Source of the DNA: a virus
Length of the DNA: 40,416 bases
Virus record (IMG/VR): IMGVR_UViG_3300044796_000168
Span: 1-40,416 of that record
Reading direction: 5' to 3' (one strand)
The notes under the pieces are model-generated. The model had not been told where the DNA came from and searched no databases. It saw nothing but the letters and a program-made list of their open reading frames with translations. A program made the translations under genes and the position numbers. This document shows, piece after piece, positions 1 through 40,416 of the stretch (the first letter of the stretch is position 1; each line of letters starts with the position of its first letter).

Positions 1-64
1 AACCATTTCTCCACGTGGGCGATTTATTGTTGTACGAAAAATCGACCTGAGCTATGCTTATCAA

Positions 65-265
65 ATGAACACGAACAACACCACCCGATGCGCTGCCGCC
101 GTCCTCGACTACCACGACGATCACTTCTGCGAGACTTGCCGGGATTTGCGGATCGCTGCGTTGAGCGATTCCGAGCTGAACGTAATGATGGCACGCGCGT
201 GGGACAGCAATGACGGAGAAAATATTCTCTTGCTTCGTTCCGAAATCAAACGTCGCGCCGCATAA
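65..265 (+). CDS. small hypothetical protein
   Basis: A 66-residue acidic protein that I do not recognise. It has a Cys/His cluster near the N-terminus (C9, H17, H20, C22, C25, with a CETC pair) that could bind a metal, followed by a helical C-terminal half ending in KRRAA. It starts at the first ATG after an AT-richer leader (1-64) and is followed by a hairpin terminator candidate. It is the first gene of the plus-strand accessory block. No function can be assigned. Confidence 0.55.
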   Translation: MNTNNTTRCAAAVLDYHDDHFCETCRDLRIAALSDSELNVMMARAWDSNDGENILLLRSEIKRRAA

Positions 266-287
266 GAGCTGAACAATGGCAGCCACG

Positions 288-305
288 GCCCCGCAAGGGG
301 CTTTT
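288..305 (+). terminator. small intrinsic terminator candidate
   Basis: A 5-bp GC stem (GCCCC/GGGGC) closes a GCAA tetraloop of the stable GNRA type and is followed directly by TTTT. It lies between the 66-residue gene and the next ribosome binding site. The stem is short and the T-run has only four bases, so it may only attenuate. Confidence 0.45.
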
Positions 306-325
306 GGCGTTAGGAGGCCACACAC

Positions 326-784
326 ATGGCAACGATGAACGAAGGACTCGAAGCGATGCAACGCGGTTGGGATGAAGCAAAGAACGAGCTGGCGACGGAT
401 ACGGCGATCAACTGCGTGAATCCTTCACCGGCGGATAACCTGAACAGTGTGCGATTGAGCGTGCATAGCTTGCGCGAGATCACTCACATCGAAAATCACG
501 TGATGCGCGAGCAAGCCGAAGAGCTGATCGAAGAAGTGAGCAGCTATCTCGCCGAAATGCAAAAGCAGCCCGGCGACAACTCACAGGCGGTGAACGAGGG
601 TTTCGCGTTCGTGCGCCACATTCGCGAGATGATCACGGCGTTCAACTTCGTGAAGCTCGTGGTCCACTGCGACATCTGCAAAAGCTCGTTCCTCGGCATG
701 GGTCCGACCGGAGACGCTGCGATGGGCGAAGCGAGCGAAAGCTTGGCCAGTCACGCCGCCAAGTATCACCCGGTGCAACAATGA
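326..784 (+). CDS. hypothetical protein with C-terminal Cys/His motif
   Basis: A 152-residue protein preceded by a clear AGGAGG ribosome site. Most of it looks helical and acidic. The C-terminal 40 residues carry a CDICKSSF pair followed by HAAKYH, the spacing of a C2H2-like zinc finger (C-x2-C, then two His). That suggests nucleic-acid or protein binding, by inference only. It overlaps the next gene by ATGA, so translation is probably coupled. Confidence 0.7.
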   Translation: MATMNEGLEAMQRGWDEAKNELATDTAINCVNPSPADNLNSVRLSVHSLREITHIENHVMREQAEELIEEVSSYLAEMQKQPGDNSQAVNEGFAFVRHIREMITAFNFVKLVVHCDICKSSFLGMGPTGDAAMGEASESLASHAAKYHPVQQ

Positions 785-1053
785 TCGCCTTTTTCGACCC
801 GGCGGACAAACGCTCGCAAGCGCAATTTCTGCTGTTGATGTCCGAGGGCATCGAACGAATCCGCGACCCAGAGCGCTACATTCAACTTCGGGAAGCCCGC
901 ATGGCGCTTGAGAAATTCCGCGATTCGACCGAAGACGGCAGCGAGGAGCGCCGAGCCGTGAACATCGCAATCGACAACGTGCGCGGTGTGCTTGTGCAGT
1001 ACGAAGACGCGGACCCGAACCAAATCGTAAACGACTTCTTGGCGAGGAGCTGA
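781..1053 (+). CDS. small helical hypothetical protein
   Basis: A 90-residue charged protein that I do not recognise. The sequence looks almost entirely helical, with many Arg and Glu. Its ATG overlaps the stop of the upstream zinc-finger-like gene (ATGA), and the next gene begins 3 bases after its stop. It therefore belongs to the same small accessory operon. There is no membrane segment or Cys motif. Confidence 0.65.
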   Translation: MIAFFDPADKRSQAQFLLLMSEGIERIRDPERYIQLREARMALEKFRDSTEDGSEERRAVNIAIDNVRGVLVQYEDADPNQIVNDFLARS

Positions 1054-1056
1054 ACA

Positions 1057-1512
1057 ATGGGAATGAACCTCACAGGCAAAGACCCAAAGGCCAAACGGGG
1101 CGAGAGCTTCGACCGCAATTGCTGGGGGTGGCGCCCGCTGTGGGAATTCGTTTGCGACGTTGCCGAATCTTCACCGCTGGTTAGGCGCGCCGGCCATTTC
1201 AACGACGGTGCCGGCTTCTTCGAGGACGAGTGCTTGCGCGTTGCCGCGAAGCTCGGCGAGCTCGATGCGGCGGGGAAGATCGACGCATTCGAGGATGCCG
1301 AGCGAGTGCGGCTCGCGCTCTTGCCGTCGATTTCGTGCCGTCTCTGCGGTGGCACCGGCAAGCGCACAGACGTGGAAGTGCGCAACGGCTGCAACAAGTG
1401 CCTCGGCGCGGGGAAGGTGCGCCCGGACGAGTGCAGCTACGTTTTCAACGCGCAGGCCGTGCGCGACTTCGCGGCGTTCCTCGCGGTGTGCGGAGGATTC
1501 GAGATATGGTGA
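1057..1512 (+). CDS. hypothetical protein with DnaJ-like zinc ribbon
   Basis: A 151-residue protein. Residues about 93-124 hold two CxxCxGxG-type knuckles (CRLCGGTGKR and CNKCLGAGKV), the signature of DnaJ/TRAP-like zinc-binding modules. The N-terminal part is rich in Trp, Asp and Arg and is not recognised. The zinc module suggests a protein- or nucleic-acid-contacting accessory role (inference). Its last codons overlap the start of the next gene by 7 bases. Confidence 0.7.
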   Translation: MGMNLTGKDPKAKRGESFDRNCWGWRPLWEFVCDVAESSPLVRRAGHFNDGAGFFEDECLRVAAKLGELDAAGKIDAFEDAERVRLALLPSISCRLCGGTGKRTDVEVRNGCNKCLGAGKVRPDECSYVFNAQAVRDFAAFLAVCGGFEIW

Positions 1513-1790
1513 AGAGCCTGAGCCAGCTTCGCGACTCGATTTCCGACATCGAAAGCAACGCACGATCGGCGGCGTGGGCGGCAGAGTCGGCGCTTCAGGC
1601 GATCGACGAAATCGAAAAGAAGGAAGTGAAGTTCAGCAGAGCCGAATCACGCTTCGCATGTATATTGTTGCCGGTGCGCGCGAACGGATCGATCGTTGAG
1701 GACTCGCTTTGCCGGATGATCGCGGCGTGCGAGACACCACAGCAGGCCGAATTTATCGCGAAGTGCGCGAATGAAAGCGGTGCACGATGA
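1506..1790 (+). CDS. small coiled-coil hypothetical protein
   Basis: A 94-residue protein starting at an ATG inside the last codons of the zinc-ribbon gene. The N-terminal half (SLSQLRDSISDIES onward) looks like a coiled coil. The C-terminal half resembles a compact helical domain. No family recognised. It ends in an ATGA overlap with the next gene, which supports it over the longer reading frame that runs upstream through the neighbour. Confidence 0.6.
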   Translation: MVKSLSQLRDSISDIESNARSAAWAAESALQAIDEIEKKEVKFSRAESRFACILLPVRANGSIVEDSLCRMIAACETPQQAEFIAKCANESGAR

Positions 1791-2194
1791 GCCACTACGC
1801 ACAGCTTGTGAGGCCGATGGAAGCGACGTTGGACGTGGTCTTTGAAAAAGTGACGCTGCCGATCGGCACGCAAATTTGCAAAGTGCGCGACGGCGCAAAC
1901 GGCGGCTGTTATGAATTCGATGCATCCGAGCACGGCCTTGTGTGGCGCAAGTTTTCAACAATTGAAGACCTGCCGGCGTTCACCGATCGCGGCATCGCGA
2001 AGGCCGAAGACCGCGAGCTTTCCGTCCACCCGGCGCTCAAACGCGGGCGCCCGCCGAGCGAAGAAGAAAAGAAGCCGCTGGGCGTGAAGCTGAGCGATGC
2101 GCAGCGGGCGTGGGTCGAGTACCGGGCGAAACTGCGCAAGGTCACCGCGAGCGAATTTGTGCGCGAGGTGTTGCAGCGCCGGGGGATGCCTTGA
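1787..2194 (+). CDS. hypothetical protein, possible ribbon-helix-helix C-terminus
   Basis: A 135-residue protein. The basic linker KRGRPPSEEEKKP resembles an AT-hook-like tail. It is followed by a strand (LGVKLSDAQ) and two helices ending EFVREVLQRR. Strand-helix-helix is the layout of CopG/Arc-type DNA-binding domains, so it could be a regulator. This rests on pattern, not on a recognised family. It starts in an ATGA overlap and is the last gene before a promoter-like sequence. Confidence 0.65.
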   Translation: MSHYAQLVRPMEATLDVVFEKVTLPIGTQICKVRDGANGGCYEFDASEHGLVWRKFSTIEDLPAFTDRGIAKAEDRELSVHPALKRGRPPSEEEKKPLGVKLSDAQRAWVEYRAKLRKVTASEFVREVLQRRGMP

Positions 2195-2217
2195 CTGTAA
2201 GAACCATCGGTTATACT
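2191..2217 (+). promoter_or_regulatory. sigma70-like promoter candidate
   Basis: TTGACT (2191-2196) and TATACT (2212-2217) are close to the -35 and -10 consensus, but the spacer is 15 bases, shorter than the optimal 17. A perfect AAGGAGG ribosome site and the start at 2240 follow. It would give the DUF6948-like gene and the X-Gly repeat gene their own transcript. Confidence 0.4.
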
Positions 2218-2239
2218 GAACAATAAAAAGGAGGGCGGA

Positions 2240-2530
2240 ATGCCCAAAGAAAAATCATTGCCGTATGTCGTTGTCCGCACCTACTCTGCCGGCGTTCACT
2301 TCGGAGAATTGGCCGATCGCACAGGCAAAGAGGTGACGCTGAAAAATGCGCGGCGCCTCTGGCGATGGTTTGGCGCCAACACGCTGAACGAAGTAGCCAC
2401 CAAGGGTGTGTCGCGCGAAAGCAAAGTGAGCGACCCGGTGCCGCAGGTTTTTTTGACTGAGGCAATCGAGATCATCACGTGCAGCCCGGAAGGCGAGGCC
2501 GCGCTGCGAGAAGCCCAATGGGCCAAATAG
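2240..2530 (+). CDS. DUF6948-like phage protein
   Basis: A 96-residue protein matching what I remember of DUF6948: an N-terminal VVVRTYSAGVHFGEL strand, then EVTLKNARRLWRWFGANTLN, then a C-terminal LTEAIEIITCSPEGEAALRE. The family is common in phages and prophages and has no known function. Its ribosome site (AAGGAGG) is the best in the neighbourhood. Its final codons contain the start of the X-Gly repeat gene. I recall similar proteins lying next to Gly-rich dipeptide repeats in other phages, but that needs a search. Confidence 0.8.
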   Translation: MPKEKSLPYVVVRTYSAGVHFGELADRTGKEVTLKNARRLWRWFGANTLNEVATKGVSRESKVSDPVPQVFLTEAIEIITCSPEGEAALREAQWAK

Positions 2531-2853
2531 CGAACGGCTACGGCTACGGCTCCGGCTACGGCTCCGGCTACGGCTCCGGCTACGGCTCCGGCTACGGCTC
2601 CGGCTACGGCTCCGGCGACGGCGACGGCTCCGGCGACGGCTCCGGCTACGGCTACGGCTCCGGCTCCGGCTACGGCTACGGCTCCGGCTCCGGCTCCGGC
2701 GACGGCTCCGGCTCCGGCTACGGCTCCGGCTCCGGCTCCGGCGACGGCTCCGGCTCCGGCTACGGCTCCGGCTACGGCTACGGCTCCGGCTCCGGCTACG
2801 GCTACGGCGACGGCTCCGGCTCCGGCTCCGGCTCCGGCTACGGCTACGGCTAG
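2518..2853 (+). CDS. X-Gly dipeptide repeat protein (X = Tyr, Ser, Asp)
   Basis: A 111-residue protein: a 7-residue leader (MGQIANG) followed by 52 consecutive dipeptides, each Tyr-Gly, Ser-Gly or Asp-Gly, to the stop codon. The N-terminal third alternates YG/SG strictly; later parts mix SGSG, YGYG and DG. Each residue is always encoded by the same codon (TAC, TCC, GAC, GGC). The ATG lies within the end of the DUF6948-like gene (13-base overlap) with only a weak ribosome site, so it is probably coupled. The composition predicts a disordered, sticky, Gly-rich chain. Whether it is translated is unproven; the opposite strand is also open here. Confidence 0.6.
   Translation: MGQIANGYGYGSGYGSGYGSGYGSGYGSGYGSGDGDGSGDGSGYGYGSGSGYGYGSGSGSGDGSGSGYGSGSGSGDGSGSGYGSGYGYGSGSGYGYGDGSGSGSGSGYGYG
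2536..2850 (+). repeat. hexanucleotide tandem tract GGC-NNC
   Basis: About 52 units of a 6-bp period. GGC is constant and alternates with TAC, TCC or GAC. Only the first two bases of the variable codon change, and GCC (Ala) never appears. Such a tract should expand and contract by slippage or unequal recombination in steps of 6 bp, always keeping the reading frame. Confidence 0.95.
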
Positions 2854-3314
2854 CGTTTCGCGGGCTGTTGCGCGCTTGTCTTCAACGAGCCGAGCGCCCA
2901 CACCACAAGCGTTTCGACCACCGCCGCAACCGCCGCTCCGCCCACCGCCGTCACAATCGGAATGAACGTCGCCTTCCACGCACTTTCCTGAGCCTGAGCC
3001 GTGGCGGCGTCGCGTTGGTCGTTCGCCGTCTGCTCACGCGCCGTGCACGCGGCCAGCTTCTTCTCTTCGCGAGCTCGCTGCTCAATCGTGCGCGTGGCGA
3101 GCGCCTCAAGCCCCGCACGCGTGATCACTTGGTCGCCGTTCGGGCGCTGCTGGTCGAGCGGGCGCAAAAGTCCCACCGGGTAGACGGGTGCACTTGCCGG
3201 CTGCGACGCGGGCATGGAAGCGGGCTGCGAGGCCGGCGCGGGCGCCGCGACGATATGCACAGGCTGTGTGCAAGCTGTGGATAACGCCAAGAGAATCGCG
3301 AGCGTGCGCGGCAT
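2850..3314 (-). CDS. candidate unimolecular spanin (lipoprotein with C-terminal TM)
   Basis: A 154-residue protein from the ATG preceded by GGAAG. It has a signal sequence with a lipobox-like LSTAC (Cys15), a Pro/Ala/Ser-rich spacer (about 24-46), a charged helical stretch (about 66-112), one transmembrane segment (about 117-143) and a basic tail. An N-terminal lipid anchor plus a C-terminal membrane helix is the u-spanin layout known from phage T1 gp11, which fuses outer and inner membranes at lysis. It is last in the minus-strand lysis-like operon, which fits. The -3 Ser is not ideal for a lipobox. A longer frame upstream (to 3449) lacks support. Confidence 0.6.
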   Translation of the reverse strand: MPRTLAILLALSTACTQPVHIVAAPAPASQPASMPASQPASAPVYPVGLLRPLDQQRPNGDQVITRAGLEALATRTIEQRAREEKKLAACTAREQTANDQRDAATAQAQESAWKATFIPIVTAVGGAAVAAVVETLVVWALGSLKTSAQQPAKR

Positions 3315-3403
3315 CGGCTTCCATTTCAGGGCGGCGTGGGTCAGGCAAACGATGTGCTTGTGGTGGGGTTGGTGCTCGCATTGGCGGGCGCAGGCGCAAC
3401 AGC

Positions 3404-3679
3404 TCACTTGGGTGGCTCCGTTTTCTTCACGTCCAGCACGCCGCCCCACAGCACGCCCGCGAGCTCGGTACTCGTCTCGGTCGGCACGGCGGCCACCGCC
3501 ACTTTTTCGTCCGCTTCGATTTTCTCTTTTGCGGCCTGCGCCGCCGTGTTGGCCTTTTGCTCGTCCACCGCCGCCGCTGTGGCGACTGCAGCGGCCGCGC
3601 CGCTGTGACCGAGGTAGTAGCCGCCCACGAACGCGCCCACGAGCGCCACGATGCCTGCAATCACGGCTGCGGCGATCAT
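3404..3679 (-). CDS. small membrane protein, spanin- or holin-like
   Basis: A 91-residue protein with an N-terminal transmembrane helix (about 2-24, Ala/Val/Gly-rich) followed by an Ala/Lys/Glu-rich coiled-coil-like stretch (about 38-65). A membrane anchor plus a charged helix is typical of inner-membrane spanins and some holins. It lies in the lysis-like cassette between unknown small genes and the u-spanin candidate. The start is an ATGA overlap with the small Arg-rich frame upstream. Exact role not determinable. Confidence 0.6.
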   Translation of the reverse strand: MIAAAVIAGIVALVGAFVGGYYLGHSGAAAAVATAAAVDEQKANTAAQAAKEKIEADEKVAVAAVPTETSTELAGVLWGGVLDVKKTEPPK

Positions 3680-3807
3680 GCGATGCTCCGCAGGAACGTC
3701 GTTACCACCTGCCGGCGCCGCCGCTGTTTGGCGGCTGCGCGGCGCTGGAGTGCCGTGCCGCGGCGAATGACCGGCGGTCGGGCTGTCGCCTGCGTATGGT
3801 CACACAT
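3676..3807 (-). CDS. small Arg-rich protein
   Basis: A 43-residue reading frame filling the gap between two cassette genes. It begins 2 bases after the upstream stop and ends in an ATGA overlap with the next gene. It is very basic (runs of RRAAAKQRRRRQ) with a short hydrophobic end (VVTTFLRSIA). The tight packing supports it, but high-GC DNA yields Arg-rich frames by chance and no ribosome site is clear. Confidence 0.4.
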   Translation of the reverse strand: MCDHTQATARPPVIRRGTALQRRAAAKQRRRRQVVTTFLRSIA

Positions 3808-3809
3808 GG

Positions 3810-4109
3810 TCACGCGGGCCACCGCCAGCAACCGGACTTCGGCTCGGCCGAGTACTCCACGCCTTTTTGCGGCACAAACGCGGCGGCGCCCGGCCAGAAC
3901 ACTGCGAGCTGAACCATTGTGCCGCCGGCCGCAGTCACGAGCGCGGCGAGCGGCGGCCGGTCTGCTGCGTGGAAATACTGCACAGCGTCGCCAACTCGCG
4001 GAGTTTTCACGATGTCCCCCAAAAAATCGCGGGCGTGCGCGGGCGTGCCGAGCGGCGTTTTTTCATCGTCCACGTAGTCGCCAAAAATCGTGTCCACGTT
4101 TTGGTTCAT
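3810..4109 (-). CDS. hypothetical protein in lysis-like cassette
   Basis: A 99-residue protein beginning MNQNVDTIFGDYVDD, at an ATGA overlap with the upstream membrane protein. A longer frame upstream only shadows that gene. The sequence alternates acidic and hydrophobic stretches (VGDAVQYFHAADRPPLAALV, MVQLAVFWPGAAAFVP) and looks like a small beta-rich domain. No membrane helix is clear. Function unknown. Confidence 0.6.
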   Translation of the reverse strand: MNQNVDTIFGDYVDDEKTPLGTPAHARDFLGDIVKTPRVGDAVQYFHAADRPPLAALVTAAGGTMVQLAVFWPGAAAFVPQKGVEYSAEPKSGCWRWPA

Positions 4110-4450
4110 CGCCGGCCCCACTTGCCCGTGCGGAATCGATGCACAAAAAGCCCGACAATCCCAACGCAAAACACGATGAATAGGCCAAGTGCTCGGCGCC
4201 AAAATGCGATTTTAACCGGCGGTTCAACTTTTTCGACACGCGCAATAACCGCCGGTGAAGCCGCAAGGCTCGTCACGCCGCACAGACACTTGCGCAGCAT
4301 CCCGTTTTGCCCAACGTCGTACTTGAACACGCGTCGGCAACGGCTGCAGAACGGCAATTTCGCTTTTTGCGCAGCACGTTTAGCGGCGCGGTTGGGAATC
4401 GCTTGCCCCGCGTGCTTTTTTGCCTGCTGTGTGAGCTCGCTCGGCTTCAT
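4106..4450 (-). CDS. zinc-knuckle membrane protein
   Basis: A 114-residue protein. The basic N-terminus is followed by a four-Cys knuckle (CSRC about residues 35-38; CLC about 55-57) and then a C-terminal transmembrane helix (about 85-104, LGLFIVFCVGIVGLFV) with a basic tail. It is joined to both neighbours by ATGA overlaps. It could be a cassette accessory protein presenting a zinc-binding domain at the membrane. Family not recognised. Confidence 0.6.
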   Translation of the reverse strand: MKPSELTQQAKKHAGQAIPNRAAKRAAQKAKLPFCSRCRRVFKYDVGQNGMLRKCLCGVTSLAASPAVIARVEKVEPPVKIAFWRRALGLFIVFCVGIVGLFVHRFRTGKWGRR

Positions 4451-4638
4451 TTCGTCTGCACCAAGCGAAGATTGGCAACTTCAAACGGGCTCGTGTAGTG
4501 CTTTTGGTCCACGAACCAATCCACCATCGCCTCTACACCGTCGGTTAAACGCACGGTGGCCTTGAATTCCACATCGCAGCTGCGCCCAACTAGCGCCACG
4601 CGCACCATCACCACATCGCCGGGCTGAAATTCTCTCAT
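4447..4638 (-). CDS. small beta-rich hypothetical protein
   Basis: A 63-residue protein that looks like an all-beta domain of KOW/SH3-like size: QPGDVVMVRVALVG at the start, WFVDQKHYTSPFEV in the middle and a short C-terminus. Small phage proteins starting with a GDVV motif are common and uncharacterised. Both ends overlap neighbours (4 bases each), so it belongs to the minus-strand operon. Confidence 0.6.
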   Translation of the reverse strand: MREFQPGDVVMVRVALVGRSCDVEFKATVRLTDGVEAMVDWFVDQKHYTSPFEVANLRLVQTK

Positions 4639-5297
4639 TTCGCGGTGGGAGCGGGCGCCGATTGTGCCGCGGCAACTGCCGGCGCGGCGGCCTGCGCGCT
4701 CGAAGACGGCAGGCGCAAAACGGCGCTCTCGATTTTCGTGCTCAGAACCGTGGCCACTTGGTCGAGCCCAACGACTTCGGCCAAATCCGCAAGGCCCTTC
4801 GGCCCGAGCTCGGCTTTCACGCTCGCGATCGCATCTTGCTTGAGCTGCGCGGCGCTCTTTTTGTTGAGCCCCGCAGCCAAATCCCGCAGCGCGATCTGCT
4901 CTTCGGCCGCAACGGCGCTCGTCACCGCAAGCTCAAGCCGCGTCAGCGTCGAAATCGCGTAGGTGCCAAACGCCCCTTTTGCGTGCGCGGAGAAATACGC
5001 CTTCGCCGCCGCAAAAACGTACGTGAGCCCAGCCATGACCGCTGCGCCCGCGAGCTCCAGAATTTTCGTTTCCCAGTTTTGCTCGGGCGCCGGCGCGGGC
5101 TGGCTCGCCGCCTGCGCGAACGCCGACCACGACCAAAAACCAATCGCCGCCACTAGAAGCACGCCCACCGCGATAATCAACCACGAGCCGGCGCGCTCAG
5201 GCTCTTTTGCGCCAGACAAGTGCCCGGTCGGCTGGAAGTACTTCGATTCGTCCAACCCCACCAACTGCATTTGGCCTTTTCGCTTCGCTTCGCCCAT
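4635..5297 (-). CDS. membrane protein, possible LLH-type holin
   Basis: A 220-residue protein from an ATG with a good GAGGTGA ribosome site. It begins MGEAKRKGQ and has two predicted membrane segments (about 37-61 and 80-100) and a long helical C-terminal half with KSAAQLKQDAIASVKAE and KIESAVLRL. The ending loosely recalls phage holins of the LLH family. A holin role fits its place beside an endolysin and spanin candidate. The identification is by layout, not by a clear family match. A palindrome (5322-5333) sits just upstream. Confidence 0.6.
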   Translation of the reverse strand: MGEAKRKGQMQLVGLDESKYFQPTGHLSGAKEPERAGSWLIIAVGVLLVAAIGFWSWSAFAQAASQPAPAPEQNWETKILELAGAAVMAGLTYVFAAAKAYFSAHAKGAFGTYAISTLTRLELAVTSAVAAEEQIALRDLAAGLNKKSAAQLKQDAIASVKAELGPKGLADLAEVVGLDQVATVLSTKIESAVLRLPSSSAQAAAPAVAAAQSAPAPTAK

Positions 5298-5321
5298 CGC
5301 GGTCACCTCGCTATTTTTCTT

Positions 5322-5333
5322 TGTAGCGCTACA
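5322..5333. promoter_or_regulatory. 12-bp perfect palindrome, operator candidate
   Basis: TGTAGCGCTACA is a perfect 12-bp inverted repeat 24-36 bases upstream of the minus-strand start at 5297, next to an AT-rich stretch. The central GCGC with symmetric TGTA/TACA arms has the form of LacI-family operators. A host regulator could bind here, but chance is not excluded. Confidence 0.4.
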
Positions 5334-5433
5334 CCGCTCAGCACGCAAGATTGGTGGGTCACGCCGCACTTCGCGGCGCGCCCGCGGCTGCTCTACCCTT
5401 GCGACCACGCGGCGCCAAGCGTACGAGGGTGGA

Positions 5434-5970
5434 ATGGATGAATCACAAACAAGAGCACGGCTCGCGCATTTTCTTTCGGTGCGATTCAAAGGCACGCATC
5501 GCATGTCCAAATCAGTCGAGTATCGGGCGTGGCACTCCATGCGAATGCGCTGCCGAAATCCCAACAACCCGCGGTTCAAACACTACGGCGCTCGCGGCAT
5601 CACGATTTGCGAACGCTGGGCCTCGTTCGAAAATTTCTTCGCCGACATGGGGTCGCGGCCGCACGGGCGCTCGCTGGACCGCATCAACAACGATGGCAAC
5701 TACGAGCCCAACAACTGCCGGTGGGCAACCGCATCGCAGCAGGCAAAAAATCGCAGACTGCTCCCGCGTGAAACGCCGAACGCATGGGCCGCTCAACAAT
5801 GGCGCCGCGACATGACGCACTGTTTGCGCGGTCACGAGCTGACCAGTTGGAACCTCACGCCCCGCAAAGGCTGGCGCGAATGCCGCCGCTGCAAAAACGA
5901 CAACCAGCGGTTACAGCGTGACAGGCGGAAACTGCGCATGGACCCTACGCAATCCTCCCTCGCGAAATAG
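5434..5970 (+). CDS. HNH homing endonuclease
   Basis: A 178-residue protein of the widespread phage HNH type: YRAWHSMRMRC, then YGARGITICERW, ADMGSRPHGRSLDRINNDG, and YEPNNCRWATASQQ, which forms the active-site core. A C-terminal zinc-finger-like motif (CLRGHEL ... CRRCKND) probably binds DNA. A ribosome site (GAGGG) precedes the ATG. It lies on the plus strand inside an otherwise minus-strand operon and its tail overlaps the endolysin gene by 60 bases. That position is typical of a mobile, free-standing homing endonuclease. Confidence 0.85.
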   Translation: MDESQTRARLAHFLSVRFKGTHRMSKSVEYRAWHSMRMRCRNPNNPRFKHYGARGITICERWASFENFFADMGSRPHGRSLDRINNDGNYEPNNCRWATASQQAKNRRLLPRETPNAWAAQQWRRDMTHCLRGHELTSWNLTPRKGWRECRRCKNDNQRLQRDRRKLRMDPTQSSLAK

Positions 5971-6432
5971 CACGCGACCGCCCTCCTTTGCCGCTCTCGC
6001 CACCAACCATGCTTGCGCCTCATCGCTCACCGTTGCCGGCGACACATCGAACGCCCCGCCGCCCATGTGCAACGACAGCCGCGCAAGCTCCGCGTCACTG
6101 AAGCCGCTGAGCACCCGCGCGAGCCCGGCCGCGATGTTCGCGTGGTTCACCGGTTGCGGCACCGTATCCACCCACGTCTGACACGCCGCGCTCACCCGGC
6201 TCGGAACGTACGTCTCCCGAATCCACGCCCGATTCAGCACCACGTTGCACGCCATCGCCTCGGCCTGCTCCGCGACGCTGCGCCGCCCGCTCGTAAACAC
6301 CGCGTCGGGAAACGCCACTTCGAAGTCCGCCGCCACTTCGGCCGCGACGCCGACCAACCCCAAATCCGCCGCCTTCATCGCGGCCGCCGGCAGTGCTTGC
6401 GGAACCGAATGCCCCAATGCGTCGCTCGACAC
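5911..6432 (-). CDS. M15-type peptidoglycan peptidase (endolysin)
   Basis: A 173-residue protein with the M15 zinc peptidase pattern: TSGRRSVAEQAEAMA near 47-61, then SLHMGGGAFDV (zinc ligands His122 and Asp129) and a C-terminal E-x6-H (Glu158, His165 in REGGLRRVHAQF). These enzymes cut the peptide part of the cell wall, so this is the probable endolysin. There is no signal peptide, so release would need a holin. The start is a GTG right after the upstream stop; an ATG at 6378 is an alternative. The 3' end overlaps the opposite-strand HNH gene. Confidence 0.8.
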   Translation of the reverse strand: MSSDALGHSVPQALPAAAMKAADLGLVGVAAEVAADFEVAFPDAVFTSGRRSVAEQAEAMACNVVLNRAWIRETYVPSRVSAACQTWVDTVPQPVNHANIAAGLARVLSGFSDAELARLSLHMGGGAFDVSPATVSDEAQAWLVARAAKEGGRVLFREGGLRRVHAQFPPVTL

Positions 6433-6433
6433 C

Positions 6434-6742
6434 TCATCCCGTGCCCCTTTCCGTTCGCTGCGTCACCGCCTCAATCTCGCCCATGAGGTAGCGCACCTCG
6501 TTCATGTGAAGCGTGCACGCGGTGAACGCCTCCTTCGGCTTTTTGTCCCACGCGCCAACCGCCAGCCAGTTCGCTATCGTGCACAGCTCAAACGCGAGCT
6601 CGTCCGCCACCGCGTCGAATTGCACGCGCAGCGAATCGAGAGAGCGCCCCTCGCGCACGTAGTCCCGCCCCGATAGCGGCAACCGCTCGGGCGCCTCGGG
6701 CATTGCCAGCTCGCGGTCGGGCGGCTCGTCATTCTCGCTCAT
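6434..6742 (-). CDS. hypothetical protein
   Basis: A 102-residue acidic soluble protein. After a Pro/Glu-rich N-terminus it is mostly helical (LDSLRVQFDAVADELAFELC, then AFTACTLHMNEVRYLMGEIE). No family recognised. It overlaps the upstream coiled-coil membrane gene by 14 bases and ends one base before the endolysin start, so it is part of the lysis-like operon. Confidence 0.65.
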   Translation of the reverse strand: MSENDEPPDRELAMPEAPERLPLSGRDYVREGRSLDSLRVQFDAVADELAFELCTIANWLAVGAWDKKPKEAFTACTLHMNEVRYLMGEIEAVTQRTERGTG

Positions 6743-7118
6743 GGCGTTTGCTCCGTTCGTCCAGGCGCACCACTTGTTGCTCGACCGTATCGACGCGAGC
6801 GTGGAGCTTTTGCCCGGTTGTTCCCAGCGACTCCACGAGCTCGCTGCGTGTCACGTACTGACGGGCCATCAGGTTCGCGTCGTGCTGCTCTTGTCGCAGG
6901 TGGGTGAGCTCGGTCTCTGCGGCCTTCAGTCGCTCGAATGCCTGGGGCAGGTTCGCGGTTGCCACGGTGGCAGCCTCCACCTTCGTTTCTACGGCGGCGA
7001 AGCGCTTGGCGAGGCTCTTGGCCTGGGACCACAGCGAGAACGCCGCTACGGCCGCCACGAGCGTCACAGGGATAGCTTTGACGAGCTCGGGGAAGACGAG
7101 AACGAACAGCTTGTCCAT
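6729..7118 (-). CDS. membrane-anchored coiled-coil protein (DUF2730-like)
   Basis: A 129-residue protein: an N-terminal membrane helix (about 5-30, FVLVFPELVKAIPVTLVAAV) followed by a long heptad-rich coiled coil to the end. This layout resembles the DUF2730 proteins of Mu-like phages, and i-spanins. It is first in the minus-strand lysis-like operon. I chose the internal ATG at 7118; the frame stays open to 7283, but that extension crosses a perfect hairpin. Confidence 0.65.
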   Translation of the reverse strand: MDKLFVLVFPELVKAIPVTLVAAVAAFSLWSQAKSLAKRFAAVETKVEAATVATANLPQAFERLKAAETELTHLRQEQHDANLMARQYVTRSELVESLGTTGQKLHARVDTVEQQVVRLDERSKRHERE

Positions 7119-7168
7119 GCGAGCGACGGTAGCAGAGGCGGGCAGGATTGGCCAAAGTACGGCCAGCG

Positions 7169-7203
7169 CTGCACCCGTGAAGCCGAATTGCCCACGGGTG
7201 CAG
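7169..7203 (-). promoter_or_regulatory. 11-bp perfect hairpin in leader of lysis-like operon
   Basis: CTGCACCCGTG (7169-7179) pairs perfectly with 7193-7203 around a 13-base loop, 50-85 bases upstream of the minus-strand start at 7118. A second smaller hairpin (TGGCC/GGCCA) lies between it and the gene. No T-run follows on either strand, so it is more likely a leader structure or protein site than a terminator. Confidence 0.5.
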
Positions 7204-7374
7204 AGCCGTTCGGAGGGTATGGCAAGCTCAGGATGGCGCGGGTTGGTGGGCTGGTCAAGTTGATCGCGTCCGAGCTGAGCCACTAAGTGCGCGTAAAATG
7301 GCGGTGGTCGCTAGGCCACATCGGACAGCGAAAAAGCGCGGTGCACTTCTACTGGATCATCTTGTTTATTGCTA

Positions 7375-7387
7375 AGTGTTGAACACT
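7375..7387. promoter_or_regulatory. 13-bp inverted repeat, operator candidate
   Basis: AGTGTT and AACACT arms are separated by a single G, at the left edge of the AT-rich region and upstream of the HTH gene. Short symmetrical sites like this are typical of phage repressor operators. The HTH protein encoded at 7568 is a possible binder (inference). Confidence 0.35.
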
Positions 7388-7481
7388 CTCTACAGTACTC
7401 ACCAACCCATCTAAATATATATAATCGTGAGTCCTCTAGAGTCCTATTATATAGATCCCTCGGTAAACATAGGGTTTGGCA

Positions 7482-7497
7482 CCGGGACTCGACCCAG
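7482..7497 (-). other. tRNA T-arm-like sequence
   Basis: On the minus strand this reads as a tRNA T-arm (CTGGG stem, TCGAGT loop, CCCGG stem) lacking one T of the usual loop. The flanking bases do not fold into D or anticodon arms with correct loops, so it is not a functional tRNA. Phage attachment sites often match a tRNA 3' end, so this may be a relic. Confidence 0.3.
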
Positions 7498-7567
7498 GAC
7501 GCTGCGAAAACGGCAGGGGGTTGCCGTGGTCCGCGAGCTGAGCTATGCACGCGGCGGAGGTGAAGGC

Positions 7568-7771
7568 ATGGCGATCGGTGACGAGATACGAAAGGCCAGA
7601 GAGGCGATGGGCTGGACTTCGCGGCAGCTCGCGCAGGCAATCAAGAGCCAGGTGCCCACGGTGCGCGCTTGGGAAGAAGGCTGCGGCGCGCCTTCCGCAG
7701 AAATGCTCAATCGCATCGCTCGCGTTACCGGACACGAAGTCAGGTTGGTCAGGAAAGAACAGGGTGACTAA
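7568..7771 (+). CDS. small XRE-type helix-turn-helix protein
   Basis: A 67-residue protein that is little more than one XRE/Cro domain: GDEIRKAREAMGWTSRQLAQ, then SQVPTVRAWEEGCGAPSAEM (recognition helix region) and a final LNRIARVTGHEV. It has an excellent GGAGG ribosome site at 7556-7560; an upstream GTG at 7427 lacks one. It stands at the head of the late plus-strand genes and probably controls the region before it. A 122-bp exact inverted copy of its 3' part lies at the right end of the window. Confidence 0.85.
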   Translation: MAIGDEIRKAREAMGWTSRQLAQAIKSQVPTVRAWEEGCGAPSAEMLNRIARVTGHEVRLVRKEQGD

Positions 7772-7778
7772 AATCTCA
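7657..7778 (+). repeat. 122-bp inverted repeat, internal copy
   Basis: These 122 bases match the reverse complement of 40295-40416 exactly by eye. The repeat covers the last 37 codons and stop of the HTH gene plus 7 bases beyond, and identity stops abruptly at 7779. The other copy runs off the end of the window. Confidence 0.95.
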
Positions 7779-8084
7779 AAGCGCGCGCTATCCGCTTTGC
7801 GCAAGAGCTTCGATGCGCAGTGGGCAGGCAAAGACACAGACGTGCGGTTGCTGCCGTTGACTCCAGCCGGCTCAGCTCGTACAAGCTCACCCATGAAGCA
7901 ATTACGAGGCTTTGCTCTCATGACGCCCGAGCGCCAACGAGAGATCGCAAAACAAGGCGGACACGCCGCACAAGAAACGGGGAGAGGTCACCGATGGACA
8001 AGCAAAGCAGCGAGCGTAGCGGGGAAGAAGGGCGCGAAAATCCGAATCGCCAATTTGAAGAAAAAACAGCGCTTGGCGACGTAG
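7764..8084 (+). CDS. KGG-motif (stress-induced-type) protein
   Basis: A 106-residue protein. From residue 44 it carries RGFALMTPERQREIAKQGG, then GRGHRWTSKAASVAGKKGA, the pattern of KGG-repeat proteins related to E. coli YciG. Their role is unknown. I favour the GTG start (7764), which overlaps the HTH stop and follows an AGGAAAG site. An ATG at 7893 would give only the 63-residue KGG core but has no ribosome site. The C-terminus is strongly basic. Confidence 0.65.
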   Translation: MTKISKRALSALRKSFDAQWAGKDTDVRLLPLTPAGSARTSSPMKQLRGFALMTPERQREIAKQGGHAAQETGRGHRWTSKAASVAGKKGAKIRIANLKKKQRLAT

Positions 8085-8272
8085 CGCTTTTTGTTCTCGC
8101 GCCGCAGGTGGGCGAGCTCCACTTGGACGATGCGGAGATCCTGAAGATTGGTGGCCGCTGGGCTTATCGCGGTCGCACCAACGGAACGATCGTGGTGCGT
8201 TATACGGACACCACGCTCGGGCATGTCGAGAAAAATCCGATCGGTGTTTACAGGTCGTTGCCGCGCCAATGA
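7994..8272 (+). CDS. hypothetical protein
   Basis: A 92-residue protein with a GAGAGGT ribosome site, nested over the end of the KGG gene (91 bases, different frame). The first 25 residues are charged and probably disordered. The rest looks beta-rich (DVALFVLAPQVGELHLDDAE, RTNGTIVVRYTDTTLG). It ends in an ATGA overlap with the nuclease gene, which supports it as real. No family recognised. Confidence 0.6.
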   Translation: MDKQSSERSGEEGRENPNRQFEEKTALGDVALFVLAPQVGELHLDDAEILKIGGRWAYRGRTNGTIVVRYTDTTLGHVEKNPIGVYRSLPRQ

Positions 8273-8694
8273 TTGGCAGCATACGCAAGCACGCTTTCGG
8301 CGAGCCTGCGCCCACCACGAAAAAACCGCGAGTGTATCGCGAAACGAGCGCGCAAAAACGCGTCGTTGCCGATTTGCGCAAAGACCCGAATTGGATGGTG
8401 CTGCGCCTGGAGAACGCGCAGCAACGCACCGAAGCCGCCGCCGCTCGTGACAAGGCGATGGGAATGCACAAGGGCGCGCCTGACCTGATCGTGATTTACA
8501 AACGCAACCTCGCGTGGCTGGAAATGAAAGCGAAGACCACCACGAGCGATGCGCAGAACCAATGCCACTTCGAGCTGCGAGCTCGCGGGCAGATCGTTAT
8601 TGTCGGCCGAGGATACAACGAAGCAATGGCCAAACTGGCAGCGTTTGCGGCGATGTGCGACAACACAGAGAGTGGCGCGACACTTCCACCATGA
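8269..8694 (+). CDS. VRR-NUC family nuclease
   Basis: A 141-residue protein with the VRR-NUC domain of the PD-(D/E)XK fold: KGAPDLIVIYKRNLAWLEMK holds the catalytic PD and E-x-K residues, followed by TTTSDAQNQCHFELRARGQ and a final GYNEAMAKL helix. Stand-alone VRR-NUC proteins are common in phages, where they probably act on branched DNA. It sits just before the packaging genes, so trimming of replication intermediates before packaging is plausible (inference). Confidence 0.85.
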   Translation: MIGSIRKHAFGEPAPTTKKPRVYRETSAQKRVVADLRKDPNWMVLRLENAQQRTEAAAARDKAMGMHKGAPDLIVIYKRNLAWLEMKAKTTTSDAQNQCHFELRARGQIVIVGRGYNEAMAKLAAFAAMCDNTESGATLPP

Positions 8695-8735
8695 CTGCGT
8701 CGATTGTCTTCGCCTCGAATACAATCGCGTTGTGA
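8691..8735 (+). CDS. 14-codon bridging ORF
   Basis: MTASIVFASNTIAL starts in an ATGA overlap with the nuclease stop and ends in a GTGA overlap with the next small gene. It is too short to call on sequence alone. It may serve only to pass ribosomes from one gene to the next, or be chance. Confidence 0.25.
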   Translation: MTASIVFASNTIAL

Positions 8736-8923
8736 GTCAATTGCAAATCGCGATGGAGCGCAACGAGGCACTTGAGCAGCAGCTATTGCGCTCGTTCGAC
8801 GAAAAAGAGTTGAGCAAGTGGAAAGGCAAACAAGATGGCGATGAGCGGATCGGCGATGGGCGACGCAGTGGTGGCGGCGCTGAAGGCATCGAACCCAGCG
8901 ATCACGGGCGCGATAGAGACTGA
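8732..8923 (+). CDS. small coiled-coil hypothetical protein
   Basis: A 63-residue frame from a GTG overlapping the previous stop. Its first 35 residues look like a natural coiled coil (SQLQIAMERNEALEQQLL). The remainder is polar and Gly-rich and overlaps the next gene by 89 bases, which suggests only the first half is constrained. A small-terminase role is conceivable by position but no DNA-binding motif is seen. Confidence 0.4.
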   Translation: MSQLQIAMERNEALEQQLLRSFDEKELSKWKGKQDGDERIGDGRRSGGGAEGIEPSDHGRDRD

Positions 8924-9068
8924 AATGAAAGCCGCGTGGGAAATCATCGGCGGCGCGATCGTGACGTACATTTCCGCAAATGCACAGGTGAACGTGACGG
9001 CGCCTGAAGCCACGACCATCGCGGGCGGAAACGCTGCAACCATCTCGGCGCCAAATGCCATCACCTAA
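8835..9068 (+). CDS. small hypothetical protein upstream of terminase
   Basis: A 77-residue protein with an AAAGG-like site before its ATG. The N-terminal half is helical (GDAVVAALKASNPAITGAIE); the C-terminal half is a Thr/Ala/Gly-rich beta-like tail (VNVTAPEATTIAGGNAATIS). I recall proteins of this style in structural regions of other phages, but not their function. It overlaps the terminase start by 14 bases. Confidence 0.6.
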   Translation: MAMSGSAMGDAVVAALKASNPAITGAIETEMKAAWEIIGGAIVTYISANAQVNVTAPEATTIAGGNAATISAPNAIT

Positions 9069-10638
9069 AAAGCCGCGCCCGCCCAAAGCACCGCCGCCGC
9101 CTAAACCGCCGGTTAAAGAAGAAGAAGACGATTTAGGCAAGCCGCTTGAAATGGAAAACCCGCAGGGCGGCGGCAGCATTCGCGCCAAGGCGTGGACCAT
9201 TCGGGATATCGACGCGGCGTTGGTGGCTGCTGGATGGCCGCCGGTGTCGCCTCGTTGGTGGGAAGTACTCGACAAAGTTTACAGCTCAAAGCAACGCAAT
9301 ATCGTTGGCCGATGGGGGCGGCGCGGTGGCAAGTCATCCACCATCGCCGGGCGCGTGGCGCTCTTTGAAATTCTTTCCGGGCGTCACGAAGTTCCGCCGG
9401 GCGATACGGGATACTTTGCGATCCTCTCGGCCGACAAAGACCAAGCCAAAGAGCGCTTGGACACGTGCAGCAAAGCGCTCACGGCGATCGGCATCGTTCA
9501 TCGCAAGACCGCCACTGAAATCACCTTCAACGAAAAATCGCCGTACGCGAATCTCGGGATCAAGGCGTTCGCCGCGACCACTTCGGCGGTGGTGTCGTTC
9601 ACGTGCATCGGTTTCCTTGCGGACGAAATGGCGCACTGGCGCGACAAAGACAGCGGCGCGAATCCGGCGAGCGCGATTCTGAAATTGCTGCGCCCGACCA
9701 TGGCCACGATGAAGAACGCCAAAGGCTGGTACGTCTCGGCGCCGTTCTCCACGATCGATCTTCACCACAAGATGTTCACCAAGGGTGAAACCAAGTCGCA
9801 GCTCGTTTTCTTCGGCACCACGCCCGAAATGAATCCGACGCTCACCGACGAAATGATCGTCGAGCTCGAAGACGACGAACAGACGCGCAATAATGCCTAC
9901 TACTGCATCCCGATTTCCGCGGATGAAACCAAATTTTTCCCGGCTGCGTTCATAGACCTGGCCGTTTCCACTCCGCCGCCGCTGCAAGGATCGCCGTCGC
10001 GTACTGCCGCGGGCGCCGACTTCGCTTTTCGGCGAAACTCGTCTGCGATTGCGGTGCTCGACAAATTCGAGGCGGCAGTACCACGCGTGCGGCGCAAAGA
10101 GACTGTGCTGGCTTCGGCGCTGCGGCTCGAAGCGGATGAAGAGCGCATCCCTGGCGAAATGCCGCTTGTGCCTTCCACGACGATTTCGGAGCTGTGCGGG
10201 ATCGCTCACATGCTCGGCGCTGACTCTGTCGCGTGCGATTTGCATTACATCGAAACGGTGCGCGAAGAGACAGACGAACTGGAAATGCCGTTGCTCGAAT
10301 TCCCCACCGACACCAAAGCGATTTCAAACGCCTACGTGCGCTTCCGCGTGCTGCTCACGGAACGCCGCGTGGACTTGTCGCAGGCATCGCCACGCCTCAT
10401 AAAGCAGCTCAAGGAAACGACGCAGAAGCCAACGCAGAGCGGCTTGTCCATCATCAACAAGAGCGATGGCACGGCGCACGGTGACCGCGTGTCGGCGTTG
10501 ATTTGTGCGGTGTGGGCGCAAGAACAAGACTTGATCGATGAGCACGCGGCGATGGGCCAACGGAGGTTTCCGGGCCGCGGTGACACGCCGAACGATGAAG
10601 AATACGACGATCTACCCCCGGCGCGTTTCTTATCGTAA
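9055..10638 (+). CDS. terminase large subunit
   Basis: A 527-residue packaging motor. After a Pro/Lys-rich N-terminus it shows a Walker A-like GRWGRRGGKSS (85-95), a Walker B CIGFLADEMAHW with Asp190 and Glu191, and a coupling motif WYVSAPFST. The C-terminal RNase H-like nuclease has acidic residues at Asp322 (AGADFAF), Asp395 (ACDLHY) and Asp477 (HGDRVSAL). ATP hydrolysis drives DNA into the prohead and the nuclease cuts the concatemer. Length and gene order match Mu gp28-type terminases. No small terminase is recognisable beside it. Confidence 0.93.
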   Translation: MPSPKKPRPPKAPPPPKPPVKEEEDDLGKPLEMENPQGGGSIRAKAWTIRDIDAALVAAGWPPVSPRWWEVLDKVYSSKQRNIVGRWGRRGGKSSTIAGRVALFEILSGRHEVPPGDTGYFAILSADKDQAKERLDTCSKALTAIGIVHRKTATEITFNEKSPYANLGIKAFAATTSAVVSFTCIGFLADEMAHWRDKDSGANPASAILKLLRPTMATMKNAKGWYVSAPFSTIDLHHKMFTKGETKSQLVFFGTTPEMNPTLTDEMIVELEDDEQTRNNAYYCIPISADETKFFPAAFIDLAVSTPPPLQGSPSRTAAGADFAFRRNSSAIAVLDKFEAAVPRVRRKETVLASALRLEADEERIPGEMPLVPSTTISELCGIAHMLGADSVACDLHYIETVREETDELEMPLLEFPTDTKAISNAYVRFRVLLTERRVDLSQASPRLIKQLKETTQKPTQSGLSIINKSDGTAHGDRVSALICAVWAQEQDLIDEHAAMGQRRFPGRGDTPNDEEYDDLPPARFLS

Positions 10639-10676
10639 CTTGCCCCGGCCACTGCCGAGGTGTATTTGCACGGTGA

Positions 10677-12050
10677 ATGGCACAATCATTTTGGCAGTCA
10701 CTCAACCCGTTCAAGAGCACTGCCAAACTGTCAGCGTCACAGCCGTTCGATCAGCGTTCAAAAGATGAAGACGACGATCAAACATCGCGCATCGAAATGC
10801 ATTCGTCTTCGCGCGAGCTCTGGTATCGCCCCACCGTAAGTGGCTGGACTCCCGAACGTGTTGAAAAAGCCGCAGCCATGGCGGACTCGGGTCCGTTGCT
10901 GGAGCTCGCGGACCTTTGCGAGACGATGTTTCGCGACGCTCGCATTTCGGGCGTGCTCGCGACTCGCGCACACGCGTTGCTCGGGATGCCGATTTCATTT
11001 CGCGACGGCAACGACGAAGCGCGCGAAATGCTTGAAGGCGACGCGGATGAAAAGACCGGCGAGTGGTGGCACATGTGCGATGAGAGCGAGCTCGCCAAGC
11101 TGCTCTTTTGGGGAATCACTTCAGGCGTAGGCCTCGCGCAACGCATTGAGCTTCCGCGCCTGATCGGAAAGCCGCACCGCTATCGCATCGAAACGTGGTC
11201 GCCTCGTTGGCTGACCTACTACCATTACGGCAACGGCGGCTCGCATTGGAAAGTGCAGACGCAAAACGGCATGGAGTCCGTGATCCCCGGTGATGGTGAT
11301 TGGATTCTCTTTCAGCCGTACGGCGCTCGCCGGCCGTGGGCCGAAGGTCTTTGGCGTGCGCTCGCGTTTCCGTGGTTGCTCAAGCATTTCAGCATGGAAG
11401 ACCGCGCCAATTTTTCGCAGGTGCTCGGCTCACCGGTCATGCTCGGCACGACTTCGCACACGGGCACGGAGCGCCAGCGCCGCACGTACATGGGCCAACT
11501 TGCTTCGCTCGGGAAAAACGCAAAGCTCGTGCTGCCGCAAGGTTGGGATCTGAAACTCGTGGAAGCGGCGAGCGCAGGAAAAAGCGGCGACGTTTTCGAT
11601 CAGCAGATAAAGTTCTCGAATGAAGAGATCACGATCGCGATTGCAGGTCAGACAGTGACGACCGAAGGCACGCCGGGATTCTCTGACGGAAATCCGCAAA
11701 AGCAAATCGCGCAAAACTTGATCCGCTTCGATGGGGAGCGGCTTTCTACGTGCTTGCAGCAGCAACACGTCTCACCGTGGGTTAAGATGAATTTCGGTGT
11801 CACGGCTTCGGCGCCGTGGCCGAAGTGGGTGACCGAAGAGCCCGAAGACATCACAGAAAAAGCGGACGGTCTCGGCAAGCTCGGTGATGCGATCACCAAG
11901 TTGGACGGCGCGCTAAAAGTCCACGGTATGAAAGTGGACGCGAAAAAGATCATGGACGATTTCGGGATCGATGTGCTCGCGCAAGATCCCAACGCGGAGC
12001 CCGTGCCGGCGACGGCAGACAAAGCGCCGACAACGGGGGGAGCATCATGA
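10677..12050 (+). CDS. portal protein (Mu gp29 / DUF935 type)
   Basis: A 457-residue protein matching Mu-type portals: helical N-terminal region (LLELADLCETMFRDARISGV), a middle with RYRIETWSPRWLTYYHYGNG and a wing-like DWILFQPYGARRPWAEGLWR, then FSMEDRANFSQVLGSPVMLG and GQTVTTEGTPGFSDG toward the C-terminus. It would form the 12-mer ring through which DNA enters and to which the tail connects. It lies right after the terminase and overlaps the protease by ATGA. A GAGGTG ribosome site lies somewhat far upstream. Confidence 0.9.
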   Translation: MAQSFWQSLNPFKSTAKLSASQPFDQRSKDEDDDQTSRIEMHSSSRELWYRPTVSGWTPERVEKAAAMADSGPLLELADLCETMFRDARISGVLATRAHALLGMPISFRDGNDEAREMLEGDADEKTGEWWHMCDESELAKLLFWGITSGVGLAQRIELPRLIGKPHRYRIETWSPRWLTYYHYGNGGSHWKVQTQNGMESVIPGDGDWILFQPYGARRPWAEGLWRALAFPWLLKHFSMEDRANFSQVLGSPVMLGTTSHTGTERQRRTYMGQLASLGKNAKLVLPQGWDLKLVEAASAGKSGDVFDQQIKFSNEEITIAIAGQTVTTEGTPGFSDGNPQKQIAQNLIRFDGERLSTCLQQQHVSPWVKMNFGVTASAPWPKWVTEEPEDITEKADGLGKLGDAITKLDGALKVHGMKVDAKKIMDDFGIDVLAQDPNAEPVPATADKAPTTGGAS

Positions 12051-13288
12051 AGATGACTTGGGAGAAACGTTTCTACGTCGCACTGCGCCGCGGCTCTTTG
12101 GCCAGTTCGGTCGCGAGCATCGCGCTTTCGATGTCGAACGAACCGCCAAAAGAGATCCTGTTTTTCAAGGCGGGATGGAACGAAACGCAAAAGGGAAAAT
12201 TTCTTTTCGACGATCAAGCGGCACGCGATGTGATGGCGGCTTACGAGCGCCACGGCGTGGATTGCATGATTGATCTCGAACACCTTTCGCTCGACCCCGA
12301 GGCAGAAAATTACGATCCCGATGCGCGCGCTTGGTACAAATTGAGCGTGCGCGATGGTGCGTTGTGGGCCACCGAAGTCGAGTGGACACCCGATGGTGAA
12401 GACCGATTGCGAAACAAGAAACAGCGCTATATCTCGCCGTTTTTTGAATTCGACCCGAAAACGAAACGCATCAAAGCAGTCTTCAATGCGGGGCTCGTGG
12501 CGGTGCCGGCGACGAATGACACGCCGGCATTGATTGCAGCTTCCTTGCGTGCGAGACAAAAACTTGGCAGTCTACCGAACGAGGCTATTGACATGAACAA
12601 AATTCTTTCCGCCCTTGGTCTTAAGGATGATGCAACCGAAGAAGATGCTTTGGCCGCAATCAAAGCTTTGACTGATGGCGGAGGCGACAGCGACGAAGTG
12701 ATGAAGAAGCTGCGCAAGGCGCTCAAGCTCGCCGACGATGCGAGCGCCGATGAATGCATGTCCGCCTTGAGCGAAAAGCTCGGCGACGATGAAGAGCCGT
12801 CAGACGATGACGACAAGAAAGAAAAAGAAGAGCTCAAGGCTCTCGCGAAGCTCAATCCGAAACTCTACGGCGAGTTGATGGCGTTGCGCGCCGGCAAGTC
12901 CGAAGTGGACAAGCGGATCGGCAAGCTCGAAAAGCTCACCGAGCAACAGCAGGTGGATGCGTTCATCCAAGCGAACATCGCGAAGATTCCTTTGTCCATG
13001 GAGAAATGGGCCAAAGGCCAATCGATCGAAGTCCTCTCGGGATTCGTTTCGACATCGCAATTCACCCGTGAGCCAGCGAAGGAGCCGAAGCACGTGCAGA
13101 GCGGAAACAATGGCGGCGGCGCCACCGAAGACCCGGACAAGCTCACCGAAAAAGATTTGACCCCCGAAGATTTGAAGACCGCCAAGCTAGCCGGCATTCC
13201 GCCGTCTGCTGTCTTGGCTGAACGCAAACGCGAGTTGCAGCGCAAGCGCGACCACGTTGCGCTCTCTGTCTCGCGCATCGACAGCTAA
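12047..13288 (+). CDS. prohead protease with C-terminal scaffold (Mu gpI type)
   Basis: A 413-residue protein. Residues about 33-170 fit the Mu I protease family (EILFFKAGWNETQKGKFLFD, DVMAAYERHGVDCMIDLEHL, KQRYISPFFEFD). From residue 183 follows an acidic, coiled-coil-rich scaffold-like region (SALGLKDDATEEDALAAIKA to the C-terminus). In Mu the scaffold is also made alone from an internal start in the same frame; an equivalent start exists here at 12593. The protein would shape the prohead and then process it before packaging. Confidence 0.87.
   Translation: MKMTWEKRFYVALRRGSLASSVASIALSMSNEPPKEILFFKAGWNETQKGKFLFDDQAARDVMAAYERHGVDCMIDLEHLSLDPEAENYDPDARAWYKLSVRDGALWATEVEWTPDGEDRLRNKKQRYISPFFEFDPKTKRIKAVFNAGLVAVPATNDTPALIAASLRARQKLGSLPNEAIDMNKILSALGLKDDATEEDALAAIKALTDGGGDSDEVMKKLRKALKLADDASADECMSALSEKLGDDEEPSDDDDKKEKEELKALAKLNPKLYGELMALRAGKSEVDKRIGKLEKLTEQQQVDAFIQANIAKIPLSMEKWAKGQSIEVLSGFVSTSQFTREPAKEPKHVQSGNNGGGATEDPDKLTEKDLTPEDLKTAKLAGIPPSAVLAERKRELQRKRDHVALSVSRIDS
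12581..12595 (+). promoter_or_regulatory. internal ribosome site and start for separate scaffold
   Basis: GAGG at 12581-12584 stands 8 bases before an in-frame ATG (12593, residue 183 of the protease). The product would be a 231-residue scaffold lacking the protease domain, as with Mu gpZ. The junction lies exactly between the recognisable protease part and the acidic scaffold part. Confidence 0.55.
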
Positions 13289-13313
13289 GCAGTACTCATA
13301 GAAAATGCAGTTG

Positions 13314-13334
13314 TGGCGTCGCTCCCGCCATTTT
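13314..13334 (+). promoter_or_regulatory. hairpin with TCGCTCC loop upstream of decoration gene
   Basis: A 5-bp stem (TGGCG/CGCCA) closes the 7-base loop TCGCTCC and is followed by TTTT. It sits in the 81-base gap before the gene at 13370. The same loop on a different 5-bp stem recurs before the major capsid gene, so this is more than a random hairpin. A terminator, attenuator, processing site or protein-binding site are all possible. Confidence 0.5.
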
Positions 13335-13369
13335 GATTTGAACACGAAATCGAAAGCGGAGAGCAAAAA

Positions 13370-14155
13370 ATGTCTGACGCAACGTCCCCCGGCGTAGTTA
13401 CCTCTGTCGAAAAACTTTCCTGCTATGCAATGAGCTTCGAGTGGGGCGTGGCGGCGCTGGCGGTCTTGCTGCCGGGTATTGCGCTCGGCATCAACTCCAG
13501 CGGTCACTTGGTGCCCGCAGATGATGCCACCGCGATTGCTTCGGTTGGTCGCTGCGCGGTTGCGGTGACTGGAACGACCGAAGGCACGCTGACTGCGCGC
13601 TTCGACCAAGGTATCTTCCGATGGGCAGCGGGAACCAATCCGCCCACCAACGCGAACCGCGGCCAGCTCTGTTACTGGCAGGACGATCAAACCGTCACCA
13701 TGACACCGACCGGTGTGGCGCCTGCCGGCACCGTCGAAGGTGTGGATTCGCAAGGCGTGTATGTCTTGACCGCGCTCGGCCTCAACGGCTCGGAAGGTGC
13801 GGCTTCGGCTGAAACCGTCCTCAACCTCTACTTGGCCGATTTGGTTGGCGCGGATGCGAAGTCGTATTACATCGTCGCGCCCTTCGCTGCGACGATCACC
13901 AAGCTCGAAACCATCTTGAACGCTGCGCTCACCACCGGCAACGCCGTGGCCACCGCATCGATCAACGGCACGCCGATCACCGGCGGTGCGGTCACGATGG
14001 TGCAATCGGCTTCGGCTGCCGGTCAAGAGAACACTGCATCGCCATCGGCTGCCAACGTGGTCGCCGCCGGTGACAAGATTTCCGTCACGATCAGCGGCAC
14101 GCAAGCCAGCACGTCGGCAAGCGCGAATCTTTCGATTTACCTCGCGCCGCTGTAA
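13370..14155 (+). CDS. probable capsid decoration protein
   Basis: A 261-residue protein between scaffold and major capsid protein, the usual place of a head decoration protein. Residues about 1-130 resemble small DUF2190-like head proteins (GRCAVAVTGTTEGTLTARFD, GIFRWAAGTNPPTNANRGQL, LCYWQDDQTVTMTP). The second half (about 145-261) is a Thr/Ala/Ser-rich beta-domain (YYIVAPFAATITKLETIL onward) of fibre-like character. It may thus be a decoration protein with a displayed extra domain. An AGAGCAAAAAATG site and the hairpin at 13314 precede it. Confidence 0.65.
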   Translation: MSDATSPGVVTSVEKLSCYAMSFEWGVAALAVLLPGIALGINSSGHLVPADDATAIASVGRCAVAVTGTTEGTLTARFDQGIFRWAAGTNPPTNANRGQLCYWQDDQTVTMTPTGVAPAGTVEGVDSQGVYVLTALGLNGSEGAASAETVLNLYLADLVGADAKSYYIVAPFAATITKLETILNAALTTGNAVATASINGTPITGGAVTMVQSASAAGQENTASPSAANVVAAGDKISVTISGTQASTSASANLSIYLAPL

Positions 14156-14171
14156 TTTCGGTTCGTAACTC

Positions 14172-14188
14172 CGCGGTCGCTCCCCGCG
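14172..14188 (+). promoter_or_regulatory. hairpin with TCGCTCC loop upstream of capsid gene
   Basis: A 5-bp stem (CGCGG/CCGCG) closes the same 7-base loop TCGCTCC seen at 13319-13325. TAACAATTTTTT and a strong AAAGGAG ribosome site follow. The stems differ between the two copies while pairing and loop are kept, which points to selection on RNA structure. Confidence 0.5.
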
Positions 14189-14224
14189 TAACAATTTTTT
14201 GGTCTTCAAAGGAGCTGCTGCGAC

Positions 14225-15172
14225 ATGGCAACGATTATCACGCAACCGGTACTCAATTCGCTGCGCACGACGTTCACAGCGGCCTTTTGGAACGTGTTCA
14301 ACAACACGCCCAAATGGTTCGACAAAATCTCGACAGAGATCCCGTCCGCCAGCATCAGCAATACGTACGGTTGGATCATGGATCAATTCGCGATGCGCGA
14401 GTGGATCGGTCCCCGCGTTGCGCAGAACATGCAAGAGCACGCACAAGTCATCGTGAACAAGCTGTGGGAAGAAACGGCCAAGCTCAGACGCACGGACGTG
14501 GAAGACGACAACCTTGGCGTCTTCTCCAAGTTCGTCATGCCGAGCATGGCGCGCGCAGCCGCGAAGCACCCCGACACTCGCTTGTCGCAAGTCATTCTCG
14601 GCAACGGTACTTGCTTTGACGGCAAGGCGTTCTTCGCGAACAACCACCCCACGTTCAACAACACGGGGACCGGCAACACCACCTATTCCAACCTCATCAC
14701 CGGCACTGGCTTGGATGGCGCGGGCGCGAACAGCGTGCGTGCGCAGATGGCCGGCTTCACGGGTGAGAACAACTTGCCGCTTGGTGTGCGTGGCAACTTG
14801 CTGATCGTTCCGCCGGCACTGGAGAACGCGGCCAACGTCATCGCGAACAGCGAAACGTATGCCATCCCGACTGTGACGAGCGGTCTTGCTCCGACCTCGA
14901 ACAGCGCCACCGTGTACAACCCGATGAAGGGTACGTTCACGGTGCTCGTGGTGCCCGAGCTCGCCGGCAACGACACGACTTGGTACATGGCCGACACGAC
15001 CAAGCCGGTCATGCCGTTCGTCTACCAGCCCCGCATCCCGCTCGAATTGACCGCGCGCTTCAACCCCGAAGATCCTTCGGTGTTCGAGCTCGACCAATAT
15101 GTTTGGGGTGGCCGCGCTCGTTACGAGCTCGGTTTCTCGCTGCCCTACCTTTGCGTCAAAGTCACCGCCTAA
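14225..15172 (+). CDS. major capsid protein (Mu gpT type)
   Basis: A 315-residue protein with the look of Mu gpT: MATIITQPVLNSLRTTFTAA at the start, FDKISTEIPSASISNTYGWI, MREWIGPRVAQNM, then GVFSKFVMPSMARAAAKHPD, GKAFFANNHPTFN and GNLLIVPPALENAANVIANS. The C-terminal part (LTARFNPEDPSVFELDQYVW) is also typical. It forms the icosahedral shell with the HK97 fold. It has a strong ribosome site, as expected for the most abundant protein. Confidence 0.92.
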   Translation: MATIITQPVLNSLRTTFTAAFWNVFNNTPKWFDKISTEIPSASISNTYGWIMDQFAMREWIGPRVAQNMQEHAQVIVNKLWEETAKLRRTDVEDDNLGVFSKFVMPSMARAAAKHPDTRLSQVILGNGTCFDGKAFFANNHPTFNNTGTGNTTYSNLITGTGLDGAGANSVRAQMAGFTGENNLPLGVRGNLLIVPPALENAANVIANSETYAIPTVTSGLAPTSNSATVYNPMKGTFTVLVVPELAGNDTTWYMADTTKPVMPFVYQPRIPLELTARFNPEDPSVFELDQYVWGGRARYELGFSLPYLCVKVTA

Positions 15173-15198
15173 TCCTCTGGGTCGTGAGGTCATGAGCA

Positions 15199-15675
15199 GT
15201 GGCAAACGTCTATGTCAGCAACGTGATGTTCTTCGCCCGGTGCGTCGCAGCACTGAAGACGGCGGACCCCACGATCGTCACGAACGCGGGCATTGACGCG
15301 TCGGGCATTGCTGACGGTTTTCTCTCCAAGCGTTTCAAGCTCCCGCTCGTTGCTCCGTTCGATACGGGGCTGGTCTACAACGTCTTCAACCTGATGCAGT
15401 ATCAGGTGGCGTCCGAGATCGGTTACCGGCCACAGTCAGGGCAGAACGTGATCTTGGACGACAAGAACACGGCGGCGCTCAAGTGGCTGGCGCAGGTTTC
15501 CACAGGTCTCGTTGAATTGCCGTTGCAGGTCGATTCGAGCCCGCAGGTGGACGAAGAGGGCACGCTGGCGATGAGCGGCGTCAAGGTGGACTTCGCCATG
15601 ACCACGGGCTTTGCAAGCGGCTGCTGCGGCTCGTGCGGCTGTTCTCCGTGCATTTGCTCGGGCGGGTGGTTCTGA
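15199..15675 (+). CDS. head completion protein (Mu gp36-like) with Cys-rich tail
   Basis: A 158-residue protein from a GTG start. By position and pattern (ADGFLSKRFKLPLVAPFD, VASEIGYRPQSGQN, LKWLAQVSTGLVELPLQV) it corresponds to the DUF1320/gp36 head-tail connector that docks below the portal. Unusually it ends in a cysteine-rich tail (CCGSCGCSPCIC, six Cys in twelve residues), which I do not know from this family. It overlaps the next gene by TGATG. Confidence 0.75.
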   Translation: MANVYVSNVMFFARCVAALKTADPTIVTNAGIDASGIADGFLSKRFKLPLVAPFDTGLVYNVFNLMQYQVASEIGYRPQSGQNVILDDKNTAALKWLAQVSTGLVELPLQVDSSPQVDEEGTLAMSGVKVDFAMTTGFASGCCGSCGCSPCICSGGWF

Positions 15676-16133
15676 TGAACGCCAAACGCTTCTCCGCTGT
15701 CATGCGCAAGATGGCCAAGATCCCGTCGCAGCAGGCGGCGGCGATTTCGCGCGACCTCAAAAAAGAGATTGAGCGCAGCATGGACGCGAGCCAAGACCCG
15801 TACGGCAAGCCATGGCAAGCAACGAGCAACGGTGGTCGGACCCAGCTCAAAAAGAGCGGGCGCGGTCGTGCGTCCATCGTGGTCGCGCCAACGGCCGGCG
15901 CGGGAATCAGGATCACGGTGGGCAAGCTGTACATGGTGTTTCACCAATTCGGCGGCAAGAGCCACCTGCGCGGCCACAAGAAGCACCCGGACTTTGGACG
16001 CGACCGTGACCAAGGTGGCAAGCGCAATCGGCCGCCGAAGCGCTCATTCTTGCCGTTCGATGTGATGCCGTCGCGGTGGAGCAAGATCATTTTGAAGCGC
16101 TATCAAAGTGCCGCAGCGGAGTTGCTGCGATGA
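15675..16133 (+). CDS. virion morphogenesis protein (Mu gpG-like tail completion)
   Basis: A 152-residue basic protein. QQAAAISRDLKKEIERSMDA, then DPYGKPWQATSNG and YMVFHQFGGKSHLRGHKKH resemble the phage virion morphogenesis family (Mu gpG, P2 gpS). Such proteins complete the tail tip or head-tail joint. The C-terminus with PPKRSFLPF fits the same family. I use the ATG in the TGATG overlap rather than an upstream TTG/ATG within the previous gene. Confidence 0.8.
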   Translation: MNAKRFSAVMRKMAKIPSQQAAAISRDLKKEIERSMDASQDPYGKPWQATSNGGRTQLKKSGRGRASIVVAPTAGAGIRITVGKLYMVFHQFGGKSHLRGHKKHPDFGRDRDQGGKRNRPPKRSFLPFDVMPSRWSKIILKRYQSAAAELLR

Positions 16134-16735
16134 CTCTTCAAACCGATTCCGTCGTTGGGACGAGCGTTTCCGAACAGCTGATTGACACTGTGTTTGCATC
16201 GTTGCTCGCGTTGGACGCGACGATCAATTGCAAGCTCGGGCGCCGCGCATCGGAAGACTATTCGGGTCCGCACACCGTCGTGGCCATTCCTCTTGGTGCG
16301 CCGACAATCGACAACGTAAATATGAAGCCCGGCGGCTCGCCGTGGAGTACCACACAGGGGCGTCAGCTGATGATCCGCCACTTCCGTATCGAGTGGCGCT
16401 GTCACGACGGGCCAACGCAGCCCGGATTGATCCCGGACTTCACCAACGCCGAAGCGCTTTACCTCAACGTGCTTGTGGCGATTCGCCAAGCCATCGATCC
16501 TAGTGGCACCCCGTTCCACAATGCGGTGCAGTTCGAGGACGAGCGGTGGGACGATCAGCAAGAGGGCGAGGACAGCTACGAGCGCAACGGCACGCTGATC
16601 AAATTTTTTACGGTTATGGACCTCCCGGTTTACGATGCAGCACCAACGATGGTTCCATTGACCGCCAATCCACCCATCGTTACAACGGTGACTCAGCAGG
16701 ATCAGACCGTGACGATCAACCAAGGAGCCACGTAA
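16130..16735 (+). CDS. probable tail terminator / connector (Mu gp37-like)
   Basis: A 201-residue protein between the gpG-like and sheath genes. VSEQLIDTVFASLLALDA, DYSGPHTVVAIPLGAP, MIRHFRIEWRCHDG and NGTLIKFFTVMDLPVYDA suggest the mixed alpha/beta fold of tail terminators. The Thr-rich C-terminus looks like a flexible tail. It would cap the tube and join it to the head. Function is inferred mainly from order. It begins in an ATGA overlap. Confidence 0.65.
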   Translation: MTLQTDSVVGTSVSEQLIDTVFASLLALDATINCKLGRRASEDYSGPHTVVAIPLGAPTIDNVNMKPGGSPWSTTQGRQLMIRHFRIEWRCHDGPTQPGLIPDFTNAEALYLNVLVAIRQAIDPSGTPFHNAVQFEDERWDDQQEGEDSYERNGTLIKFFTVMDLPVYDAAPTMVPLTANPPIVTTVTQQDQTVTINQGAT

Positions 16736-17229
16736 TGGGAAAGAACGACCCGAAGCCGCAGGACGAAACGACAGCTGCACCGGCGGTTATTCCCGCACCG
16801 GCTCCAGACGTTGCACCGCTGACCGTGGCGGAGCTCGCGGAGAAGCATGGGCACTCAAACCCCGCTCCAGTGCAGGGCGACACGCCCTTTACGCCGCTCC
16901 ACCTCTTGGCCGATTCTCTCAACGGATGGACGCGCCACAAGGCGTACAAGTCCGAAGATGTCACGCTGTCCGATGCGGACTACTTGGCCGCGATCGAAGC
17001 CGCGAAGAATGGCGTTGCGCACTCGCCGGCCAACAAGCGCCCGCTCACGGTGTTCACCAAGGAGCAGGCCGAAGCGAAGATGGCAGCGGACCTCGCCGCT
17101 ACGATCGCTGCGCGCAAAAAGAAGCCGGTTGGAAAGAAGTTCAACCCAGGCCAGGCGCATCAACTCGTGATGCAAAAGGCTCGTTCTCTCGCGCAATCTA
17201 GCGGCGTGAAATTGAAAGGTGGTCGCTAA
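16735..17229 (+). CDS. hypothetical virion protein (Mu gp38 position)
   Basis: A 164-residue protein with an AAGGAG ribosome site and a TAATG overlap with the previous stop. The N-terminus is Pro/Ala-rich and probably disordered (about 1-35). A middle region carries LLADSLNGWTRHKAYKSEDV, and the C-terminus is very basic (ARKKKPVGKKFNPGQAHQLV). By place it corresponds to Mu gp38, a small protein just before the sheath, but I see no clear similarity. It may bind DNA or the acidic tail lumen. Confidence 0.6.
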   Translation: MGKNDPKPQDETTAAPAVIPAPAPDVAPLTVAELAEKHGHSNPAPVQGDTPFTPLHLLADSLNGWTRHKAYKSEDVTLSDADYLAAIEAAKNGVAHSPANKRPLTVFTKEQAEAKMAADLAATIAARKKKPVGKKFNPGQAHQLVMQKARSLAQSSGVKLKGGR

Positions 17230-18683
17230 TGGTTTTCCCAAAGCAGACACTGACCGTTCTCGATCCCGGTATCCCGCTCGCGGCGGTCGGCGGCATTCCG
17301 CCGCTCATGACTGGTTGCGCATGGGGCGGCTCTACGCCGGTCAACACCGTGTCGCAGATCAACGACATCTCGCAGGTGCGAGCACTGATCGGCTACGGCC
17401 CGCTTGCTGAAGACATTGCGCTCGCGCTGCAAGTGGCCGGCGGCCCGATCAATTTCATCATCCACAACGTGACCGGGTCGGCGTTGACGTCGCAGGCCAT
17501 GACGCACGTGGGGACAGGATCGGTTGTCGCGACGCTCAGCGGAACGCCAAAGGACCGATACGGCGTGATGGTGTCGGTCATCGCAGGCGGAACGGTGGGA
17601 ACGGCCACGTTCCAATTCTCGCTCGACAACTGGGTGGCGGATGCTCCGAACGTCCCGGCGACGCAATCGAATACGTATCTCACCGCCGCCACGTTCGTGA
17701 TTCCGAATTCGGGATTGACGATCAATTTCGCCACCGGCACCTACGTGGCCGGCGATACGTTCTATTTCGCCACCACGCCGGGCGAACCGGGAACCACCGA
17801 CTTGGGTGGCGTCAACACGGCGATTGTCGCTGACACGTCGTTGGCGGTGGACCTGTGGCAAGTGTCGGGCGCGCAAGCGACCTATACGGGCGGCGGCGCC
17901 ATTGCTGCAGCGTTTGAGGGGTACTTGGCCGGTCTCACGCAAGGCTACCGTTACGCCCGAGGGTTGATCGATGTCGGCAGCGGTGACACCGAAGCGAACG
18001 TTCACACCGAAGCATCGGCGTGGACCGGCGTGCGTGTGTTGCCGTGCTACGGTTACGAGCTCGCCACAAGCGCATTGCCGTTCGAGGGGTACAGCACGCG
18101 CAAGACTTCGTGTGTGTCGAGCATCGGCGCTCGTGCACAGGCCGAAGAGATTTCCAGCGACCTCTCGCGCACCGCCGCGGGCGCGTGCTCGGAAGCGCTG
18201 TTCATCTACTTCGACGGATTCTTGAATCAGCAGCTCGATGCGGATCAGATTTCCACGATGCGCACGTGGACCGGCAAGGCCGGATTCTGGATCGCTGGCG
18301 GCAAGTTGAAGTGCTCGTTCGGCTCCGACTTCACCGATCTGCAATTCGGGCGCGTGATGGATACGGCTTGCCTCACCACGTACAACGGTCAGTTTCCGTT
18401 GCAGTCCGCGATTTTCCGCGCCACGAGCACTGGCACGATCGATCCGCGGGATGCGTCCTACGCCGAGCGCGGCGTTCAAGGACAGCTTGACGATGCGCTC
18501 TTGTCGCCGATCAACAGCGCCGGCACGTCGGGCCATGTCTCGGCGGTCGCGTATTCGATCAGCCTCTCGAACAACATCGTGGAAACGATGCAGCTCGTTT
18601 CGAGCGTGGCGATTGTTCCGCTTGGCTACGCCAAGTTGATCAGCACCACGCTCGCGTACCAACTTTCCAACGTGGGAGCGTAA
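17229..18683 (+). CDS. tail sheath protein
   Basis: A 484-residue protein in the Mu gpL place. FPKQTLTVLDPGIPLAAVGG at the start, INDISQVRALIGYGPLAEDI (typical of sheath domain I) and a C-terminal region GFWIAGGKLKCSFGSDFTDL, TACLTTYNGQFPLQSAIFRA support a sheath. The C-terminal LVSSVAIVPLGYAKLISTTL would form the donated strand region. Contraction drives the tube through the envelope. Its presence shows the phage is a myovirus. A TAATG overlap joins it to the gene before. Confidence 0.83.
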   Translation: MVFPKQTLTVLDPGIPLAAVGGIPPLMTGCAWGGSTPVNTVSQINDISQVRALIGYGPLAEDIALALQVAGGPINFIIHNVTGSALTSQAMTHVGTGSVVATLSGTPKDRYGVMVSVIAGGTVGTATFQFSLDNWVADAPNVPATQSNTYLTAATFVIPNSGLTINFATGTYVAGDTFYFATTPGEPGTTDLGGVNTAIVADTSLAVDLWQVSGAQATYTGGGAIAAAFEGYLAGLTQGYRYARGLIDVGSGDTEANVHTEASAWTGVRVLPCYGYELATSALPFEGYSTRKTSCVSSIGARAQAEEISSDLSRTAAGACSEALFIYFDGFLNQQLDADQISTMRTWTGKAGFWIAGGKLKCSFGSDFTDLQFGRVMDTACLTTYNGQFPLQSAIFRATSTGTIDPRDASYAERGVQGQLDDALLSPINSAGTSGHVSAVAYSISLSNNIVETMQLVSSVAIVPLGYAKLISTTLAYQLSNVGA

Positions 18684-18686
18684 GCC

Positions 18687-19151
18687 ATGCCCTTGATTGC
18701 ACCGCTGATTAACGGTCACCGCTACAGCTACGCATCGATCGAGCTCGCGCTCCAAATCGGTACGGGGCCAGTGCAGATCATCACAGACGTGGACGACATC
18801 AGCTACAGCGAATCGCTGGAGCTGGCGTTCAAGCAAGGCACCTCGCGCACGCCGCTCGGTTGGACCTCGGGTAACTACACGCCGGGCGACTGCGCCTTGC
18901 AGCTTGGCAAGAGCACGTTCACCCAGCTCGTGTTGAACATTGGTCCCGGCTGGCTCGGGATCAATCTCAATTGCAACATCGCCTATGCGGACATCGGCGA
19001 AATCGTCACTGTCGATACGTTGGTGGCGAGAATCGTTGGCGTTGAGGATGGCCACTCGTACGGGCCGGACCCGCTGCATTCTTCGCTCAAGCTCAAGCCG
19101 TTCACGATCTTGCGCAACGGCATTGCACCCATGCTGAACCGTGTGTTTTAA
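18687..19151 (+). CDS. tail tube protein
   Basis: A 154-residue protein directly after the sheath, the standard site of the tube gene (Mu gpM). It is beta-rich: GHRYSYASIELALQIGTGPV at the start, ISYSESLELAFKQGTSRTPL and a C-terminal SSLKLKPFTILRNGI. The VDDISYSESLE stretch resembles tube proteins of the Mu/DUF3277 type. It polymerises into the inner tube around the tape measure protein. Confidence 0.75.
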   Translation: MPLIAPLINGHRYSYASIELALQIGTGPVQIITDVDDISYSESLELAFKQGTSRTPLGWTSGNYTPGDCALQLGKSTFTQLVLNIGPGWLGINLNCNIAYADIGEIVTVDTLVARIVGVEDGHSYGPDPLHSSLKLKPFTILRNGIAPMLNRVF

Positions 19152-19155
19152 GCAC

Positions 19156-19173
19156 CGTGGAGGATAACCCACG
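19156..19173 (+). promoter_or_regulatory. hairpin enclosing the chaperone ribosome site
   Basis: CGTGG (19156-19160) pairs with CCACG (19169-19173) around an 8-base loop. The GGAGG ribosome site (19159-19163) spans the 5' arm and loop, and the ATG follows directly at 19174. Partial masking of the site would lower translation of the tail chaperone relative to the tube protein. Confidence 0.4.
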
Positions 19174-19500
19174 ATGGATGACACACAGATCGCGAAGCTG
19201 AAGGACCAACACGGTGCGGACTTGGCGCTTGTCGAGGCCAACGACGGAACGGAATTGGTTTTCAAAAAACCGGCACGGGCGGAGTATAACCGTTGGTTCA
19301 ACAAGCGCGAAGAAGACCCGAGCGGTGCGGCACTTCAACTCGCCGCCTCTTGCTTGGTGCATCCCGCTTACGACCAAATGATCTTGGCGCTCGACAAGCA
19401 GCCGGCTCTTTTGATGGGCGGCGGTGGTATCAGCGCCGCACTGATCTTGCTCGCCGGTGTGCAAGATGGCGGGGAGATCCGCAAACCAAAAAAGCTTTAG
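19174..19500 (+). CDS. tail assembly chaperone, short form (gpG-type)
   Basis: A 108-residue protein between tube and tape measure genes. LALVEANDGTELVFKKPARA and EYNRWFNKREEDPSGAALQL resemble Mu gp41-type chaperones. The C-terminus is rich in Gly and hydrophobic residues. It ends four codons beyond the start of a slippery A-run. Such proteins coat the tape measure protein during tail assembly and are absent from the virion. Confidence 0.75.
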   Translation: MDDTQIAKLKDQHGADLALVEANDGTELVFKKPARAEYNRWFNKREEDPSGAALQLAASCLVHPAYDQMILALDKQPALLMGGGGISAALILLAGVQDGGEIRKPKKL

Positions 19501-19661
19501 CGCGCGCCCGCGTTGACTCCACCTATGCGGCCGACTGCCTCTTGGCGTTGTTCGGTCACGGTGGGGAACACGATGACGCGCAGATCGGTGCTCTCCTGAT
19601 TGCTGAGTTTTTGAGGACAGCTAGAGATTGGGACTACAATACCTTCAAACGAGAGTGGTGA
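19174..19661 (+). CDS. tail assembly chaperone, -1 frameshift product (gpGT-type)
   Basis: Ribosomes slipping back one base at A AAA AAG (19488-19494) would add 55 residues in the -1 frame (ALARARVDSTYAADCLLALF onward, ending NTFKREW), giving 162 residues. A frame with no independent start follows immediately and ends 3 bases before the tape measure start. This is the conserved lambda G/GT arrangement, also present in Mu-like phages. The extension would bind the tape measure protein. The efficiency of slippage is unknown. Confidence 0.8.
19488..19494 (+). promoter_or_regulatory. programmed -1 frameshift slippery site
   Basis: The heptamer A AAA AAG is in the correct phase (CCA AAA AAG in the zero frame), identical to one of the most slippery E. 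coli sites (dnaX type). The zero-frame stop TAG is one codon downstream. A GC-rich stretch (19499-19515) follows and could form a stimulating structure. Confidence 0.85.
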
Positions 19662-19664
19662 TGC

Positions 19665-21284
19665 GTGGCTGACCTCGGCGTAAACATCAAAGCGAATGAC
19701 GAATTTGAAAAGTCAGCGCTTGCCACTGCCGCCGCTCTCGATGCGATCGCCAAGCAAGAAGAGAAGATCAACGCCTTGTCGGCGAAGCTTGGCGTCAGCT
19801 CGCAAAAGGTAGGCGCCGCACAAAAACACATCGCGGCGCAAAATCTCGCCGACGAAAAGAAGCTTGTCGCCGAAGGTCAGGCACGCACCAAAGCCGAAGA
19901 AGAGCACAGCGCAAAGCTCAAAGACGGAGCTGTTGCCTTTGGCGTTTTCACCGCCGGTGCAGTCGCCGCCGTTGCAGCCACATACGAGCTCGGTAAATCG
20001 ATCGCCGAAGCGGCCTTTGAAGCGGACAAGACTCGGCGCGGCACGGCGGCGATGATCAACGCGTTCACTGGCGGCAACGGCCCAGAGGTCATGAAGCAGC
20101 TCGACGTGTACGCGGACACGCTCGGGCAGTCGATCGACGAGACACGGGCCAAGTTCGTGGAGTTTCGGCGCGCCGGTGTGAATGACGAGGTTTCGGCGAA
20201 TCTGATCAAGATGCGTGCAGACCTCATGGCGATCGGTTTCACCGCCGCGCAGGCCGACAAAGAGATTCAGCCCGTGCTTTCCGCCGGCCACAACACGGCG
20301 ATGGCGAACTATGCGCTCAAGGCGATCTCCGTTCACTACGGCAACATCGGCGATGGCGCGAAGGCGGCGGCCTACGCCATTTCCAGTGTTGAAGGCGCGC
20401 AGAACAAAATCAAAAACGCAGGAACCGAAGCGCTCGCGGACATGTGGGAAGAGATTGGCCCATCGGTCGGCAAAGCTGCCAACGAGCTCGCCGACTTCGG
20501 CGTGGAGCTTTTGAAGTCGGACGAAGGCAAAGAGGCAATCCATGGCATTGAAGCGGCATTCAAAGCGCTCCCCGGCGCTGTGAAGGGCGCGATCGATGGG
20601 ATCAAGACCGCTTACAATTTCATCGTGGACAACAAGGCGTCGGTGGTTGCGGCGCTCGGCGTGATTGGCGTGGCACTCGCTGTCACTTTCGGCCCTGCGG
20701 TGGTTGCGGCCGGGCTTGCAGCGGCGGCGTTCCTCGCTGTCCCGCTTGCGGTGACCGCCGCAGCCGTTGCCATCGGCGCGGGAGTCAAAGCGATATCGGA
20801 CAATTGGGATACGCTCAAAGACGCCACCTTTGGCGATTTCGTATCGTGGGGCGCAAGCCTCGTTGATGGGCTCGTGGAAGGTCTCAAGGGAGCTGCCGGG
20901 AAGGCCCTGGACGCGGTCACAGGGCTGGCGAAGGACGTTGCCGGGGGCTTCGCGTCTGCGCTCGGCATTCACTCGCCCAGCACCGTTTTCGCGGGTTATG
21001 GCGCCAACACGGTCGAGGGTTACAACAAAGGCCAAGAGGCGGCGATCAGCGCCGACCCTCCGCCGTTGCAAGCTGCGGCCGGCGCGGCGCCCGCGTCTTC
21101 GATGCAGCCACCGGCAATCATGCGGCAGCAAGATTCGTCCGGCGGCGGTGGTGGTGGGGTGAACGTGACGATCCAACACCTGAGCGTACAGGGCGGCGGC
21201 TCGGCGGAAGATAACGCCCGCGCCATTCGCCAAGAGTTTCAGCTGCTCTTTCAAGCTATGCAGCTTTCACAAGGGGGCGCGTGA
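19665..21284 (+). CDS. tape measure protein
   Basis: A 539-residue protein from a GTG start. The N-terminal 100 residues are coiled coil (ATAAALDAIAKQEEKINALS). A central helical part carries EVMKQLDVYADTLGQSIDET. A long hydrophobic stretch follows (about 325-375, VVAALGVIGVALAVTFGPAV). The C-terminal IHSPSTVFAGYGANTVEGYN is typical of tape measure ends. It fixes tail length; at about 0.15 nm per residue the tail would be roughly 80 nm (family rule, not measured). Confidence 0.88.
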   Translation: MADLGVNIKANDEFEKSALATAAALDAIAKQEEKINALSAKLGVSSQKVGAAQKHIAAQNLADEKKLVAEGQARTKAEEEHSAKLKDGAVAFGVFTAGAVAAVAATYELGKSIAEAAFEADKTRRGTAAMINAFTGGNGPEVMKQLDVYADTLGQSIDETRAKFVEFRRAGVNDEVSANLIKMRADLMAIGFTAAQADKEIQPVLSAGHNTAMANYALKAISVHYGNIGDGAKAAAYAISSVEGAQNKIKNAGTEALADMWEEIGPSVGKAANELADFGVELLKSDEGKEAIHGIEAAFKALPGAVKGAIDGIKTAYNFIVDNKASVVAALGVIGVALAVTFGPAVVAAGLAAAAFLAVPLAVTAAAVAIGAGVKAISDNWDTLKDATFGDFVSWGASLVDGLVEGLKGAAGKALDAVTGLAKDVAGGFASALGIHSPSTVFAGYGANTVEGYNKGQEAAISADPPPLQAAAGAAPASSMQPPAIMRQQDSSGGGGGGVNVTIQHLSVQGGGSAEDNARAIRQEFQLLFQAMQLSQGGA

Positions 21285-21934
21285 TGCCGACAGCTCTCGA
21301 AATTCAGCAGAACAACGCAGCGAGAAACTTTGGCAATGCGCCGAAGGCCACCAACTGGATCAAGCCCGATGCGCCAGCGAAAGCCGGCGATTATTGGGTG
21401 GACACCGTTCTCGGCGACGATGTTATTCGCCCGTGGGATCAACTCGTGCTCGGCGGAACGACGTTCCCCGGCCTTTGGAAGATCGCGCCGTCCACTTCGA
21501 TTTCGTTCGAGCCGAACAAGATTTTGAAAAACCCCGGATCGACCACCCAGGGCGTGGGGCCGAAGTTCAAGATCGTTCTCACGCCGAAGGGATACAACCC
21601 AGCGAGCATCATCGCGAAGGGCGAGATTTGGACGGGCGCCGACTGGCAATCGTTCAAGAAAGCGATCTCCACAATCGCGCCGAAGAAAACCAACGACTCG
21701 GCGCCGCGCGCGTTTTCGATTTCGCACCCCGGTTGCGCGGTGCTCGGAATCGACCAAGTGATCATCACCAACGTGGGGTTGCCTGATATCGTCAACCAAA
21801 CGCTGCTGATTCAGATCACGATGATGCAATATTTTCCGCAGGGGCCGATCTACACGACCTACGGCAACTTTGGATCAGCGAAGCTGCCGCCAGCCGCGCC
21901 GCCTAACGCAAACAACAACGTGAGCACCAAGTGA
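21284..21934 (+). CDS. baseplate-region protein, unknown
   Basis: A 216-residue protein after the tape measure, where Mu has the DNA-circularisation/hub genes N and P. It is beta-rich and Pro-rich: DAPAKAGDYWVDTVLGDDVI, FPGLWKIAPSTSISFEPNKI, KFKIVLTPKGYNPASIIAKG. It ends in a Pro/Asn-rich tail. It is likely a baseplate or tail-hub component (by context only). An AAGGGGG site precedes the ATG; a GTG one codon earlier is equally possible. Confidence 0.6.
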   Translation: MPTALEIQQNNAARNFGNAPKATNWIKPDAPAKAGDYWVDTVLGDDVIRPWDQLVLGGTTFPGLWKIAPSTSISFEPNKILKNPGSTTQGVGPKFKIVLTPKGYNPASIIAKGEIWTGADWQSFKKAISTIAPKKTNDSAPRAFSISHPGCAVLGIDQVIITNVGLPDIVNQTLLIQITMMQYFPQGPIYTTYGNFGSAKLPPAAPPNANNNVSTK

Positions 21935-23052
21935 GTTACGAGATCATCGAAGCGCAGATCGAAGAGTTTCAGCAAGCCACGTGGGTGGCCGATCTCGTTT
22001 CGGCCATGTCGTTTGGCGGCTCTGGAACCTTCACGCTCAACGACGGCTCGACATGGACCGGCGCCACGGTGTCCGAGCGATTCGACGTGTACCGATACCA
22101 CACGCGTGTTGTCGGCGGTGCGGGCAAGCTTGGCGCGATCGTCCAAGACAAATTTTATTCGGGCAACGTTTCGCTGCAAGTGGCCGTTGGCGACATCTGC
22201 AACGAGGGCGGAGAATCGATCGGCCAAGTTGCTCCGGGAATTATCCTCACCACCTATCAGCGCCAGCAAGGCACTGTGGCGGCGGCGCTCAATCAGCTCG
22301 CCGCCGAATTCGGCATGATTTGGTGGATCGATCGCAACGGCCTTGTGAACATGAACACGGCGCGCCCGACATCCGGCGACGCGAACGGCACGCGCATTTC
22401 GTCTGACGTGGACGCATCGATCGTGCTCGTTGATCCTGTGAGCGTCGTGCTAGGGGCTTCGTACGATTCCAGCGATTCCACCGCTGCGATGAAGGCGATT
22501 CAGCACGTACGATGGCGGCAAACGGACAAGCAATTTTCAGCCGAGATTTACCCGGTGCCGTTCTTGTATCGTCCGCCCACGCTCACGGTTTACGAGCGCA
22601 TGTACAACGCACGCGTGGACAAGGATAACGGTGACGGCACGATCGATGTGATCGTTGATCAGCGCTTCGGTGTGACGGCGGTACCGTTCTTCTGCGGCGT
22701 TCCTCATTCAAAAACGAAGCTGGACGGCGGCGACCAAGTAACCTTCGGTTTCTTCGGCGGCAACCCGAACGCGCCGTTCGCAACCACCACCGCGCAGGAC
22801 ACAACGGCCACGAAGCAGGTTGCGCGAAACGGCGATAGCACACAGTCGGGCGAGTCCGACGATTCGACCTTTTGGAATTGGATGCAGGCTTTTATGACGA
22901 TCGTGCAGGGCGCGCCGATTCCCGAGCCCGGCAACGGCTCGCCGTCTGCTTTCCAAACCGCATTACAGGCGGCGTTTGCCGCTTCACCTTTCCCGAGCTC
23001 GCTCACCGGAAAGATCACGAGCGGAAGCGATCGCTTGAAAGTGGGTGACTGA
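21931..23052 (+). CDS. baseplate hub protein with OB-like spike module
   Basis: A 373-residue protein starting with GTG in a GTGA overlap. The first 210 residues resemble gpD/P-type hub proteins (SFGGSGTFTLNDGSTWTGAT, TVAAALNQLAAEFGMIWWID). Residues about 215-290 look like the OB domain of gpV/gp45 spikes: MYNARVDKDNGDGTIDVIVD, then VPFFCGVPHSKTKLDGGDQV and TFGFFGGNPNAPF. No separate spike gene is present, so hub and spike functions may be joined in one chain. The C-terminal 80 residues are polar and uncharacterised. Confidence 0.65.
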   Translation: MSYEIIEAQIEEFQQATWVADLVSAMSFGGSGTFTLNDGSTWTGATVSERFDVYRYHTRVVGGAGKLGAIVQDKFYSGNVSLQVAVGDICNEGGESIGQVAPGIILTTYQRQQGTVAAALNQLAAEFGMIWWIDRNGLVNMNTARPTSGDANGTRISSDVDASIVLVDPVSVVLGASYDSSDSTAAMKAIQHVRWRQTDKQFSAEIYPVPFLYRPPTLTVYERMYNARVDKDNGDGTIDVIVDQRFGVTAVPFFCGVPHSKTKLDGGDQVTFGFFGGNPNAPFATTTAQDTTATKQVARNGDSTQSGESDDSTFWNWMQAFMTIVQGAPIPEPGNGSPSAFQTALQAAFAASPFPSSLTGKITSGSDRLKVGD

Positions 23053-23513
23053 TGCCAACGCCGCCAATTCCCGTGGGCTCGCCGGGAACCACCACCACGT
23101 TCGGCAGCGACTTCGCCGGGGTTGATGACCTCGACCCGAACCTGACGTTTTTGCAAAACAGCGTCACCACGCCAAACGCCGAGACTTTGGCCTGTGCTCA
23201 GGCACTTGCGCGCCGGCTCTCTGCGCCGTTTGGTGCACTCGCCAACGTCACCGGCGACAACAACTACGGGTATGACCTGCGCGACCTCTTGAGCAGCGGC
23301 ATTGCGCCGTCAGCGGCAGAATCGGCCATCGAAGCCGAATGCAGAAAAGACGAGCGCGTGGACGATTGTACAACGACCATCACCGTGTCCGGCGATCAGA
23401 ACGAAGAGCAATGGACCGTTCAGATTTTGTGCACGAGCAACACTGGCGATGTTTTCGAGCTCACCCTTGCTGTGACCTCGGTCACGGTGCAATTGCTGAC
23501 TGTGGGGCCATAA
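23052..23513 (+). CDS. baseplate wedge protein (gpW/gp25-like)
   Basis: A 153-residue protein directly before baseplate J, the place of Mu gp46 / P2 gpW / T4 gp25. VTTPNAETLACAQALARRLS and YGYDLRDLLSSGIAPSAAES, followed by a beta-rich EEQWTVQILCTSNTGDVFEL, agree with the gp46-type form of the family. It would help build the wedge around the hub. TGATG overlap at the start. Confidence 0.75.
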   Translation: MPTPPIPVGSPGTTTTFGSDFAGVDDLDPNLTFLQNSVTTPNAETLACAQALARRLSAPFGALANVTGDNNYGYDLRDLLSSGIAPSAAESAIEAECRKDERVDDCTTTITVSGDQNEEQWTVQILCTSNTGDVFELTLAVTSVTVQLLTVGP

Positions 23514-24689
23514 ATGCTGACTCTTGAACAGCTCACAACGCCAGTCACGCAAGACGAAGCGCTCGCCACTTCGCTCACTGTGCTTTCACAGCTCGGCTTT
23601 CAGGCCACGAGCTGGCAGAGCGGATCGATTCAACTTACGATCCTCAACCTGTTTTGCTCCACATGGTCGTCTCTCTCGAATGTAATTTCGCAAATCGCCG
23701 CGGGCGGCTTCACTACGCTGTCGAGCGGTAATTGGCTCACGCTTCTTGCTCAGTACGTTTACGGGCTCACCCGGCTGGCGGCCAATCCGACCATCGGTCA
23801 AATCTTGCTCACGAGCTCAGCGGGCGCGCCGGTCACTACGTTCTCGGCCGGCGACATCATCGTGGCTGATCAGCCCAACGGCACAAGCGGAGCCAACACG
23901 TACACGTGCACGCAGGGCGGAACGCTCGGCCCAGGATCTACGCTCTCTGTGACATTTCAAGCGAACGTCGCCGGCTCGGCTGGCAACATCGCACCGAGCA
24001 CCACGCTCTACCTGTGGACTCCGCTTGTTGGCATCACTGCGACGAATCCGGCGCTCGCGCCAGCGAGCAACACGTGGGTGACCACGCCAGGGCAAGACCC
24101 GGAAGCGGACGCACGACTTGCGGCGCGGTGTCTCGGTGCATGGGCCAAACTCACGTACTCGAATATCGACGGCGCCTACATCGCGTGGGCGCTTGACGCT
24201 TTGCCGACACTCACGCGTGCGCAGATTTTGAGCGCACCCGGCGACGGCACTGTGACGCTCGTTGGTGCCACGGCGCTTGGCCCGATCGATTCTGGCGACA
24301 TCACGACGATCCAAAACTACGTGAACGGAATAACCGACGGTGTGGGTCGCCGACCGATCAACGACATCTTTACGGCCGTTGGCGCAACGACGGTGACGAG
24401 CCCGGCGCTCACGATCACGGCTTATTGCATCTCGAACGTGCAAGGCACTGTCGCTGCGGCAATCACGCAAGCGTTGCTCAACTACCTCGGCACGGTTCCG
24501 ATCGGCGGTAGTTTGCTCACCACGACACAGGGACGCGTGATCTTCTCCGAGCTCGTGGCCGTTGCCCAAGCCGTCGCGGGCGTGCGTAGCGTGGTGTTCA
24601 ACATCAGCACCGATATTTTACTTTCGCCCGGTCAAATCTACTTGCCCGCCATCACGGTAAACGTGCTGCCGGTAGCGCCGGGCAACTAA
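23514..24689 (+). CDS. baseplate J-like protein
   Basis: A 391-residue protein of the baseplate J (Mu gp47) family: VLSQLGFQATSWQSGSIQLT near the N-terminus, then FSAGDIIVADQPNGTSGANT, FQANVAGSAGNIAPSTTLYL, and PGQDPEADARLAARCLGAWA (the typical ESDE/DPEAD-type helix region). The end (VRSVVFNISTDILLSPGQIY) fits too. It forms part of the wedge that opens on host contact. It starts right after the gp46-like stop. Confidence 0.87.
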   Translation: MLTLEQLTTPVTQDEALATSLTVLSQLGFQATSWQSGSIQLTILNLFCSTWSSLSNVISQIAAGGFTTLSSGNWLTLLAQYVYGLTRLAANPTIGQILLTSSAGAPVTTFSAGDIIVADQPNGTSGANTYTCTQGGTLGPGSTLSVTFQANVAGSAGNIAPSTTLYLWTPLVGITATNPALAPASNTWVTTPGQDPEADARLAARCLGAWAKLTYSNIDGAYIAWALDALPTLTRAQILSAPGDGTVTLVGATALGPIDSGDITTIQNYVNGITDGVGRRPINDIFTAVGATTVTSPALTITAYCISNVQGTVAAAITQALLNYLGTVPIGGSLLTTTQGRVIFSELVAVAQAVAGVRSVVFNISTDILLSPGQIYLPAITVNVLPVAPGN

Positions 24690-24692
24690 CCG

Positions 24693-25355
24693 ATGGCGAT
24701 TGAACCGGACGTTCCACCGCAAACGAACACCTTCCGCTACACGCTGTGGCAGACGGTCCAAGGGCTCGCGTATTTGCGCGCCTATTGGGGCCGGCGCTTC
24801 ATGGGAGGAGCAATCGGCATCATCACCGATGCACTCGCAGAAGCTGCCGCGCAGGCGTTTTACGCACGGCTTCCTGGCCATCCGCAGCAAGCACCGGACT
24901 CGCTCACACAAACGGGTTTGGACCGCGGCCTAATCACTTTCCGCGGCGAGACGATCCCCAACATTGCCGCACGCGTTCGCGCAGCATGGAGCGACTACGC
25001 GCAGGGCGGAACGCCGCAGCAAATGATCCGCGTGATCAACGAGTGGGGAACCGCCGGTTGGCCTGACACGTGGGGCGCCGGATTGAATTCTTCCAACCTC
25101 GTGGAATCGGGCTCGCCAACCGATTTCAGTTTCACGCTGACGATCCCCTACGGCCTGATCAATCCGCCGTGGGCGCCAATCGTGTACGGCACCGCCGGCC
25201 GCTTCTATGGCGAGGCGGACTTTTTTTACGACATCGGCCCGAGCACTGATATTCCGATGCTGCTCTACCTAGTGCGCAAGTGGAAACCTTCACGCTCAAA
25301 AGGTTTCGTGACAGTGTTCTTTTTGCCTGCTGAGTCCGTGACTTTCACAGTTTAA
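24693..25355 (+). CDS. baseplate protein (gpI / Mu gp48 position)
   Basis: A 220-residue protein following baseplate J, where tail protein I or Mu gp48 is expected. It has a helical middle (RVRAAWSDYAQGGTPQQMIR, VINEWGTAG) and a beta-rich end (FSFTLTIPYGLINPPWAPIV, ending PAESVTFTV). It probably links the wedge to the fibres. Similarity to the classic families is weak, so the name rests on order and size. Confidence 0.65.
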   Translation: MAIEPDVPPQTNTFRYTLWQTVQGLAYLRAYWGRRFMGGAIGIITDALAEAAAQAFYARLPGHPQQAPDSLTQTGLDRGLITFRGETIPNIAARVRAAWSDYAQGGTPQQMIRVINEWGTAGWPDTWGAGLNSSNLVESGSPTDFSFTLTIPYGLINPPWAPIVYGTAGRFYGEADFFYDIGPSTDIPMLLYLVRKWKPSRSKGFVTVFFLPAESVTFTV

Positions 25356-25370
25356 GGAGGGTTGGTCGGG

Positions 25371-26243
25371 ATGCACAACGTAACCGATGTAAACGCATTC
25401 ACGTCGCCCGTGCAGGTGCTTGACGACGGCGATCCCGTCGCGGCTTCGCAGACACAACCTACGATCCAGGCATTGGCCAATCGGACGTTCTACACGAACA
25501 GCTTGCTCGCACTTGTGCGCGGCATGGACGTTGTCGCCTCGGCAGGCGGAACCACCGTCCTCACGGGGGCGAGCAACCGAACGCAGGTGCTGACTGGAGC
25601 TTCGGCCCAGAGCTTCAAACTTCCTGACGAAACCACATTGCCAGTTGGAGACACGTTCAAATTTTTTAACATGAGCACCGGCGCTCTGACCGTGAAGGAC
25701 TCGGCGAGCTCCACGTTGTTTGTGATCCAGCCGCATCTCGGAACCAATCGCGCGCAGTATGCGTTTGCGACTTCGATTTCGGCGGGTGCGACAACAGGGA
25801 ATTGGCGATTCGCTTACGATGTCCCCGGCCAACTGCTTGCTACGAACACTAATGACTCGGCGGCGGTCGGCGCAGTTGGAGAAAGCTATTTGTTAACTAC
25901 GAGTAGCTTCTCTTGGACGGGAAGTTCCCCGGTGAATGTGCTCGGACCAATGCCTCTCACGGCGGGTGATTGGGACATCAGCGGCATGATCCGAGGCGCC
26001 CCGGTCCAGTTCGGTGTCGGAATTTCAACAACTTCCGCTACGATGCCAACCAATCTTGGTTATCCTGCCGGGGCGCAAATGGCCACTGGCAATGGATCAA
26101 GCACTACCGTTACTGATGCGATATTCCCGGTTTATCCGGCCAAGCTATCGGGAAGCACTTCACTCTACATGGTGATCTCTAGCGGACTTCTTGGGTCGTG
26201 GGGTCCTGTGAGCGGATTTCTTTCTGCGAGGCGAGCGCGATGA
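25371..26243 (+). CDS. tail fibre / baseplate-associated protein
   Basis: A 290-residue protein with AAGGAGG ten bases before the ATG (25371); a TTG at 25362 is too close to that site. VTDVNAFTSPVQVLDDGDPV and QPTIQALANRTFYTNSLLAL are typical of phage proteins that start fibre clusters. A beta-domain (about 65-145, SFKLPDETTLPVGDTFKFFN) recurs in the later fibre genes. The last third is another beta-domain. Likely attachment component. Confidence 0.65.
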   Translation: MHNVTDVNAFTSPVQVLDDGDPVAASQTQPTIQALANRTFYTNSLLALVRGMDVVASAGGTTVLTGASNRTQVLTGASAQSFKLPDETTLPVGDTFKFFNMSTGALTVKDSASSTLFVIQPHLGTNRAQYAFATSISAGATTGNWRFAYDVPGQLLATNTNDSAAVGAVGESYLLTTSSFSWTGSSPVNVLGPMPLTAGDWDISGMIRGAPVQFGVGISTTSATMPTNLGYPAGAQMATGNGSSTTVTDAIFPVYPAKLSGSTSLYMVISSGLLGSWGPVSGFLSARRAR

Positions 26244-26875
26244 GCTACCTGGACGACCTCCTTGGCAAAGTAATTCAGCTCGCGGGCGTGAACCTGCCCA
26301 TGCGCAAGACGCTCAATTTCGTCTCTGGCGCGACCGTGGTGGACAACCCCACCAACGGGTCCACCGACGTGACGATCAGCGGCGGCAGTGGCGGCGGCAC
26401 TGCCTACGCGGGAACAAACCCGAATGCGGGCGGTGACTCCATCGCCGGCACGCGTGGCGATTTCCTGCGCAATACGGGCGCTTGGAACGGATTTGAGGGT
26501 TGGTCATGCATTACCACCGGAACGCCCGGCATTTGGGTTCCTGTGGGGCGTGGCGGACAAATCACGCAGCACTCGGGGAGCTACCAAGCGCTTTCGACGG
26601 ACCTCGAAGTCTGGGCCACCTCCACTTCGGCCGTGTACACGATCACGCTGCCGGACATCACGACGATCGCGGACGGCTTCGACTTGCCTGTGAAAGATCG
26701 ATCGTTCTCAGCGAGCGGCAATAACTTGCTTGTCGTTGGTCACGCGAGCGAAACGATCGACGGCCAAGCACAGTTCATCGTCCCACCGTTCACCAACCCG
26801 CCGGGCATTCCCGCCGATGGCAGCGGCGCCGGTTTCGTGTTCGTCAAAAGCGGATCACTTTGGAGCGTTCGATGA
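26240..26875 (+). CDS. tail fibre-like protein
   Basis: A 211-residue protein in ATGA overlaps on both sides. MSYLDDLLGKVIQLAGVNLP and LNFVSGATVVDNPTNGSTDV are followed by a Gly-rich linker, a RGDFLRNTGAWNG stretch, and a C-terminal beta-domain (YTITLPDITTIADGFDLPVK to SLWSVR) of the same kind as in the neighbours. Phage proteins of this build are common in fibre regions. Function inferred. Confidence 0.65.
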   Translation: MSYLDDLLGKVIQLAGVNLPMRKTLNFVSGATVVDNPTNGSTDVTISGGSGGGTAYAGTNPNAGGDSIAGTRGDFLRNTGAWNGFEGWSCITTGTPGIWVPVGRGGQITQHSGSYQALSTDLEVWATSTSAVYTITLPDITTIADGFDLPVKDRSFSASGNNLLVVGHASETIDGQAQFIVPPFTNPPGIPADGSGAGFVFVKSGSLWSVR

Positions 26876-29800
26876 TTCGATACCTGGTCACCATACTCGC
26901 CCTCACCGCGTACCAGCCCGAGCCGGGGCCGAACAGCGTCAAAACTTCGGCCATTCAAAACAACGCGGTCACCGAAGCAAAGCTTGCATCTGGTATCTCC
27001 GTGCCGGTGCCGAGCTATGCAAAGGCATCCCTGCCCACGCCCGATGGAAATGTGAGAGTGGCGAAGCTCACCGACCACAATCGTGGTCTCGTCTACTCCA
27101 ACGGCGCCGAATGGCAGAACGTTGGCGCAGCGTGGCCGGTGTGGCGCATTGAAGATTTTGGTGGCGTCGCCAACGACCCGTCGCCCGGCGCTCGCTCCGA
27201 CAATAGCACCGCGTGGGTGGATATGATGAACGCCATGGGCACGCCCGTGGGCAGCTTCACGCAGTCGTATCATGTGCAATTTGGCGAGGGGACTTACTAC
27301 TTCGCGGGTCCGATCAAATTTCTCTTTCAGCTCGACGTTGAGGGCGCATCGAATACGCTTCTTCATCCAACGACGATCTTGGATTTTCCACCCACCGGCG
27401 ACGGCTTGCAGATCGGTTACGATAACCTCGACCCTACGTATTTCGCAGCCGAATCGGTTATCAAAAACTTTCAGGTCACGCACGATCAAACACTGGCCAA
27501 CTGGCAGGCTTCGCACACATACGCGAGCGGCGCGGCCATTCAGCCGACCACGACAAAGGGTTGGACAGGATACGTCTTCGTAAACGAAGGCTCCTCTGGA
27601 ACATCGGGTTCAAGCGAGCCGACTTGGCTTTCTGATCTGCAAGTGCCAAGCGGATTGGATGGTTCAACAGTAACCGATGGTTCAGTGACTTGGACCGCCA
27701 AAGCTTTCTCATTGCTTGATATCCGCGCCACCGTTTACGCCGAGAACATCGACGCACGATCGGGCTATGGCAACGGATTTTTCATTTACGGCAACACCAC
27801 AAACAGCCTCGCGGACGGTGGAACGTTTGTGAATTGCTCGTCTGAGCAGAACCTTTCGGCCGGCGTTTTTCTGATCGGACAGGACTCAAACGAGAACAAG
27901 TTTTACAACTTCAACGCTCTGTTCAACGGAACATGGGGCGTTCTTGATGTAGGGTTCCTCGGCAACGCCTGGTACGGTTTGGACTCGTCCTACAACGGTC
28001 CATCGTTCCAAACGCAATATTTGGACGCGTGGCAACCAGCCATGACACCGCCGGTTGGTTCGGAGATCGTGCCGAGCGTGCCGAATGGTTACGCGTACAT
28101 CAGTGCGGGCACTGGCTCTGTTGGCGGATCAGAGCCGACTTGGCCAACGACTCTCGGCGCCACCGTAACCGATGGTGCAATCACCTGGACATGCCGCAGA
28201 AAATACGCAGGCGGTCCCATCTATCTCGGCAATCCGTTCGGCGGAACGATCACCGGCCTCTATCAGGAAGGTAGTGGCATCAAGACGATCAACAACGGAA
28301 CGATCATCGGGCTTGGTTCGGTCGGCTCTTTCGATGCGACATCAGGCGGCGTCGCCTGGAACAAGGGATTTCATACGCCACAGGGGTTCCAAAGCTCGAC
28401 CACCAACGCCACGTACAATTCAAATACTTACATCGGTGACCGCTCTTCGCAGTTTGCGCTTTTCGATTTCGATTTGGTGAACAAGGCCGAAGCAATCCAA
28501 GACAGCATTGGTTTTCACATGCTGCCTTTCAGCACGCTCGGCACGAACAACTACATGGGCTTCACGCCGAACAACGGAAATTTCAGCTTGGCGATTCCTC
28601 TGGCCACGAACACGGACGGCGGCGGCACGGCACCTATTATCGTTCCTAACGGCATTCGCTGGGGAACCGCCGCCGGAAACGGCGTGAAGATTTCCGAGAG
28701 TGATTATTCTATTTTGCCGACGATCCACGACAACCTTGGCGACGTGCGTTTGTATTCTGGCGCCATGGCTGGCGATGCACACGAGGCGGTTACCACGATT
28801 GCGGGCGTGGGACCTTCGGCTATTGGCGTGATCAACGATGCAAGCTGGAGTGCTCCAAGCAACGGATTCAGGCTCGATACGATGCCGGACGTTGGCGAAA
28901 CCGACCTGCATTTCATCTTGGATGATCTCGCAACGAGCCCCGGTTCCACATCGCAACCGCCGCTCAACCTCGCGAGTCGCAAAGGCTCTTTCCAGATCGC
29001 GTGGACGGGAAACCTTCACGTGTGGTCACCGCTGCACGCAACGTTCACCACGACGGCCTATTACGATGCTTCAATGCGCACGAGAAAGGCACTCGACTTC
29101 CGAAGCCTGAGCAGCAACTACTACGGTACGCTAGCGGCCAACGCGGCGCACGTGTTGCCGAGCAGCGGCCAACGCAGCATCGAAGCATCTTTCTACTCGC
29201 AATCGCTGGCCTCGAAGTTTTCAATCATGGGATGCGCAGACGGCTCGGGCCACAACGGGTACAACCTGAGCATCAACAGCGATGGCTCGATCGAATTCCA
29301 AGCGCTCAACACGAGCGGCGGAAATTTCATCGACCTGAAATCATCGACCTCGGCTGTCGCGATCAATGAATTTCACGACGCCGCCGTTAACTTCGATTCT
29401 GTCGCCAACCAATATTCGCTTTATTTGGATGGCGTCATGGTGGCCTCCGCAACGAGCACCACTGGCACGCTGGGCAACAGCTCGTTGGATGTTGGCATTG
29501 GCAGCTTGCTCACCTCTGGCACGCCGACAAATGGATTCGGCACAGCGGGCGGGGCACTTTCGTTGATTGCCGAAATCGAACGTAACACGCGCACGCTGAC
29601 GCCAAGCGAGATTGTGGCCCATGCTCGACAGTTCCGAGCTGCGAATAACTTCGCCACTGTGCAGCCTGCTGGCGTAGAAGCGCTTCTGTCGTCCACCGTG
29701 ATCGATCTCTCGCTCACCACCAAGCAAGCGCTCTACACCGTTCCTGCGGGGCAGCACTTGATTGTCACAAAGGTGATCGCGCGTTACCCTTCGGCTTCCA

Positions 29801-30018
29801 TCTCAACGGCGGACGGCGGCGTGGGATTCGATTCCGGAGCCACTAACGTGTCCAGCGACATTGGCATTTCAAGCTCAATGACCACCACGAGCTACGTGAT
29901 CGGCCAACCAGCAGGACCGCCTACGATCGGCGCGGCCGCTGCCGTGTTCGGGTACAAGGAAACAGCCACGCAGGCTTCGACTACCATCACAATCGACACC
30001 TTCGGTTACCTGTTCTAA
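26872..30018 (+). CDS. large tail fibre/spike with beta-helix, binding modules and LamG domain
   Basis: The largest gene: 1048 residues. It starts with a hydrophobic export-signal-like segment (MIRYLVTILALTA), then the fibre-type motif SAIQNNAVTEAKLASG. Residues about 100-500 look like a pectate-lyase-type beta-helix (VWRIEDFGGVANDPSPGARS at its start), with two inserted carbohydrate-binding-like modules (about 211-283 and 385-443; both end EPTWxxxL...VTDGxxTWT). A LamG/concanavalin-like domain covers about 769-907 and a small C-terminal domain follows. It is the best candidate for the receptor-binding, possibly polysaccharide-degrading, spike. Catalytic residues cannot be named. Confidence 0.8.
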   Translation: MIRYLVTILALTAYQPEPGPNSVKTSAIQNNAVTEAKLASGISVPVPSYAKASLPTPDGNVRVAKLTDHNRGLVYSNGAEWQNVGAAWPVWRIEDFGGVANDPSPGARSDNSTAWVDMMNAMGTPVGSFTQSYHVQFGEGTYYFAGPIKFLFQLDVEGASNTLLHPTTILDFPPTGDGLQIGYDNLDPTYFAAESVIKNFQVTHDQTLANWQASHTYASGAAIQPTTTKGWTGYVFVNEGSSGTSGSSEPTWLSDLQVPSGLDGSTVTDGSVTWTAKAFSLLDIRATVYAENIDARSGYGNGFFIYGNTTNSLADGGTFVNCSSEQNLSAGVFLIGQDSNENKFYNFNALFNGTWGVLDVGFLGNAWYGLDSSYNGPSFQTQYLDAWQPAMTPPVGSEIVPSVPNGYAYISAGTGSVGGSEPTWPTTLGATVTDGAITWTCRRKYAGGPIYLGNPFGGTITGLYQEGSGIKTINNGTIIGLGSVGSFDATSGGVAWNKGFHTPQGFQSSTTNATYNSNTYIGDRSSQFALFDFDLVNKAEAIQDSIGFHMLPFSTLGTNNYMGFTPNNGNFSLAIPLATNTDGGGTAPIIVPNGIRWGTAAGNGVKISESDYSILPTIHDNLGDVRLYSGAMAGDAHEAVTTIAGVGPSAIGVINDASWSAPSNGFRLDTMPDVGETDLHFILDDLATSPGSTSQPPLNLASRKGSFQIAWTGNLHVWSPLHATFTTTAYYDASMRTRKALDFRSLSSNYYGTLAANAAHVLPSSGQRSIEASFYSQSLASKFSIMGCADGSGHNGYNLSINSDGSIEFQALNTSGGNFIDLKSSTSAVAINEFHDAAVNFDSVANQYSLYLDGVMVASATSTTGTLGNSSLDVGIGSLLTSGTPTNGFGTAGGALSLIAEIERNTRTLTPSEIVAHARQFRAANNFATVQPAGVEALLSSTVIDLSLTTKQALYTVPAGQHLIVTKVIARYPSASISTADGGVGFDSGATNVSSDIGISSSMTTTSYVIGQPAGPPTIGAAAAVFGYKETATQASTTITIDTFGYLF

Positions 30019-30029
30019 CGGGAGCACAC

Positions 30030-30971
30030 ATGTACAAAGCGATAGCTGCACTTCTTTTGATCGGATCGTCTTACAACCTTCCCGCGAAGGGCGGAGGCGG
30101 TGCGGCGACTTCGATCAACTTCGGCACTGCAACGCTCACCGGCAACGTGCCCACGGGCAACGGTGGCACGGGAAATGCCAACGGCGTGGCGCTCCCCTTC
30201 TTTGGCTCTCCAGTCACCATCGCAGGGAGCACGACGGTTTCGCAGGGCGCAGCGACGCAAATAACCGCGCCCTATACTATCGTCACAGGCAGTGGCGGGA
30301 ACACAGTGGCCAAGCTCCCCGTGTCGCCTATCGTTGGTCAAATGTACCTAATCGAGGTGTCCGGCGGTGAAACGCAGCTCGTTTTGTATCCTGGCAGCGG
30401 CGGTCAAATTGATGAGAATGGCACGAACGCTTTCGCGCTGTTCAACACGATGAGTCTTTCGACGATCAACAACGCGCGAATTTTCTTGGTGCCCGAAACT
30501 GCCACGCAGTGGCGTTACGTTGGGCAGGCTGCCGACTACGCCACAAGCGTGAACAACGACACGCCCGGTCAGCGGCACTTCGGGCAAAACGATTTTCACG
30601 GTGGCGTGAATATCCTTCACAACGCTTTGACGATTGGCAGCCTTGGCCAGCTATTGGATGCTGGCGGCAGCGCCGCGGTGACTGCCGCCGGAAGCTCGAT
30701 CGGCACATGCACGCAGCTCGTTGGTGGAATGAATTTCATAACCGGCGGTGCAGGTGGCACCGGAACATGTTTGCCAGCTTCGGCGTTCGGCGAACGTCTT
30801 TCGGTGCACAACGGCAGCGGAAACGCGCAGGTGGTTTTTCCACCGAATTCGAGCAGCCAGATCAATGCACTCGGCAACGGTGCTTCGATGGCGCTTCCAA
30901 ACGTCAGTCGGCTCGAATGCGTAGTGAAATCGGCCACGCAGTTTTATTGCTCAACCATTTCGGATCTCTAA
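30030..30971 (+). CDS. fibre-like protein with N-terminal export signal and duplicated domain
   Basis: A 313-residue protein. It begins with a signal-peptide-like segment (MYKAIAALLLIGSSYNLPA), then a GGTGNANGVALPFFGSP motif common in fibres. Two related beta-domains follow: about 90-165 (LPVSPIVGQMYLIEVSGGET ... YPGSGGQIDENG) and about 240-313 (LPASAFGERLSVHNGSGNAQ ... NSSSQINALG). Each ends in a conserved ATQWRYV / ATQFYCS motif. Tandem duplication is therefore visible in the protein. Either a virion protein with an odd N-terminus or an exported protein. Confidence 0.65.
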   Translation: MYKAIAALLLIGSSYNLPAKGGGGAATSINFGTATLTGNVPTGNGGTGNANGVALPFFGSPVTIAGSTTVSQGAATQITAPYTIVTGSGGNTVAKLPVSPIVGQMYLIEVSGGETQLVLYPGSGGQIDENGTNAFALFNTMSLSTINNARIFLVPETATQWRYVGQAADYATSVNNDTPGQRHFGQNDFHGGVNILHNALTIGSLGQLLDAGGSAAVTAAGSSIGTCTQLVGGMNFITGGAGGTGTCLPASAFGERLSVHNGSGNAQVVFPPNSSSQINALGNGASMALPNVSRLECVVKSATQFYCSTISDL

Positions 30972-30980
30972 GAGGACGCC

Positions 30981-31400
30981 ATGAAGAAAATCTATTTCCT
31001 TGCCCTACTCGCTTTTCCACTCGGCATGGCTGCGAAGTTTGCCTACGCCGATGCCAACGTGACGCTGACCAGCGCTCACCAAGAGTCGTATGTGGTCGTG
31101 TCCACCTTCACCGGCGCATCGTCCGTGTCTGCGGCCGTGAGCGTGACCACGACGCTCTACCCGCATCGCAGCTTCGCAGCCTACAACAGCACCGACCACG
31201 ACTTGGTGCTCACTATCGTTGGGCCTACGGGAACGCTTGGCAGCAGCAGCATTTCTCCACTCTACATCCCGAGCGGAACCGCCCGCGTAATCGACAATGG
31301 AAGCGATCAAGTGGTGCTGCCGGCGGGGGCAAAGATTTACGTGTGGTATCCGGGCAGTGCGCCCACCACGGGTTCGCTGATTCTCGATCAGCTCTTTTGA
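30981..31400 (+). CDS. small protein with clear Sec signal peptide
   Basis: A 139-residue protein. MKKIYFLALLAFPLGMAAKF followed by AYADA has the n-, h- and c-regions of a cleavable signal peptide (cut after AYA). The mature part is one beta-rich domain (VTLTSAHQESYVVVSTFTGA, SFAAYNSTDHDLVLTIVGPT, IYVWYPGSAPTTG). It is last in the fibre block and overlaps the convergent ATPase gene by 13 bases. A periplasmic or surface location in the infected cell is predicted. Function unknown. Confidence 0.7.
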   Translation: MKKIYFLALLAFPLGMAAKFAYADANVTLTSAHQESYVVVSTFTGASSVSAAVSVTTTLYPHRSFAAYNSTDHDLVLTIVGPTGTLGSSSISPLYIPSGTARVIDNGSDQVVLPAGAKIYVWYPGSAPTTGSLILDQLF

Positions 31401-32275
31401 GCGAAGCTGTCACGCTTCGTTTTGTACGCGGCCTGCGCCTTCGACTTCTCTTCGCCTTCCAGCAACGCGGCACTCGGCTTCACCTGTTCGAGCTGCTGCA
31501 TATTCTCGGCAATCTTGATCGCGGTGAGGATGCCCGACAGCGATGGCTTGGCGGGTGGCGCCTCGCCTTTGGCCCATCGTGCGAGCGCTTCGCCAGTAGC
31601 GAGCGATATCGGCTGACCATCGCGAATGACTTCGGCCAAGTCTGGACGCGTGTACTTCGTGCCATGGAACGCGTGACGGTCGCGATCTATCCAGCCGTGT
31701 ACGAACATCTCGAAAAGAATATCCTCGCTTTGCTTTGGTGAAAGCGTCTCGGATCGCGTCCATTCTTTCTTGCCGTTCTTCGCCACCTCGTCCATGGGGT
31801 ACTTTGCGCGCATGCATACGATCACGAGCTTGATCGAAGTCTGGAGCAATCGGCCAGTGAAGTGCCGCTGATGGTCGATCTTCGGCACCTGCCAAACGAG
31901 CGGCCCTTTTTTTCCTAAGGCCTGATTCTCAGCTGCCATGTGGAGCACACCGCCGATTCCCTCCCACTCATGGCTCGCCGAATCGACGATCAGTGCATCG
32001 GCCTGCGATTGCTCTGCGAGTGAGATAGCTTCACCGAAGGTGCGAGGGGAGAAGTCATCGCGCAAAGAAATGACTTCGAATCCACCGGGGATGAGATCCG
32101 CGCAGGCTTCACCACGCCCTGACTCTGTTTCGATCATGCAAATTTTTCCAGCCGGGCCAACGAAGCCGCGAGCAAGGTTGAGCGCGCTCGTGGTCTTGCC
32201 GGCGCCCGATTCTGAGTACAGGCCGATCAGTGGCTTCGCCTCGCTGCGCTGCGCCTTGCGTATGGTGAGGCTCAT
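31388..32275 (-). CDS. RecA-like ATPase, Sak4-type recombinase
   Basis: A 295-residue RecA-core ATPase: Walker A LYSESGAGKTT (about 19-29), KICMIETESGRG after it, and Walker B ADALIVDSASHEWEG (Asp98). The size and the short core match phage Sak4/AAA_24 proteins, which aid single-strand annealing and recombination. The C-terminal 90 residues are helical and charged. It is encoded after a PD-(D/E)XK exonuclease, and an exonuclease plus an annealing/recombinase protein is the standard phage recombination pair. Confidence 0.85.
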   Translation of the reverse strand: MSLTIRKAQRSEAKPLIGLYSESGAGKTTSALNLARGFVGPAGKICMIETESGRGEACADLIPGGFEVISLRDDFSPRTFGEAISLAEQSQADALIVDSASHEWEGIGGVLHMAAENQALGKKGPLVWQVPKIDHQRHFTGRLLQTSIKLVIVCMRAKYPMDEVAKNGKKEWTRSETLSPKQSEDILFEMFVHGWIDRDRHAFHGTKYTRPDLAEVIRDGQPISLATGEALARWAKGEAPPAKPSLSGILTAIKIAENMQQLEQVKPSAALLEGEEKSKAQAAYKTKRDSFAQKS

Positions 32276-32322
32276 AGCCTCACCCCGGCAGGATCAACCT
32301 CATTGAGCTTCGCGCGAGTCAT
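32272..32322 (-). CDS. 16-codon bridging ORF
   Basis: MTRAKLNEVDPAGVRL lies exactly between the nuclease stop and the ATPase start, joined to each by an ATGA overlap. It may be a translational bridge between the two recombination genes, or a tiny protein. The sequence alone cannot decide. Confidence 0.35.
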   Translation of the reverse strand: MTRAKLNEVDPAGVRL

Positions 32323-33152
32323 GGGACCCCCCTCTCTTCCAAGTTCCAAGCGGCGCTTGTGCTCGGCTCGACGGTTTGATCCTGCTTGTGCCCAGGCCAT
32401 TGGCCGCCATCCAGTGCGCCTCGCCAAAGCTTGGCGGCATAACGTATCTGCCTCTCGGCCTCTGATAGCATGCGAGCTCCAACGTTCACGCTGACAGTCT
32501 CCAAGTCGTTTTCTATCTCTTGGAGCAACCACTTCATTTTGCGCTCATGGCCTAGAATTTTGTGACCGAGGTAGCGCAGGCCCATTTGTAGATCGTAGCC
32601 ACTCGACTGCACGGTGCGGCGCGCCCAATCGTACGCGTCGGCATCCTCGCAGGTTTTCAGCTCGAGATCGTATTCGTTGGTGAGGCGATCACATCGTCCA
32701 CGAAACCACACGCCTTCAAATTGAAAAATCATCGTGACCTCGTTCTGGCCTTCGCCGAACGCCGCCAAGGCCGCACGCGCACCGTTGCCAACCGCTTCCA
32801 CCAACCCACGTTGCTTCTCAAGAAGAGGCACCTGCTTGGCCGCAAATGCATCATCTCTAAATTTCTTCGCGGCATTTGTCTTCCAGTCGCTCGCCACCTC
32901 GCCTCGCGGATCGAGCGCATCACAGAAAACAACCGGCTGACCACCAAGGGCATACGCGTGCGTGGCCGATCCGATTTCGCCGCGAGGCGTCCGTGAGCTT
33001 TGGCGATTGCCAAAACGTGGATGCTCAGCATGGGCGCGCTTCAGGGTACGGTTGATGATGGTCCAGATATCGCCCTTGCTGAGTGACGGCTCGGGCGCTG
33101 GGTCGGCCAGGTAGTCTTCAATCGAAATGTTTGGGTGATAGCCAGCGATCAT
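32319..33152 (-). CDS. PD-(D/E)XK exonuclease (DUF3799/RecE-like)
   Basis: A 277-residue nuclease. NISIEDYLADPAPEPSLSKG at the start and RGEIGSATHAYALGG are typical of the DUF3799/RecE-like group. The active site is visible as GRCDRLTNEYDLELKT (the D ... E-x-K of the fold) followed by GYDLQMGLRY with the conserved Gln. It would resect DNA ends to give single strands for the neighbouring Sak4-like protein. It overlaps the DUF2158-like gene by ATGA. Confidence 0.85.
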   Translation of the reverse strand: MIAGYHPNISIEDYLADPAPEPSLSKGDIWTIINRTLKRAHAEHPRFGNRQSSRTPRGEIGSATHAYALGGQPVVFCDALDPRGEVASDWKTNAAKKFRDDAFAAKQVPLLEKQRGLVEAVGNGARAALAAFGEGQNEVTMIFQFEGVWFRGRCDRLTNEYDLELKTCEDADAYDWARRTVQSSGYDLQMGLRYLGHKILGHERKMKWLLQEIENDLETVSVNVGARMLSEAERQIRYAAKLWRGALDGGQWPGHKQDQTVEPSTSAAWNLEERGVP

Positions 33153-33370
33153 TTCTGTACCGCGGCTTCTTTGGTTTCGAGGACCACGAGCGCATCGCCG
33201 GGAAACTTGCGCGTATCAAGCTTGCGCCCCGCCGTGCCAAGTCCCCAGATGTTCTGGGATTCCATCGCCTGCCAAAATCCGCAGACAAACCCATCCTCTT
33301 TTGCTTCGAGCACCGTCATGCGCTCGCCGCCACAAGTAAGTCCAACCACATCCCCGATCTTGATTTCCAT
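33149..33370 (-). CDS. DUF2158 (YodC-like) small protein
   Basis: A 73-residue protein: IGDVVGLTCGGERMTVLEAK and FVCGFW fit the YodC-like DUF2158 pattern (GDVV-x-LxSGG-x-MTV, then a V-x-C-x-W core), a small SH3-like barrel of unknown role. The final 30 residues differ from the family. First gene of the minus-strand recombination operon, with a GAGCTG ribosome site, divergent from the Cro-like gene. Confidence 0.7.
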   Translation of the reverse strand: MEIKIGDVVGLTCGGERMTVLEAKEDGFVCGFWQAMESQNIWGLGTAGRKLDTRKFPGDALVVLETKEAAVQK

Positions 33371-33405
33371 TGTTCAGCTCCTTGCGCGGCATCATGCACG
33401 AGTTT

Positions 33406-33444
33406 AACCGGCAGTGCAACCATGGTTGACCTTGACCGCCGGTT
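33406..33444. promoter_or_regulatory. divergent operator region with nested palindromes
   Basis: Between the divergent DUF2158 and Cro-like genes. CAACCATGGTTG (33417-33428) is a perfect 12-bp palindrome. It lies between AACCGGC (33406-33412) and its inverted copy GCCGGTT (33438-33444). Likely a binding region for the regulator encoded at 33463, controlling both directions. Promoter hexamers are not clear. Confidence 0.5.
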
Positions 33445-33462
33445 CATGCAAAGCTTCCGGAC

Positions 33463-33660
33463 ATGAAACTAGCCACATACATCAAGAGCAAAAAACTCAC
33501 CGCCTCCGAATTCTCTCGTGAAATTGGTACATCGCCGATGGCGGTACACCGCTACATGATCGGGCGCTTGCCGGCGCCGGACGTGGTTATTGCGATCCAC
33601 AAGGCCACCAAGGGCGTTGTGCAGCCCAACGATTTTTACAACCTGGAACGAAAGCGATGA
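33463..33660 (+). CDS. Cro-like helix-turn-helix regulator
   Basis: A 65-residue protein consisting of one HTH domain: KLATYIKSKKLTASEFSREI, then GTSPMAVHRYMIGRLPAPDV and IAIHKATKGVVQPNDFYN. The ending (GVVQPNDFYNLE) is typical of small Cro/YdaS-type phage repressors. It is the first gene of the early plus-strand operon and faces a palindromic region. It probably represses its own promoter and the divergent recombination genes. Confidence 0.8.
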   Translation: MKLATYIKSKKLTASEFSREIGTSPMAVHRYMIGRLPAPDVVIAIHKATKGVVQPNDFYNLERKR

Positions 33661-33857
33661 GGACCATCCAGCTCCGAAACGGATGCGCGGCGATCGATCA
33701 TGGCGTGGAGTGTCCAGCCGAGAACGAGACGCTCTACATGGGTCGCTTTCGTGTTGATGGATCTTGGGAAGACACGCTGGAGCACTCACCGGTTCCGCTT
33801 GCTGCGAACATCACGCGTCGCGAGATTGCGCTGCAGGCGGAAGTTCATCGTGAGTGA
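33657..33857 (+). CDS. hypothetical early protein
   Basis: A 66-residue protein starting in an ATGA overlap with the Cro-like gene. The sequence looks beta-rich in the middle (ENETLYMGRFRVDGSWEDTL) with a short helical end (RREIALQAEVHRE). No family recognised. It overlaps the next gene by 8 bases, in a row of small early genes. Confidence 0.6.
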   Translation: MRTIQLRNGCAAIDHGVECPAENETLYMGRFRVDGSWEDTLEHSPVPLAANITRREIALQAEVHRE

Positions 33858-34068
33858 ACGCGAAGTGATCTGCGATGTCTGCCGAAACGAGCCGGCCACA
33901 TGTGTCGAGCAACACAGCGACGCCGGCTCGGATTACTCAGAGGATGGGGGAGACACGATTGAATACGGATCGACGATCGTCGCGTGCTCGACGTGCTGCG
34001 ACCACAAAGAACCGCACCAGTGCTTGCCGATCGTGCGCTACGAGCGCGGGAAAGAATACGATGAATGA
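33850..34068 (+). CDS. small Cys-rich, probably zinc-binding protein
   Basis: A 72-residue protein from a GTG start 8 bases before the previous stop. CDVCRNEPATC near the N-terminus and CSTCCDHKEPHQC near the C-terminus give seven Cys and nearby His, a treble-clef or zinc-ribbon-like layout. The linker is strongly acidic (SDYSEDGGDTIE). Small phage zinc proteins often bind host factors, but nothing here shows which. Confidence 0.6.
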   Translation: MSEREVICDVCRNEPATCVEQHSDAGSDYSEDGGDTIEYGSTIVACSTCCDHKEPHQCLPIVRYERGKEYDE

Positions 34069-34267
34069 CGCCGAGCTCGCCGAGCTGAAGAAAGAAATCA
34101 CCAAGGCGCTCATGGAGGAGGCCGAACGCGCTCGCCAGGCTTTCCCCAAGCGCGAGTGGATTCGCCACTGGGCCGGTGGCATGGAGGCAGGGGCGCAGGT
34201 CGCAGCGATGACGATCATGAAACACATGAAGGGCGCGACGTTCAAGCGGCCGGTTGGCGTGTCCTGA
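34061..34267 (+). CDS. small helical hypothetical protein
   Basis: A 68-residue protein overlapping the zinc-protein gene by 8 bases. It starts MNDAELAELKKEITKALMEE, a strong amphipathic helix, followed by RHWAGGMEAGAQVAAMTIMK and a basic end. Not recognised. It belongs to the early operon. Confidence 0.6.
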   Translation: MNDAELAELKKEITKALMEEAERARQAFPKREWIRHWAGGMEAGAQVAAMTIMKHMKGATFKRPVGVS

Positions 34268-34528
34268 ATGATCGCGGCGTTGTTCGTGGATGCCCGCGGC
34301 TGCTACTCCAAAATTCCAGACATCGATCTGTGGGATGAAAAGCGCGATGCCCGCCTATATGGCCGCCTATATGCAGGGCATTGGCCTGTAGTAGCGCACC
34401 CGCCGTGCTCACGTTGGTGTCGTCTCGCCGGAATCGACGGCGCTTGTGTCATGGTGCGGCAACCACACAAAGGCAGGCGACAAGCGCAAGCGCGTGAGTC
34501 AACGCGCAGCCTCTGCTACGCCGGATGA
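34268..34528 (+). pseudogene. truncated member of a common phage protein family
   Basis: The first 55 codons (MIAALFVDARGCYSKI ... DLWDEKRDARLY ... HWPVVAHPPCSRW) match the N-terminus of a well-known but uncharacterised phage protein that, as I recall, is about 200 residues long. After RLAGI the similarity is lost and the frame ends at 86 residues. An in-frame 12-bp tandem duplication (34351-34373) adds an extra RLYG. I read it as a decayed or deleted gene; a short functional version cannot be excluded. Confidence 0.6.
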
Positions 34529-34574
34529 TTTTCGCGCTATCTTGCTACAGATCGCCCGCTCAGCTACACCTTAG
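34446..34574 (+). CDS. possible small basic protein
   Basis: A 42-codon frame from a GTG, overlapping the tail of the truncated gene in another frame and ending 2 bases before the next ATG. The product would be basic, then helical (TPDDFRAILLQIARS). No ribosome site is clear. It may be a gene or debris of the deletion next to it. Confidence 0.28.
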   Translation: MSWCGNHTKAGDKRKRVSQRAASATPDDFRAILLQIARSATP

Positions 34575-34576
34575 GT

Positions 34577-34879
34577 ATGAGCAAAAAAACTTCAGAAGAG
34601 AAAACAGAACCAGCGGTTACAGTCGCACCCGAACCAGTCTTCCGCATTGAGCGCAAGCTGGGCGGCTTCGACATCTTCGCCCTTGTGGCCGATGCGCCAG
34701 CCTATCGCCGAGCTCGCGAGCGCATCGAAAAAGTGGTGGACGATTTCTTGCGCCCCTACCAAGAGGCGCGCCAGCCCATGCACAAGACCGATTGCTCGCG
34801 TGTTTGCACTGCGCTCTCAGTGCAGGTGCGAGCGTTTGACGTGACGCTCGCGCAGCCGTTCACCATCAAAGCATCGTAA
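34577..34879 (+). CDS. hypothetical early protein
   Basis: A 100-residue protein. The N-terminal 20 residues are polar and probably disordered. Then follow VFRIERKLGGFDIFALVADA, a charged helix (ARERIEKVVDDFLRPYQEAR) and a C-terminal strand pair. Not recognised. It is the last gene before the strong terminator, so it probably closes the first early operon. Confidence 0.6.
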   Translation: MSKKTSEEKTEPAVTVAPEPVFRIERKLGGFDIFALVADAPAYRRARERIEKVVDDFLRPYQEARQPMHKTDCSRVCTALSVQVRAFDVTLAQPFTIKAS

Positions 34880-34963
34880 CGCATCACAGCAAAAGCGACA
34901 CGCGTGTGACTTTCTGCCACTCGGAAACTTGATCGCAAGCTCAGCCTCTGACAGAGATACTTG

Positions 34964-35003
34964 CGGCCGGTTCATGTGGAGCGACACATGACCCGGCCGT
35001 TTT
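34964..35003 (+). terminator. strong intrinsic terminator
   Basis: A 15-bp stem with one T/C mismatch (34964-34978 with 34985-34999) and a 6-base loop GAGCGA is followed by TTTTCTCTC. It is by far the strongest hairpin terminator I see. It stands between the small early genes and the HNH/helicase/primase genes, only 22 bases before the next start. No promoter fits in between, so downstream genes may depend on read-through or antitermination. Confidence 0.8.
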
Positions 35004-35025
35004 CTCTCGCTCGGAGAATCTTCAA

Positions 35026-35346
35026 GTGCCTCGACCTCGCAAGCTGTTGAAAAAATTCTGGACTGATCACAGCGGTAAGAAGTGGCGAGTCCCAAACATC
35101 AAAGACCGACTCAGACCCCACCAAATAGCGGGACATGCCGCGCTGAAGGCGTTCGTCATTTGTCGGGCCAACGGCCGCTGTCTTCGATGCGGGGCGACTG
35201 AACAGCTCTTGGCTGATCACATAGTTTCCAGGCGCAACGGTGGCACTCATCACCCGGACAATCTGCAATGTCTGTGCAAGCCGTGTAACGATCGCAAGAG
35301 TAATTACGAAGATCGCGGCCGCGCAGCACCTACGGTGTTGCAATGA
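35026..35346 (+). CDS. HNH endonuclease
   Basis: A 106-residue protein from a GTG start. CLRCGATEQLLADHIVSRRN is followed by GGTHHPDNLQCLCKPCNDRK, the classic HNH core with two zinc Cys pairs (C-x2-C and C-x2-C) and catalytic DH and N residues. The basic N-terminus probably binds DNA. It might be a homing enzyme or a replication or packaging nuclease; in this place, before another HNH gene, mobility seems likely. ATGA overlap with the next gene. Confidence 0.85.
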   Translation: MPRPRKLLKKFWTDHSGKKWRVPNIKDRLRPHQIAGHAALKAFVICRANGRCLRCGATEQLLADHIVSRRNGGTHHPDNLQCLCKPCNDRKSNYEDRGRAAPTVLQ

Positions 35347-35822
35347 CGAGAGCGGTATTTAGGCCCAACCCTGAACTTTTTTGGAGACGCGTGGACACCA
35401 CCGATCTGGATGGTTGTTGGTTGTGGCGTGGATTCATCAAGAGCAGTGGATACGGGCTTCTTACGTTCGGAGGCAGGCGCGGAACAAAAAAAACGTCAGT
35501 GAATGCCCATCGTGTCGCGTGGACGATTTCTCACGGCAACCCCGGTGAATTCGATGTGCTTCATCGCTGCGACAACCGTAGGTGCGTGAATCCTTCCCAT
35601 CTTTTTCTTGGGACCCATGCCGACAACATGGCGGACATGATCGCAAAAAAGAGAAATCGTCCGTGTCCCGGAGAAAAAAACGGGAATCGGAAAATGACCC
35701 TCTCCCAGGTGGAAGAGATAAGGGGTTCCTCTCTGCCTTCGCGCGCCCTTGCCGCTTCTTTCGTTATTTCGATGAGTGCTGTCTGGAGAATTAGGACCGG
35801 TCGCACGTGGGTGTCACCATGA
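35343..35822 (+). CDS. HNH homing endonuclease (HNH_3 type)
   Basis: A 159-residue protein: FWRRVDTTDLDGCWLWRGFI, GYGLLTFGGR, AHRVAWTISHGNPGEFDVLH, CDNRRCVNPSHLFLGTHADN and MADMIAKKRN form the typical HNH_3 homing enzyme. The C-terminal third (LSQVEEIRGSSLPSRALAAS to WRIRTGRTW) is a NUMOD-like helix-turn-helix for target recognition. Its DNA is more A-rich than its neighbours (an 8-base A-run at 35486), a hint of separate origin. It overlaps the helicase start by ATGA. Confidence 0.88.
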   Translation: MTRAVFRPNPELFWRRVDTTDLDGCWLWRGFIKSSGYGLLTFGGRRGTKKTSVNAHRVAWTISHGNPGEFDVLHRCDNRRCVNPSHLFLGTHADNMADMIAKKRNRPCPGEKNGNRKMTLSQVEEIRGSSLPSRALAASFVISMSAVWRIRTGRTWVSP

Positions 35823-37474
35823 CGGTGCAGCTCAGGGGGTATCAAACCGACGCCATCAACGCATTCATACAATCGCCATGGCAGCGATCGCTGGTGGTTC
35901 TCAGTACCGGCATGGGAAAGACGATCACCGGGCTCGCGCTCGCAAAGCAAATGGGCGGGCGATGCCTTTGGTTGGCCCATCGCGAAGAGCTGATCACGCA
36001 GCCCGGAAAAGCATTGCAGCTCGTGTGGCCGGGCGTGACTTACGGCCAGGTGAAGGCAGAGCGCAACGAGTACATGCGCCAAGTGGTGTTCGCGTCGATT
36101 CAATCGGCGCAACAGCAGCGCAGGATCGATCAGCTCGTACGCGAGCGTTTCGATCTCGTTGTCGTGGATGAAGCGCACCACGCTTTATCCCCCGGTTACA
36201 AGCAACTGTTGGAAGCGCTCGGATGTTGGAAAGAGGGTGGGCCAAAGTTGCTTGGCCTCACAGCGACGCCAGAGCGAAGCGACAACGGCGCACTCGAAGA
36301 TGTCTTTCAGGGCATCGTCTTTCAGGTCGGCATCACGTCGGCGATCGAAGGCGGATATCTTGTGCCGCCGCGAGTGGTCGAGCGCCCGATCGCCGTTGAC
36401 CTCGACAGCGTGACGGTGAGCCGTGGCGACTACGGACAAAAGCAACTCGACATCGCGTTGATGCAAGCGGGTATCGTCGGCGAGATCACCGCCGCATACG
36501 AAGAGCATTGCGCGGCCAAGAAGTCGCTGATCTTCGTGGTGTCAGTCGCTCAGGCGGAAGCTGTGGCCGATGCGCTCAGAGCTCGCGGGCACGCCGTCGC
36601 CGCAGTCTCGGGCGAGACACCGAAAGAGCAGCGCCGCTCAATCTTGCGCAAGCTCGCAACCGGCGAGCTCCGTTGTGTGGTCAACTGCATGGTCTTAACC
36701 GAAGGTTTCGACGAACCTTCGATCGATGCGTTGATCCTCGCACGCCCCACGCAGTCCAAGCCGCTCATGATTCAAATGGTTGGCCGTGGCCTGCGCCTCT
36801 ATCCGAACAAAATTGACTGCCTCGTGGTGGACCTCGTGGCCGCCACCAAACGCAACTCGCTGATCCAAGCGGCGGTTCTCTTTGGGCTCAAAGCAGACCC
36901 GAAAGAAAAGCCGAAGCCCACGCAGCTCGACCCGATCGGCGATGCGGAAGAGTATTGGCGCCAACGCTTTCTCTCGCAAATCAAAGGCGTGAAGGGCGCG
37001 CCGCGCTCGAAGCTGCGTTGGCTGCCGACAAACGACGGTCTTGGTTGGCTTTTAGCTGCGGGCGAGTACGGTACGATCCGAATGTTGCCGCAGGGGGAAG
37101 AGTGGAGTGTTGACGTTGTCGGCGCTCGCGAGGGCGAACGCTTCCAGCGTTTGAGCGACGCGCCCGTGAACATGGAGACCGCGCAGGCGATTGCCGAGGA
37201 CATGGTGCGCCGCGTGAAAGCGGTAGAGCTCGCGAGCGGACAGGCCAAGTGGAGAGACCAACCCGCGAGCCCGGCGCAAATAGCCGCATTGAAGCGTGCG
37301 GGAATCGACGCCACCAACATGACCAAAGGCACGGCCGCCGACATCATGACCCAGCGCAGCGCCGAGCCCGCAACACCCAAGCAAATCGCATCACTTCGCC
37401 GCATGGGCGCGAAGGTCCACGAAGGCATCACCAAACGGGAGGCGTCGCGACTGTTCGCGATGCAGAGGGGCTAG
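35819..37474 (+). CDS. superfamily 2 DEAD-type helicase
   Basis: A 551-residue helicase. Q-motif-like LRGYQTDAI at the N-terminus, motif I STGMGKT (29-35), DEAH box VVDEAHH (about 116-121), motif III GLTATPER (about 147-153), motif V VLTEGFDEPSIDALILARPT and motif VI QMVGRGLR. The C-terminus contains two similar short units (SPAQIAALKRAGI and TPKQIASLRRMGA) that probably bind DNA or a partner. It lies directly upstream of the primase gene (3-base gap), so it is likely a replication or recombination helicase. Confidence 0.92.
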   Translation: MTVQLRGYQTDAINAFIQSPWQRSLVVLSTGMGKTITGLALAKQMGGRCLWLAHREELITQPGKALQLVWPGVTYGQVKAERNEYMRQVVFASIQSAQQQRRIDQLVRERFDLVVVDEAHHALSPGYKQLLEALGCWKEGGPKLLGLTATPERSDNGALEDVFQGIVFQVGITSAIEGGYLVPPRVVERPIAVDLDSVTVSRGDYGQKQLDIALMQAGIVGEITAAYEEHCAAKKSLIFVVSVAQAEAVADALRARGHAVAAVSGETPKEQRRSILRKLATGELRCVVNCMVLTEGFDEPSIDALILARPTQSKPLMIQMVGRGLRLYPNKIDCLVVDLVAATKRNSLIQAAVLFGLKADPKEKPKPTQLDPIGDAEEYWRQRFLSQIKGVKGAPRSKLRWLPTNDGLGWLLAAGEYGTIRMLPQGEEWSVDVVGAREGERFQRLSDAPVNMETAQAIAEDMVRRVKAVELASGQAKWRDQPASPAQIAALKRAGIDATNMTKGTAADIMTQRSAEPATPKQIASLRRMGAKVHEGITKREASRLFAMQRG

Positions 37475-37477
37475 CTT

Positions 37478-39892
37478 GTGACGATTTTCGAGTCTGCGTT
37501 GTGGTGCGCGAGCAAGGGGTGGCGAATCCTTCCAGTGTGGGGCGTGCGCGAAGGCGTTTGCCTTTGTCCGATGGGCGTCAACTGCGACAAGAAGCCCGGC
37601 AAGCACCCTATCGAAAGCGCATGGCAGAAGCGCGCAACGACCGACAAGAAGCAAATCCGCAAGTGGTGGGCCGCTCACCCTGACGCAAATTTCGGCGTCG
37701 CCACGGGACACGACAGCGGCATTTTCGTGGTGGATATCGACGGCGAAAAAGGGTTTAGCTCGCTCGCCGAGCTCGAAGAGAAAAACGGCAAGCTCCCCGA
37801 GACTTTCACGGTGCAGACCGGAAGCGGTGGCTTGCACTTCTATTTTTCGTACCCGGACTTCGAGATCCGCAACAAGCAAGGATGGCAACCCGGAATCGAC
37901 ATTCGCGGTGAGGGCGGCTTCGTTGTTGGCCCGTTGAGCACACACGTGAGCGGCCATAGTTACGAGGCACGCAACGACGTTGAGACAATGAGCTTCCCGC
38001 TCGCCGGAAATCTCGCCGTGAAAGAGCAACCGGCCGCACCCGTCGCGCCGCTCGTTCACTCCGACCAAACGAAAAAGGCGAGCTTGTATCTCGCCAAGAT
38101 GCCGCCGGCCATCTCGGGCAGCGGTGGACACGATGCGACGTACAAGGCCGCCGTGATTCTCGTGAAAGGTTTTTCGCTGAGCGAAGACCAAGCGCTCGCG
38201 ATGCTCATGGCTGAGTATAACCCGCGGTGTCAGCCTGCATGGACAGAGAAAGAGCTACGTCACAAAATAAAAGACGCGATGCGCTCAAGCACGTTGCCGG
38301 ACGGCTTCATTGCCAACCGACCACCGAAGCATTTGCGCGCCGTGCCGAGTGACCCATTCGCGGCGTTCTCGGACTTCAAGCCGAGCTCGCCGCCGCCGCT
38401 CGAAGGACCGCCGCCGCCGACTGACGAAGACGCACCGCCAGAAGAAGCAGGCCGCATCACCGCCGACGAATTCGAGCGGCTGATTGACGACGATATCGGC
38501 GCGCCGCTGAAGCCTGAAATCTTTCGCCGGCTCATGGGCGTGCGTGATGACAAGGCGCTGTGGCTGCGCATCGAAGAAATTTTGCGCGTGAAGCGGGTGA
38601 AGCGTGCGTTCACCGAAGAAGTGAAAGCGTACGACCGCAAGAACAAACGCGCCGCCAACGCGAGCGCCGATTGGGAGCAGCTGCTCATTTACAAGACCAC
38701 GAAGAGCGGCGACGAAATTCTGGAGAACAACTTGGCCAACGTTGCGGCAATTCTCCAGCATGCGCCCGCGTGGCGAGGCGTGATCTCATACGACCGATTC
38801 AAAAAGAAAATCGTGAAGCTGAAAGACCCGCCGCACGACTCGCATAGCGCCGATTGGTGCGACGAAGATGCGTTTCACGCCAAGATTTGGCTGGAGCGAA
38901 ACTACGCGATCAGGCCGAACACAAAAACGGTGTTTGAGGCAATCCAAGTCGTTGCCGCAAACTGCGACCATGACCCGCTGAAAGATTATTTTCTTGGCCT
39001 CACCGATGATCACGACCACAGCATAATCGACACGTGGTTGACCGACTTTTTCGGCGTTGAGGACACGCCATACTCGCGCGCCGTTGGCAAAAAGTGGTTG
39101 GTCGGTGCCGTGAAACGCGCATTTGAGCCGGGCTGCAAAATCGACACCGTCCTGATTCTCGAAGGTGAGCAGGGCATGAAAAAAAGCCGCTTTCTTTCGC
39201 AGCTGTGCCCGAACAAATCATGGTTCACCGATGGTTTGTCCGAATTCGGCTCCAAGGCTCAAGCCGAAGAGGTGGAAGGCAAGTGGATCATTGAGCTCGG
39301 CGAGCTGAAAGGCTTCCGCAAAAGCGACACCGATTCGATCAAAGCGTTCATCACTCGCGACACTGAAAACTACCGCCCAGCTTATGCCAGATATTCAATA
39401 GAATCACCGCGGCGATGCGTTTTCGTCGGCACCGTGAACACCGAAGGCGAGTACTTCAACGACCCCACAGGCAATCGGCGATTCTGGCCGGTGAAGTGTA
39501 CGAAGCAAGCTCCCGAGCTCACCCCAAAGATGCGCGATCAGATTTGGGCCGAAGCCTACACCATCTACAAGTCAGGCGAAGAGCCATGGTTGTCCACGCC
39601 CGAGCTCGTGGCCGAAGCGGTGAAGCACCAAGAAGAACGCGTTGTGCACGACGTGTGGCACGACAAGATCGAAGAGTTCTTGGAAGGCAAAAGCACCGTC
39701 CACATGGACGATGTGCTCAACCATCTTGGCGTTGACGTGGCGAAACGCAGCACCAACGAGCAGCGCCGAGTCGGCTACGTGATGAAGATCCTAAACTGGA
39801 CGCGCGATCGCATGTACCTTCCAAACGGCCGGCGCGTGAGGTGTTTCCGAAAGCCGCCTGACACACAACTGGAATTTGCGGCCGCGCATTAG
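37478..39892 (+). CDS. primase-polymerase / VapE-type helicase fusion
   Basis: An 804-residue replication protein from a GTG start. The N-terminal prim-pol domain shows GVREGVCLCPMGVNC ... GKHP, the catalytic VVDID (Asp86, Asp88), GSGGLHFYF (His120) and DIRGEGGFVVGPLSTH. A primase C-terminal helical domain (about 208-270) and a Pro-rich linker follow. The C-terminal half is the virulence-associated E type SF3-like ATPase: Walker A GEQGMKKS (563-570), then WIIELGELKGFRKSDTDSIK and RRCVFVGTVN. One chain can thus prime and unwind at the phage origin. The stop overlaps the convergent gene at TTAG. Confidence 0.92.
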   Translation: MTIFESALWCASKGWRILPVWGVREGVCLCPMGVNCDKKPGKHPIESAWQKRATTDKKQIRKWWAAHPDANFGVATGHDSGIFVVDIDGEKGFSSLAELEEKNGKLPETFTVQTGSGGLHFYFSYPDFEIRNKQGWQPGIDIRGEGGFVVGPLSTHVSGHSYEARNDVETMSFPLAGNLAVKEQPAAPVAPLVHSDQTKKASLYLAKMPPAISGSGGHDATYKAAVILVKGFSLSEDQALAMLMAEYNPRCQPAWTEKELRHKIKDAMRSSTLPDGFIANRPPKHLRAVPSDPFAAFSDFKPSSPPPLEGPPPPTDEDAPPEEAGRITADEFERLIDDDIGAPLKPEIFRRLMGVRDDKALWLRIEEILRVKRVKRAFTEEVKAYDRKNKRAANASADWEQLLIYKTTKSGDEILENNLANVAAILQHAPAWRGVISYDRFKKKIVKLKDPPHDSHSADWCDEDAFHAKIWLERNYAIRPNTKTVFEAIQVVAANCDHDPLKDYFLGLTDDHDHSIIDTWLTDFFGVEDTPYSRAVGKKWLVGAVKRAFEPGCKIDTVLILEGEQGMKKSRFLSQLCPNKSWFTDGLSEFGSKAQAEEVEGKWIIELGELKGFRKSDTDSIKAFITRDTENYRPAYARYSIESPRRCVFVGTVNTEGEYFNDPTGNRRFWPVKCTKQAPELTPKMRDQIWAEAYTIYKSGEEPWLSTPELVAEAVKHQEERVVHDVWHDKIEEFLEGKSTVHMDDVLNHLGVDVAKRSTNEQRRVGYVMKILNWTRDRMYLPNGRRVRCFRKPPDTQLEFAAAH

Positions 39893-40173
39893 AACGGGCA
39901 ATCGTTGCACGGGCCGATCACTCCATGTTCGCATGGCTCCGCCGTGTTCGGTCCGACGCTCCATCCAATCGGATGTGAATCGATCCCAAATGCTCTCGCG
40001 TTGCTCATGGGCGGTTGTTCTTTCGCCTCCAGACGCTCCCAAATCACGCCCAGGGCGCTCGCGAGCAGCAAGTCCGCAGTCATGTGATGAGGGGCAAACG
40101 GCCGGGCGCGCTCTGCGGCCTTCTCAAACAGCTCTGCGCCGAACAGAGCCCGCGCCGTTATCCAGTCGGCCAT
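39889..40173 (-). CDS. hypothetical protein
   Basis: A 94-residue protein. MADWITARALFGAELFEKAA starts a helical N-terminal half; the C-terminus ends CEHGVIGPCNDCPF, a possible metal-binding Cys/His cluster. I chose the ATG at 40173, 7 bases after AGAGG; an ATG two codons upstream is too close to that site. It overlaps the zinc-ribbon frame upstream (TGATG) and convergently the primase stop. Not recognised. Confidence 0.6.
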   Translation of the reverse strand: MADWITARALFGAELFEKAAERARPFAPHHMTADLLLASALGVIWERLEAKEQPPMSNARAFGIDSHPIGWSVGPNTAEPCEHGVIGPCNDCPF

Positions 40174-40301
40174 CAGCATTCCTCTTTCGTGTGAGCCCCG
40201 CCGCAATTCGGGCAGCGTGTGAGCGCTTGATCGTCGTACTTGCACGGGCACTCGGCGCACTGAACGAAACCAGCACCGAGAATCGTACCGCCAATGAGAT
40301 T
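40173..40301 (-). pseudogene. zinc-ribbon reading frame lacking a start
   Basis: Forty-two codons with a convincing zinc ribbon: CAECPC, then CPNCGG and a final Cys. It ends in a TGATG overlap with the next gene, as a true operon member would. Upstream the frame is closed by the stop codon of the inverted HTH copy, with no ATG, GTG or TTG in between. Its real N-terminus seems to have been replaced at the repeat junction (40295). Confidence 0.55.
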
Positions 40302-40416
40302 TTAGTCACCCTGTTCTTTCCTGACCAACCTGACTTCGTGTCCGGTAACGCGAGCGATGCGATTGAGCATTTCTGCGGAAGGCGCGCCGCAGCCTTCTTC
40401 CCAAGCGCGCACCGTG
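40295..40416 (-). repeat. 122-bp inverted repeat, terminal copy
   Basis: Exact reverse complement of 7657-7778, reaching to the last base of the window. A 122-bp perfect match with abrupt ends suggests either a recent duplication or an assembly or amplification artefact at the contig end. Confidence 0.95.
40302..40416 (-). CDS. partial copy of the HTH gene
   Basis: The last 37 codons and stop of the XRE-type protein encoded at 7568, identical in sequence, running off the window edge. The recognition helix part (TVRAWEEGCGAPSAEMLNRI) is included. If real, a second identical regulator gene would lie at the other end of the genome in inverted orientation. Confidence 0.6.
   Translation of the reverse strand, partial: TVRAWEEGCGAPSAEMLNRIARVTGHEVRLVRKEQGD

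Follow-up and report, generated by a model that had tools for sequence, protein, structure and literature searches.

The head operon and its two gaps

The window, by which we mean the whole 40,416-base virus record, carries a set of Mu-like head genes that are recognized from the list of open reading frames together with matches to PHROG profiles (Table 1). It is Mu-like in part only, since a helicase (ResIII/Helicase_C) is found with a Prim-Pol + VapE-like protein at its right end (35912-39892). Two of the head genes are preceded by noncoding gaps, one of 81 nt (gap 1) before the virion structural gene that starts at 13370 and one of 69 nt (gap 2) before the capsid gene. An earlier note, made from the sequence alone, had called these the longest gaps in the structural operon, which is a fair description: after the capsid gene no gaps of this size are found except for a nominal 164-nt gap (19501-19664) before the tape-measure gene, and that one is mostly overlain by an ORF at 19293-19661. 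This ORF overlaps another (19174-19500) just upstream of the tape-measure gene (19665), and the overlap at 19174-19661 is arranged as is usual for a tail-assembly chaperone produced via a programmed frameshift.

The products of the two genes had been named as decoration and capsid proteins. The capsid assignment is secure (phrog_371, major head protein, E 1e-67), while the label of decoration protein is weaker, as the annotation of phrog_1731 is only 'virion structural protein'. The start of the 13370 gene is backed by an alignment from residue 1 with its counterpart in a relative, L041, described below. The N-terminal part of its product matches phrog_1731, and the protein has an extra C-terminal half, of which residues 163-258 match Pelagibacter phage HTVC106P (38%). 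A structure model of this protein, with a mean pLDDT of 47, was too poor and was not used.

Table 1. Genes, hairpins and Shine-Dalgarno (SD) sequences of the head operon in the window and in L041
Feature	Position	Strand	Remarks
Terminase gene	9055-10638		
Portal gene	10677-12050		phrog_113
Head maturation protease gene	12047-13288	+	phrog_328; upstream neighbour of the 13370 gene
Hairpin A1	13313-13331	+	GTGGCG - TCGCTCC - CGCCAT, then TTTGATTTG; competes with B1
Hairpin B1	13321-13364	+	Predicted fold; 17 bp, loop GAACACG; SD-masking
SD of the 13370 gene	13358-13361	+	GGAG, 8 nt upstream of ATG
Virion structural (putative decoration) gene	13370-14155	+	phrog_1731; 261 aa
Hairpin A2	14172-14188	+	CGCGG - TCGCTCC - CCGCG; competes with B2
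Pairing B2	14172-14222	+	Predicted fold; 11 bp, 27-nt interior; masks capsid SD
SD of the capsid gene	14210-14214	+	AGGAG, 10 nt upstream of ATG
gpT-like major capsid gene	14225-15172	+	phrog_371; 315 aa
L041 small hairpin	2936-2953		CACGCG-ACGCCA-CGCGTG, then directly ATTTTT; before structural gene
L041 15-bp hairpin	2950-2986		Holds SD of structural gene; z -3.35

Two small hairpins with one loop

Each gap contains a small hairpin that presents the loop TCGCTCC on a stem of its own, and both hairpins lie exactly where the earlier note had reported them (13314-13330 and 14172-14188), the first, TGGCG-TCGCTCC-CGCCA, being one G-U pair longer in the form that we call A1. The two have in common the 9-mer GTCGCTCCC (13318-13326 and 14176-14184), of which there is no other exact copy in the window, and TCGCTCC itself is not enriched there, with 6 sites against 9.3 expected. 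A third site of the loop, on the minus strand at 34978, was rejected as a third copy: it belongs to a long palindrome that is terminator-like on the plus strand, where the RNA loop is GAGCGA. This palindrome, at 34961-35004, is very strong and imperfect (CGGCCGG...CCGGCCG) and is followed by TTTTCTC. After it comes a hairpin, TTCTC-TCGCTCG-GAGAA, at 35002-35018, and a strong palindrome of like make-up (GAGCCGG...CCGGCTC, with a GTGT/ACAC core) is found at 33889-33932, about 1.07 kb away.

Such features might have no dedicated function at all: a GC-rich spacer can fold by chance, and the 9-mer could have arisen twice by coincidence or be what is left of a small local duplication. We consider this explanation somewhat unlikely. 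Each hairpin alone is indeed unremarkable, as roughly one in three such gaps should contain a hairpin with a stem of 5 bp or more and a loop of 4-9 nt (35% of the shuffles for gap 1 and 32% for gap 2). The sharing of the loop argues the other way, for an identical loop of at least 6 nt was present in both gaps in 1 of 40,000 shuffle pairs, and an identical-loop pair (6-9 nt) among intergenic gaps has a P of 0.0007 with the 13 gaps of at most 310 nt and of 0.0067 with 18 gaps. When gene borders are ignored, however, 0.23 identical-loop pairs are expected per shuffled window, which is not rare, and the window does hold a second pair, at 22753 and 22924, with 5-bp stems and the 7-nt loop CGGCAAC, both members of which lie within the called gene 21931-23052. 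The strength of the observation thus comes from both copies of TCGCTCC sitting in gaps. Rfam 15 gave 0 covariance-model matches at the gathering score across the window, and at a relaxed threshold the matches near the gaps were at chance level, with none at the hairpins.

Left to fold freely, neither gap forms its small hairpin (A1 and A2 have pair probabilities of at most 0.01 in silico), and with the gap and start codon folded together, forcing A1 or A2 costs 8.4 or 6.4 kcal/mol, respectively.

The loop as an anti-Shine-Dalgarno sequence

The loop common to A1 and A2 contains an anti-Shine-Dalgarno sequence, GCUCC, and in the predicted stable fold of each gap this GCUCC is paired with the GGAG of the next gene's SD; all folds were computed in silico at 37 C, and the SD assumed is of the E. 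coli type, which may not be that of the host. In gap 1 the stable fold is B1, in which 13321-13328 and 13331-13339 pair with 13347-13359 and 13361-13364, one A being bulged. Its 5' arm, GCUCCCGC, is made of most of the A1 loop and the A1 3' stem, its 3' arm, GCGGAGAGC, carries the SD, and its predicted energy is -20.0 kcal/mol (z -5.6, with boundaries picked on the fold). In gap 2, B2 pairs 14172-14183 with 14211-14222, placing GCUCC against the SD sequence GGAGC, at -19.2 kcal/mol and a z of -2.3.

This identity would by itself explain most of the loop's conservation. Because SDs are constrained to GGAG-like sequences, elements that mask them tend to share CUCC, so that an identical loop would be less surprising and the stems would be free to differ. 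The earlier note took a changed but still paired stem under a conserved loop to be the pattern of selection on RNA structure; such selection is plausible, but the reason given for it falls away, since A1 and A2 are minor folds and the loop is the anti-SD.

Masking was evaluated as the cost of opening GGAG compared with shuffled upstream sequence, the SD and start being held fixed. Both this test and the hairpin boundaries were picked after the folds had been seen, which makes the following P values optimistic. For the 13370 gene, opening costs 8.3-9.5 kcal/mol across runs; one run gave 9.26 kcal/mol against a shuffle mean of 2.8 (1 of 500 shuffles), a second gave a P of 0.01, and over three flank choices P was 0.000-0.017. 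Masking of the capsid SD was not significant in any of three tests against shuffles (P 0.19, 0.16 and 0.09-0.21), as chance folding would lead one to expect. Other starts in the window have opening costs of 5.8 up to 7.95 kcal/mol, and with costs comparable to these, masking alone is not unique to the 13370 and capsid genes. In the window, the cost of opening the SD falls from 9.2 to 2.6 and from 5.5 to 2.5 kcal/mol once the small hairpin is enforced.

A diverged relative with the same layout

L041 (IMGVR_UViG_3300046516_000889) is the sole syntenic relative found by searches that may have missed close relatives, and its proteins are 64% (portal), 45% (protease), 36% (structural protein) and 43% (capsid) identical to those of the window. 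The alignment of the gaps among related phages that the earlier note had called for fails here: the gaps of L041, at 71 and 51 nt, do not align with those of the window, and consensus folding of the gaps of these two genomes gave no credible shared alignment. The note had also held that relatives without a hairpin or loop at the same positions would speak against its view. Each L041 gap does hold a hairpin, yet TCGCTCC is in neither, and more distant relatives mostly have neither feature; the absence of the loop from L041 again favours chance.

Before the structural gene of L041, the 3' arm of the small hairpin overlaps the 15-bp hairpin that masks the SD. Opening this SD costs 6.6 kcal/mol against about 3 in shuffles (0 of 300 shuffles; P 0.02-0.03, depending on the choice of flanks), and enforcing the small hairpin lowers the cost to 4.8 kcal/mol only. 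Before the capsid gene of L041 there is a 5-bp hairpin, and the SD is open (1.7-3.0 kcal/mol) and unmasked. A layout in which a small GC hairpin overlaps a longer SD-masking hairpin is therefore present before the structural gene in both genomes, in sequences that cannot be aligned, and masking of this first gene's SD is significant in two diverged genomes, which argues against chance. The sequences, the energies and the mutual exclusion of small hairpin and masking fold are, like this significance, results obtained in silico.

Among distant gpT relatives the gaps are mostly 10-50 nt, mostly with neither hairpin nor loop, which is a point in favour of chance, and no excess of SD masking was seen at their capsid (gpT) starts (97 loci, median P 0.55) or at their structural-gene starts (43 loci, median P 0.65). 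Close relatives were sought with the terminase, portal and protease and with a DNA pattern encoding the portal peptide KHFSxEDRANF, and these scans yielded L041 alone or nothing. A scan of genome contigs gave 4 loci, all distant; 379 genomes from the phylum of the Myxococcales MAG that holds locus L017 gave distant matches only, the best being 42% for gpT and 34% for the portal; and a further gpT scan gave three loci (L135, L136 and L140) with short gaps and with portals that, where covered, are less than 30% identical. No directly relevant paper on capsid genes whose SD is masked came up in a search of the literature.

A proposed mechanism and its alternatives

These results are best read as control of the 13370 gene by SD masking, in a layout kept in two diverged phages, with the capsid gene as a possible second case. 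That both gaps control translation initiation, with an anti-SD in each masking the SD of the next gene, is a proposal that we put forward tentatively; as a role, SD masking is fairly well supported for the 13370 gene and weakly for the capsid gene. In this mechanism, the segment GUCGCUCCC of each gap, which carries the anti-Shine-Dalgarno GCUCC, would in the stable fold pair with the GGAG of the next gene and hide its SD, by means of a 17-bp hairpin in gap 1 and of 11 bp in gap 2. The small hairpin would be an alternative fold that holds the same anti-SD in its loop and leaves the SD far easier to open, and the pair of folds could serve as an off/on switch or as a plain brake that sets expression.

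The predicted folds suggest that masking may occur in the cell and would then lower translation. The small hairpin may be a functional on-state, or perhaps a co-transcriptional intermediate or merely an available fold, and the capsid gene may be under the same control as the 13370 gene. Against masking stand the presence of the arrangement in two genomes only, the unmasked capsid SD of L041 and the absence of a masking trend in distant relatives. Where one hairpin fills half of the gap, moreover, it is unsurprising that a small one overlaps it, and a gene that is expected to be highly expressed could be strongly masked only with an extra opening step.

It is rather unlikely that A1 and its L041 counterpart are instead weak intrinsic terminators, or sites of RNA 3' ends or processing, that set relative transcript levels in the head operon. 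Partial termination had been among the roles suggested for the two hairpins, and by pattern it suits A1 and not A2. A1 runs into a U-rich sequence and scores as terminator-like by a loose pattern, and the L041 hairpin is directly followed by ATTTTT; but A1 is short and its U-tract interrupted, and A2, whose U-run begins several nucleotides past the stem, fails the pattern. Terminator-like patterns are also common by chance (3 expected from 2.5-kb shuffles, 8 found in the region), and partial termination ahead of the capsid gene would cut the most-needed product.

A phage protein might otherwise bind the TCGCTCC loop of A1 and A2; a head protein, for instance, could in this way monitor its own abundance and coordinate both genes. 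We judge this improbable. The recurrence of one loop on two different stems in neighbouring gaps would fit such a site, and there is a precedent in phage Mu, where Com binds a short hairpin beside the mom translation-inhibition structure (PMC6483171), but the loop is missing from L041, its anti-SD identity already accounts for its sequence, A1 and A2 are minor folds when no ligand is present, and neither a candidate RNA-binding protein nor other specific support was found. Less probable still is a matched RNA-switch pair, in which the shared anti-SD loop, carried by a different stem in each gap, would hide the SDs of both neighbouring head genes, and binding of this loop by a phage protein would open or close the two, fixing the ratio of the two head proteins.

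SD strength alone is often invoked to explain how tailed phages set the proportions of the head proteins encoded in one operon. If SD masking is the true explanation, a start-masking fold kept despite sequence divergence would be a simple form of RNA-level control; if the gaps are mere spacers that fold, they would illustrate that a loop may look 'conserved' because it is an anti-SD and not a protein site.

Comparison with known systems

SD-sequestering translational control is an already known kind of mechanism. In SD-sequestering leaders, such as those of ribosomal-protein autoregulation and translational riboswitches, the RNA can adopt two mutually exclusive folds and an anti-SD sequesters the SD in one of them, as is also predicted here; the elements described here differ in being intergenic within a phage late operon and in matching no Rfam 15 family. 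Intrinsic terminators are resembled by A1 and the L041 hairpin, both GC-rich and followed by U-rich sequence, and differ from A1 in its short stem and interrupted U-tract and from A2 in its want of an adjacent U-tract. The nearest described arrangement appears to be com/mom of phage Mu, in which binding of Com, a known zinc-finger activator, opens the translation-inhibition structure (TIS), whose stem contains the start codon of the masked gene, mom (PMC6483171). There, and by prediction here, a short hairpin adjoins or overlaps a second structure that masks the start signals of a phage gene, and a change in one is thought to open the other, whereas the masked element here is the SD of head genes and not the start codon of mom. 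Neither an activator nor a homologous sequence was found, the genes covered by the analysis being head genes. The likeness would be one of possible working rather than of membership.
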